Positions 1 through 64,000 of a stretch of 64,000 nucleotides of DNA are shown here, one piece after another; the stretch's first letter is position 1; each line of letters starts with the position of its first letter. The DNA is from Puniceicoccaceae bacterium (GTDB lineage Bacteria; Verrucomicrobiota; Verrucomicrobiia; Opitutales; JAFGAQ01): the NCBI GenBank assembly GCA_028285755.1, contig JANQOQ010000006.1, positions 372,001 through 436,000 of the forward strand, given 5' to 3'. Below the pieces are notes generated by a model. The model was not told the origin of the DNA, searched no databases, and worked only from the letters and a program-made list of their open reading frames with translations. The translations under genes and the position numbers were made by a program.

Positions 1-1
1 C

Positions 2-298
2 AAAAAGGGCTACATGCTCAATGAGGACGACCAAATACGCCGGGACACCATTATGCGGATCATGTGCGATATGGGCCTGGACTATGATAAAATCAGCAAC
101 CGCTGGAACATTCAGTTTAAGGACTACTTCGCCAAGAGCCTTAAGGCACTTGAGAGCTTTCAGCAGGACGGCCTGGTAGAGATCGGCAACAAGGCCATCC
201 AGGTAACCGAAGCGGGCCGATACTTTATCCGAAACATTGCAATGCAGTTCGACGCTTACCTATCCCAAGGCCCCAAGGGATATTCCAAGACCGTATAA
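2..298 (+). CDS. hemN: Oxygen-independent coproporphyrinogen III oxidase, C-terminal fragment
   Basis: Only the last 98 or so codons are inside the window; the gene begins upstream. The visible part reads KKGYMLNEDDQIRRDTIMRIMCDMGLDY and ends in YSKTV, which matches the C-terminal helical domain of HemN, including the (D)D-x-x-RR-x-x-I-x-x-(L)MC signature and the YS(R/K)TV end. HemN is a radical-SAM enzyme that decarboxylates coproporphyrinogen III without oxygen in haem synthesis. The radical-SAM CxxxCxxC motif lies outside the window and cannot be checked. The stop is two bases before the next start, so it is probably co-transcribed with the cbb3 oxidase genes, a common neighbourhood for hemN. 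Confidence 0.85.
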   Translation, partial: KKGYMLNEDDQIRRDTIMRIMCDMGLDYDKISNRWNIQFKDYFAKSLKALESFQQDGLVEIGNKAIQVTEAGRYFIRNIAMQFDAYLSQGPKGYSKTV

Positions 299-300
299 CC

Positions 301-471
301 ATGGAAATTTTGTTTTTAACCGTTTTTCTCAGCCTCTTCTTAGCAGGTTTCTTCATGGTTTCCTTCTTCCTGAACCGTAAACAGGATCGTATTTCCAGCC
401 CCGAAAGCGATTCTCTCATTCCTCTTAGGGAAGAAGAAACCTCAGTTTCAATCAAAGGACGCAAACAATAG
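301..471 (+). CDS. Small membrane protein, CcoS-like cbb3 oxidase assembly factor
   Basis: A 56-residue protein that starts two bases after hemN and ends three bases before ccoNO. It begins MEILFLTVFLSLFLAGFF, a single N-terminal membrane segment, followed by a short charged cytoplasmic tail with an acidic stretch. CcoS proteins have this size and layout, and act in inserting metal centres into cbb3 oxidase. The position between hemN and ccoN fits. The tail does not clearly show the usual GQFDD-type motif, so the assignment rests mostly on size, topology and context. Confidence 0.6.
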   Translation: MEILFLTVFLSLFLAGFFMVSFFLNRKQDRISSPESDSLIPLREEETSVSIKGRKQ

Positions 472-474
472 TCT

Positions 475-2799
475 ATGAGCACTCAGAAAATCACAATCGA
501 ATACGATGATACCACGGTTCGTTACTTCATGATCGCCTCGGTGATCTGGGGTGCTGTGGGATTACTGGTAGGAGTTCTAATTGCCTCACAATTGAACTTC
601 TGGCAGATGAACTTCAACATGTCTTGGCTGACATTTGGCAGGCTTAGGCCGCTTCACACCAATGCGACGATATTCGCGTTTGTGGGCAATATGATGTTTG
701 CCGGGGTGTATTACTCAACCCAACGGCTTTGCAAAGCGCGAACAGCCTCTGATTTGTTGAGTAAGATTCACTTCTGGGGTTGGCAATTGATCATCGTTGC
801 TGCAGCCATCACTCTCCCGCTGGGCTACAGCCGCGGTAAGGAGTATGCGGAGCTGATCTGGCCAATCAATATTGCCGTTGCCGGTATCTGGGTGATCTTT
901 GGTATCAATTTCTTCTGGACGTTGGCAAAGCGCAATGAGAAATCACTCTACGTAGCGATCTGGTTCTACATCGCAACGATTGTAACGGTTGCGATGCTCT
1001 ACATCGTCAATCACCTTTCCTTACCGACCGGACCGCTGCACAGTTATCCGCTATTTGGCGGGGTGCAAGACGCGCTGGTGCAATGGTGGTATGGGCACAA
1101 TGCAGTCGCGTTCTTCCTGACCACGCCGATCCTCGGTATCATGTATTACTTCATACCAAAGGCGGTGGAGAGGCCAGTGTATTCCTATCGATTATCGGTC
1201 ATCCATTTTTGGTCGCTGGTATTCATTTACATCTGGGCCGGGCCTCACCACTTGTTAAATACCTCCCTGCCCTCCTGGTTGCAAAGCCTGGGGATGATCT
1301 TCAGCCTGATGCTATGGGCACCGAGCTGGGGAGGTATGTTAAACGGGCTGCTCACCTTACGGGGAGCCTGGCACCTGTTGAGGACTGACCCGGTGGTCAA
1401 ATTCCTCGCAGCGGGGGTGACCTTCTACGGGATGTCTACTTTTGAAGGGCCGTTGCTCTCCATTAAGTCCGTAAACGCGCTCTCGCACTACACGGACTGG
1501 ACGATTGGCCACGTGCATGGCGGAACCCTGGGATGGAATGGATTTATGGCGGCAGGTATGTTCTACTGGCTTGCGCCAAGACTTTTTAAGACCAAGTTGC
1601 ACTCAGTCGCCATGGCGAACATGCACTTCTGGTTGGGCATGATCGGTATCCTGCTCTATGTGGCGTCGATGTGGGTATCCGGAATTATGCAGGGACTCAT
1701 GCTGAATGGAACCAACGAAGATGGTACTTTGCTGGCATACCCGAACTTTTTGGAAACGTTGCAGGCGATCCGCCCCATGATGTTGACCCGCGTTGTGGGC
1801 GGAACGCTCTATTTCGTCGGTTATCTACTGATGGTCTACAATTTGTTTAAGACCTTTGCCAGTGGTAGCCCCGTAAATGGCACTGTCGAAGTGGAAGCGG
1901 ATGAGAAGACCATTGCTAAGATCGAACAAAAGTTCCCCGGCTTCATCAACGCACCGGTTCTTTATTCCTGCGGATTGATCCTGTTCTCATGCATCTGGAT
2001 GTTCGGAGACGGCATATGGATGATCCTGGGATTGATCCTGACTATCGCAGTCTGCGTAGCCGCGATCATGCACTTCGAAATTGCCGGAAGCAAATGGTCC
2101 CAATGGTATGACCAATTGCTGGAGCACAGCTATGTGTTTACGATTCTGGTATTCATTGCAGCAGCGATTGGCGGAGCTGTACAAATCATCCCTACCGTGA
2201 CTATTAACCGAGCGGATAACATTGAAGGCCGTATCCAGGTACCTTACACACCGCTGGAACTGGCCGGACGCGATATCTACGTGAGTGAAGGTTGCTATAA
2301 CTGCCACTCCCAGATGATCCGCACGATGGTCTCAGATGTCATGCGCTACGGAGACTACTCACGGCTGGGTGAGAGTATTTATGATCACCCCTATCAATGG
2401 GGCTCCAAACGCACTGGGCCTGACCTCGCACGAGAAGGCGGGAGACGATCGGACGACTGGCATTATTTCCACATGATCAACCCCCGGGATATCTCACCGC
2501 AATCCAACATGCCGGCTTACCCATGGCTGAATACCGCCGATTATGATTTGAAGGCACTGCCAGCAAAGATTGATGCGATGCGCCGCCTGGGAGTGCCCTA
2601 CCCGATGGATCTTTCGGAAGAGGATATCCATGAGCAGGCACGGGCTCAGGCGATCGAAATTGCCAATGGCCTGAATGAGCGAGGCGCGGTAACCGATGAG
2701 AACAAACAGATCATCGCACTGATCGCCTACATGCAAAAGCTGGGTAAATACACAGATACTACTCAGGTAACCATGAACCCGACTGAGAATCAGGAGTAA
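475..2799 (+). CDS. ccoNO: cbb3-type cytochrome c oxidase, fused subunits I and II (CcoN-CcoO)
   Basis: 774 residues. The first ~560 are CcoN, the haem-copper oxidase core, with about twelve to fourteen membrane spans and His-rich motifs such as WWYGHNAVAFF and HVHGGTLGWNGF that belong to the haem b/b3-CuB site. From about residue 575 a further span leads into a CcoO domain (GRDIYVSEG-CYNCHSQMIRT), with one haem c motif CYNCH at residues 607-611. The enzyme reduces oxygen at low concentration and pumps protons. CcoN and CcoO are separate proteins in proteobacteria; here they are one continuous reading frame. A Met or similar axial ligand is expected further on but was not assigned. It leads ccoQ, ccoP and the maturation genes. 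Confidence 0.95.
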   Translation: MSTQKITIEYDDTTVRYFMIASVIWGAVGLLVGVLIASQLNFWQMNFNMSWLTFGRLRPLHTNATIFAFVGNMMFAGVYYSTQRLCKARTASDLLSKIHFWGWQLIIVAAAITLPLGYSRGKEYAELIWPINIAVAGIWVIFGINFFWTLAKRNEKSLYVAIWFYIATIVTVAMLYIVNHLSLPTGPLHSYPLFGGVQDALVQWWYGHNAVAFFLTTPILGIMYYFIPKAVERPVYSYRLSVIHFWSLVFIYIWAGPHHLLNTSLPSWLQSLGMIFSLMLWAPSWGGMLNGLLTLRGAWHLLRTDPVVKFLAAGVTFYGMSTFEGPLLSIKSVNALSHYTDWTIGHVHGGTLGWNGFMAAGMFYWLAPRLFKTKLHSVAMANMHFWLGMIGILLYVASMWVSGIMQGLMLNGTNEDGTLLAYPNFLETLQAIRPMMLTRVVGGTLYFVGYLLMVYNLFKTFASGSPVNGTVEVEADEKTIAKIEQKFPGFINAPVLYSCGLILFSCIWMFGDGIWMILGLILTIAVCVAAIMHFEIAGSKWSQWYDQLLEHSYVFTILVFIAAAIGGAVQIIPTVTINRADNIEGRIQVPYTPLELAGRDIYVSEGCYNCHSQMIRTMVSDVMRYGDYSRLGESIYDHPYQWGSKRTGPDLAREGGRRSDDWHYFHMINPRDISPQSNMPAYPWLNTADYDLKALPAKIDAMRRLGVPYPMDLSEEDIHEQARAQAIEIANGLNERGAVTDENKQIIALIAYMQKLGKYTDTTQVTMNPTENQE

Positions 2800-2804
2800 G
2801 CACT

Positions 2805-2990
2805 ATGTTTAAGCAAATGATGGTAGACGACTGGGCGAATCTCGCAGCAATAGCTACATTCGCATTTACAGCCGGGGTTTTTATCTTCGTGGTCATCCGC
2901 GCGATCCGCATGAGCAAGCAAAAACGCGATCATATGGCCAATCTCCCCCTTTCCGAAGAACCTTTAAAACAAACTGATAATCATGAGTAA
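2805..2990 (+). CDS. ccoQ: cbb3 oxidase small subunit CcoQ-like
   Basis: A 61-residue protein with one membrane span (about residues 12-33) followed by a basic cytoplasmic tail. Size, topology and position between ccoO and ccoP match CcoQ/FixQ, which stabilises the cbb3 complex. Sequence conservation in this family is weak, so the call leans on context. Its last eight bases overlap the start of ccoP, which suggests translational coupling. Confidence 0.8.
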   Translation: MFKQMMVDDWANLAAIATFAFTAGVFIFVVIRAIRMSKQKRDHMANLPLSEEPLKQTDNHE

Positions 2991-3516
2991 GCAAAACCAG
3001 AAACCCGATGAACCCAAGTTGCGCCCACATGCATATGATGGTATCACAGAGTATGATCAGCGCTTGCCCAACTGGTGGCTCTACACGCTATACGGCACCA
3101 TTATTTTCAGCGTAATCTATTGGTTCTTCTATCACCAGAGTAATGCTTCGATGTCGGATGTCGAAAAGCTGGAGGTTGCGATGATGGAGATTCAGGCAAC
3201 CAAGCTGGCTAACTCGATTGATGTCAGTAACGATGATCTATTCTATGAGATGGCCGAAAATGCGACGTTCGTCAGTTCAGGTGAGTCCATCTATAATCAA
3301 TACTGTATGGTATGCCACGGGCCCAACCTTGAGGGCATTACCGGTCTGGGTCTCAATCTGGTGGATGCCGAATGGGTACACGGTGGAGAACCTTCAAAAA
3401 TCTATCAAACCATTTACGATGGTGTGCTTGATAAGGGTATGCAGGCGTGGGGTCCGATTATCGGGCAGAAAAGCATTACCGAAGTCACTGCATTCATCCT
3501 GAGTAAAAAAGAATAA
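2983..3516 (+). CDS. ccoP: cbb3 oxidase subunit III with a single haem c (CcoP)
   Basis: 177 residues. The N-terminal CcoP domain contains HAYDGITEYDQRLPNWW followed by one membrane span (about residues 34-54). A single cytochrome c domain follows, with haem motif CMVCH at about residues 108-112 and a likely Met ligand near KGMQAWG. The subunit passes electrons from soluble cytochrome c to CcoO. Classical CcoP is about 300 residues with two haem c domains, so this is a short one-haem version. It overlaps ccoQ by eight bases. Confidence 0.93.
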   Translation: MSKQNQKPDEPKLRPHAYDGITEYDQRLPNWWLYTLYGTIIFSVIYWFFYHQSNASMSDVEKLEVAMMEIQATKLANSIDVSNDDLFYEMAENATFVSSGESIYNQYCMVCHGPNLEGITGLGLNLVDAEWVHGGEPSKIYQTIYDGVLDKGMQAWGPIIGQKSITEVTAFILSKKE

Positions 3517-3529
3517 TAGGAACCTAAAA

Positions 3530-4918
3530 ATGGCTAAAATCACACCCATCCGTGAATCCGTAACCACCATCGCTGATGATGGAGGTCGCATCTTCTTGCA
3601 CCCAGCGGATGTCCGGGGGGTGTTTACGAACTGGCGCCGAATCGTAGGCGGTTTATTGATATCGATCTATGTGCTGCTGCCCTGGATTCCAATCAACGGG
3701 CACCCTGCACTATTCTTCGATACGGTCGACCGCCGATTCCATATCTTCGGGCTTACCTTTGCTGCACAGGATTTCTGGCTGGCGTTCTTTTTTATCACCG
3801 GGCTGGGCTTTTCGCTATTCTTTATAACATCCCTGCTGGGCAGGATCTGGTGTGGGTGGACGTGCCCACAGACGGTTTTCCTGGAGCATGTGTATCGCAG
3901 AATCGAACGAGCGATTGAGGGCAACTCTGCCGCTCAGCGCAAACTGGACGGCCAGCCCTGGAATAGTGAGAAGATTATGAAACGCGGCGGAAAGCAGGTA
4001 ATTTTTCTGCTGATCTCTACGATTATCGCGCACATATTCCTCTCTTACTTTGTGTCGATCCCGGAGCTCTATAAGTGGATGACCATGAGCCCCACTGAGC
4101 ATTGGAGCGCATTTCTGTTTGTTTTTATTGCGACTGGAGTCCTGCACTTTAATTTCACTTGGTTTCGCGAGCAGCTGTGCCTCGTTATCTGCCCATATGG
4201 TCGATTTCAATCTGCATTAATTGATGACGATACGATGATCATCGGTTATGACGAGAAGCGCGGTGAGCCCCGGGGACCGGTTAAGGATCCGAATGCAGGA
4301 GACTGTATCGCATGTAACCGTTGCGTCCAGGTCTGCCCCACAGGGATTGATATACGTCAAGGATTGCAGATCGAGTGCATCGGTTGTGCAAATTGTGTCG
4401 ATGCCTGCGATGAGATGATGGAAAAAGTGGGTCGCCCCAAAGGACTCGTACGTTATGACTCTCTTAACGGGTTGAGCGGTATAAAGCGACGTATTTTCCG
4501 ACCCCGAATCGCACTCTATCTGGTAATGTTGCTCATTGGTTGTTCTGTGATGGCATTTTCAGCGACCAAACTGAAACAAGCGCATATGAGTGTCGTGCGT
4601 ATGGCGGGAGTGCCCTATATCGTGCAGGAGGATACGGTGCGTAACGCCTTCATGGTGCGTTTGATCAATAAGCAGGATCTGCCGGTATCATTTACCGTAA
4701 TGGTAGACAGTCCGATAATCCATGATAAGCAGGGTTTTGAGGCACCCGTCACAGTGCCACCCCTGGGAGAGGTGGTACAACCAATGGTGATCACCATTGA
4801 CCGTGCAGAATTTACTGAGAAATTCAGTTTCGATGTAAAGGCTGTCGATAGCTCCGGAGAAATAGAACTAATGAGGAATGCCGAATTCCTGGGGCCCATC
4901 CTTTTGCCATCCTCGTAA
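3530..4918 (+). CDS. ccoG: cbb3 oxidase maturation ferredoxin CcoG (FixG/RdxA)
   Basis: 462 residues, close to the family's usual length. The N-terminal half has several membrane spans with a conserved WCGWTCPQTVF element. A second cysteine pair near residues 220-225 (CLVICPYGRF) precedes a 2[4Fe-4S] ferredoxin module starting near residue 259 (CIACNRCVQVCPTGID, then CIGCANCVDAC). A membrane span and an Ig-like periplasmic C-terminal domain follow. CcoG reduces copper during cbb3 assembly in the model systems studied. It follows ccoP by 13 bases, within the same operon. Confidence 0.95.
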   Translation: MAKITPIRESVTTIADDGGRIFLHPADVRGVFTNWRRIVGGLLISIYVLLPWIPINGHPALFFDTVDRRFHIFGLTFAAQDFWLAFFFITGLGFSLFFITSLLGRIWCGWTCPQTVFLEHVYRRIERAIEGNSAAQRKLDGQPWNSEKIMKRGGKQVIFLLISTIIAHIFLSYFVSIPELYKWMTMSPTEHWSAFLFVFIATGVLHFNFTWFREQLCLVICPYGRFQSALIDDDTMIIGYDEKRGEPRGPVKDPNAGDCIACNRCVQVCPTGIDIRQGLQIECIGCANCVDACDEMMEKVGRPKGLVRYDSLNGLSGIKRRIFRPRIALYLVMLLIGCSVMAFSATKLKQAHMSVVRMAGVPYIVQEDTVRNAFMVRLINKQDLPVSFTVMVDSPIIHDKQGFEAPVTVPPLGEVVQPMVITIDRAEFTEKFSFDVKAVDSSGEIELMRNAEFLGPILLPSS

Positions 4919-4920
4919 CC

Positions 4921-5118
4921 ATGAGCGAAACAATAACAGATAAGCCTGTAAAAAAGGCCAGTGGCTGGAATCTCTGGATCTGGGTCATTCTTGCCTTTGT
5001 TTTATTAATTTCGGCCTGGACCACCCTGATCATGGTTGCCAATAAGCATAAGCCGGCAGCTGTGCCCCTGGAAACGAGTCAGATACAGAAAGCCCAGGAA
5101 GCAATAATCGTAAGTTAG
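4921..5118 (+). CDS. Very short membrane protein in the CcoH (FixH) position
   Basis: 65 residues: a charged N-terminus, one membrane span (about residues 17-40) and a ~25-residue periplasmic tail. It lies two bases after ccoG and eight bases before ccoI, where ccoH/fixH normally sits. CcoH is normally about 150-170 residues with an Ig-like periplasmic domain, which is absent here. It is either a reduced CcoH that keeps only the membrane anchor, or an unrelated small protein. No frame disruption is visible that would make it a pseudogene. Confidence 0.6.
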   Translation: MSETITDKPVKKASGWNLWIWVILAFVLLISAWTTLIMVANKHKPAAVPLETSQIQKAQEAIIVS

Positions 5119-5126
5119 TTCACCCG

Positions 5127-7460
5127 GTGAAGCAGACCTGTAAGCATTGTGGCATCCATTTTGAACCTGCCCATGAACACGATGATTTCTGCTGCAGCGG
5201 GTGTGAGTATGTCTACGAGATCATCCACGAACAAGGGCTCAGTAAGTATTATGATCTGAAACAAGGCACCTCGATGCCCGTCAAATCAACACCCTACCAG
5301 GTGCGGGATTACTCCTGGCTTGCGCCACTGATTCAAGCCGCAGAAGAAACGGAAAAACCTGAGCTCAAGCTGGAACTTCAGGGCATTACCTGTGTCGGAT
5401 GTATCTGGCTGGTCGAGAAAGTGTTTAAACAACAGGAGGGGGCCCGTGCGATCCGTATTCATCCGCAATACGGAACCCTACAGATGAGTTGGGATACCGG
5501 GAAGTTTGACGCAGTGGCTTTTGCCAAATCCATCCAAAATTTCGGATATCTGGTAGGACCTCCGGGTACCGATGCCCCCAAGGCGAGTAATCCGCTGAAC
5601 CTGAAAATCGGTCTGACGGCGGCCTTTGCGCTCAATGCGATGCTATTCACCCTACCCGCTTACTTGGGGATGGGAGCGGATTTTGTATTGGCAAACCTCT
5701 TTGAACTACTCACCGCGTTTTTTGCGACCTTGAGCATACTGGTCGGCGGGAGCTATTTTTTCAGACGTGCATGGGCGGGATTGCAGAACCGCATGCTGAG
5801 CATCGATCTGCCCATAAGCCTGGGCCTGATTGTCGCCTATATCAGCTCCTGGGGAGGAGCGCTGCTGAGTTATGATACGCTCGTATACTTTGATTTTGTT
5901 GCGATTTTTGTTTTTCTAATGCTCGTGGGCCGCTGGGTGCAGGATTATGCGCTTAGCCAAAATCGTAATCAGCTGATCGCCAGTAGCCCTTTGCACAAAG
6001 TTGAGAAGGAAGTTGAGGGCGGTCTTAAACAATGTGCGACCGAAACAATTCGGAGCGGCGACAAACTCTCCATTCGCTCCGGTGCGACGATCCCCGTAAC
6101 TGCACGCCTGCTGGATAATGATGCCACACTGAGCCTCGAATGGATCAATGGAGAGTCCGAACCCCGTAACTACCGGGAAAATGCCGATTTGCCATCCGGT
6201 GCAGTTAATTTAGGGCTGGAACCACTGCGTGTTGAAGCCCGGGAGACGTGGTCAGAGTCTTTGCTTGCCAAGTTAACGACCACTCAGACAGAAAACAGCC
6301 ACAATCCGCTCATGGAGCGGGTGCTCAGCATCTACATTGCCAGTGTTATCGGTATTGCGGCACTGGGCTTTCTGGGTTGGAGCCTGATGACCGGAGATCT
6401 ACGACTGGCTCTGCAAGTAGCTATTTCAATTCTAGTGGTATCCTGTCCGTGTGCTCTGGGCGTCGCCTACCCTTTGATTAATGAGATCGCACTCAAGCAT
6501 TTACACAAATTTGGGCTATTTATCCGGCGTGACACACTCTGGGCGCGACTTCGGGGGATTTATAAAATCGTTTTTGACAAGACCGGCACGCTGACTCTGG
6601 AAGCTCCCAAGCTCGAAAATCAAAGTGTTTTGAATAGTTTAAATGACGATGACCGTATCGCGCTGGGTCAGCTCATCCGGGATAGTTATCACCCGGTTTG
6701 TCGCAGCTTGCGCGAGAATTTTCGCTTTAGTCAATATAGTGCAAAAGGGCCTCTCGAAGCCGCCTCGATTCAAGAAGAGGCCGGCTTCGGGCTGTGGGCT
6801 GAAACGGAAGGTCGCCAGTGGTCACTCGGACGCGTGGGCTGGCAGCCGAGTCAACCCTGGACCGAAGAATCACAGGAAACCGGATTTGACTGCGAGTTCC
6901 GCATGGATGCCAGGCCGGTCGCACAATTCAAGTTTATCGACAGTGTGAAGGCAGACGCACGGGAGGCAATCCAGGCGCTGCTGAAACGTAAGCTACCGGT
7001 ATTTATCCTGAGCGGCGACCGGCAGAGCAAAGTGGATACACTGGCGAAGCAACTGGGCCTGAGCCCCGAGTTTGCACAGGGAGGGATGACTCCCGAAGCG
7101 AAAGCTGAGTGGATACACAATAATGATGCAAAAAGTTGCCTGATGATCGGTGACGGTGCCAATGACAGCCTCGCTTTCGAAAGTGCCGGCTGCAGCGGTA
7201 CGCCTGTCGTGGACAAAGGGTTGCTGGAAAACAAGGCCGACTTCTATTTCATGGGCTCGGGGCTATCCGCGTTGCTTGAGCTCTTTAAAACGGTCAGTCG
7301 CCGGGAAACCACGCTACGGCTGGTCTTTGCCTTTGCCGTAATCTATAATCTGGCAGCGATTGGAGTCTGCCTGGCAGGCCTGATGAATCCCCTGGTCGCG
7401 GCCATCATTATGCCCATCAGCTCCCTGGCAACTGTAGGCATCGCCATGACACGACGGTAG
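5127..7460 (+). CDS. ccoI: Copper-exporting P1B-type ATPase for cbb3 assembly (CcoI/FixI)
   Basis: 777 residues from a GTG start; CKHCGIHF follows at once, and this N-terminal Cys-rich domain (CxxC, then CCSGC) is typical of CcoI. A heavy-metal-associated domain carries GITCVGC (about residues 86-95). The membrane CPC motif (SCPCALG) is at residues 440-442, the phosphorylation motif DKTGT starts at residue 484, and GDGAND marks the hinge near the C-terminus. CcoI moves copper across the inner membrane for the oxidase CuB centre. It closes the cco operon, eight bases after the short CcoH-like gene. Confidence 0.95.
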   Translation: MKQTCKHCGIHFEPAHEHDDFCCSGCEYVYEIIHEQGLSKYYDLKQGTSMPVKSTPYQVRDYSWLAPLIQAAEETEKPELKLELQGITCVGCIWLVEKVFKQQEGARAIRIHPQYGTLQMSWDTGKFDAVAFAKSIQNFGYLVGPPGTDAPKASNPLNLKIGLTAAFALNAMLFTLPAYLGMGADFVLANLFELLTAFFATLSILVGGSYFFRRAWAGLQNRMLSIDLPISLGLIVAYISSWGGALLSYDTLVYFDFVAIFVFLMLVGRWVQDYALSQNRNQLIASSPLHKVEKEVEGGLKQCATETIRSGDKLSIRSGATIPVTARLLDNDATLSLEWINGESEPRNYRENADLPSGAVNLGLEPLRVEARETWSESLLAKLTTTQTENSHNPLMERVLSIYIASVIGIAALGFLGWSLMTGDLRLALQVAISILVVSCPCALGVAYPLINEIALKHLHKFGLFIRRDTLWARLRGIYKIVFDKTGTLTLEAPKLENQSVLNSLNDDDRIALGQLIRDSYHPVCRSLRENFRFSQYSAKGPLEAASIQEEAGFGLWAETEGRQWSLGRVGWQPSQPWTEESQETGFDCEFRMDARPVAQFKFIDSVKADAREAIQALLKRKLPVFILSGDRQSKVDTLAKQLGLSPEFAQGGMTPEAKAEWIHNNDAKSCLMIGDGANDSLAFESAGCSGTPVVDKGLLENKADFYFMGSGLSALLELFKTVSRRETTLRLVFAFAVIYNLAAIGVCLAGLMNPLVAAIIMPISSLATVGIAMTRR

Positions 7461-7470
7461 AGCAAAAAGG

Positions 7471-7710
7471 ATGAAAACGTTATCCGGCATCAGAATAAGC
7501 ATTTGCTTACTACTGCTCATTGTAAATCCGCTGGGATCTCAAATAAATGATGTTCAAAACAACACCATTTATCATGGAAATATTGAATCAAAGATTTTTC
7601 ACCAAAAATCATGCCGTTACTTTAACTGCAAAGCATGCAAAAAGGTTTTTTATTCTAAAAAGGAGGCGGTCGCCTCAGGGTACAGACCTTGTAAAGTCTG
7701 CAAGCCTTAG
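7471..7710 (+). CDS. Small secreted protein with an Ada-like zinc-binding motif
   Basis: 79 residues. An N-terminal signal sequence (about residues 1-23) is followed by YHGNIESKIFHQKSCRYF, a further CKAC pair and GYRPCKVC at the C-terminus. This resembles the metal-binding domain of the Ada methyltransferase, seen in secreted nuclease-like proteins and as a free small module. The cysteines probably bind one zinc ion. It starts ten bases after ccoI and may be co-transcribed. It converges with the barrel-protein gene three bases downstream. The function is unknown; there is no methyltransferase domain. Confidence 0.7.
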   Translation: MKTLSGIRISICLLLLIVNPLGSQINDVQNNTIYHGNIESKIFHQKSCRYFNCKACKKVFYSKKEAVASGYRPCKVCKP

Positions 7711-7713
7711 ATA

Positions 7714-8424
7714 TTAAAGCGCCCAGCTCAGGGAGAGGCCAAAATGCCAGAAGTCTCTGAGGGATTGATCTCCGGGGAGCGCAAAGTCTTTATTAATGGC
7801 ATCACTATAGGTTGTGTAGGCAATGAGTAGTAAGTTCTCCGCCAGATCATACTCGGCCGATAGTAATCCTGCAAGATGATTAAGGCCATCATGCCCATCT
7901 GCAATATAGCCCTGATTGATACCCAGAATCACTGCCACTTCCACTTCCAGATTTTCGTATTCCCAGAGGTCCCGATCCACAGCCACTTGCCAGAAGCTAC
8001 CCGCTGCTTCGAATGAATGGTAGGCATCCAGGCTAATATCCAGCTCACCGGGAAGATCTTCCCGACTCAGGCTCAAACCCACCTCATTGTCGCTGAATTC
8101 ATCGGACTCGAAGCGCAGATGCATAAATGAAGCCGAGAGCTCCCACTCCCCCAGATCATGAGTGTAGGCTCCGGCAAATTGCCACTCCCGGTAGTCCCTA
8201 TCCGGTGAGTCCCCATACCAAATACCGCCTGAGAGCGCATCCCGAGTGAACTCAATTACTGCCCAGTTCAAAGAATCCCCCTCCAGGAGATCCCGCCCCT
8301 CCAGGACGTAATGAGAATCCCAACCGACTGCGATAGAACTATCCAGATCGAAATGGTTGGTAATTGCCATGGTATTAGCCCTGCAGACAACCAGCAATGT
8401 AAGTAAGATGGAAAAACGAATCAT
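7714..8424 (-). CDS. Predicted outer-membrane beta-barrel protein
   Basis: 236 residues with a signal peptide (about residues 1-20). The mature part is a run of amphipathic beta-strands rich in Trp, Tyr and acidic turns (GYWxxH-like strands, WELSASFMHL, FWHFGLSLSWAL), and it ends in a hydrophobic strand, as outer-membrane barrels do. I do not recognise a specific family. The layout resembles TorF-like or generic MipA/OmpV-like barrels, about ten strands. A 20-bp perfect palindrome touches the start codon and contains the only Shine-Dalgarno-like bases. It is divergent from the GH97 gene. Confidence 0.7.
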   Translation of the reverse strand: MIRFSILLTLLVVCRANTMAITNHFDLDSSIAVGWDSHYVLEGRDLLEGDSLNWAVIEFTRDALSGGIWYGDSPDRDYREWQFAGAYTHDLGEWELSASFMHLRFESDEFSDNEVGLSLSREDLPGELDISLDAYHSFEAAGSFWQVAVDRDLWEYENLEVEVAVILGINQGYIADGHDGLNHLAGLLSAEYDLAENLLLIAYTTYSDAINKDFALPGDQSLRDFWHFGLSLSWAL

Positions 8425-8444
8425 TATGTAGCCTTGGCTACATA
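8425..8444 (-). promoter_or_regulatory. Perfect palindrome touching the start codon of the barrel gene
   Basis: On the minus strand the bases read TATGTAGCC-AA-GGCTACATA and then directly ATG. Both 9-bp arms match perfectly. The only ribosome-binding-like bases (AAGG) are at the apex of the hairpin, eight bases before the ATG. In mRNA this would hide the start region; in DNA it could be an operator. There is no T-tract, so it is not a terminator. Confidence 0.6.
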
Positions 8445-8571
8445 GATTTACAAAAATGACAATCCCTAAATTATTTAAATCTCTCTAGGTGGATTATTGC
8501 CAAGCCTGCGTCTAAGTATTTGTCTGTAGAGATATAAACACTCTCAGGCTCTATCGATAGAACTATTCCCT

Positions 8572-10545
8572 ATGAAAAAAACCATCTCTAGCTTAATCAT
8601 CTCATTGCTCGGTCTGGGCTATTTGGCCTTTGCGGGCACTTATGAACTGAAGTCGCCCAATGGGCAACTGCTGGCTACCATAACGGTCGAAGAAGACATT
8701 CGCTGGTCTGCCACCTATAAGCGCCAGACCGTCATTGAAAATGTAGTCGCAGCGATGCACCTACCCAATGATTTAGTGCTGGGACAGTCTCCTGAAGTGG
8801 CGGATACCCATACTCGCACGGTTGACCAGATGATTACAGCCACGGTTCCGACAAAATCCTCACAGATTCAGGACCATTACAATGAGCTGATCCTCTATTT
8901 CGCTGGTGATTATGAGATGCACGTGCGCGCCTATGACAATGGTATCGCGTATCGCTTCGCTACTACCATGGAAGGCGAGATCAAAGTGCTGAAGGAGAAG
9001 ATGGAAATTTATTTTAAGGATGATGTGAAAACCTTCTTCCCACTCGAGGAGCATCCTAATTTTATTTCGCACTATGAACGCACTTACATAGAACAGAAGA
9101 TCAGCGAATTTGATGCCGGTAGCTACGCTTCGTTGCCTACCCTTTTTCAGACGCCTACCGGAGTTGAGGTATTGGTAACCGAGAGCGATGTCTTTGACTA
9201 TCCGCACTCATTCCTTTTCGCAACCGGCTCAAACTGGCTGCAGACACGGGCACCCAAAGCGATTACCAAAACTCAGCAATCCCAGAGCTGGATCGATCGC
9301 AATGAGGACATCCTCGAAGAAGCGGAATACATTGCCCGCACCCAAGGGGACCGCACCTTCCCCTGGCGGATCTTTGCCATTGGCAGCGATGATAAGGCTC
9401 TCCTGGAAAATAACCTTGTATATCAGCTGGCACGAACCGTTGAGATAGAGGATACGAGCTGGATCAAACCGGGGCTCGTCGCCTGGGATTGGTGGAATGA
9501 CTGGAACCTGACGGGCGTGGATTTTGAGGCTGGCATCAACAATACGACCTATAAATATTACATCGATTTTGCCGCAGAATATGGCTTGGACTACATCATC
9601 CTGGATGAAGGCTGGAGTGCGAGCACCACCAATATTCTCGAATACAAGGAAGATATAGATGTGGCTGAACTCGTAGAATATGGTAAGGACAAGGGCGTAG
9701 ATGTCATCCTGTGGGTGCTCTGGAAACCCCTGGATGATAATCTCATAGAAGCACTCGATCTCTACCAAAGCTGGGGCGTAAAGGGCATCAAGGTGGATTT
9801 CATGCAACGTGCAGACCAATATATGGTAAACTACTACGAACGAGTTGCAGATGAATGTGCGAAGCGCGAAATGATCGTGGATTACCACGGCGCTTTCAAA
9901 CCTGCCGGATTACGCAGGGCTTACCCGAATGTTGTTTCCTACGAAGGTCTGAAGGGCCTCGAGGTAAACAAGTGGGGAGAAGAGATCACCCCACCCCACA
10001 ATGTATTACTGCCTTTCATCCGTATGGTGGCGGGACCCATGGATTACACCCCCGGAGCGATGGATAATGCCCACCCAGATGCATTTATTGCCCGCAATTC
10101 CCGGCCGATGAGTCAGGGAACGCGTGCGCATCAGGTAGCGATGTATGCGCTTTACGAGAGCCCTTTGCAAATGCTTGCCGATACTCCCAGCAACTACAAG
10201 GCAGACCCTGAATGCACCGCCTTTATCGCCCAATTCCCTACTACCTGGGATGAGACCAAAGCGCTCGAAGCAGAAGTGGGTAAATACGTCGTGGTCGCAC
10301 GTCGCAAGGGCGAACAGTGGTTTATCGGTGCAATGACTGACTGGGAGGAGCGTGAATTTGACCTGGATCTCTCCTTTGCCGGGCCCACTAAATATAATAT
10401 CCAGATCCTTGAGGACGGACCTAATGCACTCAAGAATGCTACCGACTACCGTTTAACTGAAATGCCGCTGGAAAGTCGCCGCATGCGTATCAAGCTTAGC
10501 CAGGGCGGTGGATGGGCAGCGATATTGACACCGGCCAGCCGGTAG
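8572..10545 (+). CDS. Glycoside hydrolase family 97 enzyme (alpha-glucosidase/alpha-galactosidase type), secreted
   Basis: 657 residues with a signal peptide (about residues 1-21). The N-terminal beta-sandwich (ELKSPNGQLLATI) matches the GH97 start. The (beta/alpha)8 domain contains KPGLVAWDWWNDWNLTG, LDYIILDEGWS and GVKGIKVDFMQRADQ, and a C-terminal beta domain follows. The Asp in KVDFM lies where retaining GH97 members have their nucleophile, which would favour a retaining alpha-galactosidase-like enzyme over the inverting SusB type. That subtype call is tentative. A 12-bp palindrome TCTATCGATAGA (8550-8561) sits just before the start. The next gene begins 13 bases later and is probably co-transcribed. 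Confidence 0.9.
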   Translation: MKKTISSLIISLLGLGYLAFAGTYELKSPNGQLLATITVEEDIRWSATYKRQTVIENVVAAMHLPNDLVLGQSPEVADTHTRTVDQMITATVPTKSSQIQDHYNELILYFAGDYEMHVRAYDNGIAYRFATTMEGEIKVLKEKMEIYFKDDVKTFFPLEEHPNFISHYERTYIEQKISEFDAGSYASLPTLFQTPTGVEVLVTESDVFDYPHSFLFATGSNWLQTRAPKAITKTQQSQSWIDRNEDILEEAEYIARTQGDRTFPWRIFAIGSDDKALLENNLVYQLARTVEIEDTSWIKPGLVAWDWWNDWNLTGVDFEAGINNTTYKYYIDFAAEYGLDYIILDEGWSASTTNILEYKEDIDVAELVEYGKDKGVDVILWVLWKPLDDNLIEALDLYQSWGVKGIKVDFMQRADQYMVNYYERVADECAKREMIVDYHGAFKPAGLRRAYPNVVSYEGLKGLEVNKWGEEITPPHNVLLPFIRMVAGPMDYTPGAMDNAHPDAFIARNSRPMSQGTRAHQVAMYALYESPLQMLADTPSNYKADPECTAFIAQFPTTWDETKALEAEVGKYVVVARRKGEQWFIGAMTDWEEREFDLDLSFAGPTKYNIQILEDGPNALKNATDYRLTEMPLESRRMRIKLSQGGGWAAILTPASR

Positions 10546-10558
10546 TTTGCACTAGTGC

Positions 10559-11593
10559 ATGCAATTCTCAAAGCAGGTACTTCTTGAAATCGAAAAAAGC
10601 TATTCGGTAAATCTTTGCCCTGTTTCTTCGGGAACGGGCATCCTGATCGGCTCGGAGATTGAAGGGCCAAACTACCTGCTTGAAGGTGCGGATTTTGACG
10701 CTACCCCCCTCAATGAGGGGCCCGGTGGGACGATGATCATGCTGCCGGTCCCTGAGTTGGCCGGACACTATGTATCGGTAATGGGCATGTTTCCCCCCTT
10801 CATCGGGCAAACGGGAGGAGTCTATTATCATACACCTGTTTCAAGCGGAAACTCATGGGAAACACGCAAAGTGTTTACCCTTCCCTTTGCCCATCGCATT
10901 GAAATACTGCCCACTGCCCATGGCCCCTACCTGATCGCGGCCTCAGTCGCCAAAGATAAGGATGGGATCGAGGACTGGGATCATCCCGGTCAAGTCTTTG
11001 CAGCACCACTCACTCCCGATATTCAGGAGAGTGACTTTGAATTGATCATCGATGCGATTACACGCAATCATGGCATGATCACCGCTAAACTCTATGGGGA
11101 GGACACCGTATGTGTATCGGGCAAGGAGGGTATTTTCTCAATCGCACTTGATTCTGAAAAATCGTGGCGTATCGAAGAAGTGTATGACCAGGAAGTCAGT
11201 GAAATGATCTTCTACGATCTGGATGGGGATGGCATAGATGAGCTCACCACCATAGAACCTTTTCATGGTAACCGCCTACGCATCTATCGGCAAGTTGAGG
11301 GAAGCTGGCAGCAAATCTTTGAAGATGAACTCGCCTTCGGTCATGGGCTCTGGGTGGGTGAATTTAATGGTGTGCCGACCGTATTTGTGGGGAACCGGCT
11401 GGAATCGAAGGATTTAGTGGCTTATCGGTTGGTCGATAAAGCTACAGATTCATTTGCGAAGTTCACTGTTGAGGCGGATACGGGAACCACCCAAACTGCC
11501 GTCTACGAGCTCGAGGGTGAATCGGTTCTTATTGCCAGTAATCCGGTGAAATCCGAAATCGCGCTTTATCGCGAAATCCGCAGGAACGATTAA
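10559..11593 (+). CDS. Beta-propeller-like (FG-GAP/VCBS) protein
   Basis: 344 residues without a convincing signal peptide. Repeated beta-strand blades and one clear FG-GAP/EF-hand-like calcium loop (FYDLDGDGIDELTTIEPF, about residues 218-235) suggest a beta-propeller. A second, weaker blade has FGHGLWVGEFNG. I do not recognise catalytic residues. It lies 13 bases after the GH97 gene, so it may act on or sense the same sugar, but this is context only. Its stop codon overlaps that of the convergent SRPBCC gene in the shared bases TTAA. Confidence 0.65.
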   Translation: MQFSKQVLLEIEKSYSVNLCPVSSGTGILIGSEIEGPNYLLEGADFDATPLNEGPGGTMIMLPVPELAGHYVSVMGMFPPFIGQTGGVYYHTPVSSGNSWETRKVFTLPFAHRIEILPTAHGPYLIAASVAKDKDGIEDWDHPGQVFAAPLTPDIQESDFELIIDAITRNHGMITAKLYGEDTVCVSGKEGIFSIALDSEKSWRIEEVYDQEVSEMIFYDLDGDGIDELTTIEPFHGNRLRIYRQVEGSWQQIFEDELAFGHGLWVGEFNGVPTVFVGNRLESKDLVAYRLVDKATDSFAKFTVEADTGTTQTAVYELEGESVLIASNPVKSEIALYREIRRND

Positions 11594-12045
11594 TTTTCCA
11601 AATAAGCTTCGAGCTTGTCGATGGCCCAGCCCCAGCCTTCGTAGTGAAGCTCCTTGGGTCGTTCTTCGGGGAAACCACTGTGGGTCAACGTTAGCCAAGT
11701 GCCGCCTTCACCCTCACTAAGGGCAAACTCCACATCGGTGTAGTCAAAGTCAAAAAGCTCCCAGTCGACCCATTTCCAAGTAAATGCGATGCGTTTTGGC
11801 GGTTCGATTGCTGTATATTCGCCCACGATAACGACTATACCGGATTCGTCAGTCGGCACATGCATCTCGAACTTACCGCCTACCCGAACGTCAAATACCG
11901 GATCTTTGATGCCCTCCCGTCCTGCTTCACCAAACCAGATATCCAAATGACTAGTCTCCGATATGACAGACCATACCCGTTCCAACGGAGCCTTGAAAAA
12001 GCGCTTTAATACCAGCGTATGGGTCGTGGGCGCAGAGTCAGTCAT
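11590..12045 (-). CDS. SRPBCC / AHSA1-domain protein
   Basis: About 151 residues from the ATG at 12045, chosen because MTDSAPTTHTLVLKRFFKAPLERVW starts the domain and the ATG overlaps the stop of the preceding arsR gene (ATGACTGA). An ATG further upstream would run into arsR. The START-like fold is recognisable from RVW near the N-terminus, the GKFEM and YTAIEPPKRIAFTWKW strands, and a C-terminal helix GWGWAIDKLEAYL. Such proteins bind hydrophobic ligands. They are often encoded with a small ArsR regulator, as here. The ligand is unknown. Confidence 0.85.
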   Translation of the reverse strand: MTDSAPTTHTLVLKRFFKAPLERVWSVISETSHLDIWFGEAGREGIKDPVFDVRVGGKFEMHVPTDESGIVVIVGEYTAIEPPKRIAFTWKWVDWELFDFDYTDVEFALSEGEGGTWLTLTHSGFPEERPKELHYEGWGWAIDKLEAYLEN

Positions 12046-12397
12046 TTTCCAGATTAAAGCCGTCGTTGGATTCTGGAGAATCATCCGCCTCTTCCAGCAG
12101 TTGATCTATTTTGGCAAAACGATCCATCCAGAATTGGTTAAAAAAGTCTAACAGCGATTTCACTTCGTCGAGGGGTTCAAGATTGAGATGAATAAAATGG
12201 TCTCTGCCCTGTTGCTCCCGCCTAATAAGCTCTGCAGACTCCAGTACTTTCAGATGTTTACTGATCGCGTTGAGAGAAAAGTTGTAATCGGCAGCGATCT
12301 CAGTTACCCGCCGTTGACCCTGCGTAAGATCGGTAAGGATCTGACGCCGCACCGAATGGCTTAAAGCATGCAAGGTATCATCCAGAGACTGTGACAT
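12038..12397 (-). CDS. ArsR-family transcriptional regulator, cysteine-free
   Basis: 119 residues. A winged helix-turn-helix (VTEIAADYNFSLNAISKHLKVLESAELI, about residues 30-58) matches ArsR/SmtB. There is no cysteine in the protein, so the classic thiol metal sites are absent. The translational overlap with an SRPBCC partner places it in the non-metal ArsR-SRPBCC pairs, which probably answer to small molecules. A perfect 13-bp inverted repeat lies 11 bases upstream of the start. Confidence 0.88.
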   Translation of the reverse strand: MSQSLDDTLHALSHSVRRQILTDLTQGQRRVTEIAADYNFSLNAISKHLKVLESAELIRREQQGRDHFIHLNLEPLDEVKSLLDFFNQFWMDRFAKIDQLLEEADDSPESNDGFNLEND

Positions 12398-12408
12398 AAA
12401 GGGTTATC

Positions 12409-12442
12409 GCTAACGATCTTGCAGCATTCCAAGATCGTTAGC
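12409..12442 (-). promoter_or_regulatory. 13-bp perfect inverted repeat upstream of the arsR/SRPBCC pair
   Basis: GCTAACGATCTTG (12409-12421), an 8-base gap, then CAAGATCGTTAGC (12430-12442). It lies between the VOC gene and the arsR start. No T-run follows on either side, so a terminator is unlikely. It is a good candidate operator for the adjacent ArsR protein, or an mRNA hairpin next to the start codon. Confidence 0.65.
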
Positions 12443-12462
12443 AAAGGTCAAGACTCAGATGA

Positions 12463-12882
12463 TTAGCAAGGATCCGATGATGTGTTTTCGTATTGAATAA
12501 TGCTGAATGCTGCACCCTGGGGGTCTTGGATGACAGCCATTTGCCCTACCCCCGGAGCAGTGATAAGCTCGGAAAGTATTTTACCTCCGAGTGACTCCAC
12601 TTTGGAGAGCGTCTCCTGGATATCATTAACGGTCATGTATACACCCCAATAGGGAGGCATATTTTCCAGATGATCCGGCTTTTTCATAATACCCGAGAAG
12701 TTGGCCCCTTCTACGGTATTCACATGATAGTCACCCTCCCCCATATTCATAACGTGGGATTCCCAACCCAGGAGATTGGAATAGAAGGAAACGGCTCCCT
12801 CTGGATCGGTAGTCATAAGCTCGCCCCATGAGATAGCGCCATGGGTCTTAAACGGATTTTCGATTACTTTGGTATCAGACAT
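12463..12882 (-). CDS. VOC (glyoxalase/bleomycin-resistance) family protein
   Basis: 139 residues. It reads ISWGELMTTDPEGAVSFYSNLLGW, the opening of a vicinal-oxygen-chelate domain, with a second beta-alpha-beta-beta-beta half from WGVYMTVNDIQETLSKVESLGG to IQDPQGAAFSIIQ. This resembles the CFP30B-like group of unknown substrate. Metal ligands are not all obvious, so enzymatic activity is uncertain. It precedes the arsR/SRPBCC pair on the same strand with a 65-base gap that holds the inverted repeat. Confidence 0.85.
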   Translation of the reverse strand: MSDTKVIENPFKTHGAISWGELMTTDPEGAVSFYSNLLGWESHVMNMGEGDYHVNTVEGANFSGIMKKPDHLENMPPYWGVYMTVNDIQETLSKVESLGGKILSELITAPGVGQMAVIQDPQGAAFSIIQYENTSSDPC

Positions 12883-13028
12883 AGTATAGTTTGGTTAATA
12901 TTCAACCTTATGGTTTAATATATAAATGATCCAATTATTGGAGACATGTCAAATAGTAAATTTTGAAAAAAAAGGGTTTCCATTTCATCAAAGGTTGATC
13001 CTCCCGGACCCGCTTTGTTAGAAAGTCC

Positions 13029-13709
13029 ATGATGAGTGGATTTGAGCTAAAGGAAGTGGTACCCTGGGGACGCTCCTTCGAGGAGTATTGCCTTATGTTC
13101 TCTTTAACCGAGGATGACTTGAATAGCCGCATATTGGGCTGTGCGGATGGACCTGCCAGCTTTAACGCCCAATTAACACAGAGAGGGGGAACAGTGGTTT
13201 CAACGGACCCACTCTATCAATTCACCCAAGATGAGATACGCAGTCGCATTGAGGCCGTGCGCCCGGTAATGCTGGAAAAGACCAAAGCGATGCAGGAGGG
13301 GTTCATTTGGGACTATTATAAAACACCGGAAAATCTCGGAAAAATCCGAATGGCAGCGATGAATGATTTTCTCCAGGATTACAATCGCGGCAAAATCGAG
13401 GGCCGATATGTCGAAGCAAGCCTGCCAAAACTGCCTTTTGAAGATGATTCTTTTGATCTGGCAGTGGTTTCCCACTTTTTGTTTCTATACAGCGAACATC
13501 ATGATCTGGAATTTCATCTGGCATCCATCCGTGAGCTCATGCGTGTCGCACGCGAAGTGCGCATTTTCCCTCTTCTGGCCTTAGGTAACAGCCTTAGCCC
13601 CCATCTTAAGAATGTACTTGATTCAGCCGAAATAAGTTCAATTATGGAAATTGTTGTCGTAAATTACGAATTTCAAAGAGGTGGAAACCAGTTGCTGAAA
13701 ATCACCTAA
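13029..13709 (+). CDS. Class I SAM-dependent methyltransferase-like protein
   Basis: 226 residues. The sequence ILGCADGPASFNAQLTQRGG, followed by VVSTDPLY, is a Rossmann motif I and acidic strand-2 end as in class I methyltransferases. A motif-IV-like segment, LPFEDDSFDLAVVSHFLFLYS, is near residues 136-156. Related short proteins are found in several bacteria without a known substrate. The start could be either of two adjacent ATG codons. Downstream, a small NTF2-like gene follows after 23 bases and may be co-transcribed. Confidence 0.75.
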   Translation: MMSGFELKEVVPWGRSFEEYCLMFSLTEDDLNSRILGCADGPASFNAQLTQRGGTVVSTDPLYQFTQDEIRSRIEAVRPVMLEKTKAMQEGFIWDYYKTPENLGKIRMAAMNDFLQDYNRGKIEGRYVEASLPKLPFEDDSFDLAVVSHFLFLYSEHHDLEFHLASIRELMRVAREVRIFPLLALGNSLSPHLKNVLDSAEISSIMEIVVVNYEFQRGGNQLLKIT

Positions 13710-13732
13710 ACTCTATTAAACCCGAAAACATT

Positions 13733-14101
13733 ATGACTGCAAAAGAACTACTTAATTTGTGGGTCGCTGCCCTGAATAATCACAACCTTAAGGAGATCGT
13801 CGATTTGTATAATTTGAATGCAAATCTAGTGACTACCTTCTCGGATAAGATTCATCACGGTGAAAATGAAATCGAAGGTTACTTCGACAATGTTTTTAAA
13901 AAGCCTAGATCCGGTGTAGCCCTGGATGATGATTCTATTTTTGAATACGACAATGGTGAGGAAATCCGAACCGTATGTGGCTATTACACGTTTCAGTTCG
14001 AAGTAGATGGTGAATTACAAACGTTCCCTTCCCGATATACCTTCGTCTATTCTGAAGATAAGATTGTAAACCACCATTCATCCATGCTGCCTGGCATGTA
14101 A
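13733..14101 (+). CDS. NTF2-like / SnoaL-type small protein
   Basis: 122 residues with the cystatin-like alpha-beta fold signature: an N-terminal helix LLNLWVAALNNHNLKEIVDLYNLNA, the segment GENEIEGYFDNVF, then beta-strands ending in RYTFVYSEDKIVNHHSSMLPG. This resembles the CaMKII association-domain/SnoaL-like group. Such proteins may be enzymes or binding modules. No catalytic set can be assigned. Confidence 0.75.
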   Translation: MTAKELLNLWVAALNNHNLKEIVDLYNLNANLVTTFSDKIHHGENEIEGYFDNVFKKPRSGVALDDDSIFEYDNGEEIRTVCGYYTFQFEVDGELQTFPSRYTFVYSEDKIVNHHSSMLPGM

Positions 14102-14124
14102 TGGGTTGGGGTTAGATCCCTTTC

Positions 14125-15249
14125 CTAAGTATTTAAACCATTCGGGAAATGCTCTTCGAGCAGGTTTTGAGCCTCTCTGTATGCACCCCGATCGAGACTC
14201 CGCTCCACGCGCACCAGGTATTGATAAGCATCCGCCTTGCGACCAGCAATCAGTAGCGCGATTCCGCGCTTCACATCCAGGCGGTAATGATATTCCTGTT
14301 CGATAGTATGATCGCCCAAGCGAGATTCCAACTGAGCAAAGTAAGCTAAGGAGTCGTCAATACCGGTAGTTTCAACTGAAATCATGGCAAGCCGGTACAG
14401 GCACCAGTTTGCAAAATCATCACTGCCTTGGGTTAGACCATTTTCAAAGCCAGAGAGGTATAGCTCTTTCGCTTTGGATAAGTCACCCTCATCCTCATAA
14501 CATCTACCCAGGTAATAGGCAAAAATCACATTTTGAGGGTAAACGTCGTGAAGCTCCTGAAAATACTGTGCGGCGAGCTGTCTTTCCCGGGTAACGGTGT
14601 AATAATAATAAGCGAGAAAATAGAGCGCTTCAGTCTGCGTCCAGTAGCCCTGATCACGAGCCAAGTTCAACATCTCGATCCCCTTTTCAGCACGACCGCG
14701 AAAACCCATCAACAAGGCGAGCGGCTTTACGATTGCAGGTGCGTCAGATAGAAACGCTTCGGCAACACCCAGAGCGAAATGCGCATCATACATCTCCGGG
14801 TGATCTTTGAGCAAATCCTTTAACAGGCGTATGCCTCGTCTTGCATCCCGGTAGGATGACCACCATTTCCCCTGCTCTACATAAAAACGTGCCCGATTGC
14901 ATGAGCTTAAACCATAGAACATTTGGGCTACGGGATCAGTTGAATTGTCCTGATAAGCAGCCTCAGCATTGTCCAGCGCCTGTGTCAGCCAATACTCGGC
15001 ATTTTGCTGCTTTTCCCGATTTGTGCGATCCGTTTGGAATATCCAATATTGTGCGGATGCCATGACAAATGAGGTTATGGGACTCTCCGGTTGCAACTCA
15101 GAAACTGCTGAGATTTCGGCAAAACCTTGCTGTTCGAAATTGTATGCACGATGCACGGATGCGAGGATATCCGGCTCGGATTGTAGCTGCTGCGTATATA
15201 AAGCCAGAGGTACGGATAGAATGAGTGTCGATAAAATAAACCGCTTCAT
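14125..15249 (-). CDS. Secreted tetratricopeptide-repeat protein
   Basis: 374 residues with a signal peptide (about residues 1-19, ALYTQQ cleavage region). The rest is alpha-helical with TPR-like spacing, for example LAAQYFQELHDVYPQNVIFAYYLGRCYEDEGDLSKAKELYLSG around residues 230-275. TPR proteins act as protein-binding scaffolds, here in the periplasm. It is divergent from the membrane protein gene at 15289 with only 39 bases between the annotated starts. Confidence 0.8.
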   Translation of the reverse strand: MKRFILSTLILSVPLALYTQQLQSEPDILASVHRAYNFEQQGFAEISAVSELQPESPITSFVMASAQYWIFQTDRTNREKQQNAEYWLTQALDNAEAAYQDNSTDPVAQMFYGLSSCNRARFYVEQGKWWSSYRDARRGIRLLKDLLKDHPEMYDAHFALGVAEAFLSDAPAIVKPLALLMGFRGRAEKGIEMLNLARDQGYWTQTEALYFLAYYYYTVTRERQLAAQYFQELHDVYPQNVIFAYYLGRCYEDEGDLSKAKELYLSGFENGLTQGSDDFANWCLYRLAMISVETTGIDDSLAYFAQLESRLGDHTIEQEYHYRLDVKRGIALLIAGRKADAYQYLVRVERSLDRGAYREAQNLLEEHFPNGLNT

Positions 15250-15288
15250 TGGATACGCTAAATATGCTCAGATTTCGGGGTTGGTCAA

Positions 15289-17364
15289 ATGATCAAATCA
15301 TTGAGCACATCGATATTAGGAATTGACGCTGCTATGATGCCATACCTTGCTGAAAACTACATCCACACAATGCCATTCAAACTGACAAAAAAACTTATGC
15401 AGCATGTCGCTTCGTTAACATGGACGGAGTGGATTCTCTACAGTATTCTGGGTTTAGCTTTATTGGCCGTAGTGCTTTTGGATTATACTGAAGACAATTT
15501 TCGCCTGAAATTTGAGATGCGGACCAGCGAGGAAGGACGGCTGCAAGTCTACTACGACATTGGCAATAATTTCAATTTTGAAGATAGCAAAGAATGGAAT
15601 TCAGGAGTGGTAGATGAATGGGAAACCATCTATTTTGACTTACCGAAAACCCAAATAAAAAACCTCAGGCTCGATCCTATTGATAATCTGGCTAAAATTG
15701 AGATTCGTAATGTAGAACTTATTAATGGCATCGCTTATTCTGAGGAATTATTCGGCATTAAGCATCTCTATCCTTTTAGAGACATTACTGATTTTCAACT
15801 AAGCGATGGAGTTGCGTCATTTAACTCGACGACCGGTGACCCCATAATGGGCTTTGATATTGATTATGAGTGGTTGGCTGCCGAAATTCAAACCTTGTAT
15901 GACAAACGAAATCCGAAAACCATTCTTAGCCTGATCGCTCTGGTTGTTCTTTTGTACATTCCGGGCATTGCCCTCTTAAGAGATTACGCGGTCTACCTAG
16001 GTTTAGCGGTATTTTTTTATATTGTTTTTTACCCGGGAATCCACTCACCGGACTCATTGAACCAATACCAACAAGCCTTATACGAAAACTTCAGTAACTG
16101 GCACCCTCCTGTAATGGCCATATTACTCAGTTACTGGCTTAAAGCGGGATTAGAATTGCCCCACGTAATTTTTGCACAGCTTATTTTAGGACTGCTTGGC
16201 TGCCGATATTTGATCATTCGTGCTCTGGATATCTTTAGCAATCGTAGCTGGAGTGCATCGCAAGTTCGCGTCGCCAGCGTGATTCTCAGTTTCATTCTAT
16301 TACTACCTTTAACTCCGAATATCTTTTATTGGGTCACCTTTTGGAAGGACGTCTGGATCGCGATTGTGTTTGTTTGGATGTGTGGGCTTATATTGCACTT
16401 ATTATGCAGTGATAGATGCAACAGCTCGTATTGGGTGCGGTTTATAGCCCTACTGTGTTTGTTCCAAGCATCCCTATTACTGAGGCATAATGCGATTGTA
16501 CTCCTGCCGGTTTTCCTTGGCCTGGTTTACCTGTTATCACCCCTTACACCCAGAGTATATAAGATCGCCCTGATGGGCGCCAATCTAGCCTGTTTCATGC
16601 TCATTGGGCCCCTTATTGATAAAGCTTACGATGTAAAAGATCTTCACCCCAGGAATCAGGTAATGGCCCTTGAACTAGTAGGAATATTGGTTGTGAGACC
16701 TGAGCTAAAATCCGAAATCCCCTACACCGCTTCCATGCTCAATGATAACTATCGTGAGGATTTTCGTTGGGGCGAATATTCCAGATTACGCTGGTATAAA
16801 GAGCCCATAGTCAAACGCGCATATATTAATGATAGTAAAGACAAAGCATTAAGCGACGAGTATTTTAGAACTGCGTTTAGATATCCCCTCACTTTGATTT
16901 CGGTGAAATTCAGAAACTATTTCCAGAATCTTGGAATTGTACGTAACTACAGATGGCACGAAAGTGTTATTTTTCGTAATGACATGGGACTTATAGAGAA
17001 CCGGAGTTTCGTAGATTCCAGAACGTATTTAGACGGAAAAACCAACCAAGTGTATCATCACCCCATATTAAAATGGGTATCGAGCGCACATTTCGTGTAT
17101 TTGATCTTAAACCTGTGTATTGTGACCGGGCTATTGATAAGGATGGTCTCTGAACCCACAAAAATACTTTGGGGGCTGTTTATGCTTTGGCTGATACCAC
17201 TCGGGTTTTATCTGAGCTATATATTGGCGACACCCGGAATTGGTTACCGATTCATGTTTGCCTCAACCATTTCGATTCAATGCATGTTACTGAGTTGGAT
17301 TAGCCTTAGAATCCTGAAATTTATCCCTCTAAAGAAGCGAACAACGCCTAAGGTTTCAGCCTGA
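15289..17364 (+). CDS. Large membrane protein, GT-C glycosyltransferase-like with periplasmic N-terminal domain
   Basis: 691 residues. After an N-terminal span (about residues 46-66) comes a ~110-residue beta-rich domain (FEMRTSEEGRLQVYYDIGNN to IEIRNVELINGI), then about ten spans. The segment PGIHSPDSLNQYQQALYENFSNWHPPVMAILLSYWLKAG has the acidic loop and WHPP motif of DUF6020-like polytopic glycosyltransferases. It probably moves a sugar or lipid-linked group on the periplasmic side. ATG codons at 15334 and 15370 are alternative starts and would leave more room for a divergent promoter. Its periplasmic domain resembles that of the protein at 20129-22495. Confidence 0.7.
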   Translation: MIKSLSTSILGIDAAMMPYLAENYIHTMPFKLTKKLMQHVASLTWTEWILYSILGLALLAVVLLDYTEDNFRLKFEMRTSEEGRLQVYYDIGNNFNFEDSKEWNSGVVDEWETIYFDLPKTQIKNLRLDPIDNLAKIEIRNVELINGIAYSEELFGIKHLYPFRDITDFQLSDGVASFNSTTGDPIMGFDIDYEWLAAEIQTLYDKRNPKTILSLIALVVLLYIPGIALLRDYAVYLGLAVFFYIVFYPGIHSPDSLNQYQQALYENFSNWHPPVMAILLSYWLKAGLELPHVIFAQLILGLLGCRYLIIRALDIFSNRSWSASQVRVASVILSFILLLPLTPNIFYWVTFWKDVWIAIVFVWMCGLILHLLCSDRCNSSYWVRFIALLCLFQASLLLRHNAIVLLPVFLGLVYLLSPLTPRVYKIALMGANLACFMLIGPLIDKAYDVKDLHPRNQVMALELVGILVVRPELKSEIPYTASMLNDNYREDFRWGEYSRLRWYKEPIVKRAYINDSKDKALSDEYFRTAFRYPLTLISVKFRNYFQNLGIVRNYRWHESVIFRNDMGLIENRSFVDSRTYLDGKTNQVYHHPILKWVSSAHFVYLILNLCIVTGLLIRMVSEPTKILWGLFMLWLIPLGFYLSYILATPGIGYRFMFASTISIQCMLLSWISLRILKFIPLKKRTTPKVSA

Positions 17365-17479
17365 GATATTGCAAAATTGAAACAAAAAAAGAATTCCTTT
17401 TTGCCATTATTTTGTTATAGATACTATTTATTAGCAGCAAGCGCGCTAATTAGTTAAATCCGCTCTTCATCTCCCAATA

Positions 17480-20125
17480 GTGAAATTTGCATTTCATACG
17501 CTTATTTATATTTTGATATCATCCGTTGGTATAGGGGCCAAAACGCTCTACCAGGGTGACGGGCTTAATGGGCATTTGAAATATATTGGTTTTTACAATG
17601 TCGCCGGCTACGAACCCCCTGCCCACTATGACTGGTATGAGGATGTTAAGCATTTCTCAAATATCAGCCAGGCATACGATGATGAATTTTTAGGCTTTTT
17701 GCAGAATACTGAGTGGTCGAATACGCTGCTGCAGAGAATCGCATCCTCCTCCAATGACCAAGTCATGTGGATCTTAGACATTCAAAAAGTCTTTTATGAT
17801 TACGATGGAAGTACCGGACTGTGGGTTGTAAAAAGCGATGCACAAATCGATGAGAATATTGAGATTCTTAAATCCCGTTTAACGGAAGATATTCTAAATA
17901 ACATCATTGCTTTCCAAATCTCGGATGAACCCTACGGGTATAGTATCACTGCTACTGACCTTGAAAGAATAATTCATAAGGTAAATACTCACTTTCCGGA
18001 TCAGAAAACATTTATCACCTTTTACGCGGGTAGCATCGAAGCCCTGGACCGTGGTGAAGACCTTGTTCGTGTGGATGGTGGATTGGCACCGAATGCGGAA
18101 ATAAGGATACCCGTAAATCTAGACTGGGTAGGGATCGGTGATGGCTACCATTTAGCGACCGGCGGTTTCTTTAATGCCTTTCTGCCCTCGTTACCCCCGT
18201 TACGGCGACAAACCGATAAACCTATATTTTTTGCCTTTCAATCGAGTGATAATAATTACTTTGGCAGCAATGGTGCGAAACCCGATTACACCCACCGCCA
18301 GGTCGTTGAAGAACTAAAAGAGGGATTCGACCTATATCTCAATGAGGCGCTCGGTGACCCACAAGTTATGGGTCTTTTAGGTTTTAATGTATGGGGCATA
18401 CCGGGGAACTACAGAGGTCTGGAGCACTACATGGATGTGCCTTCTTATATCAGTAAGTTTGTGCAAATGCAGGCGGACCTCACACATTCCATTTTACTGG
18501 AAGCTGAAAATCGCAGCGGTGATGGCGGTGGACTGAATATCGTGCCCGATGAGAAAATCAGTGGTTTGAATTCAGGAGACTGGTATTTTCACAATAACAT
18601 CAATTTTAAGGACGATTACCCGAAGCTTGTGATTCGATACTCTAGCAACGGACCGGGTGGCACTTTGACGATTCGCGAAGATTCCAATAGTGGGAGGCAA
18701 ATTGCCAGCGTGGCTCTAGCCAGTACCGGTAGCTGGGATGCCTACGAATATGTAGAGGTAAATATCAACAGCCCTCAGGGCTTAAATGACATCTATGTGA
18801 GAGCCAGTGGTATTGGTACGAATGATCTATTGGATATCGACTGGATAAAATTTACCCGCAATTACGAAACCATTCAACAACCCATAGAGCCTGATCGCCC
18901 GCCTTATCAGATTCGCATAGAGGCAGAAAGCGCAGGCGAAAAAGTGGGCTGCGATGTTTTTGATGGGTTTAAGGTTGGTAATATAGAACATGGCGACTGG
19001 ATACGCCTGGACAATGTGAATTTTGCTACTGGTGTAAATACCATGAACGTTCGGTTTTCGAGCGGAGGCCAGGGAGGCTACCTCGAGCTATACACGGGAG
19101 GACCCAACGGAAATTACCTGGGCCATGTTGAACTCCCGCGGAATGGCAGTTGGACATTATTCGAAAACCGGAGTGCCCCCATACGACTGCTCGAGGGAAC
19201 AGAGACTGTATTTGCACGATTCACCGGCTCTGCAGGCTTTCTCTTTGATGTGGATTGGATCGAATTTTCCTATCAATCAGATGCAGGACCCGTACTTCCT
19301 CCACCACCTCCGCCCCCATTGCCTGCCATAACGATCAAAGTAGAGCCCGAAAATGCGGACCATTTTGAGCATTGCCAAAGTGTTGATAGTGTCAAAGTCG
19401 GCTATATAGATCACGGCGACTGGATAGAATTCCGCGATCTCGACCTGAAGACAGGAGTCAACGAAATTGTAGTCAACTATGCCAGCGGCGGTGTTGGAGG
19501 TTCTATGGAGGTGTTTATCAATGACATTTATGAATCCAGGACAGGATTTGTAAACCTGGACAATACCGGAGGATGGAATAACTTTCGCAAGGCTCAGAAT
19601 TCAATGCAATTTCTGAGTGGAATTCATACCTTGTATGTGAAGTTTTCGGGGGATATTGGATTTTTATTTGATATTGAGTCCATTGAGTTTCGATATAATG
19701 CAGACGTCTCAGCTCCCAGTGGCTCTCCCAAAGTGCCGGGACTGAGATCTTACGGGTTCACCCTTCAAGCTGAGCATGCCACTGAATTTAGAGGCTGTGA
19801 AGTGGTTGATAACGAAAAAGTAGGCTATATCCATAATCGTGATTGGATTCGCTTTGAATCCGCAAACTTTGATACCGGAACCCGCAATGTAGAGATAAAT
19901 ATTGCCAGCGCAGGGAATGGAGGGCAAATCGAGTTGCGCGCTAACAGTCCTACGGGTCCAACACTAGGTGTAATCGAAATTCCCAATACCGGTGGTTGGA
20001 ACAATTTTAGGAATATTCGCGGAACTACAACTCATATTACAAACACCAAGGATCTGTACCTTGTATTTAGGGGAGATCGGAACGGGTTTCTATTTGATAT
20101 CGATAGGATTCGCTTTTCGAACTAG
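17480..20125 (+). CDS. Secreted multidomain protein: TIM-barrel-like catalytic domain plus four CBM6-like modules
   Basis: 881 residues from a GTG start, with a signal peptide (about residues 1-20). Residues ~25-330 resemble a glycoside-hydrolase TIM barrel, with IIAFQISDEPYGYS (Glu150) and WVGIGDGYHL, but I cannot name the family. Four beta-sandwich modules of the CBM6/35 type follow, from about residues 336, 478, 618 and 758. Modules 2-4 share a (V)GxIxHGDWIxFxxxxF(x)TG pattern, and most modules end in a D(I/V)DWI-type strand. A proline-rich linker is at ~605-616. It is probably an exported polysaccharide-active enzyme. It converges with the next gene with three bases between stops. Confidence 0.75.
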   Translation: MKFAFHTLIYILISSVGIGAKTLYQGDGLNGHLKYIGFYNVAGYEPPAHYDWYEDVKHFSNISQAYDDEFLGFLQNTEWSNTLLQRIASSSNDQVMWILDIQKVFYDYDGSTGLWVVKSDAQIDENIEILKSRLTEDILNNIIAFQISDEPYGYSITATDLERIIHKVNTHFPDQKTFITFYAGSIEALDRGEDLVRVDGGLAPNAEIRIPVNLDWVGIGDGYHLATGGFFNAFLPSLPPLRRQTDKPIFFAFQSSDNNYFGSNGAKPDYTHRQVVEELKEGFDLYLNEALGDPQVMGLLGFNVWGIPGNYRGLEHYMDVPSYISKFVQMQADLTHSILLEAENRSGDGGGLNIVPDEKISGLNSGDWYFHNNINFKDDYPKLVIRYSSNGPGGTLTIREDSNSGRQIASVALASTGSWDAYEYVEVNINSPQGLNDIYVRASGIGTNDLLDIDWIKFTRNYETIQQPIEPDRPPYQIRIEAESAGEKVGCDVFDGFKVGNIEHGDWIRLDNVNFATGVNTMNVRFSSGGQGGYLELYTGGPNGNYLGHVELPRNGSWTLFENRSAPIRLLEGTETVFARFTGSAGFLFDVDWIEFSYQSDAGPVLPPPPPPPLPAITIKVEPENADHFEHCQSVDSVKVGYIDHGDWIEFRDLDLKTGVNEIVVNYASGGVGGSMEVFINDIYESRTGFVNLDNTGGWNNFRKAQNSMQFLSGIHTLYVKFSGDIGFLFDIESIEFRYNADVSAPSGSPKVPGLRSYGFTLQAEHATEFRGCEVVDNEKVGYIHNRDWIRFESANFDTGTRNVEINIASAGNGGQIELRANSPTGPTLGVIEIPNTGGWNNFRNIRGTTTHITNTKDLYLVFRGDRNGFLFDIDRIRFSN

Positions 20126-20128
20126 GCT

Positions 20129-22495
20129 CTATCGTTCATACAAGTATAGAACATGCGCCGCATTTTCAAATGTAGTGAGTTCCCGATAACGTTTTAAGGG
20201 AGTATCATCAGGCAAATTCTTAAACTGGATTTGACTGAGTATCAAATTTGGCAGACGCTCGTCATCCATGCTGTATTTTTCTTTAAACGAGCTTAAAGAG
20301 TAATACCCAACATAGTTTTCGTATTCATCCTCCTTTAAGTAAAAATCCACTTTGTAGCGGTATTTATCCTCATTTACCAATGCAAATCCCCCTGTTATCT
20401 CGTTGTTCAAGAAATAATCAATAGCCGACCGATAGGGAAATGAACGCTCAAGAATATCCATTGAGTTGCTAGACCAGAGTGGTTTCCTGGAGCCATCCAG
20501 ATTAAATGGAGTTAAAAACAGGTTACCCATTAACCAGACAACCGCAACCATCACGGGAATGTAGTTCTTCCATTGCACACCTCCCAATATTGACTGGTAT
20601 GCAAAATACAGGAGTGTGGGTAGAAGCAGCAAATTGAAGCGGCTGTAGCCAAAGTTAGCTGCATAATCAAGTAGGTAAAATAATACTACGGCTGCAAATA
20701 CGACCAGATGAGCGAATACGGATTTGTAGAGCTTGCGGCTAATCATAAATCCGACTCCAGCAAGTGCTATGACTAGTAGTATGCCATATTGCTGCCAGAG
20801 ATTTAGAGCAAAATGTAAATAAAGATCCCCATTGAACACATTTTCCCAAAAAGGCTTATAACCCCGAGGATCATCCGCGATGAATTTGCGAATAACTACA
20901 TAATAACCCAATGGGAAAGCGGTGCCGAATGCAAAAAGTACAAACTCCCTTACACTAGTAAGTCTAAATGCTCTATGCCCTATAAACAGGAATACAGCCC
21001 TCAGTAAAATGAGAGCAGCGATAACCGGTAAATAAGTCTCTTTAAGAAAGCCTGCACAAATCGCCGCAAACCAGAATGGACTTTCTTTAATTTGATCCAG
21101 TTTTTCATAGTGAACCGCATCTAAGTGAAATATGACAACGCATAATAAAAGGATCAATAGAAGTTCAGGATATAATATACTCGAGTAATACCAGAGATTT
21201 GGGATCGAGGCAATTGCCAGTAAAAGGGCAATACGACTGCCTAAGCTCACAAATTCAAGTTTCAGAAAAAGGTATACCAAGATCGCTGTGTAGGCTATTA
21301 GGGGCGTTAACCGATACACCCACTCATCTGCGCGAAGGCCAAGAACGCTTTCAAATAGGTAAACAGGTGTCACCATAAACCACTTGGACAGAGAGGGATA
21401 CCTAATAAGGTAAGTTTCCAAAGATCCGATTCCACTGATCGAACTTCCCAATAGAATACTACTGACAAGCAATAGGAGCACCGCAGATATCTTTCCTATA
21501 AATCGATACACGATGACCACACCTACTATCATAGTGAGCACTCCAACCAAAATCCATGGCCTATCGTCAAAAAGCCGAATGAGGAATTCAATTGAGGATA
21601 TATGGTAATCCTCATCTCCTTTGTAGGCTATGGGGGCGGTTAATGGTAAAATACTGACTAAAACAGATAATGAGAGGATCCCAAATACGATTATAATAAG
21701 GTTTTGTGAGCTGCATTTTGCAGGTTGGATCTTAAAGCGACTTAAAAACGCCCAACCAATGATCCCTACAAAGCTAGCAGCAGTAAACATGGGATTTGCT
21801 CCTATAAAAACGTAAGGGAAAGCAGTGTAAGATATGCTGATTACAGCGAGTAAGTGTATGAATGAACTGCCTTTTATCAGTTGGTGGAATTCCAATAAAA
21901 CCGTCTGCAATAATTGTGACTTAATGTATACATACCTTAAAAGGCTGATAATAAGCGCAGAGGCCAATCCTATAGCCATTGCGATTACAAGCAATACTTC
22001 CCAACTTCTGCCAGAAACGATTACGGGCTCTGCTAGTAGAAACCAAACCATGGGATCCACAATCCCATCGGCAACATGCCAAATGGCTCCTCCATAATCA
22101 CTCTCACTTATCTCGACCTCATGATTAGGTTCTACTCCGTAAAGAGGATAAATCTCTTTGGATTCTTTGTTTGACTGAAGCGAAACTGAAGAGAAATTCA
22201 GATTCCAGCCAGCTATATGGGGGTCAAACCTGAGAGCATATAACTCTGCTCCTGGTAAAGCTAAACGATACTTCCTAAAATCCTCAGAGCTCTGTATCTC
22301 TACCGTTGCGAATTTCAATTCAGGATCATTCAAATCGTATTGGTAGTATATTTCCAGATTGCCTGACTTGTTTGATAATAAGCTGAAGGTTAAGTGATAC
22401 TGCTTTGGAGAGAACAGGAAGTAAAAAAATACTACCAGTGAAACACCCAATAAAACAGTTGCCGGAAGTAATAATGGCGACCTAGAACTGTTCAT
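20129..22495 (-). CDS. Large membrane protein, ArnT/PMT-like GT-C glycosyltransferase
   Basis: 788 residues. One N-terminal span is followed by a beta-rich periplasmic domain (FSLLSNKSGNLEIYYQYDLN to LNFSSVSLQ). After about residue 160 there are ten or more spans with GT-C style loops. The periplasmic loop LPLTAPIAYKGDEDYHISSIEFL holds an acidic DED motif of the kind that binds metal and lipid-phosphate sugar in this fold. The start lies eight bases after the gspF stop, so it is probably the last gene of the secretion operon. Confidence 0.7.
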   Translation of the reverse strand: MNSSRSPLLLPATVLLGVSLVVFFYFLFSPKQYHLTFSLLSNKSGNLEIYYQYDLNDPELKFATVEIQSSEDFRKYRLALPGAELYALRFDPHIAGWNLNFSSVSLQSNKESKEIYPLYGVEPNHEVEISESDYGGAIWHVADGIVDPMVWFLLAEPVIVSGRSWEVLLVIAMAIGLASALIISLLRYVYIKSQLLQTVLLEFHQLIKGSSFIHLLAVISISYTAFPYVFIGANPMFTAASFVGIIGWAFLSRFKIQPAKCSSQNLIIIVFGILSLSVLVSILPLTAPIAYKGDEDYHISSIEFLIRLFDDRPWILVGVLTMIVGVVIVYRFIGKISAVLLLLVSSILLGSSISGIGSLETYLIRYPSLSKWFMVTPVYLFESVLGLRADEWVYRLTPLIAYTAILVYLFLKLEFVSLGSRIALLLAIASIPNLWYYSSILYPELLLILLLCVVIFHLDAVHYEKLDQIKESPFWFAAICAGFLKETYLPVIAALILLRAVFLFIGHRAFRLTSVREFVLFAFGTAFPLGYYVVIRKFIADDPRGYKPFWENVFNGDLYLHFALNLWQQYGILLVIALAGVGFMISRKLYKSVFAHLVVFAAVVLFYLLDYAANFGYSRFNLLLLPTLLYFAYQSILGGVQWKNYIPVMVAVVWLMGNLFLTPFNLDGSRKPLWSSNSMDILERSFPYRSAIDYFLNNEITGGFALVNEDKYRYKVDFYLKEDEYENYVGYYSLSSFKEKYSMDDERLPNLILSQIQFKNLPDDTPLKRYRELTTFENAAHVLYLYER

Positions 22496-22503
22496 TTTAG
22501 ACC

Positions 22504-23772
22504 CTACTGCAGGCTGATAGTCCTGCTGACTTCCAAAACGCTCAGAACCATCCCCAACGCAGCAAATAATACAAATATGAATGCGATTGCCATGAAGGAG
22601 GAGGATACAAAGACCGTAAGGAAATGAAGCTTTGCATCCAATATTTCCCGTACATTACGGGTAATTTCTTTGAGGCCTTTGGATAGATTGCCCGTGTTTT
22701 CACCTACAGAGAGTATATCGATCGCGCTATCCGGATATAGCTGATGATTGCGAAATGCATTTGAGAAGGATGCCCCCTCATTAATCATAGTACGGGCTGC
22801 ATTAAAGCGCTTTTTTAACCACTGATTGAGGAGTGTGCGCTCTGTCAATTTGAGGTTTTCAGAAGTATTGATCCCGCTATCCATGAGCGTGTTCATGAGC
22901 TTGGACATCTGATAAAGCGTGGACAGGCTCGATATATTGCCAATGAGCGGTATTTTGTAGAGAAGGCGGTCTGTAGTCGTACGCCCTGTCTCCGATTTGC
23001 GCCATTGGGAGATCAGAAGAATCGAAACGATAACGGCAATCCCGATTATCGGGCCAAACTTAATTAAGTATTCTGCAAAGGTGACCAACGCGAGGGTAAA
23101 GAAATTCATTTCTCCACCCATGGCTTCAATCATGCTCGTGATGCGCGGAAGCAATACAAAGATAAAGGCTGTAAGGATGCCAAATACCAATACCATTAAG
23201 AAAACCGGATATGTGAGGCTGCTAATAACCTGCTTTTTAATGCGCTCTCGCTCTTCCAGATATTCGATAATGTTTTCGAGGACGGATACCATATCTCCCG
23301 AAGCTTCCCCAGCGTCCAGCAGGTGGTGAACCGTAGGCGGGTAAAGGTTGGGAATCTGTGCCACAGACCAACCAAAACCCTTACCCTCACGCAAGTGGTT
23401 CCATATTTCCATGGTCACTTGCTTCATAGCCGGATTCGTCAAACGAATGCTAAGCATGTGCACCGCATCTCCCAGTGGCAGGCCCCCGGAGTGTAATTCC
23501 AGCAATCGTTTGGCAAGTGGTATGGCGAGCTTTTTATTACTGGTGCGAAATGAAAATAGACGTACCCGATTCGCCGGGGTGTGTTCATCTTTTTGCAGGT
23601 TAACTCCCTGGCTTGTAGAAGGTTTTTTAGGACCAACCGTTGCTTCCTGGATGCGTATGAGAACGATGCCCTGGCTTTGTAGTTTGCGAATCGCCTGCTT
23701 TTTATCAGGCGCCTCAATCCAGCCATCTGACTTATTACCTGCTACTTTGCCGATATATTGATAATTGGGCAT
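22504..23772 (-). CDS. gspF: Type II secretion system inner-membrane platform protein GspF
   Basis: 422 residues. It opens with the usual MPNYQYIGKVAGNKSDGWIEAPDKK-like N-terminal domain and has two T2SSF domains with three membrane spans (about residues 210-235, 258-278 and 390-415). Conserved pieces include LLELHSGGLPLGDAV, GEASGDMVSVLENI and SVGENTGNLSKGL. GspF links the GspE ATPase to the pseudopilus assembly site. It follows gspE by 14 bases on the minus strand. Confidence 0.95.
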   Translation of the reverse strand: MPNYQYIGKVAGNKSDGWIEAPDKKQAIRKLQSQGIVLIRIQEATVGPKKPSTSQGVNLQKDEHTPANRVRLFSFRTSNKKLAIPLAKRLLELHSGGLPLGDAVHMLSIRLTNPAMKQVTMEIWNHLREGKGFGWSVAQIPNLYPPTVHHLLDAGEASGDMVSVLENIIEYLEERERIKKQVISSLTYPVFLMVLVFGILTAFIFVLLPRITSMIEAMGGEMNFFTLALVTFAEYLIKFGPIIGIAVIVSILLISQWRKSETGRTTTDRLLYKIPLIGNISSLSTLYQMSKLMNTLMDSGINTSENLKLTERTLLNQWLKKRFNAARTMINEGASFSNAFRNHQLYPDSAIDILSVGENTGNLSKGLKEITRNVREILDAKLHFLTVFVSSSFMAIAFIFVLFAALGMVLSVLEVSRTISLQ

Positions 23773-23786
23773 TTTGCTGAAGTTAT

Positions 23787-25457
23787 TTACTGCTCGGAGC
23801 CGATTTCGGCATATCGCATAATTTCAGTCAGTGAAGTCTTACCGGCTTTAACATGCTCCCAGCCACACTGCTGGATAGTGCGCATGCCCTGCTTGATAGC
23901 CAAGGTTCTTAAATCTTTGGCAGTGCTGCGTTTAACAATAAGTTCATGGATTTCATCATTATTGGTGAGCACTTCAAAAATACCGACCCGCCCACGATAA
24001 CCTGCTTTGGCGTTCCCATCTGTAATATCCGGCTCTCTCAGTTTCTTAATATGAGATGCTTCTTTCTTTTTGATGCCGAGCGTTTTCAGGCAAAATTCCA
24101 GATACTCCTCGGCAATTTCCGCCTTACGGGAGAGCTTATTATCGAGCCTGCGCACGAGGCGCTGGGCGATCACCTGCTCGATTGCTGAAGCAATGAGAAA
24201 CGGCTCAATATCCATATCCGTGAGTCGCGTAATGGCACCGGCAGAATCATTCGTATGTATCGTGCTTAAAACCATGTGCCCGGTTAAGGAAGCACGTATC
24301 GCGATTTCTGCAGTCTCCCTATCCCGGATCTCGCCTACCATGATTACATCCGGATCCTGCCGAAGTATGTGGCGTAGGGCTGTTGCAAAATTGAGACCGA
24401 TTTCGGGCTTAATCTGCGTCTGGTTTACGCCTTCCACTTCATATTCGATGGGATCCTCTACAGTGATGATCCGGCGCTCCGGGGTGTTGATGTTACGGAT
24501 AAAGGCGTTGAGAGTTGTGGATTTACCGGAACCGGTCGGCCCGGTTACGAGCATAATGCCGTGGGGCCTGGATAGTACTTTTTCGATCTTCTCCTGATCG
24601 TCGTTGAGCAGGCCGATTTCATCGAGCGTGAACATTTGCTGCTTCTGATTCAACAATCGCAGACTGATACTCTCCCCATACATGGTTGGAAATGTGGATA
24701 TCCGTATATCCAGATCATTGCCTCCGAGCTGATAATTGATCCGGCCATCCTGAGGGCGCCGCTTTTCCGAAATATTAAGCCGCGCCATGATTTTAATGCG
24801 CGAGATGATGGCCCCCTTAATTCTTACGAGATTTTCCGGCACATTGACGAATACGAGCTGACCGTCGATGCGGTAACGAATCTGCAGGTTATCTTTGGTA
24901 GGCTCAAAATGAATATCGGTTGCACGATCAATCAGGGCTTGCTCGATGATCTCATTGATAAAGCGTATGACCGCGGCATTTTGATCTTCCTCGTCTTCAA
25001 AATTGGGATCGACTTCGCTGAAATCGTCAAAGCCCCCTTCTTCCAAACTCGCGGAGCCCACGCCAAAACGTTGCTGAATAGTTTTTTCAATAAGCTCAGG
25101 GTCTGCCAGATACCATTTAGCTTTGCATCCGGAAACGGCGTTTACCCACTTGTTCATTCGTTTTTCAGGGGGCCAACCGGTCACCAATGATATTTCGTTA
25201 AGAGTCTCGAGCTCTTCTTCGGATTGATTGTTAAAAATCGGCAGGCACTGGAACTCATTGATCATGCGGAACGGGATAAGGCGCGTTGGGTTTTCCTGAA
25301 CGTCAAACTGATCCAAAACTTCCAGGGAAGTCTCCTCTCCTACCGTTTTCAGCATTTTCTTGATGGGCTTCTCACGTAGGTCCGCGAGTGCAGGTAAGCG
25401 TTCCGCACGCGGAAGCTCATTAATTTGCTGAAGTTCGTCTGGTGATAAATCTAACAC
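23787..25457 (-). CDS. gspE: Type II secretion ATPase GspE, lacking the zinc-binding tetracysteine loop
   Basis: 556 residues. The N-terminal GspE_N domain (about 1-150) is followed by the hexameric ATPase: Walker A GPTGSGKSTTLNA, Asp box VEDPIEYEVEG, Walker B DPDVIMVGEIRD and the His box LSTIHTNDSAGA. The C-terminal module reads QRLVRRLDNKLSRKAEIAEE and later AGYRGRVGIFEVL. Classical GspE has a CxxC...CxxC zinc loop between these, which is missing here. It powers pseudopilus assembly. The start is directly next to the stop of the gene at 25458. Confidence 0.95.
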   Translation of the reverse strand: MLDLSPDELQQINELPRAERLPALADLREKPIKKMLKTVGEETSLEVLDQFDVQENPTRLIPFRMINEFQCLPIFNNQSEEELETLNEISLVTGWPPEKRMNKWVNAVSGCKAKWYLADPELIEKTIQQRFGVGSASLEEGGFDDFSEVDPNFEDEEDQNAAVIRFINEIIEQALIDRATDIHFEPTKDNLQIRYRIDGQLVFVNVPENLVRIKGAIISRIKIMARLNISEKRRPQDGRINYQLGGNDLDIRISTFPTMYGESISLRLLNQKQQMFTLDEIGLLNDDQEKIEKVLSRPHGIMLVTGPTGSGKSTTLNAFIRNINTPERRIITVEDPIEYEVEGVNQTQIKPEIGLNFATALRHILRQDPDVIMVGEIRDRETAEIAIRASLTGHMVLSTIHTNDSAGAITRLTDMDIEPFLIASAIEQVIAQRLVRRLDNKLSRKAEIAEEYLEFCLKTLGIKKKEASHIKKLREPDITDGNAKAGYRGRVGIFEVLTNNDEIHELIVKRSTAKDLRTLAIKQGMRTIQQCGWEHVKAGKTSLTEIMRYAEIGSEQ

Positions 25458-25979
25458 TTATTGTTGTTTTTGCACTTCTTGTTCATGCCTGAGCCTTTCA
25501 CTCAAAGTCGGCGGTCGAAACATGGGCGGTGGAGTTGGGTAAGTGCCCAGCCGGGGTGCCGCCTGAAATGTAGTACTACGAGTCGACACATTGCTATTAG
25601 CGGATAATGCCTGGTTTTCCTTGAGCGTTACGAGTTCAGTCCTACCGCTATAGGATACGATGATCCCGCTTTTGGCTTCATCAAATGACTCCACTGCAAA
25701 GCCTTCTACGGTTTCACCCGCAGCAACCCAGTGATACTTACCATTATTTTTATCGTATACGCTGAACAGCTTTTTGTCACCCACCGAAAAAATGCCTGAA
25801 AACTCCAACCTGCGGTTAATCTCCCCTTCCGTGGGCAGCGCAGCCGTATCCGGGCGGCTGGAAACACGATCCGCATATCGGGACTTAAAGGGCGAATTCG
25901 AAATCAGCGTGACTTCAGCCACTAAAGGCTGAAGGAAGAGTAGCAAGAGAAGTGAATTTGCTATTTTACTGATTTTCAT
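25458..25979 (-). CDS. Periplasmic GspC/PilP-like component of the secretion system
   Basis: 173 residues with an N-terminal signal or anchor sequence (about residues 4-21). A short beta domain around residues 57-115 (LEFSGIFSVGDKKLFSVYDKNNGKYHWVAAGETVEGFAV) looks like the homology region of GspC, which docks with GspD N0. A Pro-rich tail (TYPTPPPMFRPPTL) ends the protein. The position between gspD and gspE supports this role. The assignment is structural reasoning, because the family diverges strongly. Confidence 0.65.
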   Translation of the reverse strand: MKISKIANSLLLLLFLQPLVAEVTLISNSPFKSRYADRVSSRPDTAALPTEGEINRRLEFSGIFSVGDKKLFSVYDKNNGKYHWVAAGETVEGFAVESFDEAKSGIIVSYSGRTELVTLKENQALSANSNVSTRSTTFQAAPRLGTYPTPPPMFRPPTLSERLRHEQEVQKQQ

Positions 25980-28051
25980 GGGGATTCACCTGCTTCCGGT
26001 TCTTCCAAATTACCGGTATCGAGGAAATTACGTATTGTACCCTCGCGCTCATTGTTCCTTATCGTTTCTTCTGAAACTCGACTCGCATCTTCGCTGGAGT
26101 AAATGATTTGCGGACGTATAAAAATAACCAAGTCCTGATTATTCACCTGCTCGGTTTTACTGCTAAACAGCCAATCCCCCAGTAAAGGGATCTGACCCAG
26201 CAGCCAAATTCGATTTTCGGTAATTCGGGTTTCCTGCTCTTGGAGTCCCCCTAATACAATGACCTGACCATCTGCCACACTGACGAACGAAGTAGCTGAG
26301 CGTGAGCCGATAATAGGCTGTTCATTGCCATCAATCGTAGTCGTACCGGTAACGGTTTCCACGGTTTGCTCAATCTCGAGCTGTACGACTCCGTTTTTAC
26401 CAATCAGGGGGGTTACGGTAAGCTCAATGCCGATTTCGGTAAGATCCACGCTGCTGCGAATACTGGTGCCGATGTTATCGGTGCTGGTGCCTGTGATAAT
26501 CGGCCGTCGTTCACCCGATGAAATGACCGCCTTACGATTATGGGTTGTCATCAGTGAAGGTGTGGAGAGTATACTTACATCCGAATCAGTTTGTGCAGTC
26601 TGAAAAACAGTATTCAGGGTAAATGCTTCAAGGGTAGCTCCGACGCGGATGGGTAGATCGGCAGCAGGGCTGCCAAATGAGTTGTCAGTACCCACGAGCT
26701 GATTCAGGCCGATAGTAATCTCCTTCGCGCTATCAAGATTAATGCCGAACCGGTCAATCCCCCGGTTGTTGGTATTACCGATATTTACCTCTGCAATAAT
26801 AACATCGATCTTTACCTGATCGAGCACGATGTCGATTTGGTCAATTACGTCAGCTATATAACGGATATCGCTTGCTGTACCATAGGCTAGCACGGCATTA
26901 CTCCGCTCATCCGACTCTATCGTTATGTATTCGCTAAACTGTTGCTGACCCTCAAGATCTTGCCTTGCACTTAAGTTGGCAGTATTTTGAATCGGGTTTG
27001 GAGTGGTCTCCGGACGATTCGCGGGATTAGTTGCACCACCCGGCACATTAGCACCAGTGTTAATGGTTTGCCCTCTAATAAGGGCATTTAAGAGTGTTGC
27101 AACCTCCTTGGCCTCCGCATGCTTAATGTAAAATACCTCCGTTTTAGTAAGCGGAGCCGAATCCACATCCAGGCTTTCGATGATCTGATTGATAAGCGGG
27201 ACATTTCGGGGTTGGGTTAGAATGATAATCTGGTTGGTGCGTTCATCTGCTTCAAAAAAAGTATTCCCTCCCAAATAGCGGTTTAGTGAGGTTTGGGCCA
27301 TATTGGTCAGGCGATCTTTGAGTTCAACCGCTGATATGTAGCTGAGACTTTTAAAGAGCATTTCCTCTTCAAGCTGCGTAGGCACATCCACACGAGTGAA
27401 GATGCGCTCAATCTGCTGAAGATTTGTCAATAGATCGACCACCATGAGCGCTTTTGATTTGCTTAGGATCACCTGGGTATGCAGGCCTGGGGTCGCAATA
27501 TTGTTCACGATTTGCACGGCATCTTCGACACTGATGTAATTCAGCTTATAGATTTTTGCATAATAGCGGCCACTGGGCGGCAGGTCTAAGGTGCTGCCAT
27601 TAATCATATCAGGCGATTGATAACGGATGCTGGAAGTGGGCACTACACGCAAGAATTTCTCACCGAGTGAAGTCATCGTAATGCCATTGAGCGAAAGTAA
27701 GGTTTCCAGGGCAAGGATGGCTTCCTTACGTGTCAGCGAGCCGCGGCTATTAAAATTAATGCGCACCTGCGGTGCGTTACCCTGAGCAACGATCATCTTG
27801 CCCGTAAGCTCCTCAATAATACGATAAACCTGCTGGATAGGTTCATCCACGAGTACCAAGCTATCCACAATGTCATCATCATTATAATTGGAAGATACCG
27901 GAGCGTTACTCTGAAAATCTTGAGGCAATGGAGGGGGCAAAAAATCAGGCGGCGGTCGATTCGGCTGACCTGAAACCAAGCTCACCACAATTAAGCTTAA
28001 CCCTAACCATAGCACTTTCAGGCCTGTTTGCATACTTGGCATAGACATCAT
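25976..28051 (-). CDS. gspD: Type II secretion outer-membrane secretin GspD
   Basis: 691 residues with a signal sequence (about residues 1-28). The N0 and N1-N3 domains (VDEPIQQVYRIIEELTG, KLNYISVEDAVQIVNNI, IKHAEAKEVATLLNALI) precede the secretin domain with VDVIIAEVNIGN and VPLLGDWLFSSK-type signature sequence (QIPLLGDWLFSSKT). It forms the outer-membrane pore for folded proteins. Gln- and Asn-rich linkers lie between N3 and the core at about residues 340-370. Its stop overlaps the start of the GspC-like gene by four bases. Confidence 0.95.
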   Translation of the reverse strand: MMSMPSMQTGLKVLWLGLSLIVVSLVSGQPNRPPPDFLPPPLPQDFQSNAPVSSNYNDDDIVDSLVLVDEPIQQVYRIIEELTGKMIVAQGNAPQVRINFNSRGSLTRKEAILALETLLSLNGITMTSLGEKFLRVVPTSSIRYQSPDMINGSTLDLPPSGRYYAKIYKLNYISVEDAVQIVNNIATPGLHTQVILSKSKALMVVDLLTNLQQIERIFTRVDVPTQLEEEMLFKSLSYISAVELKDRLTNMAQTSLNRYLGGNTFFEADERTNQIIILTQPRNVPLINQIIESLDVDSAPLTKTEVFYIKHAEAKEVATLLNALIRGQTINTGANVPGGATNPANRPETTPNPIQNTANLSARQDLEGQQQFSEYITIESDERSNAVLAYGTASDIRYIADVIDQIDIVLDQVKIDVIIAEVNIGNTNNRGIDRFGINLDSAKEITIGLNQLVGTDNSFGSPAADLPIRVGATLEAFTLNTVFQTAQTDSDVSILSTPSLMTTHNRKAVISSGERRPIITGTSTDNIGTSIRSSVDLTEIGIELTVTPLIGKNGVVQLEIEQTVETVTGTTTIDGNEQPIIGSRSATSFVSVADGQVIVLGGLQEQETRITENRIWLLGQIPLLGDWLFSSKTEQVNNQDLVIFIRPQIIYSSEDASRVSEETIRNNEREGTIRNFLDTGNLEEPEAGESP

Positions 28052-28067
28052 AAAGTTTTTTTAATTA

Positions 28068-28589
28068 TCAACGATTTAACTCGAAGGAACTCAACCTTAT
28101 TTCACCTCTGAGCAAGGTGGCATCCGAAGGCTCCGGCTGGATGAGCATATAATCAATACGAATGTATGGAATCTCAAGGCGTATTCTATTCTCAAATTCT
28201 ATCAAAGATTCCATGGGAATCCTGCGTAAGTTAATGGTTAAGACATGTTCATCAAAAACATCTGCCTGTTGCGTTATTGGACGGGTCAATGGCACTTCAA
28301 GTTCAGCTTCATCCGCCATTTGAACCACTTTTTCGAGTAATTGGTCACTGGAGTAGGTTTTTTCGCTGTCCAGCTCACCCAGTACCTCCCGCATTTGCTC
28401 ATTGATCCTTGCCTCTTCGGAGATCACAATCGCTTGGGCTTCCAGCTCAGCATCTACAATTCTATGCTGAGTAACGAACGTATTCATGGCAGAAGATACA
28501 CTGAAAAATACATACATCGATACCACTAGCAGGATGACTGTAAGTAACCCTTTTTCCCGAAGATTTAATCGATTAAATATAGCTCTCAT
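28068..28589 (-). CDS. gspM: GspM/PilO-like inner-membrane assembly protein
   Basis: 173 residues: a short basic cytoplasmic N-terminus, one membrane span (about residues 16-36), a coiled-coil stretch (LEAQAIVISEEARINEQMREVLGELDSEK) and a ferredoxin-like C-terminal domain. This is the GspM/PilO layout. It pairs with GspL in the inner-membrane platform. It overlaps gspL by four bases and precedes gspD, the expected order for this kind of operon. Confidence 0.8.
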   Translation of the reverse strand: MRAIFNRLNLREKGLLTVILLVVSMYVFFSVSSAMNTFVTQHRIVDAELEAQAIVISEEARINEQMREVLGELDSEKTYSSDQLLEKVVQMADEAELEVPLTRPITQQADVFDEHVLTINLRRIPMESLIEFENRIRLEIPYIRIDYMLIQPEPSDATLLRGEIRLSSFELNR

Positions 28590-29809
28590 GAGTTATCATT
28601 ATCGGGGCCAATATTAGCTTCCAAAACCATTTCCTGTAGGGGCACATCCCTAAATACTACATTGAGGGTAAAGACTGCCGATCGATCACTGTTAATATTA
28701 TTATTTACAATATCGAAGCGCTCGATCTCAGCTACCTGCCTAAGAACATCTTCGAAGCTGCGCACACCCCGTATCCCATCGCCTTCGGCCAGACCCGTAA
28801 TCTGCATCATACCACCCTGGCTGGCAGATACTTCATTGAAGAAAATACTGTCGGGGCGCACGCGATTTATCAATTCCAGCATCAATAGTGGCTGTAAATG
28901 CACATCGGCTGCGTTGCCGTAAAGGCCAAGATTCTCACGCTTTTGTTCAATGGAAAATACGAGATCCTGCTGCTGGGCAATTTTAGTTTCCTTCGCATTC
29001 AGGCTGTGTTGCATTCCCATATTTACCAATGCAAATACGCCAGATAGTCCGAGTAACAAAAGAGATGCCAAACTCAATAACCAAAGTCGATTGCCCCAGG
29101 TTAGATTATTGCGCTGTTTCTTTACTTCGTCCTCACTTCGGATATCTGCGAGCCATATGGCATTCCCCTTAAGACTTAAGCTGAAAGGTTCTGCCTGCTC
29201 CTCTCCGTCGGCAGTAAGCCTGCTCATCAGATTCAGACTTTGTTTCCAATCCCATTTTGCCTCACTATACGAAAGCGACGAGTTTGATAGCTTGTCCGCA
29301 GGAAATTCTGCTTCTCGGAGCATATCTGCCTGAATCATTTGCCAGGTTTGAGCATCTTCAGGAATGCTCTCCAAAGTAATGCTAGTCTCTTCTACAGGAA
29401 ACGAATCCGCCTGATTAAAATAAAGCGCACAGTATTGGTTGCCATTTAGCGCAAATACCACCGTGCCCGCTTCCACTTTCTGCTTTAAAAATGGAAAGTA
29501 ATCCGGCAGGCAGAGTTGATTTTCATTTTCTGACTCTCCCACCAAACTGTTTACACGCTCCCGGGTGGCTGCATAGAGATAAGCTTGTGAGTGATCCTCA
29601 TTCACAAGCGCGCCCCAATAAAGCTGTTCCTCCGTAAATGGGGACAGGCCTTCCAGCTCAGTGAGCAGATAGTCATGAATTTCCTGTTCGGTCAAAGCCT
29701 CTGGGATATCAATCCGCTCATCATAGAACATATCGCCCGGCAAATACTGAATGGAAAGCTCGGTATCTCCAAGCAATTGTTGCTGTAAAATATGCTTTAG
29801 ATTAGCCAT
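28586..29809 (-). CDS. gspL: GspL/PilN-like inner-membrane protein
   Basis: 407 residues. A cytoplasmic actin-like region (about 1-220) is followed by one span near residues 240-260 (LWLLSLASLLLLGLSGVFAL), a coiled coil and a PilN-type ferredoxin-like domain (LLMLELINRVRPDSIFFNEVSAS). GspL recruits GspE and binds GspM. A 117-base gap separates it from gspK, the only wide gap in the operon. Confidence 0.85.
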   Translation of the reverse strand: MANLKHILQQQLLGDTELSIQYLPGDMFYDERIDIPEALTEQEIHDYLLTELEGLSPFTEEQLYWGALVNEDHSQAYLYAATRERVNSLVGESENENQLCLPDYFPFLKQKVEAGTVVFALNGNQYCALYFNQADSFPVEETSITLESIPEDAQTWQMIQADMLREAEFPADKLSNSSLSYSEAKWDWKQSLNLMSRLTADGEEQAEPFSLSLKGNAIWLADIRSEDEVKKQRNNLTWGNRLWLLSLASLLLLGLSGVFALVNMGMQHSLNAKETKIAQQQDLVFSIEQKRENLGLYGNAADVHLQPLLMLELINRVRPDSIFFNEVSASQGGMMQITGLAEGDGIRGVRSFEDVLRQVAEIERFDIVNNNINSDRSAVFTLNVVFRDVPLQEMVLEANIGPDNDNS

Positions 29810-29926
29810 AATAGACCGGGATTGTGAATTGTGCAGCCAGTGTGCTCACTGAAAATTTGATAATGCAATTGTTTAACGAGTCTTTTCAATACGATATTTA
29901 ATTAATTCATTCCAAAGTAGATAGCC

Positions 29927-31048
29927 TCAGACATCCTGATAAGATTCACTGATTTCAATAATTGAGAGATTGGAAGCATCCGCACTATTTTCACTTTCTT
30001 CCTCTGTATCATCCGGCTCGTTGGGATCTGCGGGCACCGATACGGGTGGCACGGGTGTCTCCGGTTGTTCCGGGGTTTCCGGCTCGGCAGCTTCAGCGGA
30101 TGCACCAACATTCACCAGTGCTTCCAGATAGAAGCTTGAGTACTCTCGGTAATCCAGCTGAATTTGTATGCGTAAAAGGTGCGCCTGGACGCCACTTAGC
30201 CGTTCCTGCCCCTCCTCAAGGTCAGGGGTTATGGCATCTGCGTTAATATCCGTAAAAAAGCGGTCATCACCGGAGCCAGGTGTAAAATCACGACCGGCTT
30301 TATAATAGTTGATATCATTGAGGTTGAGCCCGTCCAACTCACTAATGATCTCAAGTATGAATGGATTGACCGAGTTTAAGTTCACCGGGTGATTATGTTT
30401 CAAGGTTACTAACTCCTTAAACATATTGTAATAACCTGCCTGCCATGCATAGCTTTGGGGATCGAACCAGGTATCAAACCCGATGATAAACTGAAGCTCC
30501 TCGAGCTCCTCAATCATTTGATTACTTGGAAGAAATTCCTTAGTAGCATCCACTTGGTATTCTGTGGACTCCGCGCCTTGGAGACGGGGAATATCATCCT
30601 GATCAACCCAATCAAAAAAGGTATCCCGTAAGCGCCGTGCCTCAAAGCCATCGATACCCATTTGCTCCAACAGCAATACCAGTTGTTCTTCGGTTATGGC
30701 AGAGAGACTGATCTTGCGCGTCTCATCGATGATGTTCACCTGCATGTCCAACCCTTCCACCTCGTAGCTTAAAGGCTCGTAAACCAGTGGATTGCCCCAC
30801 CCTTGTTGCGGTGAATATAATGTACCTTCAAAGAGTAAAAACTCATCCAGCACTGCTAAACTATGCTCCAAACAGTCGTAAGCAATACGCCTGAGTTCCT
30901 CATCTCCAGACACCTGCATGCGGTAGCGTAGGCGTTCGTGAACTTCCTCCACAAACTGCACTACAATAAAGGACAGTACGAACATAAAGATCAGAACAGC
31001 TATCAAAACCGCTCCTTTTTGAGGGGTCTTATGCTTGGGGTGTTTCAT
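29927..31048 (-). CDS. gspK: Minor pseudopilin GspK
   Basis: About 373 residues from the ATG at 31048, which gives a 12-residue basic leader ending in Gly before AVLIAVLIFMFVLSFIVVQ. As usual for GspK, the mature +5 residue is not Glu. The large globular domain includes LSAITEEQLVLLLEQMGIDG (a helix-hairpin-helix-like insert) and DWVDQDDIP, the GspK signature. The protein caps the pseudopilus tip with GspI and GspJ. Its start overlaps the end of gspJ by 20 bases. The C-terminus is a Pro/Glu-rich tail. Confidence 0.88.
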   Translation of the reverse strand: MKHPKHKTPQKGAVLIAVLIFMFVLSFIVVQFVEEVHERLRYRMQVSGDEELRRIAYDCLEHSLAVLDEFLLFEGTLYSPQQGWGNPLVYEPLSYEVEGLDMQVNIIDETRKISLSAITEEQLVLLLEQMGIDGFEARRLRDTFFDWVDQDDIPRLQGAESTEYQVDATKEFLPSNQMIEELEELQFIIGFDTWFDPQSYAWQAGYYNMFKELVTLKHNHPVNLNSVNPFILEIISELDGLNLNDINYYKAGRDFTPGSGDDRFFTDINADAITPDLEEGQERLSGVQAHLLRIQIQLDYREYSSFYLEALVNVGASAEAAEPETPEQPETPVPPVSVPADPNEPDDTEEESENSADASNLSIIEISESYQDV

Positions 31049-31772
31049 CGACGGGTTCGGTTTCTTCAGGAACAGAGGGTCCACTTTCACCGGCAGCGCT
31101 GTCACGGAGGTAGATGCTGCGGACCGTTTCATTCACGTCATCAAACTGCCAGCGAATGATATCCGGTAATCCTGAAGTCACAGTATTGATATCGGTGTCG
31201 GTTACGATATTAGGATCTACCTCATCATAGCGCAGGAATTCCCAATAATCCTCCTCTGCATCATAGTAACCGAGACGAATGGCCGTGATATCGATTGAAA
31301 GGGGAAAATAATAGAGGTTTTCTTCGGGTACAAATTCAAAAAAGTCATCCAGTTGATTAATCATGGGGTCCTCGGGATGCCAAATGATGGTGAGCCCATC
31401 GAAATCGTTGTGCTGCAAAAATATACGCACATCAAAACGCTGATATGCATTGTCCAGGTATGCAAATGGCAAGGGTTCGTCCCGCAACCAGGATAATATG
31501 AAGGGGCTATTACTACCCTCTCCCGGTAATTGACGCCACTCAATCGCATAGAAGCGATCATTCTCGCTCTTAATCGCATTAATCTTTCTGAATTCCGATT
31601 CCAGAAAAGCGAAGACGGAATCATTATGCTGCTCGATAAGCTGCGACTCCCGATTTGCAACCCAGCCGGTAGCAAAGTTGAAGTAAACCATCGCAATGGC
31701 CGATAGGACTATCATCGCTATGACCAATGAGAGCAGAACCTCTACCAGGGTGAATGCACGCTTGCATGTCAT
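31029..31772 (-). CDS. gspJ: Minor pseudopilin GspJ
   Basis: 247 residues with a six-residue leader MTCKRA followed by FTLVEVLLSLVIAMIVLSAIAM, a type IV prepilin N-terminus with Glu at +5. The residue before the cut is Ala instead of the usual Gly; prepilin peptidases tolerate this, but it is uncommon. The remaining domain fits GspJ (SWLRDEPLPFAYLDNAYQRFDVRIF). It overlaps gspI by four bases. Confidence 0.85.
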   Translation of the reverse strand: MTCKRAFTLVEVLLSLVIAMIVLSAIAMVYFNFATGWVANRESQLIEQHNDSVFAFLESEFRKINAIKSENDRFYAIEWRQLPGEGSNSPFILSWLRDEPLPFAYLDNAYQRFDVRIFLQHNDFDGLTIIWHPEDPMINQLDDFFEFVPEENLYYFPLSIDITAIRLGYYDAEEDYWEFLRYDEVDPNIVTDTDINTVTSGLPDIIRWQFDDVNETVRSIYLRDSAAGESGPSVPEETEPVDETPQA

Positions 31773-32239
31773 AGCTGCTCCCGCACCCTTTCCAGCTCTT
31801 CAAAATATTCTTTTTTATATTCGAGCAGTTCCACCTCATAGGACTCTATTTCTTCATACCATTCGGCATTTCTGAGCAATTTTTTGAATTCAAATTCACG
31901 TTCGACATTTTCAGGACTCTGTATGATCAGCAGGATCTCCAGCTGAAACAAATCGATCATGCGAGTGGGAAGAATATCCGCATACCAGTATATGATACTC
32001 TCATCGGCAGCGAGCAATGTGTCCCCATCGGCAAGCTCGTCCTCAGTGTATAGGGTAAAATCGATTTGAGAAAGCGCCCAATGAGCCGTCTTCTCGGATT
32101 CATCATGTATGCTGTTGGCATACAATGCCTCCAGAGCATTATTAAAACTTATAGAGAGATAAAAAATGGATAGTGCGAAAATCGCAGTAGCCAATAATAC
32201 CTCAACGAGAGTGAATCCGGTCTGGGGTCGCTGGATCAT
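31769..32239 (-). CDS. gspI: Minor pseudopilin GspI
   Basis: 156 residues. The leader MIQRPQTG precedes FTLVEVLLATAIFALSIFYLS with Glu at +5. Size and position between gspH and gspJ fit GspI, which starts the tip complex with GspJ and GspK. The C-terminal part is longer and more acidic and helical than usual (EEIESYEVELLEYKKEYFEELE). The start shares one base with the gspH stop. Confidence 0.82.
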   Translation of the reverse strand: MIQRPQTGFTLVEVLLATAIFALSIFYLSISFNNALEALYANSIHDESEKTAHWALSQIDFTLYTEDELADGDTLLAADESIIYWYADILPTRMIDLFQLEILLIIQSPENVEREFEFKKLLRNAEWYEEIESYEVELLEYKKEYFEELERVREQL

Positions 32240-32772
32240 CAGGGATCTACCTCGCTTTCCAGTAGACCGTTTGAGAACGGATCAAAAATCATGTAGAACG
32301 GATTCCGCGGGGTCGACTGTAAATACAGCTCGATCCCGCAAAACTGGGATACACCCGTAGGATAAAAAGCCATACTGGGCTGATACTCTTCCGCAAGGTT
32401 GATGGGATAACTGCTTGGAGTATTGCCAAACAGGGACTCCGAGATTACCGGCCGCATCAGGATGCGATCAACTGCAAACCGGCCCTCCGTTTCAAACCGA
32501 AATTCTGCATCAATGGACTCACCGGTCTGTGAATAAAGATAGAGACGATTTTCATCTTCGTCGTAACTGAGGTAAATCACTTCGTTGAGATCCACCGCAG
32601 CCATCCGGGCTTCACTGACTGCCCGAAAGACAGTTTCCTGTGGACTTTCTGAGGCAATTTGATCGATGATCTGGTCACTGTTAGTAATAAAGAGACCCAG
32701 GCCAATCGTTATGATCGCGATGACCAAAATAATCTCAATGAGCGTATAGCCTGATTGCCTTGGAGGTTTCAG
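32239..32772 (-). CDS. gspH: Pseudopilin GspH, start codon non-canonical
   Basis: About 177 residues. Reading upstream in frame from the clear coding region gives L-K-P-P-R-Q-S-G, then YTLIEIILVIAIITIGLGLF, a proper prepilin leader with Glu at +5. Before it there is an in-frame TGA at 32779-32781 and no ATG, GTG or TTG. The first possible starts are CTG at 32772 or ATT at 32775. The only conventional start codon, TTG at 32727, would cut off the leader and half the membrane helix, so it cannot be right. I chose CTG because a weak GAAG lies four bases before it. Confidence 0.7.
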   Translation of the reverse strand: MKPPRQSGYTLIEIILVIAIITIGLGLFITNSDQIIDQIASESPQETVFRAVSEARMAAVDLNEVIYLSYDEDENRLYLYSQTGESIDAEFRFETEGRFAVDRILMRPVISESLFGNTPSSYPINLAEEYQPSMAFYPTGVSQFCGIELYLQSTPRNPFYMIFDPFSNGLLESEVDP

Positions 32773-32809
32773 AATACTTCAATGATCAGCGATTAGGCCA
32801 TTGCTGGTT

Positions 32810-33259
32810 TTACTTAGTCCAGCTGGTGATATCGTCATCGGTACCCGACGCACGATCCGGTCCTTTAGACCATAGATCATAACTGTATTGGGTGTGCTCG
32901 GAAGGATAACGGTACTGGTAAGCTTCCTGCCAGGGATCTTCAGGTAATGGATCAATGTATGGGCCCTTCCATCGTCCGCGACTATTTGCTGGTTCGTCAA
33001 CCAGGGCCTTCAGCCCCTCTGCAGTAGATGGGTAACTGCCCATATCCGTACGGTATCTTAACAAGGGAGTCTTAAAGGTAGTCTGTATCTGCGTCTCAGC
33101 AGTCTTCTGCTGTGCATCTCCAAATATACCATCTACATTGATTATAAAAATGGATACCAAAAAGCCGATCAATGCCATTACCAACAAGATTTCAACCAGA
33201 GTAAATCCTTGGTTTAATGCATTATGCCTCTTGCGTGAAATACGAAAATGATTATTCAT
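32810..33259 (-). CDS. gspG: Major pseudopilin GspG
   Basis: 149 residues. An 18-residue basic leader ends in Gly before FTLVEILLVMALIGFLVSIFII. The globular domain has GSYPSTAEGLKALVDEP, WKGPYIDPLPEDPWQEAYQYRYP and YDLWSKGPDRASGTDDDITSW, which are the GspG family signature and its calcium-binding loop. It forms the shaft of the pseudopilus. It is the first gene of the minus-strand operon, divergent from the MBL gene with 77 bases between. Confidence 0.95.
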   Translation of the reverse strand: MNNHFRISRKRHNALNQGFTLVEILLVMALIGFLVSIFIINVDGIFGDAQQKTAETQIQTTFKTPLLRYRTDMGSYPSTAEGLKALVDEPANSRGRWKGPYIDPLPEDPWQEAYQYRYPSEHTQYSYDLWSKGPDRASGTDDDITSWTK

Positions 33260-33336
33260 ACGCTCAAATTCTTAATCAATGATTAGATACTTTGGCAATC
33301 CCCTTTGTTCATAAATTATAAGCGACATTCTTGATT

Positions 33337-34155
33337 ATGCCGGCACACGAATCTCTCGAAGATACCGCAAGCGACATTCTCGCGAAAGCGATGAATGGCC
33401 TGAAACTTTCACCCAGTCTTATTGCAGAGCAAACCGGGGCCTCAGAGGAGGATATCAGGGAGTGCCTCAAGGCTGAAATTGAGAACACCATGTGGGATAC
33501 AGTGAGCCAGGTGCTCCGTCTGGACTCTCAAAAGCTCAAGAAAATTGCAGAATCCCCGGGATGCACCCCCCTGGAGCTGCCAAAGTCGCTGCATCTGCTG
33601 ATCTTACCTTTCGGTCCCTTCACGGCAAACGCGTATGCGCTGGTTGATGAAAACAGCCGCGAGTGCCTGTTTTTTGATGCGGGCACCCAACCCAATGAGT
33701 TTTTTGAGTTTCTAAATGACCATGAGCTCAAACCGAAGGCGATGCTGCTAACCCACATTTGTATCGATCATGTTTCCGCCATACCTGAACTTCTCAAAAA
33801 ATATCCGGAAATGGAACTCTATGCACCGGCTAAAGAAGCTTATGAAGGCTCACAGCCCGTTGATGAGTCCTTTGAATATTCTTTTGGCAAATTTACGATA
33901 ACTACCGCTGAAGTTCCCGGTCATACCAAAGGGGGTATGTGTTACTATATTCAAGGGTTAAGTCAACCCGCAGCCATAGTCGGTGACAGTCTTTACAAAG
34001 GATCCATAGGAAAAATCAGGTTACCGGATTACATTGCTGCGCTTGAAGTCATGCGTGAAAAAATCCTGACCTTACCTGCGGAAACTCTCATTTGCCCCGG
34101 ACATGGACCCGTTAGCACCGTTGCTGACGAGATCATCAACAATCCATTCTTCTAA
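33337..34155 (+). CDS. MBL-fold metallo-hydrolase with N-terminal HTH-like domain
   Basis: About 272 residues from ATG 33337; a TTG two codons earlier is the alternative. Residues ~1-70 are helical and look like a small helix-turn-helix (KLSPSLIAEQTGASEEDIRECLKAE). The lactamase fold begins near residue 90. The first metal motif reads THICIDH, so the second His of HxHxDH is Cys. The other metal elements are usual: PGHTKGG, VGDSLYKGSIG and CPGHGP. Glyoxalase II-like and persulfide dioxygenase-like relatives have the same layout. The substrate is unknown. A methyltransferase gene follows after eight bases. Confidence 0.8.
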   Translation: MPAHESLEDTASDILAKAMNGLKLSPSLIAEQTGASEEDIRECLKAEIENTMWDTVSQVLRLDSQKLKKIAESPGCTPLELPKSLHLLILPFGPFTANAYALVDENSRECLFFDAGTQPNEFFEFLNDHELKPKAMLLTHICIDHVSAIPELLKKYPEMELYAPAKEAYEGSQPVDESFEYSFGKFTITTAEVPGHTKGGMCYYIQGLSQPAAIVGDSLYKGSIGKIRLPDYIAALEVMREKILTLPAETLICPGHGPVSTVADEIINNPFF

Positions 34156-34163
34156 ACTCTTGT

Positions 34164-34886
34164 ATGGTACCTCTCGATAAAAAATCCACTGCCGATGAAA
34201 TTCGAAAGCGATTTGATGGGGATGTAGAGCGCTTCTCGAATCTGGATACCGGACAACAGGCTGCCATTGATGCACCCCTTATGCTGGAGCTGATATCTGA
34301 CGTTGCCGCCCGGGTAAAACCCGAAGCTACCCACCTACTGGATATTGGGTGCGGTGCAGGTAACAATGCCATCAAAATTGGGCAGCAAATTTCAGGGCTC
34401 AACTTTGACTTGGTCGACTTAAGCGTACCCATGCTGGATCGCGCCCGGGATCGTCTCAATCGTGAGAAGTCAGGCGAAGTGCGCACATTTGCCGGCGATT
34501 TTCGTGGAATCGATCTACCCGAGAGTCACTACGACATCATCGTTGCGGCAGCAGTGTTACACCATTTGCGGGAAGATGCGGATTGGGAGCAAACGTTTTC
34601 AAAGATCCACCGATTATTAAAACCCGGCGGGATATTGCTGGTCAGCGATCTGGTCATACACGGCAACGATAAGATTCACGAGATAATGTGGCAGCGTTAT
34701 GGGGATTACCTGATAAGTGTGGGCGGTGAATCCTACCGGGATGAAGTATTCGAATACATTGATTTTGAGGATTCACCGCGCAGCCTCACATATCAATTAG
34801 ACCTCTGCAGGCAGGTTGGATTTGCTTCAGTCGATATCCTCCACAAGCACTCCTGTTTTGGCGCCTACATTGCCATGAAAACTTAA
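34164..34886 (+). CDS. Class I SAM-dependent methyltransferase
   Basis: 240 residues. Motif I is LLDIGCGAGNNAIKIG (about residues 60-75), followed by DLVDLSVPMLDRARDRL and the post-motif IIVAAAVLHHLREDADWEQTFSKIHRLLKPGGILLVSD. The N-terminus has the pattern KKSTADEIRKRFDGDVERFSNLDTGQQ, seen in a group of small-molecule methyltransferases. The substrate is unknown. It is probably co-transcribed with the upstream MBL hydrolase. It converges with the histidine kinase gene two bases downstream. Confidence 0.88.
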   Translation: MVPLDKKSTADEIRKRFDGDVERFSNLDTGQQAAIDAPLMLELISDVAARVKPEATHLLDIGCGAGNNAIKIGQQISGLNFDLVDLSVPMLDRARDRLNREKSGEVRTFAGDFRGIDLPESHYDIIVAAAVLHHLREDADWEQTFSKIHRLLKPGGILLVSDLVIHGNDKIHEIMWQRYGDYLISVGGESYRDEVFEYIDFEDSPRSLTYQLDLCRQVGFASVDILHKHSCFGAYIAMKT

Positions 34887-34888
34887 AG

Positions 34889-37063
34889 CTATGGATTATC
34901 TTCGAGGGCAGAGGCTGCTTCGATGATCGTCTCCTGTACGATCTGGAATCTCACCGGCTTGGCCATGAATCCATCCATACCGGCATCATAGCACTCATCC
35001 TGATCATCCTGCATCGCATTAGCGGTTAGCGCTACAATATGGATGGGGCGCTTGCCCAACTGCCCGGTATTTTGGCGGTGCCGTATGGCCCTGGAGGCAT
35101 CCAGTCCCCCCATTCCCGGCATAAGCAAATCCATAAAGATCAGGTCAATGGGTTGGTTCATGACTTCATCTACGGCAGATTCTCCATTATCCACAATTAC
35201 AGGGTTATAGCCCATACGCTGCAGTAAGGTTTTCATTACCAGTCGGTTATGGGATACATCATCCGCCACCAGTATGTTCAGCGGATACTCCTTTGCCAAC
35301 TCACGGTTTAACTTAAGAATTGCTTTGGATCCCGACTCGTGAGAGGCCACTTCGAGTCCATCTCCCCCTTGTACGTTCAGCGATAAGATAAACTGGGAGC
35401 CCTTACCGAATTCACTCTTAAAGGCGATATCCCCATGCATGGCAACCGCAAGTTTCTTACAGATCGTAAGCCCCAGTCCTGTGCCGCCAAATCGTTTGCG
35501 AATCGTATCATCCGCCTGAGAAAACGGTAAAAACATAAGGTGCTTCTGTTCATCCGAAATGCCAATGCCTGTATCTTCAATTTCAAAGGATATACGGAAT
35601 GATTTTAAGTTCTGAACATTACCCCCCTGCCAGAGATCGAGCTCTTCAACATTGGCCAGTGCACTCACGGATACCCGGATCTTCACGTGCCCCTCATGAG
35701 TAAATTTCAACGCGTTGCCCACGAGATTATTTAAAATCTGAACGATTCGCTCTCGATCCCCCAAAATAATAGTAGGCACATCTTCATCGACCGAAATACT
35801 GTAAGCCAAATCTTTTTGTTCAGCGCGATAGGCAAAGGTTCGCCTGATCTGTTCCATACATTCCCGCACATGTATAGGCTGTTGATCAAACTTGAGCTGA
35901 CCTGCTTCCACCTTTGAAATATCGAGAATGTCGTTGATCAGGTTCAGCAATCCCAGACCTGAGCTACGAATAGTCTCCAACATCGCAGTTTGCTCACCCT
36001 CAGTGTGCATATCCAGCATGAGTTCGGATAAGCCAATGATTGAGTTGAGCGGCGTGCGTATCTCATGACTCATCATTGCCAGGAACTCACTCTTGGATCG
36101 ATCTGCAGCTTCAGCGGTATCCCGGGCCTTTACAAGCTGCATTTCCAGATGCTTGCGCTTTGAGATATCGCGTGCAATGCAATTTATATAGATCAAAAAG
36201 CCTTCACTGTCGTAAACCAGATTGAAAGACCAGAGTATGTAGCGCTGCTGCCCATCCATACCTGACAGGCGAGTTTCCAGAGTCACATTTTTCGAGTTAT
36301 CGTTGATAGATGAGTAAAGCCTGCGTTCCAGCAGATCAATATCCTCAGCATGTACAAAATCCAGAACAGGCAGGCCCACACAACTTTCCGGGGCGAGGCT
36401 GAGGAGGTCCCGGGATGCATGGTTCGCAAAAAGCACTCTGAGATCCGGATCGAGTTGAAGCACCAGATTGTCGGTTTCTTCAACCAACACCCGAAACTTC
36501 TCTTCACTTTCCCTCAACTTGAATTCAGCAATGCGCTGATCCGTAATATCCACAGCAGTGCCCGATATAGCGATTGGGCGATGGTCTTCACCTATCACCG
36601 GGTACAGCCACATATCGTAAAGTTTAATCCTGCCCTCACTCTCCCATTCCAATTCAAAAACCTCTGAGCAGTTTCCCGTTCCATCACAACACGCACGCAT
36701 ATCTGCCAATTTCGTGGCAAAAACTTGCGGAAATACCTGCGAAACGGGCAACTCCTCAATTTTCATATTCTTTCTTGAAAAAGCATCCAGAAATACAGGA
36801 TTCACCATCATAAAACGATCATCATTATCGATGATGAATGTGGGAAAAACCGAAGAATAGATGGCATCACGCAGCAAGGTAGTGTCTTCATGAAACTTCC
36901 GCAAATGCTCAACACGCTTGAGCAGCTCCGGAGATTTCGACTTCAAATCATATACCTGATTTTCAAGGTCCCTGATCCGCTCACGGGCAAGGGTGATTTC
37001 GTCGATGATATTCAGCTCATTATTAGCGTTTTTTATAATTTCTGAGCTCCTGATACCATCCAT
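34889..37063 (-). CDS. Hybrid sensor histidine kinase with PAS domains and receiver
   Basis: 724 residues with no membrane span. A coiled coil (about 20-60) leads into two PAS domains (about 68-185 and 195-310), the second followed by RYILWSFNLVYDSEGFLIYINCIARDISKRK. The HisKA box FLAMMSHEIRTPLNSIIG puts the phosphorylated His near residue 332. HATPase motifs GNALKFTHEG, DTGIGISDEQ and FGGTGLGLTICKKL follow, then a receiver from ~598 (ILVADDVSHNR) with its Asp in IFMDLLMPGM near 645. It is a cytoplasmic sensor of BarA/ArcB type. No dedicated response regulator gene adjoins it. Confidence 0.93.
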   Translation of the reverse strand: MDGIRSSEIIKNANNELNIIDEITLARERIRDLENQVYDLKSKSPELLKRVEHLRKFHEDTTLLRDAIYSSVFPTFIIDNDDRFMMVNPVFLDAFSRKNMKIEELPVSQVFPQVFATKLADMRACCDGTGNCSEVFELEWESEGRIKLYDMWLYPVIGEDHRPIAISGTAVDITDQRIAEFKLRESEEKFRVLVEETDNLVLQLDPDLRVLFANHASRDLLSLAPESCVGLPVLDFVHAEDIDLLERRLYSSINDNSKNVTLETRLSGMDGQQRYILWSFNLVYDSEGFLIYINCIARDISKRKHLEMQLVKARDTAEAADRSKSEFLAMMSHEIRTPLNSIIGLSELMLDMHTEGEQTAMLETIRSSGLGLLNLINDILDISKVEAGQLKFDQQPIHVRECMEQIRRTFAYRAEQKDLAYSISVDEDVPTIILGDRERIVQILNNLVGNALKFTHEGHVKIRVSVSALANVEELDLWQGGNVQNLKSFRISFEIEDTGIGISDEQKHLMFLPFSQADDTIRKRFGGTGLGLTICKKLAVAMHGDIAFKSEFGKGSQFILSLNVQGGDGLEVASHESGSKAILKLNRELAKEYPLNILVADDVSHNRLVMKTLLQRMGYNPVIVDNGESAVDEVMNQPIDLIFMDLLMPGMGGLDASRAIRHRQNTGQLGKRPIHIVALTANAMQDDQDECYDAGMDGFMAKPVRFQIVQETIIEAASALEDNP

Positions 37064-37177
37064 CTTAAATTTATGCTGTCAACCATTAGACTAAAGTCAC
37101 TAATAAAGTACTCAATTGTTAACTGAAAACAGGAAGCAGCAATGATTTACAAGACTTTTACAAATACGCTATTCGCG

Positions 37178-40100
37178 TCAATAGTCTTCGATTTTTTTCA
37201 ACATTTCATCCACGATTTTTTCGGAAATTTTGCCGTGAGTGCCCAGCTCCTGAGCAAAAACGGAAACGCGTAATTCCTCCAAAGCAAAAAAAGCCTGCTG
37301 AAGCATAATATGGGGAATTTGCTTTGCTTTGTATTTCATAATGCGTGCAAACCGGCTCGTGTAAGGGCTTACCCTTAACGCCTTCTCCTTCTCTTTCAGC
37401 GGGTGCTGCCGAGCCCTTTCAATGCGTAATAACGTAGCTTTAATATAGCGAGGGATTTGCTGTAGTTGCTGCCAGCTGTAGGCGCGCAGGAATCGCTGGG
37501 GAAAAAGCCGAGTGAGTGCATTCTGTGCGTATGGGTGCTTTCCCTGTTCTGAATTGAGTAAACCCGAGCGACTTTCGCTGATTAGATTGAGCAAATCCTG
37601 AAGCTCAGCAGGGGCAGCCCTAAGCTGCCGACGAGACTGCTCCATGCGTTGCTCAAAATCGGTTCTCGTCAGAGGCCATTGAATATCGCTTAAAAAAAGT
37701 GCGTTCACGATGAGTTGGTCGCAATCCGTTTCAAAAGCCGCCCATGCATAAATATCGGCAAAAGCAATATATGCAGGCTTCAGTTTCTTCAGGTCTTTGC
37801 GAAACCAACCCAAATCACGCCCCACGCAGTGTTCGCATAAAGCTTTGTATGCGAGTGGCGTATATTTCAACGCATCCCGACGCGTAGAGAATAACCTTAC
37901 GGACACTCCCAGTTCTTTGGTCAACTGAAGCCCCGGATAAGCGATCAGATCAACCCCGTGGAAGTTACCTAATTTAAGCGCCGCCGGCAGGTCTTTAAAA
38001 TTCCAATCGAGGACGTTGGTCTTCTCCCAACGAGCAGCCACCTCTTTCCACACGTCAATTTTAGTAATTTGAGACTGGCTGATACCTTTCTTCTCCAACA
38101 GTGCATCTGCCCTTTGCCTGAGTATCGACCAATCACTGCTATGCGCAAAGGCCTTACCCGTATCATCATCGAGGAGCTTGATTTTGATTCGCAGATTCTC
38201 AGGTATGCTCTCTACATTCCAGGCGGCAGGTGGAATTTTAAGGGAGTATTCTCTGGCAATTGCGTATGCCAAGTCTGTCAGCAGAGGTTTGGGGTTGGGT
38301 TTGAGCTGAGCCATCAAATTTTCGACGACTTGTTTTATAGGTGAGAGCGCCTTGCGATAATCCTTGGGCAGCGATTTTATTAGAATTTCCACCTTTTCCG
38401 GCACATAGCCGGGAATCATCCAGTCCATACTCCCGGGGCTAACTCCCGCAAACTCGGAAAGCGGAATTTTGAGAGTCGCTCCATCTTCCTCACTATTTGG
38501 CTCGAAACGATACTCCAATCTGCGCTCAACCCCGCCTATAATAACATACTCAGGGAAAAGCTCAGCCTCATCCTGCCCGACCGCTTCTAGTAAAAGCTGC
38601 CCCTTATCCAGAAATGCGCGGGTTTGCTCGCTGTCCGTTAATGAGCGCCACCACTTGTGTAGCTCCGCGACGGATGACAGCGGGGGAAGCAGCTCATCAT
38701 AAAAGTTGTAGAGCTTGCTCTCCAAATCATGCACAATACTTCTGCGGAAACGTACCTGTAATTCAGAGAGTTCTTCCTGAACCTCCTGATTATGCTCCAG
38801 GAATGAGAAGTGATCCCGAATAGTTTCTCCCATCAGGCCTTCACGTATAAAAATCTCCTTTGCAGCATTCGCATCCACGGTGCCAAAACCTACCCGTTTC
38901 TTCTCGATTTGAAGCCCATAGAGGAACTCTTTACGCCACACTAAAACCCGTTGCGACTTGGCTGACCAATGCGGCTCCTGGTAGGAATATTTCATCAGGT
39001 GCCCGGCGATCGCACGGATCCAGGGCGATTCTACTTTTGCCAGCGTGCGCGCATAAAGCTGAGTGGTCTCCACAAACTCTGACGCCATAATCCAGTCCTG
39101 CCGTGTATCCTTTTCTTTTTTATGAGGGAGTGGTTTGCCTGGCGTTCGCTTCGGCGGTTTTTCAAACAACACCGATCCCGGATACACCATAACCCGGCGA
39201 CCCCGGGTTGCCTTAAACCAGTTGCCCTCGTCCCGTACAGCAATATTTCCGAGCAAACCGGATAAAATCGCCCGATGGATGCCTTCTGGCTCATCTTCGC
39301 CAGGGCTCTCATGATACTCATTCAAATCCTTTAATACACCCCGTATTTGCGCATGGATCTCTCGCCACTCCCGCAATCGCTGATATGAGATAAAGTGCTC
39401 TTTGCAGAACTTTCTCATCTTACTTTGCGACCATTTTTCATATTTTGCATCAAATTCGGTCCAGATTTTCATCAAAGAGAGAAAATCGGACTCCTTAGAG
39501 CGAAATTTACGGTGTTCCTGATCCGCCTGGGCCTCTTTATCCAGAGGGCGTTCACGAGGATCCTGAATACTCAGCGCCGAAGCAATGATGATTACGCTCT
39601 TCATTACATTGAGCTTTCTTGCCTCGATAAGCATTCTGCCAACCGTGGGATCGATCGGAAGTCGGGCTAATTTTCTACCGGTTTCTGTAAGTTCGCCCAA
39701 TTCATCGATTGCTGAGAGCTCCTTGAGAAGAATCAACCCTCCTTGTAGCGCCCGAGCCTCCGGGGGATCAATAAACGGAAAATCCTCCACCTCACCAAAA
39801 CGGAATGCCTTCATCCGCAGGATCACGGATGCAAGATTAGACCGGAATATCTCAGGCGACGTGAATTCCGGACGATTCAGGTAATCCTCTTCGCTGTAGA
39901 GACGTATGCAAATGCCCTCAGCCACCCGCCCACAACGGCCCTTACGCTGATTGGCACTACTTTGGGATATCGGCTCGATAGGTAAACGTTGGGTACGGGT
40001 ATGCGCACTGTAGCGGCTGATACGCGCCAACCCGCAATCTACTACATAACGAATGCCTGGCACAGTGATGGATGTTTCCGCGATGTTGGTTGCTACAACA

Positions 40101-40939
40101 ATTTTCCGACGCTGGGTCGCTTTAAATATCTGCTGTTGCTCTGCCTGTGTTAAGCGGCCGAATAGCGGCACCACTTGGCAGAAAGAGCTGAAGCTGCCAC
40201 TGAGCCGATCACAAAGCTCTCGTATATCTTTCTCTGCCGGCAGAAACACAAGCAGATCTCCCTGGCGGGACTCCTGCAGGATATCACTCACTGCATCATA
40301 ACTGGCTTCGATATACGTGTAGCTGCCGTCCCGATCTTCAAAATCATGATAGCGTACCTCCACGGGATACATACGCCCGGAGACTTCGATCACAGGTGCC
40401 CCCCCGAACGCTTCAGAGAATTTCTCCGTATCGATCGTCGCGGAGGTGATGATGATCTTCAGGTCCTTGCGCTTTTTTCTGATCTGCACCAGATGCCCGA
40501 GGATAAAGTCGATATTCAGACTGCGCTCGTGGGCTTCGTCGATCACAAGCACCGAGTATCGCTTCAGCAACGGGTCGGTCTGCATCTCATTGAGCAGAAT
40601 CCCGTCAGTCATGATCTTAATGCGGGTGTTACGGTCCGTCTTATCCGTAAAGCGGATTTTACTACCCACTACATGCCCCCAGTTTTTGCCAAGCTCCTCC
40701 TCTACCCGATTGGCTACTGCCAGTGCTGCTACACGCCGGGGCTGGGTGCAGCCAATTGCCTTCTTTTCGGCCAAGCCCAGTTTGAGACAGATTTTGGGGA
40801 TCTGTGTGGTCTTGCCGGAGCCCGTCTCCCCCTGAATGATGACCACCTGATGCTTGCGAATCGCCGCAGCAATATCCGCCTCCCGCTGGCTGATCGGGAG
40901 CTCCTTCGGTAATTCTATCTGGCTGGTATCGGCTGACAT
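37178..40939 (-). CDS. hrpA: ATP-dependent RNA helicase HrpA (DEAH box)
   Basis: 1253 residues, the usual length. Motif I is GETGSGKTTQIPKICL, motif II DEAH, motif III SAT, motif V VATNIAETSITVPGI and motif VI QRKGRCGRVAEG. The helicase-associated domain and the long HrpA-specific C-terminal region follow (DUF3418-like). HrpA unwinds RNA and rescues stalled ribosomes in E. coli. The gene stands alone, with short gaps on both sides. Confidence 0.95.
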   Translation of the reverse strand: MSADTSQIELPKELPISQREADIAAAIRKHQVVIIQGETGSGKTTQIPKICLKLGLAEKKAIGCTQPRRVAALAVANRVEEELGKNWGHVVGSKIRFTDKTDRNTRIKIMTDGILLNEMQTDPLLKRYSVLVIDEAHERSLNIDFILGHLVQIRKKRKDLKIIITSATIDTEKFSEAFGGAPVIEVSGRMYPVEVRYHDFEDRDGSYTYIEASYDAVSDILQESRQGDLLVFLPAEKDIRELCDRLSGSFSSFCQVVPLFGRLTQAEQQQIFKATQRRKIVVATNIAETSITVPGIRYVVDCGLARISRYSAHTRTQRLPIEPISQSSANQRKGRCGRVAEGICIRLYSEEDYLNRPEFTSPEIFRSNLASVILRMKAFRFGEVEDFPFIDPPEARALQGGLILLKELSAIDELGELTETGRKLARLPIDPTVGRMLIEARKLNVMKSVIIIASALSIQDPRERPLDKEAQADQEHRKFRSKESDFLSLMKIWTEFDAKYEKWSQSKMRKFCKEHFISYQRLREWREIHAQIRGVLKDLNEYHESPGEDEPEGIHRAILSGLLGNIAVRDEGNWFKATRGRRVMVYPGSVLFEKPPKRTPGKPLPHKKEKDTRQDWIMASEFVETTQLYARTLAKVESPWIRAIAGHLMKYSYQEPHWSAKSQRVLVWRKEFLYGLQIEKKRVGFGTVDANAAKEIFIREGLMGETIRDHFSFLEHNQEVQEELSELQVRFRRSIVHDLESKLYNFYDELLPPLSSVAELHKWWRSLTDSEQTRAFLDKGQLLLEAVGQDEAELFPEYVIIGGVERRLEYRFEPNSEEDGATLKIPLSEFAGVSPGSMDWMIPGYVPEKVEILIKSLPKDYRKALSPIKQVVENLMAQLKPNPKPLLTDLAYAIAREYSLKIPPAAWNVESIPENLRIKIKLLDDDTGKAFAHSSDWSILRQRADALLEKKGISQSQITKIDVWKEVAARWEKTNVLDWNFKDLPAALKLGNFHGVDLIAYPGLQLTKELGVSVRLFSTRRDALKYTPLAYKALCEHCVGRDLGWFRKDLKKLKPAYIAFADIYAWAAFETDCDQLIVNALFLSDIQWPLTRTDFEQRMEQSRRQLRAAPAELQDLLNLISESRSGLLNSEQGKHPYAQNALTRLFPQRFLRAYSWQQLQQIPRYIKATLLRIERARQHPLKEKEKALRVSPYTSRFARIMKYKAKQIPHIMLQQAFFALEELRVSVFAQELGTHGKISEKIVDEMLKKIEDY

Positions 40940-41011
40940 GCTAAACCTGTTAGGCTAGATCAACCCGATACTAACTTACAAATGAATAAAATCCATTGGC
41001 GGCTTACTTTA

Positions 41012-41051
41012 ACAAAAAGAGAAACCCACCTGAAATAAATCAGGTAGGTTT
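41012..41051 (-). terminator. Rho-independent terminator after the beta-helix/CBM gene
   Basis: On the minus strand a 12-bp stem with one mismatch (AAACCTACCTGA, a 6-base loop, TCAGGTGGGTTT) is followed by CTCTTTTTG. It lies 25 bases after the stop of the gene at 41076-43298 and would end its transcript. Confidence 0.8.
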
Positions 41052-41075
41052 CCCATATACCCTCGATAAAAACGT

Positions 41076-43298
41076 TTAGGGCGTCAGAGTTATACTATCG
41101 ATCGCGAGTTTAAATCCCGTGCTCGCGGCATCTTTGCCGGTTACCGAGAATCGTATGGTTTGGCCACCGGTTGTCGCAAAGGTCACATTACCGGCGTCAA
41201 ACGGATCTGTCGTTGCAGAACCATTAAACCAGCTTTCAACGGCTCCCGTATTGGTTCCATTCACGGAAGTTTGGGCCCTACCCCCGTTGTTAAACTTGTT
41301 GATGTTAACATCCAGATTGTAGGTGCCTGCAGCAATGTTGGGCAGTGTAAACTCCACCCAATCCCCGGTACCATCCGCATTCAGGTTCACCCAGGTACCG
41401 GCTCCATTCAGGCCGGTAGTCGCTCCTCCCGAGTTGCGTGTTAGGTCTTCAGCCTGGAAAGTACCTCCGTTGACTCCACCCCCTCCGCCAGGCGTCAGGA
41501 TAATTTTGTCAATTGCTAGCTTAAAGCCAGTACTGCCCCCATCTTTGCCTGTAACAGAAAACCGAATCGTCTTATTACCGGTCGCCCCAACTGTGACGGT
41601 GCCCGCATTATAGGGATCTGTGGTTGCCGAGCCATTAAACCAGCTCTCCACCGCTCCTGTATTGGTTCCCTCAAAAGAAGTCTGCGCCCGACCCCCATTA
41701 TTAAATTTGTTGATGTCAACGGTCACCGTGTAAGTGCCGGCAGCAATATTGGGCAAGGTAAACTCTACCCAGTCTCCGGCACCATCGGCATTCAGATTCA
41801 CCCAGGTGCCCGCTCCGTTCAGGCTGGTGGTGGCTCCTCCGGAATTGCGTGTCAGGCTTTCCGCTTCGAAGGTGCCGCCATTATTAGCACCACCCCCACT
41901 CCCTCCCGAAGGGGGCCCATAGAGCGGCCAGCTGGCAACATAAGTCGGTTGAGTAGTCGTGTATAGAGACTCCGGAATGTCATCCGTAGAGCTGAGGGCA
42001 CCCCAATTCGTCGTGCCGCCTACAATATTTCCGCCTACGTAATTGTTTGCGCCCTGGTTTTTCAATCCACCCGCAGGCATTTCATTCGCCAGGATGTTTA
42101 CATTTCTCGAGTTTGCGTTTTGGGATCCTACCAGGCTCGAGCCGTCATTGCGGAAAAAAGTGATGTACCAGGATGCTGTCGGGTTAACATTATCGATACT
42201 GATCTCCCTGCCGGAATTTCCTTCAAACAAGATATTGTGACACCCATTCCCATGGTGCACATTCACATCCCCATAAGAATTGTAGCCCGCGCTCGCCGTA
42301 TTATACGAAAATACTGAGTGGTTCGCACCTGCATTGGCAATAAAGTGGTGGCGTAGATTCCATGCCTCGCAGTTGGATACTCTTACTTGGGTAGTTCGCG
42401 TTCCCAGGTTGATACCATAGCGATAGCCGCCACCAATCGTCCAGCCGTTACTCGCCTTACAGGCAAGTGCGAGTCCTTTTTTCACTCGGGTAAAATTGAT
42501 ACCGATGCTAACTGCTTTCTTGGAGTGCACGCGTAGGGCCCGGGCATTGTAGGCCCGCGAAAATACCACGTTATTACTCCATTTATCACCATCATTTAAC
42601 CGCTGCACAGTGCAGTCTTCCATGCTGACATTTTCCACAGGATTATACTCTTGAATGGTCGGGTTTGCGCCCATTCCTGTGCCGATTTTCATGTCGAGAG
42701 TAAGCACATTGCCGGCTCTCGCAGTCACTATAAAAAGCTGTCCTTTGGTAGCTGCTGTAAATGTAGGGTCCGCAATTTCTACAAAATCACCTACATCGAA
42801 TCCCGCTGCATTCGCGAGGGTTACCTGGTCACTTCCACGGGTAGCGCCTGCAGTGATACTGATAATCGGAAAACCAGTCGCATTTCCGCTAAACGAAATA
42901 CCTGTAAATTTTCCCGGCAGAAAATCGAGTTTGAAAACCGTCTGATCAATACCATCCCCCTGGATGCGAATATCACTATCATTGATATTAAGAGTAGTCT
43001 TGAGTGTATAGTCTCCCGCAGGGAAATAGAGGATGCGCCTACCGGTTCCACTCGCGATCAGATTTTCAACCTGCACGGCGACGTCAACCGTCGTATCATT
43101 ACGAGTCACCCCATTGTTTACTACATTGATAGTCGTCCATCCACCGGGATCATCCCAGGTGTATTCCTGCCATCCCGAGGGAGGAAACTTGCTTGGGTCG
43201 AGATCACCGTAATCAAAAGCTGCTAAGGGGTGGATACATACTCCAGTCGCGATAACAAGCGCCGAGAAGAAACGCGTTAAGAATCGATTATAATTCAT
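41076..43298 (-). CDS. Secreted right-handed beta-helix protein (pectate-lyase-like) with two near-identical CBM modules
   Basis: 740 residues with a signal peptide (about residues 1-28). Residues ~60-440 form a parallel beta-helix: DDPGGWTTINVVNNGVTRNDTTVDVAVQVENLIA and GRRILYFPAGDYTLKTTLNINDSDIRIQGDG are the Pectate_lyase_3-like opening, and later coils follow. Two C-terminal beta-sandwich modules (about 473-604 and 610-740) of CBM6/35 type begin GGTFEAESLTRNSGG and GGTFQAEDLTRNSGG, each with GDWVEFTLPNIAAGTY. It probably binds and acts on a plant or algal polysaccharide; the substrate is not determined. It is divergent from the LacI-type regulator. Confidence 0.8.
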   Translation of the reverse strand: MNYNRFLTRFFSALVIATGVCIHPLAAFDYGDLDPSKFPPSGWQEYTWDDPGGWTTINVVNNGVTRNDTTVDVAVQVENLIASGTGRRILYFPAGDYTLKTTLNINDSDIRIQGDGIDQTVFKLDFLPGKFTGISFSGNATGFPIISITAGATRGSDQVTLANAAGFDVGDFVEIADPTFTAATKGQLFIVTARAGNVLTLDMKIGTGMGANPTIQEYNPVENVSMEDCTVQRLNDGDKWSNNVVFSRAYNARALRVHSKKAVSIGINFTRVKKGLALACKASNGWTIGGGYRYGINLGTRTTQVRVSNCEAWNLRHHFIANAGANHSVFSYNTASAGYNSYGDVNVHHGNGCHNILFEGNSGREISIDNVNPTASWYITFFRNDGSSLVGSQNANSRNVNILANEMPAGGLKNQGANNYVGGNIVGGTTNWGALSSTDDIPESLYTTTQPTYVASWPLYGPPSGGSGGGANNGGTFEAESLTRNSGGATTSLNGAGTWVNLNADGAGDWVEFTLPNIAAGTYTVTVDINKFNNGGRAQTSFEGTNTGAVESWFNGSATTDPYNAGTVTVGATGNKTIRFSVTGKDGGSTGFKLAIDKIILTPGGGGGVNGGTFQAEDLTRNSGGATTGLNGAGTWVNLNADGTGDWVEFTLPNIAAGTYNLDVNINKFNNGGRAQTSVNGTNTGAVESWFNGSATTDPFDAGNVTFATTGGQTIRFSVTGKDAASTGFKLAIDSITLTP
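41079..41882 (-). repeat. Tandem duplication of the CBM coding segment, period about 411 bp
   Basis: The coding DNA for the two C-terminal modules repeats with an offset of 411 bases (137 codons). For example, the stretch around 41371 matches the stretch around 41782 base for base over long runs. The protein copies share most residues. This is a recent in-frame duplication within the gene. Confidence 0.85.
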
Positions 43299-43326
43299 AC
43301 TCTATTTGTGGGTTTTGTTAACAGAA

Positions 43327-43361
43327 TGGTGAAATGGGTTTACCAAATTCTTATTTCACCA
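43327..43361. promoter_or_regulatory. Inverted repeat upstream of the beta-helix gene (candidate operator)
   Basis: TGGTGAAAT (43327-43335) and ATTTCACCA (43353-43361) are perfect 9-bp arms 17 bases apart, in the 192-base gap between the beta-helix gene and the divergent LacI-type regulator. A second pair, TCGGTT (43421-43426) and AACCGA (43451-43456), lies closer to the regulator. Either could be its binding site. Confidence 0.5.
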
Positions 43362-43490
43362 ATAAGCATGAATAATGTATCCCGATATCCTTTAAAAAAC
43401 TCAAATCATTGAAAGGTTAATCGGTTTAAATATTTTTACATTTACAGTTTAACCGAATCAGCATAAATTACTTAAATACGAAATAAGAGA

Positions 43491-44786
43491 GTGAAAATTA
43501 GTCGCGAAAACCTGGAAAAACTAATCCAAATCTCGAACAATGAGAGTATTTCCCGGCGAGTAAAGGCCAGGTTGGAGATTATTTTGCTGAAATATGAGAA
43601 CCTATCCAATTCAGCCATTGCAAAACGAATTAGTGTTTCCCGGCCCACCATCATTAAATGGTTAGATACTTATCAAAAGTACGGTTTGGAAGCACTGCTC
43701 TATAAAGGCCAGAGAGCCCCTCTTGGTCACAAACAAACCGTTAAGCAGGCTCTACAAAGTCATAGCGAAAAACATACGAATAAGATCACCCAAAAACAGA
43801 TTAGTAAAGCGCTGGGGCTGTCCACGGCTACGGTGTCACTCGCGTTGACCCGCGACCCTAAAATCGCCCCCGAAACGCAAAAGCGAGTCATCGACTATGC
43901 GAGACTCAATGGGTATAAGCTGGAATATTCGGGTCGTGCTTTATCAGCACTTCGTTGGAATCAGAAACCACGCCAACTCAATATTGCCTATGTAAACATA
44001 AGTAGAAAATACGCTTCTCACCCAAACCATAAGATTTTAAGAGGCATAAAGCGGGCTTCTGAACAGATCGAATACAATCTGTCTGAATTTTATCTGGACG
44101 AGCAGGGAAATGTAGAGCGGTTGAAGAAGGTCCTGTACGCTCAGGGTATTTCAGGCCTGATCCTGGGCTTTATGCATAAAGAATTTGAAGGATTTGTGAG
44201 CTCACTGATCGAATACGCAAATGAAATGAAACTACCGATAGCCACTTGTATCTGGTATCACGAAAAGGTTCTGAGAATTAGTCCTGAAATCCCAAATCTC
44301 ATCGAATACTGTTTACAAAAAGTGAAAGAATCCGGCTATCAAAAAATCGGGATGATATCAAAGCCGAAACCCTCCATAGCACTTTCAAGCTTTGTCGATT
44401 TTTACAGCTTCCTGGATTTTCCATCAGATACGTATATCCCACCCTTTGAAGATGATAATGCTGATAGTGAACTTATTAAGTGGGTGGATGTGAATCAACC
44501 TCAAGTAATCATAGGTCGGGACCATCACTACCGCAGGCTCATAGAGCTCGGCATTCAAATTCCGAAGCAAGTAAACTTTCTCAGCATGGAAAAAAAAGAT
44601 GATGGCTCACAGATAGCAGGTTATTCTCTAAATTTTGAGCAATACGGCGAAATGTGTATCTGGCAGATTGATCTGAAGATCAGACATATGGATTATTACT
44701 TCCCCAATTTTGATACGCATATCTCCTTAGGCCCAACCTGGTGCCCAGGAAATAGCTTTATCCCTCAATCCAAAAATTCAATTTAA
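43491..44786 (+). CDS. LacI-family regulator with an additional N-terminal transposase-like HTH
   Basis: 431 residues from a GTG start preceded by AAATAAGAGA. Residues ~1-75 (RRVKARLEIILLKYENLSNSAIAKRISVSRPTIIKWLDTY, then GLEALL) match the HTH that opens IS630-type transposases. Residues ~95-140 are a LacI HTH (ITQKQISKALGLSTATVSLALTRDPKIAPETQKRVIDYARLNGY), followed by a periplasmic-binding-protein-like ligand domain. LacI regulators normally start at that second HTH. No catalytic DDE region is present. It probably controls the divergent beta-helix gene and the MFS gene downstream. Confidence 0.85.
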   Translation: MKISRENLEKLIQISNNESISRRVKARLEIILLKYENLSNSAIAKRISVSRPTIIKWLDTYQKYGLEALLYKGQRAPLGHKQTVKQALQSHSEKHTNKITQKQISKALGLSTATVSLALTRDPKIAPETQKRVIDYARLNGYKLEYSGRALSALRWNQKPRQLNIAYVNISRKYASHPNHKILRGIKRASEQIEYNLSEFYLDEQGNVERLKKVLYAQGISGLILGFMHKEFEGFVSSLIEYANEMKLPIATCIWYHEKVLRISPEIPNLIEYCLQKVKESGYQKIGMISKPKPSIALSSFVDFYSFLDFPSDTYIPPFEDDNADSELIKWVDVNQPQVIIGRDHHYRRLIELGIQIPKQVNFLSMEKKDDGSQIAGYSLNFEQYGEMCIWQIDLKIRHMDYYFPNFDTHISLGPTWCPGNSFIPQSKNSI

Positions 44787-44837
44787 AGAATTTGGGGAGC
44801 AACATTGTCATATAGGTCAATAAAGGCTCATATTTAA

Positions 44838-46079
44838 GTGTTACCCAAAGAATACAGAATCAATCAAAGATGGATTATCCTGGCGCAATGCAGTGGCATA
44901 TTCGCGAGTGTATTCTTCCTGAATAACCAAGTCCTGCTCTACTTTCTAGCGATTGGCATGACAGCCGGCTCAGCGCTGATTGTGATTTCCCTATTGGATA
45001 TGATTCGCACCATTCTCATCATTCCAATGGCCTTTTTAGCAGAAAAAATCGGCAAGAAGATATTAGGACAATCTGCAATAATCTCAAATGTGATTGGTTT
45101 CACTTTATTATTATCACTGTCCTGGATTGCCTCAGATCGCATACAATGGATCGCGATTCTCGGAATCCTCTTTTACGCAATCGGCGGATCCATGTATCGA
45201 TCCGGATGGTTCGCATTGATTTATCCACACATAGAAGAAGACAAACGCGGTCGGTTTTTCGGTAAGTTGCGATCTGCGTTTATGATATTAGGCTTTGTTT
45301 ACACGTTTAGCTCAGGGCTTATCCTATCCGGAGGTGAATCAGTAGCCGTATTTCGCAATCTATTGATCTTTATTACTGCTGGGATTGCATTCCAATTTTA
45401 CTTGTATAGCCAAATTCCTGAGGTAAATAGTCCCAAAAGCGCTTCAGCTTCATTCTCACTCAAGGCAATCATAAAATCAGTAAAAGGCACTCCTGGCCTT
45501 TTCCCACTCGCTCTCTACTTATTCATGATGCCGCTTTTTACGGATGGCACTCTGGCGATATTCAGCATTGCAGAGAAGAATACGTTATCATTCTCCGATT
45601 CTACGGTCAGTATACTCTCGAGTATGACACTTGCCGGTATGTTTTGTGCATTCCTGAGTGTTGGTTATTTTTCAGATAAGCTAGGCAATAATGTCTTATT
45701 TCCAAGGCTTCATCTGCTGTATTTTTTAAGCATATGTGTATACCTCATTATCTTATGGAGTGGATATTCCAATCCGATCGCGTACGGATTTATCCATTTC
45801 ATGTATGGAATTGCGCGGGGCACTTACTCCATACTCTCAACTAAAGAGATATTTGCTATCATTGGCCCGGAGTACCGTTCGGTTTCTACGACGTTTTTGG
45901 TGACCGTTGGCACCGTTGCCAGTAGCTTATCGATCTTTATCCCCGGCTTGATTCTCGAAAACCTGGAATCATGGAAGCTGGATATATTCTCGGACTCCTT
46001 TATAGCAATCATCCTGATTGTCATGGCATTCGGAAGTTTCTTTGGGTATAAGCTACTCCGATGGAGGCAATTTAAATAA
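44838..46079 (+). CDS. Major facilitator superfamily transporter
   Basis: 413 residues with about twelve membrane spans and a GTG start 51 bases after the LacI-type gene. The loop between spans 2 and 3 (PMAFLAEKIGKKILG) is the MFS motif A region. The cytoplasmic loop EEDKRGRFFGKLRS follows span 4. Neighbours suggest import of a sugar released by the beta-helix enzyme, but nothing in the sequence fixes the substrate. Confidence 0.8.
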   Translation: MLPKEYRINQRWIILAQCSGIFASVFFLNNQVLLYFLAIGMTAGSALIVISLLDMIRTILIIPMAFLAEKIGKKILGQSAIISNVIGFTLLLSLSWIASDRIQWIAILGILFYAIGGSMYRSGWFALIYPHIEEDKRGRFFGKLRSAFMILGFVYTFSSGLILSGGESVAVFRNLLIFITAGIAFQFYLYSQIPEVNSPKSASASFSLKAIIKSVKGTPGLFPLALYLFMMPLFTDGTLAIFSIAEKNTLSFSDSTVSILSSMTLAGMFCAFLSVGYFSDKLGNNVLFPRLHLLYFLSICVYLIILWSGYSNPIAYGFIHFMYGIARGTYSILSTKEIFAIIGPEYRSVSTTFLVTVGTVASSLSIFIPGLILENLESWKLDIFSDSFIAIILIVMAFGSFFGYKLLRWRQFK

Positions 46080-46133
46080 TGGCATTCCATCTTCCTGCCT
46101 CTTAGTCTGAGATATAATCATTAGATTTCAATA

Positions 46134-46736
46134 ATGGACAAAGCAACGCGTAGTATTGAGATACATAAGGGATTCCCTGATGACTTTCGCAAAAAGGCAG
46201 CAGAGCTATATGATCAGGCCTTTGGGCAAAAGTTTTCCCGCGCTATAGCTTGCCAGGCAAAGCGCATCGATATCTTTGCGGATGGAATCTCACCGCAGTT
46301 TAGTATTAGTGCGTGGAAGAATGATAATCTTGTAGGTCTCACCGGATTCCAGCTCAAAGAGGGCTCCTTTACCGGGAATATCAGTTGGGAACTATTTAAA
46401 AAGCATCTCAACTTTTTAGCTGCGATCAAGGCTGCCCTGTTCCTATCGTTGTTCGAGCGAAAACGGCTCGAGGGCATCTTACAGATGGATGGGATCGTCG
46501 TCCATCCGGAGTATCGGGGACATGGGATCGGGACAAAGCTTTTAGAAGATCTGAAAATTCACGCCCAATCATTAGGTTATCAAGCGATTACTCTGGATGT
46601 AATCAATACAAACCCACGCGCAAAATCCCTCTATGAGCGCATGGGCTTTAAGACTACAAAGAAAGAGAGTTACCCATGGCTGAAGCCCCTTCTTGGATTT
46701 GGCAGTAGCGAAACCATGGTGTTGAAATTAAAATAA
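46134..46736 (+). CDS. GNAT-family N-acetyltransferase
   Basis: 200 residues. The acetyl-CoA motif is GIVVHPEYRGHGIGTKLLEDLKIHAQSLG, followed by ITLDVINTNPRAKSLYERMGF, the classic motif A/B pair. The N-terminal part (about 1-90) is substrate-binding and not recognised. It sits between two MFS genes on the same strand. Confidence 0.88.
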   Translation: MDKATRSIEIHKGFPDDFRKKAAELYDQAFGQKFSRAIACQAKRIDIFADGISPQFSISAWKNDNLVGLTGFQLKEGSFTGNISWELFKKHLNFLAAIKAALFLSLFERKRLEGILQMDGIVVHPEYRGHGIGTKLLEDLKIHAQSLGYQAITLDVINTNPRAKSLYERMGFKTTKKESYPWLKPLLGFGSSETMVLKLK

Positions 46737-46775
46737 GAGCAGCTTCTGGTATTGCCAAATGAGCTGCTTAATTGA

Positions 46776-47999
46776 ATGAATGAGCGGGATATGTCTCTTG
46801 CTAAGCTGCCAAAAAACGTATGGGTCATCGCGATTTGCCAAATCCTGTCATTCACCGGAGCGCCGTTGATGATCCTGATTGGAGGTATTCTGGGAGCTGC
46901 CATGGCCCCACTGTCGACTTTGAGCACACTGCCCATAACGGCATCGATTGTGTCCACTGCCACATTCACGATACCGGCAGTGCTGCTGATGCAGCGCATT
47001 GGTCGTAAAAAAGGCATCTATATCGGCTTTGTTGCGGCATTGATGGGTTATTTGCTGGCCTTCGGAGCAACACTCATCGGAAACTTCTGGCTGTTGATCG
47101 GGGCCACGGTTTTCATGGGTATCAATATCGCCTTCACCCAGCAGATGCGCTTTGCCGCAATCGAATCGGTAGGCACGCAGAAGGAAATCAATATCGTGCT
47201 CTCGCTGCTGATGGTTTGCGGGATATTTGCCGCGTTTATTGGCCCTGAACTCGGTATGCTCGGCGAAAATCTCATCGAGTCTCCCTACGGCTTTGCGGGT
47301 TCATTTCTCTTGGTTGCGGGGCTGATCGTCCTCGCGATGATCGTCTTCAGCCAATACGAAGAGACCTTCAAGGAGCAGGAGGAAATCAAGGAGGAGCCGC
47401 GTAAACTCGTAGAAGTCGTTAAGAGCCCCTATTTCAAAATAGCCATCATCGCCAGCGCCGTGGGCTATGCGGTGATGAGCCTGGTGATGACCGCGACCCC
47501 AGTCAATATGACCCAGTTTTGCGGCATTTCCCTGAACAGCAGTAAGGTGGTCATTCAGGTGCATATCGCTTCCATGTTTCTGCCGAGCCTCTTTACCGGC
47601 GTACTCATGAACCGTTTTGGCATGGGCAAAATCCTGCTGACCGGCTCACTCATCTACCTGGGGATGATGCTGTTTGCACTCTCAGGTGAAGAAGTGGTTC
47701 ACTTCTCAAGCTCATTGATCCTTCTGGGAGTTGGCTGGAACTTCCTGTTTATTACCGGGACAGCCCTACTCCCCAAAGTCTATAAACCTTCGGAGCGATT
47801 TAAGACCCAGGGCACGCACGATTTTGTGGTATTCGGATGCCAGGCTGCGGGCTCGCTCGGTGCAGGTTGGCTGCTCTACAGCTTCGGCTGGAATACCCTC
47901 ATCTGGATCTGCCTGCCGATGGTAATCCTGGCTGTCGGTGCCGGTGTATGGTTAATACGGCTGGAGAAAAGGATGACTAATCACCAAAAAAACTCGTAA
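46776..47999 (+). CDS. Major facilitator superfamily transporter
   Basis: 407 residues, about twelve spans, with a charged central loop (EETFKEQEEIKEEPRKLVEVVKSPYF). The loop QRIGRKKGIYIG is an MFS motif A. An ATG at 46791 is an alternative start. Base use is more GC-rich than in the MFS gene at 44838, so the two may have different histories. The sequence lacks a signature that names the substrate; the layout is similar to drug or small-molecule exporters such as the YfmO/Bcr group. Confidence 0.8.
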   Translation: MNERDMSLAKLPKNVWVIAICQILSFTGAPLMILIGGILGAAMAPLSTLSTLPITASIVSTATFTIPAVLLMQRIGRKKGIYIGFVAALMGYLLAFGATLIGNFWLLIGATVFMGINIAFTQQMRFAAIESVGTQKEINIVLSLLMVCGIFAAFIGPELGMLGENLIESPYGFAGSFLLVAGLIVLAMIVFSQYEETFKEQEEIKEEPRKLVEVVKSPYFKIAIIASAVGYAVMSLVMTATPVNMTQFCGISLNSSKVVIQVHIASMFLPSLFTGVLMNRFGMGKILLTGSLIYLGMMLFALSGEEVVHFSSSLILLGVGWNFLFITGTALLPKVYKPSERFKTQGTHDFVVFGCQAAGSLGAGWLLYSFGWNTLIWICLPMVILAVGAGVWLIRLEKRMTNHQKNS

Positions 48000-48026
48000 G
48001 TAACGAATAAATTGGCTTTTCGGCCA

Positions 48027-49106
48027 CTAATTAAGGTAATCGTAGCTCTTTAGAAAGTTTACTTGGGCGTCAATGTACATGCTAATATCACCCATCATTC
48101 TAGCGACAGACCTGGTACTTAAAAATGCTTCCAAGTAGTCTCTGTGTCTCTCTTCGGTCAATTGTGCAAAATGCAGCGAACCTGAATGAATATCCCGATA
48201 CAACGGATACTTTATTTTATCGAATTCGAGGGTGTTAAAATCAACCACTTTGGTTGTTTCATTCTGAAGGGTTTTGTAGTGAATCCTACCACCAAGGGTA
48301 TCATACACCATTTGCCAAACCGTCTGCTGATCTTGGCTTACCTTTGCTAGCGTATTAAAAGCATAACTGACGGGATCTGCTTCCTGTAACTGCTCAAAGT
48401 TTTCAAGCTCCCCGGAAACAATTGCGAACCTTGATAGCGAATCTCTACTTGTCTCTAATACGCTGCCTTTAGAAGCCTCTACAAATTCAATAGACCTTGT
48501 ATATGGGCTATTTGCCAGACAGGGCACAGGAATGTCTTTACCGTAATATGCCTTCAATTTGCCATCGATGTATTCAAGAACTGCGGTAGCACCGCCAGCA
48601 TCTACCGCAAAGTAATGGATTTTCGGCTTCCCTGGCTCATCGATCACCCGCAAGTGCTCCTTAGAGGCTACCACATCAGCAACGGTCACAGAGTTGTCCA
48701 ACTGGTATTGTATCCACTGTAGCATGTTGATCTCTTTTCGTTCATCAGACTGCGGATATTCCGACTCCATCAGAGCGAGTTGTAATACAACAAGCCCTTT
48801 TTCGTTCATCCCCCCATAAGGCATATCCTGACCAAATTGGTTAAAGGTAACACTTCCGTATTTCGAAACCCAGGAGATACTCGACCCTTGATTGCTAATG
48901 AAAGATGATTTGGCGACGTTTCTTGGGTTCACGATAATAATTCCATGCGACCAATACCAATCCAGATTCCTACCTACATAAGTAGAATTTTCAGCCTGTA
49001 GAGAGAATACCGTGCAGGCGTGTGTTATCGTCGATGAGCATGCAGCCCAAACGAGTGTCATTAACAAGTATATTTTTATGTATTTAATTTGTATCAGAGA
49101 GTTCAT
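48027..49106 (-). CDS. Secreted linear-amide C-N hydrolase (choloylglycine hydrolase/penicillin V acylase family)
   Basis: 359 residues. The signal sequence ends THA and the next residue is Cys31, in CTVFSLQAENSTYVGRNLDWYW. An N-terminal Cys nucleophile is the hallmark of this Ntn-hydrolase family, so signal-peptidase cleavage would both export and activate the enzyme. The family motif continues with GGMNEKGLVV and LANSPYTRSIEF. Relatives hydrolyse conjugated bile acids, penicillin V or acyl-homoserine lactones. It is divergent from a membrane LytTR regulator. Confidence 0.88.
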   Translation of the reverse strand: MNSLIQIKYIKIYLLMTLVWAACSSTITHACTVFSLQAENSTYVGRNLDWYWSHGIIIVNPRNVAKSSFISNQGSSISWVSKYGSVTFNQFGQDMPYGGMNEKGLVVLQLALMESEYPQSDERKEINMLQWIQYQLDNSVTVADVVASKEHLRVIDEPGKPKIHYFAVDAGGATAVLEYIDGKLKAYYGKDIPVPCLANSPYTRSIEFVEASKGSVLETSRDSLSRFAIVSGELENFEQLQEADPVSYAFNTLAKVSQDQQTVWQMVYDTLGGRIHYKTLQNETTKVVDFNTLEFDKIKYPLYRDIHSGSLHFAQLTEERHRDYLEAFLSTRSVARMMGDISMYIDAQVNFLKSYDYLN

Positions 49107-49150
49107 TTAACCTTTATTAGCAGCGAATTTCAGGTGGTGAAAACACTGCA

Positions 49151-49199
49151 GGGACGAATGCACTTATTCAGGGATGAATAGATCGAAACCGGGACTAAA
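49151..49199. promoter_or_regulatory. Three direct repeats with 20-bp spacing, likely LytTR binding sites
   Basis: GGGACGAAT (49151-49159), GGGATGAAT (49171-49179) and GGGACTAAA (49191-49199) are evenly spaced at 20 bases; AGGTATAAA at 49211 is a weaker fourth copy. LytTR proteins bind pairs of 9-bp direct repeats about two helical turns apart. The array lies between the LytTR regulator and the Ntn hydrolase, where it could control both. Confidence 0.6.
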
Positions 49200-49278
49200 C
49201 GCCTCAAAGTAGGTATAAATTTGCGATGAAATCTTCTTTGCCATGTTTCAATTTTAATTATGAGATACCCTCTAATCC

Positions 49279-50145
49279 ATGAAAAATAAGCCGTTATCTT
49301 TGTTGCGTATACCATACCCAACAGACGAAAGCATATTAAGCATTTTCGTACGATCACTCGTAGCGAGCTTAATTGTGGTTTATGTGATGCTTGTTTTTAA
49401 ACCATTCGGGGCAAATGCCATCCCTGGCAGTTATCGAAACATCATACTCATTTCTTACTCAATACCTACATTCCTATCAGTCTTAATTACAGGTTTGGTG
49501 ATCAATCGCGTAAAAAGGGGAGCTAATCATTCCCAATGGGTTCTTTACAAGGAGTTGCTAGCGCAGCTTCTAACAGTCTTTACGGTAGCGATTGGAAACT
49601 ATTTGCATGCGATGCTTATTTTCAACGCAGACTTCAGTGTTAGTAATCTGAGTAGAATGATGTGGAATACACTCTCAATAGCCTACATCCCATGGAGCGG
49701 AATCATTATCCTCGATTGGATTATAAAATTTCGCAAGGATCAGCATTTTGCAGTAGCATTAAATCAAAAAGTGATTTGCTCGCATGAAGCAAATAAGGTC
49801 ACCTGTAAACCCATTCACTTAGTCGGCAAGAACCAGAATGAAGAAATTGTCATTCCTGAAGAGAGCATACTTTTCTTCAAATCTGAAGCCAACTACGTCT
49901 CAGTGAATTATCTAAGCGAATCGGGTAAAATCACAGAATATCTATTGCGCTCAACGTTGAAACAAGTGGAACAAGCACTTGCGAATCAATCCAATGCAAT
50001 TGTAAGAATACACCGTTGTTTTCTTGTTAACCTAGCCCAAATAGATGAAACCTTGGGAAACACACAAGGACTAAAATTACGACTAAAGCATGGGGACCAG
50101 TCTATCCCTGTCTCCAGGAAATTTGCAAAAAGTGTGCTTCTATAA
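49279..50145 (+). CDS. Membrane-bound LytTR-family transcriptional regulator
   Basis: 288 residues. Four membrane spans occupy about residues 25-145, and a LytTR DNA-binding domain spans about 182-288 (EESILFFKSEANYVSVNYL, then VRIHRCFLVNLAQID and PVSRKFAKSVL). There is no receiver domain, so it is not a standard two-component regulator. Control by the membrane part, for example by a ligand, peptide or partner protein, is inferred. Divergent placement next to a secreted hydrolase and a repeat array suggests it controls that gene and itself. Confidence 0.9.
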   Translation: MKNKPLSLLRIPYPTDESILSIFVRSLVASLIVVYVMLVFKPFGANAIPGSYRNIILISYSIPTFLSVLITGLVINRVKRGANHSQWVLYKELLAQLLTVFTVAIGNYLHAMLIFNADFSVSNLSRMMWNTLSIAYIPWSGIIILDWIIKFRKDQHFAVALNQKVICSHEANKVTCKPIHLVGKNQNEEIVIPEESILFFKSEANYVSVNYLSESGKITEYLLRSTLKQVEQALANQSNAIVRIHRCFLVNLAQIDETLGNTQGLKLRLKHGDQSIPVSRKFAKSVLL

Positions 50146-50166
50146 AAATGACTACTTCTTTGATAC

Positions 50167-50775
50167 TCACTTACTCGGCAGATAGCCACACTCGATTGAC
50201 TCTTCGATGATCCTCTTCGCTTCGTCCCAAAGCTTTGATGAACCATCGGCGATGCAGGAGTTAATCTCGTAAACATCGGAGGAGCCGATGCCATGCTCCT
50301 GCCAGGTATGTCCCTCCGCCCAGTAGTTGTGCAGCAGCGGGATCAGGCGGTCACACGTGCCGGCAAATTTAGCGTCCGGAGTCTCTTTCTTTTCAAACTC
50401 AATCCACAGTGCCTTAAATTCCTCCGCCTGGTCTTCCGGCAACAGCCCAAAAATGCGCTCTGCAGCGGTGAGCTCGTCCTCGAATTTGTTCTGCTGCGCC
50501 TCCTTGTCGTAGATATAAACGTCGCCCGCGTCGATTTCGACAATATCGTGGATGAGCAGCATTTTCACGACCCGCATTACGTCGATGGATTCATCCGCAT
50601 ACTCCGAAAGGATCATGGCAACCATAGCCACGTGCCAGCTATGCTCTCCTGAATTTTCCCGGCGAGGGTCATGGGTGAGGATCGTCCGCCTGAGGACTCC
50701 TTTGAGTTTATCCATTTCCTTCAAAAACGTGAATTGTTTTTCGAGTCGTTCGAGCATGTTTTTAAGAAAGGACAA
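50167..50775 (-). CDS. HD-domain phosphohydrolase (YfbR/HDDC2-like)
   Basis: 202 residues. The HD motif set is GEHSWHVAMVAMIL, LLIHDIVEIDAGD and later DRLIPLLHNYW, the layout of 5'-deoxynucleotidase YfbR/HDDC2-like enzymes that remove phosphate from nucleoside monophosphates. The His and Asp metal ligands are present. An ATG at 50757 is an alternative start. It is divergent from groES. Confidence 0.88.
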   Translation of the reverse strand: MSFLKNMLERLEKQFTFLKEMDKLKGVLRRTILTHDPRRENSGEHSWHVAMVAMILSEYADESIDVMRVVKMLLIHDIVEIDAGDVYIYDKEAQQNKFEDELTAAERIFGLLPEDQAEEFKALWIEFEKKETPDAKFAGTCDRLIPLLHNYWAEGHTWQEHGIGSSDVYEINSCIADGSSKLWDEAKRIIEESIECGYLPSK

Positions 50776-50810
50776 GCATCCGCCCGGGGCAAATGCATTT
50801 GTGCAATAAT

Positions 50811-50835
50811 GTCACATTTCGACTTGTAGTGTGAC
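50811..50835. promoter_or_regulatory. Inverted repeat in the HD gene/groES divergent region
   Basis: GTCACA (50811-50816) and TGTGAC (50830-50835), 13 bases apart, lie upstream of the HD gene start and 190 bases before groES. It is a possible operator. Six-base arms are short, so this is a weak call. The rest of the 249-base gap holds no clear CIRCE element and no convincing promoter. Confidence 0.3.
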
Positions 50836-51024
50836 CCAATTCGGTTAAGTTACCGCAATTCATGACACATTTACTATTACCAGTAAATAGCATAAGTCAT
50901 TCTAAAACAACACCTTAAAATACTCCTTCATAAATGGCACTTCAGTTGCTAACTAAAAAGCGGATAGGCATGGCTATATCCCTAAAAACCTAAACTTTAA
51001 ACTAACACGAATCATAACAATTAT

Positions 51025-51333
51025 ATGAGTCTATCATTAAACAATACTAACCTTAAGCCGATCGGAGATCGAGTGCTTGTAAAGCTCGTGGCTGAGGAAG
51101 AAGAAACCCGAGGCGGGATCATCATCCCTGACTCCGCTAAAGAAAAGCCGCAAACGGCTGAAGTCGTAGCACTGGGCACCGGTAAGAAAGGTGACAATGG
51201 CGAAAGCGAAGGCTTCGAAGTCAAAGTAGGCGATCAGGTATTGATCAGCAAATACGGTGGCACCGAGATCAAGATCGCAGGCGAGCAATATAACTTGCTG
51301 CGTGAAGACGATATCCTCGGCATCATCGGATAA
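51025..51333 (+). CDS. groES: Co-chaperonin GroES
   Basis: 102 residues. The sequence [42 protein letters not shown] is the GroES signature with the mobile loop, and the roof loop follows. It ends EDDILGIIG. GroES caps the GroEL ring during ATP-driven folding in the cytoplasm. It is followed by groEL after 39 bases, a single operon. Confidence 0.98.
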
Positions 51334-51360
51334 CCTCTAACCTTTATATATAACCTATAA

Positions 51361-53016
<1,656 letters not shown>

Positions 53017-53042
53017 GCCCAGGCTCTCAGCCTAATTACTTT

Positions 53043-53076
53043 AAAAAGGTCGATCCCCCGTGGATCGGCCTTTTTT
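53043..53076 (+). terminator. Rho-independent terminator after groEL
   Basis: A 9-bp stem GGTCGATCC / GGATCGGCC (one G-U pair) with loop CCCGT is flanked by five A's and a run of six T's. It ends the groES-groEL transcript and insulates the VapBC pair. Confidence 0.93.
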
Positions 53077-53115
53077 GGCTTGATATACAAATTTAATATA
53101 CATATACATATACAT

Positions 53116-53349
53116 ATGAAGGCAATAACCATCCATGTATCTGAGCCTGTTTATCAGGAGTTTAAAGAGCATGCTAAGAGAAGTGATCGAAAAACTGCTG
53201 AGTTGATCAGAGAAGCTATGGAGCAATATAGAAAAACCCATTTTACACCTCAGCCCAGTGTACTGGACTGGTCGAACTATAATGCAGGAAAGATGCTCAT
53301 GCCTTTTTCTGAAGAGGATGATCTCTTAGATGAAATGAGTAATGCTTAG
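53116..53349 (+). CDS. Ribbon-helix-helix antitoxin (VapB-like)
   Basis: 77 residues from the ATG at 53116. The N-terminus MKAITIHVSEPVYQEFKEHAKRSDRKTAELIREAMEQY is a ribbon-helix-helix DNA-binding domain. The acidic C-terminal tail (FSEEDDLLDEMSNA) would block the toxin. No ribosome-binding site is visible: the start is preceded by three copies of a six-base AT repeat. It overlaps the PIN toxin gene by eight bases. Confidence 0.88.
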   Translation: MKAITIHVSEPVYQEFKEHAKRSDRKTAELIREAMEQYRKTHFTPQPSVLDWSNYNAGKMLMPFSEEDDLLDEMSNA

Positions 53350-53773
53350 AGCGATTGATACCACTTTTCTTGTAGAAGTTGAAATTGTATCTCATCCGAC
53401 TAATCAGAAAGCTAAGCAATTCATTGAGCAGATAGTTCGTAATGGAGATCAGTTAGCGATTGCTCCTCAAGTAATTTCAGAATTTATTCATGTTGTAACA
53501 GACCCCAAGCGATTTGAACAGCCTCTGAGTATGGATGATGCTATCCAAGCGGCGATGAAATGGTGGAATGCAAAGGAAAGCAGGCATATTTTCGGAGATA
53601 GTGAAAGCACACTATTACAAATAAAATGGATGCAACAATTCAGACTTGGGAGAAGACGGATACTCGATACCCAATTTGCCTCTATCTGCTACAGTAATGG
53701 CATTAAGTCCATTATTACAACGAATGCACGAGATTTTGAAATTTTCGAAGTGTTCGAAATCCTAAAGCCATAG
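53342..53773 (+). CDS. PIN-domain toxin (VapC-like)
   Basis: 143 residues. Acidic residues of the PIN nuclease site are visible in AIDTTFLVE, in QVISEFIHVV and in RRRILDTQFAS, with TTNARDFEIF near the end. VapC toxins cut specific RNAs, often initiator tRNA or the 23S sarcin-ricin loop, until bound by VapB. The eight-base overlap with the antitoxin gene is typical. It converges with serB nine bases downstream. Confidence 0.88.
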   Translation: MLRAIDTTFLVEVEIVSHPTNQKAKQFIEQIVRNGDQLAIAPQVISEFIHVVTDPKRFEQPLSMDDAIQAAMKWWNAKESRHIFGDSESTLLQIKWMQQFRLGRRRILDTQFASICYSNGIKSIITTNARDFEIFEVFEILKP

Positions 53774-53782
53774 GGTTCGGTA

Positions 53783-55033
53783 CTACCCGTGGACTTCTTC
53801 GTCGCGGAAGCCGAGGAGGTAGAGCACGCCGTCGAGGCCAAGCGTTGAAATGGATTGGCTGGCGCTTTGTTTGACAATCGGTTTGGCGCGGAAGGCAATA
53901 CCCAAGCCCGCCAGTTTAAGCATCGGCAGGTCATTGGCACCGTCACCAATAGCGATAGTCTGTTCAATACGAATGCCCTCCTGCTCCACGAGCTGTTTGA
54001 GGAATTCCGCCTTTTTCGCACCATCTACGATATCACCCTTCACTTCACCAGTCACCTTGCCGTCCCGGATATCGAGTTGATTTGCAAAGACATAGTCGAT
54101 GCCCAGTAGCTGCTGCAGATGCCTGCCAAAATAGTCAAAGCCTCCTGAAATGATAGCCGTTTTGTAGCCGTATTGCCTGAGGTTTCTGATGAGTCGTTGG
54201 GCGCCTTCAGTGACGGGCAGACGGGCTGCTACTTTTTGGAGCGCACTTTCTTCGAGACCCTTTAATAATCTCAGGCGTTTACGAAAACTCGCCTGAAAAT
54301 CCAGCTCTCCCTGCATCGCCTGTTCGGTGATTGCAGCGACTTGCTCCCCTACTCCGGCTTCCATTGCAAGCTCATCGATCACCTCGGTCTCAATCAGGGT
54401 TGAGTCCATATCAAATACCACAAGGCGGCGATTGCGGCGGAAGACATCATCCGCCTGAAACGCGATATCCACATGATGCTGCTGCGCAATTTCCAGGAAA
54501 CGGGAGCGCATGACCCCGTCGTTCGTCGGTGTGCCTCGTATGCTAAGCTCGATACAAGCCTTTGCCAGCTTGGGCGTATCTCCCAGTGGTTTACGCCCCG
54601 TGAGTCTCACGATGTTCTGGATATTCATACCCTGATTCGAAATTTCTCCGGCAACCTCAGCTACCTGTAGAGGGGTAATCTCACGGGCGAGCATGGTGAC
54701 CACATATTTGGCTTTGCCCTGCCGCCCTACCCACTCGGTGTATTCTTCGTGAGTGGCTGTGGTAAAATCAGCCTCCAAGCCGATCTCATTTACCAGGCCG
54801 ATGATCTCATCCATAATGGGTTGTTGCTCCGCGCCTTCAGCAAACTGCACAAGCATACCGAGTGAAACCTGATCGTGGATCACCGATTGTCCGATGTCCA
54901 ATATGCGAATCCGGTTCTTATCCAGCGCTTCAGAAAGATGCGCGGTAAGGCCCACCTGATCCTGCCCCCATACCCCGAGTAGATAGATATCGTTCACGCC
55001 ACCAATCAAATCCCAATGGCAATAGGTGTCCAA
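53783..55033 (-). CDS. serB: Phosphoserine phosphatase with N-terminal ACT domains
   Basis: 416 residues. Two ACT-like domains (about 1-180) open with YLLGVWGQDQVGLTAHLSEAL. A HAD-type phosphatase domain follows: motif I VVFDMDSTLIETEVIDELA near residue 209, motif II SGGFDYF and motif III GDGANDLPML. It makes serine from phosphoserine in the cytoplasm; the ACT domains suggest allosteric control. Its start is divergent from the ArsR-type gene, with the operator palindrome 30-45 bases away. Confidence 0.95.
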   Translation of the reverse strand: MDTYCHWDLIGGVNDIYLLGVWGQDQVGLTAHLSEALDKNRIRILDIGQSVIHDQVSLGMLVQFAEGAEQQPIMDEIIGLVNEIGLEADFTTATHEEYTEWVGRQGKAKYVVTMLAREITPLQVAEVAGEISNQGMNIQNIVRLTGRKPLGDTPKLAKACIELSIRGTPTNDGVMRSRFLEIAQQHHVDIAFQADDVFRRNRRLVVFDMDSTLIETEVIDELAMEAGVGEQVAAITEQAMQGELDFQASFRKRLRLLKGLEESALQKVAARLPVTEGAQRLIRNLRQYGYKTAIISGGFDYFGRHLQQLLGIDYVFANQLDIRDGKVTGEVKGDIVDGAKKAEFLKQLVEQEGIRIEQTIAIGDGANDLPMLKLAGLGIAFRAKPIVKQSASQSISTLGLDGVLYLLGFRDEEVHG

Positions 55034-55062
55034 CCTGAAAATTCTGAAAATCCACTTTACAA

Positions 55063-55078
55063 ATAGATATATATCTAT
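55063..55078. promoter_or_regulatory. Perfect 16-bp palindrome, operator 1 of the ArsR cassette
   Basis: ATAGATAT-ATATCTAT, which is the half-site ATAGATA, two bases and TATCTAT. It is 13 bases before the arsR start, in the serB/arsR intergenic gap. The same half-sites recur at 55425-55440. A repressor bound here would block the arsR promoter. Confidence 0.75.
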
Positions 55079-55091
55079 ACGTTAAGATTAA

Positions 55092-55406
55092 ATGAGTAAC
55101 TCAACAACCCTGGTTCAGTTTACCAAGGCACTCTCGGACGAGACGCGCCTGGAAATTCTGAATCTATGCGCAGGTCCCCGCATATCGGTCAGCGATATTG
55201 CGGATAAAGTGGGAGTCCGCCAACCAACTGCGACCCATCATCTGTCCATCTTAATGGAAGCAGGCCTAGTGGCGAAAACCATGGAAGGTAAACACGCGTT
55301 TTATGAGATAAATACTGAGCACTTAGTGAGCTGTTGCGGGAACCTGATGCTGAGACTCGCGCCGAATGAAGCCGCAACAAAGGCGGTTTGCAGTTGTTGT
55401 AGTTAA
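55092..55406 (+). CDS. ArsR/SmtB-family repressor with C-terminal cysteine cluster
   Basis: 104 residues. A winged HTH (ISVSDIADKVGVRQPTATHHLSILMEAGLVAKT, about residues 31-63) matches ArsR/SmtB. Cysteines are at position 26 (NLCAG), in LVSCCGNL and in the tail VCSCCS, so a thiol site for a soft metal or arsenite is likely. A C-terminal cysteine group is known from some arsenite-sensing ArsR proteins. Operator-like palindromes lie before this gene and before the micropeptide gene behind it. No arsenic or efflux gene is near. Confidence 0.88.
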   Translation: MSNSTTLVQFTKALSDETRLEILNLCAGPRISVSDIADKVGVRQPTATHHLSILMEAGLVAKTMEGKHAFYEINTEHLVSCCGNLMLRLAPNEAATKAVCSCCS

Positions 55407-55423
55407 AATTTTTTGCGCAAACC

Positions 55424-55441
55424 CATAGATAAATATCTATG
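55424..55441. promoter_or_regulatory. 18-bp palindrome, operator 2 of the ArsR cassette
   Basis: CATAGATA-AA-TATCTATG, perfect 8-bp arms around AA. It contains the same ATAGATA-N2-TATCTAT core as 55063-55078. It lies between arsR and the cysteine-rich peptide, 28 bases before that ATG. Confidence 0.75.
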
Positions 55442-55468
55442 CATAATAGAGAAAGGAGGTGAAACAAC

Positions 55469-55531
55469 ATGAGTGAAGAAAATCAAGCACCCTGCACTTG
55501 CAGTTGTGGCTGTTGCTGCAGTTGCAAATAA
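55469..55531 (+). CDS. 20-residue cysteine-rich micropeptide, metallothionein-like
   Basis: A complete reading frame of 20 codons with an excellent ribosome-binding site (AAAGGAGGTG) seven bases before the ATG. The protein is MSEENQAP then CTCSCGCCCSCK, with seven cysteines in 12 residues. The core has C-x-C and CCC spacing like metallothioneins, but the peptide is much shorter than known bacterial ones (over 50 residues). It may bind a soft metal in the cytoplasm and be induced by the same signal as arsR. Alternatives are a cysteine-codon leader peptide for attenuation, or a modified-peptide precursor. A terminator starts nine bases after the stop. Confidence 0.7.
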   Translation: MSEENQAPCTCSCGCCCSCK

Positions 55532-55540
55532 TAAATAATC

Positions 55541-55570
55541 GGGAAGCGATGCTAGCTGGCTTCCCTTTTT
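55541..55570 (+). terminator. Rho-independent terminator after the cysteine-rich peptide
   Basis: GGGAAGC (55541-55547) pairs with GCTTCCC (55559-55565) and is followed by TTTTT. The 11-base loop GATGCTAGCTG contains a small GCTAGC palindrome. It separates the ArsR cassette from the dehydrogenase gene. Confidence 0.85.
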
Positions 55571-55611
55571 CGATTTAAATCCATGTAATTTCAGCGCATC
55601 TGGATCGAGTT

Positions 55612-56352
55612 ATGTATATGACTACAAAGGATGACTCGCAAATCATGGCAGTAATTGGAGCCAATGGCAGTATCGGCACTGCATTGGTTAATGAGCTTGA
55701 GGGCTCTGGTTTTACGGTAGCTAAGGGAGTGCGTTCACAGGACCAAATCACTACCGATCAACACTTCCATGTCGACGCCAGTTCCTGGGAGTCCATCGAT
55801 GGGTTTTTCACTGAAGTGGAAGAGAAACTGGGGCCCATTTATGGAGTGGCTCTTTGCGTAGGTTCGATATTACTAAAGCCTGCCCACTTAACGAGTGAAG
55901 CTGACTTTGATAACACGCTCGAAATCAATTTGAAAAGTGCATTCGGTGTCGTTAAAGCAGCGACTGGGCGCATGGTACGCCGCGGAGGTGGATCCGTGGT
56001 TTTAGTTTCAACGGCTGCTGCTCGCCATGGTATTCCTAATCATGAGGCAATTGCAGCCGCGAAAGCGGGTGTCATTGGATTAAGCCGCTCAGCTGCCGCT
56101 TCCTATGCACGCCAGGGTGTGCGAATTAATTGCGTAGCCCCAGGCCTCACCAATACCCATATGGCTTCACCCATTGTGAACAGTGAAGCCTCGCTCAATG
56201 CATCCAAAGCCATGCATGCGATGGGAAAAATCGGAGAACCGGAAGATGTCGCCAGTGCGATTGCCTGGTTTATGAATCCTAAACAGAGTTGGGTAACGGG
56301 CCAGGTGCTTGGTGTAGACGGAGGTCTCGGCGACCTGATGAGCCGAAAGTAA
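55612..56352 (+). CDS. Short-chain dehydrogenase/reductase lacking the catalytic tyrosine
   Basis: 246 residues; an ATG two codons in (55618) is an alternative start. The nucleotide-binding motif is VIGANGSIGTALV and an NAG-like motif reads LCVGSILL. The catalytic Ser is in VVLVSTAAARHG. The segment that normally reads YxxxK is IAAAK (NHEAIAAAKAGVIGL), so the usual Tyr is Ile. Relatives with this change may use another residue or bind without reducing. The C-terminal QVLGVDGGLG is typical. It is followed after two bases by a membrane protein. Confidence 0.88.
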   Translation: MYMTTKDDSQIMAVIGANGSIGTALVNELEGSGFTVAKGVRSQDQITTDQHFHVDASSWESIDGFFTEVEEKLGPIYGVALCVGSILLKPAHLTSEADFDNTLEINLKSAFGVVKAATGRMVRRGGGSVVLVSTAAARHGIPNHEAIAAAKAGVIGLSRSAAASYARQGVRINCVAPGLTNTHMASPIVNSEASLNASKAMHAMGKIGEPEDVASAIAWFMNPKQSWVTGQVLGVDGGLGDLMSRK

Positions 56353-56354
56353 AA

Positions 56355-56789
56355 ATGCGCTATCTTTTAGCAGCCCATATATTTGCAACTTTTGCGATGA
56401 CCGGGCTCATCTGGTTTGTGCAAGGGGTGCACTACCCGATTTTCGCTTTCGTTCCGAACGATGCTTTCGTAGATTTTGAAAACGCACATACTCAATTCAC
56501 CGGCTACATAGTTTTTCCCGTGATGCTGATTGAACTGGGTAGCGCCATCGCTCTGCTCTTTTTTAGTGGTAATACCATCTCTCGAAAACTTCGGATTTGG
56601 AATCTTGCACTAGTCCTTATCATTTGGGCATCCACCTTTTTAATACAAGTGCCTATCCATCAAAGCCTCAGCATCGGCTATAGCACTGAAGCCCAGGAAA
56701 TGCTTGTTCTCTCAAACTGGCTGCGCACAGCACTATGGACTGTCCGCAGCAGCCTGTTCGTTATCTGGTTAAGCCGCAAATTGGCTTAA
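56355..56789 (+). CDS. Four-span integral membrane protein of unknown function
   Basis: 144 residues from ATG 56355, chosen because it begins the first membrane span (MRYLLAAHIFATFAMTGLIW). Four spans are visible, with loops GVHYPIF and QVPIHQSLSIGYS between them. The sequence resembles small DUF1772-like membrane proteins, but I am not certain. It starts two bases after the dehydrogenase gene and is probably co-transcribed. Its stop overlaps that of the convergent barrel gene in TTAA. Confidence 0.65.
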   Translation: MRYLLAAHIFATFAMTGLIWFVQGVHYPIFAFVPNDAFVDFENAHTQFTGYIVFPVMLIELGSAIALLFFSGNTISRKLRIWNLALVLIIWASTFLIQVPIHQSLSIGYSTEAQEMLVLSNWLRTALWTVRSSLFVIWLSRKLA

Positions 56790-57406
56790 AACTGAAACTC
56801 AACGGACAGCCGCACGGAGTCTACCTCCTTGTCCTCAATGAGTGAGGTCTGCCACTGGGCACGTGCACTAAACCGATCAAAGAAGTAGTACTTTGCGCCG
56901 AAACCGTATTCCAGACCATGCTCGGTTTCGCCAATGAGCTGATCGGCATTGCCGGATGGATCGAATCCACCAAATAAAACTCGCTCCACATCATAGTAGG
57001 CATAGCCACCCATAGCAAATACGCTGAAATCCAGGATTACCGGATATTCGAAAACACCCATGAGCGTCACCCGGCTAAAATCGACGCGCTCCTGATCATT
57101 CGGTGTGACTACGAAGGCGATATCCGGATCGAGTCTATACCTTTCTTCGATATCACCAAATTGAGCTAGGCTCAGCTCCGCAGCCAATAAATCGGTAAAG
57201 CGCCAGCCCACATAAGCCTCATAATATTGAGTCGAGTCATCTGCCTGCTGACCGGGCAAAAAGACAGGATCATTAATCGCGTCTCCTGTGTAGTTGGCAT
57301 TCCCATAACCCACACCCACATAAAGGGGGAAAGTGTAAGCTACAGCTGTTAATGAGGATTTCGCAAGAATTCCAGAGAATAAAAGAAGCAATACACTATT
57401 TTTCAT
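56786..57406 (-). CDS. OmpA-like outer-membrane beta-barrel protein
   Basis: 206 residues with a signal peptide (about residues 1-24). The barrel pattern (FPLYVGVGYGNANYTGDAI, YYEAYVGWRFTDLLAAELSLAQFG, HGLEYGFGAKYYFFDRFSARAQWQTS) and the final VRLSVEFQF strand ending in Phe match eight-stranded porin-like OMP_b-brl proteins. The function is unknown. It stands alone between convergent and tandem neighbours. Confidence 0.82.
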   Translation of the reverse strand: MKNSVLLLLFSGILAKSSLTAVAYTFPLYVGVGYGNANYTGDAINDPVFLPGQQADDSTQYYEAYVGWRFTDLLAAELSLAQFGDIEERYRLDPDIAFVVTPNDQERVDFSRVTLMGVFEYPVILDFSVFAMGGYAYYDVERVLFGGFDPSGNADQLIGETEHGLEYGFGAKYYFFDRFSARAQWQTSLIEDKEVDSVRLSVEFQF

Positions 57407-57471
57407 ACTGCATAGACTATTAGCAAACCCATTTGGCAGAGTAAAGAATTTGCTTAATGAGCCAGGAATTC

Positions 57472-58458
57472 TCAGGAAGACTTAATCCACTTCACCAGAG
57501 CGCGCATACCATCCTCATTGCCTACCACAGCTTCATAACTCAGATCGCGCTTAACTGCAGAGATATCAAAAAAGTGATCCTTAGCCAGCTCGGTTGCGAC
57601 AAACCGCGTCATACGTGGTTCACCTCTTAATCGGAGTAAATTATAAAAGAACTCGAATATACTCCCTACCTTATAGGCTGTTTGGGCACTCACCTTGCGA
57701 GTCACAGGTTTGATATCAACCCTTTGCAATAAATCGTTGATCCACTCCCAGAGCACCACCGGTTCACCCTGTGAAAGAAAGTATGCCTTGCCATTAATAG
57801 TTTCAGGCTCGGTGATTAATTTATCCAAAGCCAGCAGGTGCGCACGTGCGGCATTAAATACATGCGTAATGTCTACGCGATTCTGGCCATCCCCGACGAT
57901 ACGCAACTTGCCTGATCTCGCGCGCGCGAGGAGCCGGGGGATCAAATGATTGTCTCCTGCTCCCCAGATCAAATGCGGTCGCAATGCAACGCTGTGAATG
58001 TCAGCTTTCAGTGCCTTCTCTTCAGCAATACGCTTCGTATGCGCATAATGACACAACCATTTTTCACCATAGGGCATCGACTCATCCTGCCCGCTAATCG
58101 CTTTCCCAGTAAAGACAACGCTGGGCGTGCTTGTATAAACCAGAGTTTTTATCCCCTGTTCGCGACATGCATTGATAACATTTTCGGTGCCCAGCACATT
58201 GGGTTGAAAATAGCTATTCCAGCTGCCCCAATAACCTGCCTTGGCAGCCACATGGATGACTGCATCCACCCCCTTAAAATGATCCACGATAGAATCATAC
58301 TTTGCGATATCCCCGCGTAGGTAAACCGCACCGGATTGGGGTTGAAACTCATGAGTGGGGCTTCGTTGAACCGATATGACTTCATCACCCCTCGCGAGGA
58401 GCTGACGCACAATTTCACCGCCCAAAAAACCGTTACCTCCTGTGACCAATATCTTCAT
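57472..58458 (-). CDS. oleD: NAD(P)-dependent 3-beta-HSD-family reductase, OleD-like
   Basis: 328 residues. The Rossmann motif MKILVTGGNGFLGGEIVRQLLARGDEV opens the protein, and the catalytic YAHTK (Tyr-x-x-x-Lys) is near residues 138-142. The extended SDR pattern VIHVAAKAGYWGS and LRPHLIWGAGDNHLIPRLL resembles OleD, which reduces the beta-keto acid to a beta-hydroxy acid in long-chain olefin synthesis. Its start overlaps the oleC stop by four bases. The assignment to OleD depends on the OleC partner. Confidence 0.82.
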   Translation of the reverse strand: MKILVTGGNGFLGGEIVRQLLARGDEVISVQRSPTHEFQPQSGAVYLRGDIAKYDSIVDHFKGVDAVIHVAAKAGYWGSWNSYFQPNVLGTENVINACREQGIKTLVYTSTPSVVFTGKAISGQDESMPYGEKWLCHYAHTKRIAEEKALKADIHSVALRPHLIWGAGDNHLIPRLLARARSGKLRIVGDGQNRVDITHVFNAARAHLLALDKLITEPETINGKAYFLSQGEPVVLWEWINDLLQRVDIKPVTRKVSAQTAYKVGSIFEFFYNLLRLRGEPRMTRFVATELAKDHFFDISAVKRDLSYEAVVGNEDGMRALVKWIKSS

Positions 58459-60179
58459 ACTACTTGCAATTTATAGGCATTACGGTTCGCGAAGCGTTTG
58501 GCAAGAGTCAGGCGGTGTATTTTCGCATTGTGGCGTACATCCACAGGCATTGCTTGGATGAAAAAGATATTATCCACCGGCAAATCTATCGATTGCTCTT
58601 CAAAAAATGTGCGCATTTCCTGAACGAATTTTCGGCGCAATGCCACATGGCGGAGCGATCCCCAGCTAACCGGCTCAATCACCAGAGCAGCAGAGCCTTT
58701 ATATTGAATTAGTGCAGAGCGCTTGATTCTGTGAAACCTATTAAAAACACCTTCAACACATTCCGTGTAGAGTGTTTCTGAGCCCACGTAAACACGCTCC
58801 ACCTTCCGTCCGCAAAACCATAGTCTGCCGGAATCATCCAGATAGCCCATATCCCCCATGCGATGCCAGGTATCAGAGCCCATTTGTATTTTGCTGGCCT
58901 GGGTTGCGTCGTGCAATGCGTCGTACTGTTTGGTAACCGAGGGGCCGTGAACAAGTATCTCTCCAATTTCCCCCTGGGGTAGATCGTCTATAGTGGCATT
59001 ATCACTATCCTTAATGATTCTCACCTGGACTCCATCTACAGGAGTGCCCACACAAATCCCCTTACCCGCATCACTCATTCTGGCGGTTTCATCGAGCACC
59101 AGTTGGCCCTCGATCACACTAACCGGGAGGCACTCAGTCGCACCATAGGGACTAAAGATTTGTCCATTCGGCAGCAGTGTTTCATACTGCCGATAGAGGG
59201 ACGTAGGTGCCGCAGCACCTGCTACGAGTATGCGCTTAAGAGAAGCCAGTGTGCGTGAATGCTCCTGACAATAATCCCCAATGATCCGCCAAAGGACCGG
59301 CGAGCCAAAGGTATTAGTGACCTGATAGCGCTCAATGGCAGCCACAATCTTTGCCGGATTCACCGTTGCGGGACGGCTCGGATTGATCTCGGGTATTACC
59401 GTAGTCATCCCCATCGCCGGGTTAAACAACGCGAAGAGTGGTAACATAGGTAAATCAATTTCACCCGGACGGATATCAAAACGGGTTTTTAGCAGCTCAA
59501 TTTGCGCGTTGAACATGCCATGCTCATAGCAAACCCCCTTGGGCGGGCCAGTTGAACCACTTGTAAAGAGGATTGCCGCGAGATCATCGTTTTGAGTCGG
59601 TTCAATTTCTGAAATAGTATCATGTTTTTGCAAATCCAGCTCGCTGAGAAACTTACTCTCATTTACGAGTATACGATGTTTGATGGTGCGAAAACTCTGC
59701 TTGAAGAGCTTGCTGATCAGGATTGCCTTGGAAATGCCTACCAACGCCTCGGGCTTTGAATGAGCGACCGCACGCTTGAATTTACTTAAGCCCATGCCCG
59801 GGTCGATCACAATGGGAACTGCCCCTAAGCGAAAGAGTGCGAAGCAGATAACAATGAGCTCCTGGCCCGGTCTTACGAGTAGTAGGGTACGCATTCCTTT
59901 ACCGATGCCTTGAGATTGGAGAAGATAAATACATTTCAACACTTTGTGCTGTAGCTCACAAAAAGACCAAATATCCTCATCCAACAGCTTACCGGCGTTG
60001 TCCCACTGCGCATTGATCAATGCAGGATTCTTGAGTATATCATTCCCCACCCTGAAGAGATGATTGGCGACGTTCGAATCCTCTAAAGGTAAATGTGTTC
60101 GAAAATTATGCTCTGGAGAAAAATCCACAAGACCTATGCAGCAGTCTTGTAGTTTGGTGACAAGCCAATTGTAGCCCAA
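58455..60179 (-). CDS. oleC: OleC-like acyl-AMP-forming ligase (olefin beta-lactone synthetase)
   Basis: 574 residues. The AMP-binding motif is ILFTSGSTGPPKGVCYEHG near residue 213. SPYGATECLPVSVIEG and CVGTPVDGVQVRI are in the core, and WHRMGDMGYLDDSGRLWFCGRKVERVYVG is the family signature close to OleC. OleC turns the beta-hydroxy acid into a beta-lactone. It follows the kinase gene by five bases and overlaps oleD. No oleA or oleB is in the window. Other acyl-AMP ligases are possible, but the RLWFCGRK stretch favours OleC. Confidence 0.85.
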   Translation of the reverse strand: MGYNWLVTKLQDCCIGLVDFSPEHNFRTHLPLEDSNVANHLFRVGNDILKNPALINAQWDNAGKLLDEDIWSFCELQHKVLKCIYLLQSQGIGKGMRTLLLVRPGQELIVICFALFRLGAVPIVIDPGMGLSKFKRAVAHSKPEALVGISKAILISKLFKQSFRTIKHRILVNESKFLSELDLQKHDTISEIEPTQNDDLAAILFTSGSTGPPKGVCYEHGMFNAQIELLKTRFDIRPGEIDLPMLPLFALFNPAMGMTTVIPEINPSRPATVNPAKIVAAIERYQVTNTFGSPVLWRIIGDYCQEHSRTLASLKRILVAGAAAPTSLYRQYETLLPNGQIFSPYGATECLPVSVIEGQLVLDETARMSDAGKGICVGTPVDGVQVRIIKDSDNATIDDLPQGEIGEILVHGPSVTKQYDALHDATQASKIQMGSDTWHRMGDMGYLDDSGRLWFCGRKVERVYVGSETLYTECVEGVFNRFHRIKRSALIQYKGSAALVIEPVSWGSLRHVALRRKFVQEMRTFFEEQSIDLPVDNIFFIQAMPVDVRHNAKIHRLTLAKRFANRNAYKLQVV

Positions 60180-60184
60180 GACTC

Positions 60185-61348
60185 CTAATTTTGTGCCAGG
60201 CAGAAACTTAGTATATTTTGCAGGTCCTTGAGGCTGTAGGGCTTATTGATTGCTCCAAAAAAGCCGTATTCCCGGCAGTTGCGGACGACCGGGTCATTCA
60301 CATGGCCACTCGATAAAATGGCTTTCACCTCAGGGTCGATTTCTCTGATCTTGGCGATCGTTTGTTGCCCGCCCATGGTGCCCGGCAAGCTTAGGTCCAT
60401 GATCACTGCCGCAAAGGGAGCTGAAGCTTCAAATGCCTGCCGATAACTTTTGACCGCTTCTTCTCCCGAATTGGCAAAGCACACGGTATAACCCAAATGC
60501 TGCAGCATATCTCCCACAATTTGTTGAACAAGTTCTTCATCATCCATGACCAGAATATGACCGCTACTCTGATGAATTGTTGCTTCATCTTCAGTAGCAT
60601 CCGCATCACTTCTGTCTAATGCCGGTAGAAGGAAAGAAAATGTAGAGCCTTCATCCACTTTGGATTCTACATGGATCGTGCCTCCATGGTCCTGAATGGC
60701 GTAAAAACAAGTCGCCAGGCCAATCCCATTACCCTCTTCCTTGGTAGTGAAGTGAAGCTTAAAGATTTTATTGATGTTTTCGGGGGCGATCCCACAGCCC
60801 TGATCCACAACACTCACCTTTACATAGCGTCCCGGTTTCAAGTTAAAATTAGTATCCTGGCCGATCTGCACGTTACGTGCGATCACCGAAATATGGCCTC
60901 CCCGATCCAGGCTCGCCTGCTTGGCGTTGATCAACAGGTTGTTCAACACCTGAATGATTTTAGTCTCATCAGCAAGAACCATGCTGAGATCAGGGTCGAT
61001 ATCGATAGAAAAATCAAACGCGTTATCCGTGATAATTAAATCCGTGCATTCCCGGATGAGCTTTGAAAGGCCGATCTCTACCTTGGGTGCTTTTGAACCC
61101 CGTGAGGCTGCTAGCAGCTGTAATGCAAGCTGGTTGGCATGCTTCGTCACCCGCTCAGCTGCTTCGATAAAGGGGTATGCTTTATCCTTCGGGTCAGACC
61201 AGTCTCTGGCAAGTGCCAGATTGCCCAAAATACCGGTTAAGATATTCTTAAAATCATGAATAACCTCAGAAGTGATCGACTTATCGATGGCATCACTCTG
61301 GGTAGTTTGCTTGCGCGCCAAGGACTCTGTCAGATCATTATCATTCAT
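60185..61348 (-). CDS. Cytoplasmic histidine kinase fused to a receiver
   Basis: 387 residues with no membrane span or sensor domain. The His box VIHDFKNILTGILGNLALA is near residues 28-46. The ATPase parts are NNLLINAKQAS, DQGCGIAPENI and GNGIGLATCFYAIQDHGG. A receiver starts near 265 (ILVMDDEELVQQI) with its Asp in VIMDLSLPG. The layout is NtrB-like. It lies five bases upstream of oleC, so it may be co-transcribed with the ole genes. Confidence 0.9.
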   Translation of the reverse strand: MNDNDLTESLARKQTTQSDAIDKSITSEVIHDFKNILTGILGNLALARDWSDPKDKAYPFIEAAERVTKHANQLALQLLAASRGSKAPKVEIGLSKLIRECTDLIITDNAFDFSIDIDPDLSMVLADETKIIQVLNNLLINAKQASLDRGGHISVIARNVQIGQDTNFNLKPGRYVKVSVVDQGCGIAPENINKIFKLHFTTKEEGNGIGLATCFYAIQDHGGTIHVESKVDEGSTFSFLLPALDRSDADATEDEATIHQSSGHILVMDDEELVQQIVGDMLQHLGYTVCFANSGEEAVKSYRQAFEASAPFAAVIMDLSLPGTMGGQQTIAKIREIDPEVKAILSSGHVNDPVVRNCREYGFFGAINKPYSLKDLQNILSFCLAQN

Positions 61349-61476
61349 AAAAACTGTTTAAAGACTAAGGATGTTGCATTAGTAAATATTATCAGGGCTA
61401 AAAGCAATGAAATAATCAACAAAATCGCTTGTTGCTTGACCCAATTTTATACGCTTTCATGCTGAACGTTTTGATT

Positions 61477-62979
61477 ATGGCAGCAAGTGATTTACAAATG
61501 GATACCCTGATATCTTTGCTTAAGCGCAGGGGATTTATTTTTCAGGCATCCGATATTTACGGAGGCTTAAACGGATTCTACGATTATGGTCCCCTGGGCG
61601 TTGAATTAAAGAACAACATTAAGGCAATCTGGTGGAAAGAAATGGTGCAAATGCGGGATGATGTGGTAGGGCTGGATTCTGCGATTATCCAGAGCCCTAA
61701 GGTATGGAAAGCCTCCGGTCACCTGGACCACTTTACAGACCCGTTGGTGGACTGTAAGGAATCCAAGATGCGCTACCGGGCCGATCAGTTATTTTTTGCC
61801 AATGCGATCGTTGAGGGAGAGTCCATTGGATACGTTTCCGCTCTGGAGTCTGCGGATATCGAAGCGGACTTGCTGAAAGCTGCCCAGGAAATGAAGCGCA
61901 AAAAGGGCGTGCAGGGTGAGCTTAAGCCACTTGACATTAAAGACTTTACCGAGGCAACTGAAGAAGAGGTGTTGCTTGTCCCCTCACCCGCTACCGGCAA
62001 ACCCGGCTCGCTGACCCCGCCACGGGCATTCAATATGATGTTCCAGACCTATGTGGGCGCCCTCATCGATGAAAACTCGAAGGCCTACCTGCGCCCGGAG
62101 ACCGCTCAGGGTATTTTCACAAATTTCAAGAATGTCGTCGATTCCAGCCGGGTGAAAATCCCATTTGGTATCGCACAGATCGGAAAGGCGTTCCGCAATG
62201 AGATCACGCCGCGCAATTTCATATTCCGCTCCCGGGAATTTGAGCAAATGGAGATCGAGTATTTCATTTCGGGCGAAGATGAGGTATGGCCGAAAGTGCA
62301 TCGCCAATGGATTGACGACTGCCTTGAATGGCTTGAGGGTATCGGCATACCGCGTGAACAGCTCGGTGAAGATATCCATCCGCAGGAAAAGCTCTCGCAC
62401 TACTCCCGGGCAACGACCGATATCACCTACGATTTTCCGTTTGGCACTCAAGAGCTGTGGGGTATCGCCGCACGCGGAGACTTTGATCTGACGCAACACC
62501 AGCAACACTCGAACAAACCGCTTGAGTATTTCGACGAGCTAAAGAAAGAACGTTACATTCCACATGTGGTAGAACCTTCGCTGGGCGTGGATCGTGTGAT
62601 GCTCGCCGTATTGTGCGCAGCCTACAATGAGGATGAAGTGGATGGTGAAAAGCGAACGGTGCTTCACTTCCATCCGAAAATTGCACCGATCAAGGCTGCC
62701 GTTTTCCCATTGGTTAAAAATAAGCCGGAACTGGTTGAGCATACGCAGACGCTCTACCGCAAACTGCAACGCCGTTATCCAGTCGCTTACGACCAGGCGG
62801 GCGCGATTGGTCGCCGTTATCGACGTATGGATGAAGTGGGCACGCCTTACTGTATAACTGTGGACTTTGACTCGCTCGAAGATCAGACATACACATTGCG
62901 TGACCGCGATACTACAAAGCAAACGCGCATGAATGAGAGTGAAATCCTCGCATTTCTCGATGAGAAGATCAACGGATAA
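61477..62979 (+). CDS. glyS: Glycyl-tRNA synthetase, single-chain class II type
   Basis: About 500 residues from ATG 61477, chosen because [41 protein letters not shown] starts the conserved region; an ATG at 61459 is possible. Class II motifs are [30 protein letters not shown] and [13 protein letters not shown], and the anticodon-binding domain follows. It charges tRNA-Gly and is of the alpha2 type, not the alpha2beta2 type. It stands alone, divergent from the kinase gene. Confidence 0.97.
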
Positions 62980-63040
62980 CCTGCAGAAAATCGCACTCCC
63001 CGAATTTCATTCAACTAAAACTATGCTATACTGCACGATT

Positions 63041-63511
63041 ATGAAACACGCAAAAATCCTACTTTTATCCATTATCACAGCTATTGTATCGCCTTCTATC
63101 GTAAGTGCGCACTGTCAGGTACCCTGCGGTATCTTTGGGGATGATAGAACTTTCAGCGAACTGTATGAGAATGTTGAAACCATCGAGAAGGCAATGATTA
63201 GCATTGCTGCCTTGCAGGAAAATCCGGATCAAAACATGAATCAGATCGTGCGCTGGGTCGTGACCAAAGAAGATCATGCCCAAAAGATTCAGAATATCGC
63301 AGCTAAGTATTTTCTCGCACAAAGAATCAAAATGGACCTGAAAGAATCAGATGAGGAGAAGTATGTAGCAATGCTTAAAGGCATACACAGCATTACTTTC
63401 TATGCGATGAAGTGCAAGCACGGTATCGACACTACGTTTACCGAAAAGCTGACTGACGCGATCCACGACTTCCAACATCTTTACATGGGTGATGACGACC
63501 ATCAGCACTAA
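63041..63511 (+). CDS. sodN: Nickel-containing superoxide dismutase with Sec signal peptide
   Basis: 156 residues from ATG 63041. A signal peptide of about 27 residues (MKHAKILLLSIITAIVSPSI, then VSA) is followed by HCQVPCGIFGD. After cleavage the mature protein starts with His1-Cys2, and with Cys6 this is the nickel hook of Ni-SOD. Downstream helices (TIEKAMISIAAL, QIVRWVVTKEDHAQKIQNI) match the four-helix bundle. It converts superoxide to oxygen and peroxide. No sodX protease gene adjoins it; signal peptidase could supply the new N-terminus, placing the enzyme outside the cytoplasm. Confidence 0.92.
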   Translation: MKHAKILLLSIITAIVSPSIVSAHCQVPCGIFGDDRTFSELYENVETIEKAMISIAALQENPDQNMNQIVRWVVTKEDHAQKIQNIAAKYFLAQRIKMDLKESDEEKYVAMLKGIHSITFYAMKCKHGIDTTFTEKLTDAIHDFQHLYMGDDDHQH

Positions 63512-63519
63512 GCTGTGCT

Positions 63520-64000
63520 CTAGTTGACGTATTTCCAATCCATGAGGGTTGCCTGCGGGTAACCCTTGCCCCTCCACTTGTGCCATCGCAGCTTGAATGA
63601 TATATCGATGGCTCTGCCGGCATCGGGGATGTCCATACCGCAGTTCCAGCTAACGCACATCAGGTCAAAATCCTGATCTTCAAGGGTCAGCCAGAACTTC
63701 ATATTGTTCTGTCCAAAAGGGATTACCTTGCTCTGGATCGTTACATCCTGTATCAGAAACTTGGGCTCAGAGTTACCGGATCCGTAGGGAGCCAGACGAT
63801 CAATTTCATCCAGCAACTCAGGCGTAATATCACTCGGCCTTAAAACGGCATCCACCTCTTGATTTTGAGTGCAGTCGAGACATTCTGCGTGTGCATGCAT
63901 GTATTTGCGCACTTCCGACTCAAAGCACTTTCGGAATGCTTCCACATTATCCAGATTTAAGGTGAGTCCGGCAGCCATGGGATGCCCTCCCCAATTATCC
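63520..64000 (-). CDS. recJ: Single-strand DNA exonuclease RecJ, C-terminal fragment
   Basis: The last ~159 residues are in the window; the gene runs off the right edge. The visible part starts DNWGGHPMAAGLTLNLDN, the DHHA1 GGHxxAAG motif, and continues with the OB-like domain (LAPYGSGNSEPKFLIQDV). RecJ is the 5'-3' single-strand exonuclease of recombination and mismatch repair. The DHH catalytic part is not visible. It converges with sodN, with eight bases between the genes. Confidence 0.9.
   Translation of the reverse strand, partial: DNWGGHPMAAGLTLNLDNVEAFRKCFESEVRKYMHAHAECLDCTQNQEVDAVLRPSDITPELLDEIDRLAPYGSGNSEPKFLIQDVTIQSKVIPFGQNNMKFWLTLEDQDFDLMCVSWNCGMDIPDAGRAIDISFKLRWHKWRGKGYPQATLMDWKYVN

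Follow-up and report, generated by a model that had tools for sequence, protein, structure and literature searches.

An ArsR-type repressor gene and a 20-codon cysteine-rich frame form a conserved pair in Opitutales: a possible self-contained response to trivalent arsenic

Our analysis revealed that in the window (the whole 64,000-nucleotide stretch of DNA analysed here) an arsR gene and a 20-codon frame encoding a polycysteine peptide form a real and conserved pair, in which the frame, its ribosome-binding site (RBS) and the operator are retained among relatives. The peptide, MSEENQAPCTCSCGCCCSCK, carries seven cysteines in 20 residues, all of them within the last 12, just as the first-pass annotation of this DNA had read it, and the C-x-C and C-C motifs of so short a chain amount to a metallothionein-type composition. 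We propose, with a probability of roughly 0.6, that the cassette constitutes a metal(loid) response complete in itself, in which ArsR would be derepressed, most likely by As(III) or methylarsenite, and the peptide would sequester the toxicant. What points to trivalent arsenic is that in Chloroflexota the same repressor/operator module precedes arsM, sometimes together with a similar peptide; this link through the arsM operons is the main addition to the earlier reading, which holds for the most part. The features of the cassette are collected in Table 1.

Table 1. Features of the arsR-peptide cassette (positions in the window)
Feature	Position	Strand	Basis
arsR promoter-like element TTTACA-N16-TACGTT, operator within spacer	55056..55083	+	sequence; geometry repeated in relatives
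Operator 1, ATAGATATATATCTAT, palindrome	55063..55078	.	perfect site, one of only three in the 4.25-Mb genome
arsR, ArsR/SmtB-family repressor, 104 aa	55092..55406	+	NF033788, PF01022, AlphaFold model
Operator 2, ATAGATAAATATCTAT, palindrome before peptide gene	55425..55440	.	sequence; perfect site
Shine-Dalgarno sequence AAAGGAGGTGA	55452..55462	+	sequence; present in most homologous peptide genes
20-codon peptide gene, MSEENQAPCTCSCGCCCSCK, 7 Cys	55469..55531 (stop 55529-55531)	+	sequence and corresponding frames in relatives
Intrinsic-terminator-like hairpin GGGAAGC..GCTTCCC + T5	55541..55570	+	fold -12.6 kcal/mol

The frame behind arsR, its RBS and the operators were all found in the sequence where they had been described. 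The ATG of the peptide gene lies 62 nt beyond the arsR stop codon, and the AGGAGG of its Shine-Dalgarno (SD) sequence ends nine bases 5' of this ATG. As to the terminator, previously called strong, the hairpin and its T5 tract are indeed present 3' of the peptide stop codon, but the fold is of moderate strength (z = -1.9), and a generic terminator scan did not include it among its predictions. A sigma-70 promoter scan returned nothing above threshold, though the geometry of the arsR promoter is kept in relatives; judged by eye, the peptide gene has no good -35 element. No Rfam element was found at the cassette. The annotated neighbours between 44.8 and 63.5 kb are MFS, GNAT, CBAH, LytTR, PIN, SDR, OMP, AMP-binding, kinase/receiver, tRNA ligase and Ni-SOD genes. 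The last of these, a nickel-type superoxide dismutase at 62933-63511 (PF09055, 99.7 bits), has a frame that overlaps the frame of a class II tRNA ligase at the latter's end, and the tandem RHH (CopG-like) and PIN-domain genes at 53080-53773 are likely a VapBC-type toxin-antitoxin pair.

Searches of Pfam and NCBIfam gave no family match for the peptide, metallothionein families included, and PDB sequence searches with the peptides gave nothing significant, queries of 20 residues making both kinds of search weak. Since neither a family model nor a solved structure matches it, we file the peptide as metallothionein-like and not as a member. The minimal metallothionein of the first-pass annotation may thus hold as a functional analogy, suggested by the short cysteine-rich make-up, but judged by its sequence the peptide appears to belong to no known metallothionein family. 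A literature search limited to open-licence papers found no paper on such a peptide. We examined 759 RBS-led ORFs of 12-45 aa in 877 kb of DNA. A content of no fewer than 6 Cys, making up 20% or more of the residues, was seen only in this cassette and its arsR-bearing relatives; the 877-kb set holds several copies of some loci, and the distinct cysteine-rich matches number seven. The shuffle control yielded no cysteine-rich RBS-led micro-ORF (0/1064). Both TGC and TGT serve as cysteine codons in the peptide genes, which argues that selection acts on the peptide and not on a DNA repeat.

Within the order, 373 genomes searched at the protein level yielded three further close repressors (51-55% identity) in three families, represented by G046 (the window's own family), G032 and G093; the G046 locus has a copy, L011, in an Opitutales MAG. 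All three repressor genes are followed, at the corresponding place, by a frame of 21-25 aa with 8-9 Cys, led by AGGAGG or GGAGA (peptides MSDENIKKDECCCDCGCKCCC in L005, MSKEDIKNCCCDCDCNCDCNCK in L006 and MKETTKSKCSCQCGCCECGCDKCGC in L007), and both operators are recognisable in these loci, though degenerate in L005. Frame, RBS and operator are therefore kept in all relatives found with a cysteine-tailed arsR; a locus that retains arsR and has lost the cysteine frame, which the first-pass annotation regarded as decisive against its reading, was looked for in the three Opitutales relatives and did not occur. The peptides have in common a polar acidic/Lys stretch at the N-terminus, and their cysteine spacing varies, owing to which a DNA pattern for the exact spacing of the window's peptide found only the window itself among the 373 genomes. 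The post-stop hairpins are strong in L107 (-22.8) and L108 (-25.3); in the matching stretch of L106 a hairpin is not evident, and it folds no better than shuffles. In total, four of the 373 genomes of the order carry the cassette, and neither 388 genomes of the phylum and 384 of the class nor family searches around G032 and G093 produced a further carrier, which makes the cassette rare and its distribution patchy. The genes downstream of the cassette are unrelated across the four Opitutales: in the window it is an SDR gene, L106 has an outer-membrane efflux factor and L107 a gene on the opposite strand, and in L108 there is a small membrane-protein-like frame. In G032 an AhpD/CMD-like gene with a CxxC motif (L106:6735-7292, identified by eye) is divergent from arsR and has a promoter region in common with it.

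The repressor is a member of the ArsR/SmtB family, its winged-helix metalloregulator domain scoring above the curated cut-offs (75.8 bits against 55 for NF033788 and 46.9 bits against 22 for PF01022). Its cysteines are Cys26, the pair Cys81-Cys82 and the C-terminal Cys100-x-Cys102-Cys103, the protein ending in VCSCCS. Across 43 repressors Cys82, Gln44-Pro45-Thr46 and His49-His50 are invariant and Cys81 is frequent; a cysteine run at positions 26-28 is common, and the window's ArsR has a single cysteine there. All four Opitutales repressors have the C-terminal CxCC, which, among the repressors listed, was seen in no others; it therefore cannot serve as a sensing site common to the family. The earlier suggestion that the tail and the peptide bind the same metal agrees with the invariance of CxCC in Opitutales, but does not extend to a family-wide sensor, where Cys82 is the invariant residue. 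The AlphaFold model (pLDDT 93) has Cys81-Cys82 in helix 5; the cysteines of the tail are found partly at the end of helix 6 and partly beyond it. The best solved structural match of this model is the As(III)-responsive AfArsR (6j05), with SmtB, CadC and CzrA close behind, and the sequence match to 6j05 stops before the region of AfArsR Cys95/96/102. The protein has no R773-type CxCxxC motif, and its cysteines show no clear coincidence with any described As(III) site (R773, AfArsR, CgArsR and ArArsR types, summarised in PMC11868830).

The two palindromes of the cassette are near-identical, one standing before each gene of the pair and the second starting 18 nt beyond the arsR stop. The operator shared by the repressor family reads ATAGA-N6-TCTAT. 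In the set of 43 arsR genes made up of the window's own and those of its relatives, it occurs, with at most one mismatch, upstream of the gene in 31 and just past its stop in 29; the corresponding expectations from shuffles are 0.3 and 0.4, and only 6 of 1569 background windows contain a match; the family operator is therefore far above chance. Being conserved, the inverted repeat at arsR's own promoter is a putative binding site. The operator-in-promoter geometry recurs in relatives (TTTACATATAGATATTTGTCTATATGTT in L007, TTGACAAATAGACAAACATCTATATAAT in L012), many of whose upstream sites are arranged TTGACA-operator-TATAAT. The window's genome contains three perfect operators, namely the two cassette sites and one at C1:11239, which we rejected as a regulatory site, as it sits inside a long coding frame. 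Genome-wide, a control pattern was matched as often as the operator pattern; the weight of the evidence therefore lies in where the two sites stand and not in how many there are. The confinement of the perfect operators to the cassette and one coding-frame site suggests that the regulon is probably this cassette alone, as far as perfect operators and the ArsM, Acr3 and ArsB profiles show.

Outside the order, a scan of genome contigs retrieved mostly repressors of Anaerolineae (Chloroflexota), the best of them about 50% identical along most of their length. In the tree, the 39 outside-order repressors, nearly all from Chloroflexota, group together with support (96/99), separately from those of Opitutales. 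A scan of viral contigs yielded two distant ArsRs only, and a tblastn search of plasmids yielded, among the matches listed, ArsRs of at most about 43% identity. In most Anaerolineae relatives arsR lies directly upstream of arsM, the gene of arsenite methyltransferase, whose identity is backed by NF008823 above cut-off in six scanned cases and by similar methyltransferase sequence starts in most others; a few outside-order relatives precede arsC-like genes. The repressor family is thus associated with arsenic genes (arsM, arsC) in Chloroflexota, not at the window's locus. Furthermore, five of the outside-order relatives carry an RBS-led cysteine-rich micro-ORF near arsR or arsM. In L012 and L020 an SD-led frame (MSELPVIQSDCCEDESCDCNTCDCC and MNTLYVQNDCGCGECEGGCCGGGGCC, respectively) with its own operator is located between arsR and arsM, and arsM is also preceded by an operator of its own. 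The other three are weaker cases: 19 aa with 4 Cys after arsR in L031, 23 aa with 4 Cys just after arsM in L016, and the SD-led frame MKIFYNDPGCCDEEEQGSCCGGGCC (L017:7161-7238, 25 aa, 6 Cys), 1.9 kb downstream of arsR and about 0.3 kb past an extra operator copy. Many Anaerolineae arsR-arsM loci are without a cysteine-rich frame, and the peptides of Chloroflexota and Opitutales are too short for a shared origin to be told from their sequences.

Two further arrangements were noted in this family. In an Acidobacteria MAG (L026:4977-6321) arsR and the operator stand directly upstream of hgcA (NF040863, 426 bits), and in an Anaerolineales MAG (L032:4983-6331) directly upstream of a gene that is hgcA-like by similar sequence, which makes these repressors candidate regulators of mercury methylation. 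L025 and L039 have an SD-led micro-ORF not more than about 100 nt past the arsR stop, with LPRWTLRxVARCCEGA in common, possibly a second kind of arsR-linked peptide in Anaerolineae.

No pump or arsenic gene lies near the cassette, as had been stated earlier, and profiles of ArsM, Acr3 and ArsB found no match in the window's whole genome at the thresholds used; elsewhere in this genome, however, there is a gene of an ArsC-like LMW phosphatase directly after that of a metal ABC transporter permease (L112 / L117, contig C11:490384-490761).

From these data we infer the following mechanism. A dimer of ArsR would bind ATAGA-N6-TCTAT over its own promoter and before the peptide gene and repress both. 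The inducer, a trivalent and thiol-seeking metalloid or metal for which As(III) or methylarsenite is the likeliest candidate, would be bound by ArsR cysteines and release the repressor; the sensing site probably comprises the Cys81-Cys82 pair and a third cysteine, contributed by either the end of helix 2 or the CxCC tail peculiar to Opitutales. The 20-residue peptide, predicted from its strong SD sequence to be highly translated, would then accumulate and chelate the toxicant, its seven thiolates being able to bind about two As(III), and would act like a gene-encoded phytochelatin or a minimal metallothionein. The module is coupled to arsM in Chloroflexota, with the peptide as the only conserved nearby output in Opitutales.

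The arsM partners of the repressor family make arsenic the most probable inducer, as far as can be judged from gene context, with Cu, Ag, Hg and Cd as possible ones. Several points speak against the proposed reading, namely the lack of a clear As(III) cysteine site, the hgcA partners, the patchy occurrence of the cassette, the existence of peptide-less arsR-arsM operons and the want of a good -35 element before the peptide gene. We consider it rather unlikely that the same cassette sequesters a soft metal instead, with Cu(I), Ag(I), Hg(II), Cd(II) or Zn(II) as the cognate ion. The smtB-smtA system is a precedent for that, and so are the fungal Cu-thioneins, once called the shortest metallothioneins, whose 26 residues and 7 Cys (PMC4755600) the C-x-C-rich seven-cysteine make-up of the peptide resembles; Zn, Cd and Cu are among the ions that release AzuR, an SmtB/ArsR repressor of a metallothionein gene (PMC8790569), and the two family members directly before hgcA or an hgcA-like gene likewise suggest that mercury or another soft metal is possible. 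Against these stand the dominant genomic partner of the repressor/operator family, which is arsM, and the closest solved fold, which is that of AfArsR, though SmtB, CadC and CzrA are near behind it.

It is quite improbable, in our opinion, that the peptide serves as a metallochaperone or resetting factor handing arsenic to ArsM in Chloroflexota or to the CxCC tail of ArsR in Opitutales: the position of the peptide gene between arsR and arsM in L012 and L020 and the restriction of the cysteine tail to Opitutales, all with the peptide, would fit such a role, but in the window's genome no ArsM, Acr3 or ArsB that could act as recipient was detected. The short polycysteine frame with a terminator-like hairpin directly 3' of it also recalls a cysteine-responsive attenuator leader, in which ribosome stalling at Cys codons controls the downstream gene. 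This is very unlikely, and we rejected it, because the four Opitutales have four different, unrelated genes downstream, leaving a conserved regulated gene without support; moreover, arsM has its own operator in L012 and L020, Rfam provides no element, and the frame has a strong SD sequence, unlike the leaderless mycobacterial short ORFs. Finally, a RiPP precursor with modified cysteines, or a non-coding coincidence, is scarcely credible. The best PDB resemblance of the peptide is the thiopeptide precursor PbtA, with a non-significant E = 2.9, but no RiPP enzyme occurs among the neighbours scanned (44.8 to 63.5 kb) and there is no room for a leader peptide, on which grounds the RiPP reading was rejected, and a cysteine-rich frame with an RBS is present in all relatives.

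If arsenic sequestration by the peptide is the correct reading, bacteria handle trivalent arsenic by chelation with an encoded peptide, besides pumping and methylation, and do so with a chelator too short for gene finders. Intracellular chelation of As(III) is listed as a eukaryotic strategy (PMC11868830), and a bacterial encoded chelator would therefore be notable. More tentatively, and with a chance falling a little short of even, the peptides of Opitutales and Chloroflexota may represent a bacterial class, as yet unannotated, of micro-peptides that chelate arsenic, about 19-26 aa long with 4-9 Cys and under arsM-type ArsR; they would be a prokaryotic gene-encoded counterpart of phytochelatin and, in some Opitutales, the sole arsenic-specific output. 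The window's peptide is probably among the shortest natural metal(loid)-grabbing peptides; as a metallothionein-like protein it would lie below the fungal minimum of 26 residues. Its possible uses would be a compact genetic sensor and an arsenic-binding tag, and scanning behind arsR for SD-led cysteine-rich frames offers a way to find stress-induced micro-ORFs.

Among known systems, the cyanobacterial smtB-smtA and AzuR-nmtA pairs resemble the cassette in that an ArsR/SmtB repressor stands over a metallothionein or metallothionein-like gene via an inverted-repeat operator. SmtA-type proteins, however, are more than twice as long as the 20-residue peptide and, unlike it, have His ligands and a zinc-finger-like fold; the window's repressor belongs to the arsM-linked branch, and its operator differs from the 12-2-12 repeat of smtB/AzuR. 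The Cu-metallothioneins of Neurospora and Agaricus are similar in size, equal in cysteine number and possess the same C-x-C motifs, whereas the peptide is bacterial, has a C-C-C run and another cysteine pattern, shows no detectable homology to them and is partnered by an arsenic-type ArsR. The mycobacterial polycysteine short ORFs, which Canestrari et al. reportedly described in 2020 as cysteine-responsive attenuators, have a short poly-Cys frame in common with the cassette, where, in contrast, the frame is SD-led, has its own terminator-like hairpin and precedes no conserved gene. AfArsR, CgArsR (6j0e) and ArArsR share with the window's repressor the fold and the presumed logic of derepression, but the Cys81-Cys82 pair and the CxCC tail have no clear overlap with their sites. 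The closest relatives of the repressor outside the order, those of the Chloroflexota arsR-arsM operons, have the common operator and in some cases a cysteine-rich micro-ORF; their output is mainly ArsM, whereas in Opitutales it is the peptide only, accompanied by the CxCC tail on the repressor.
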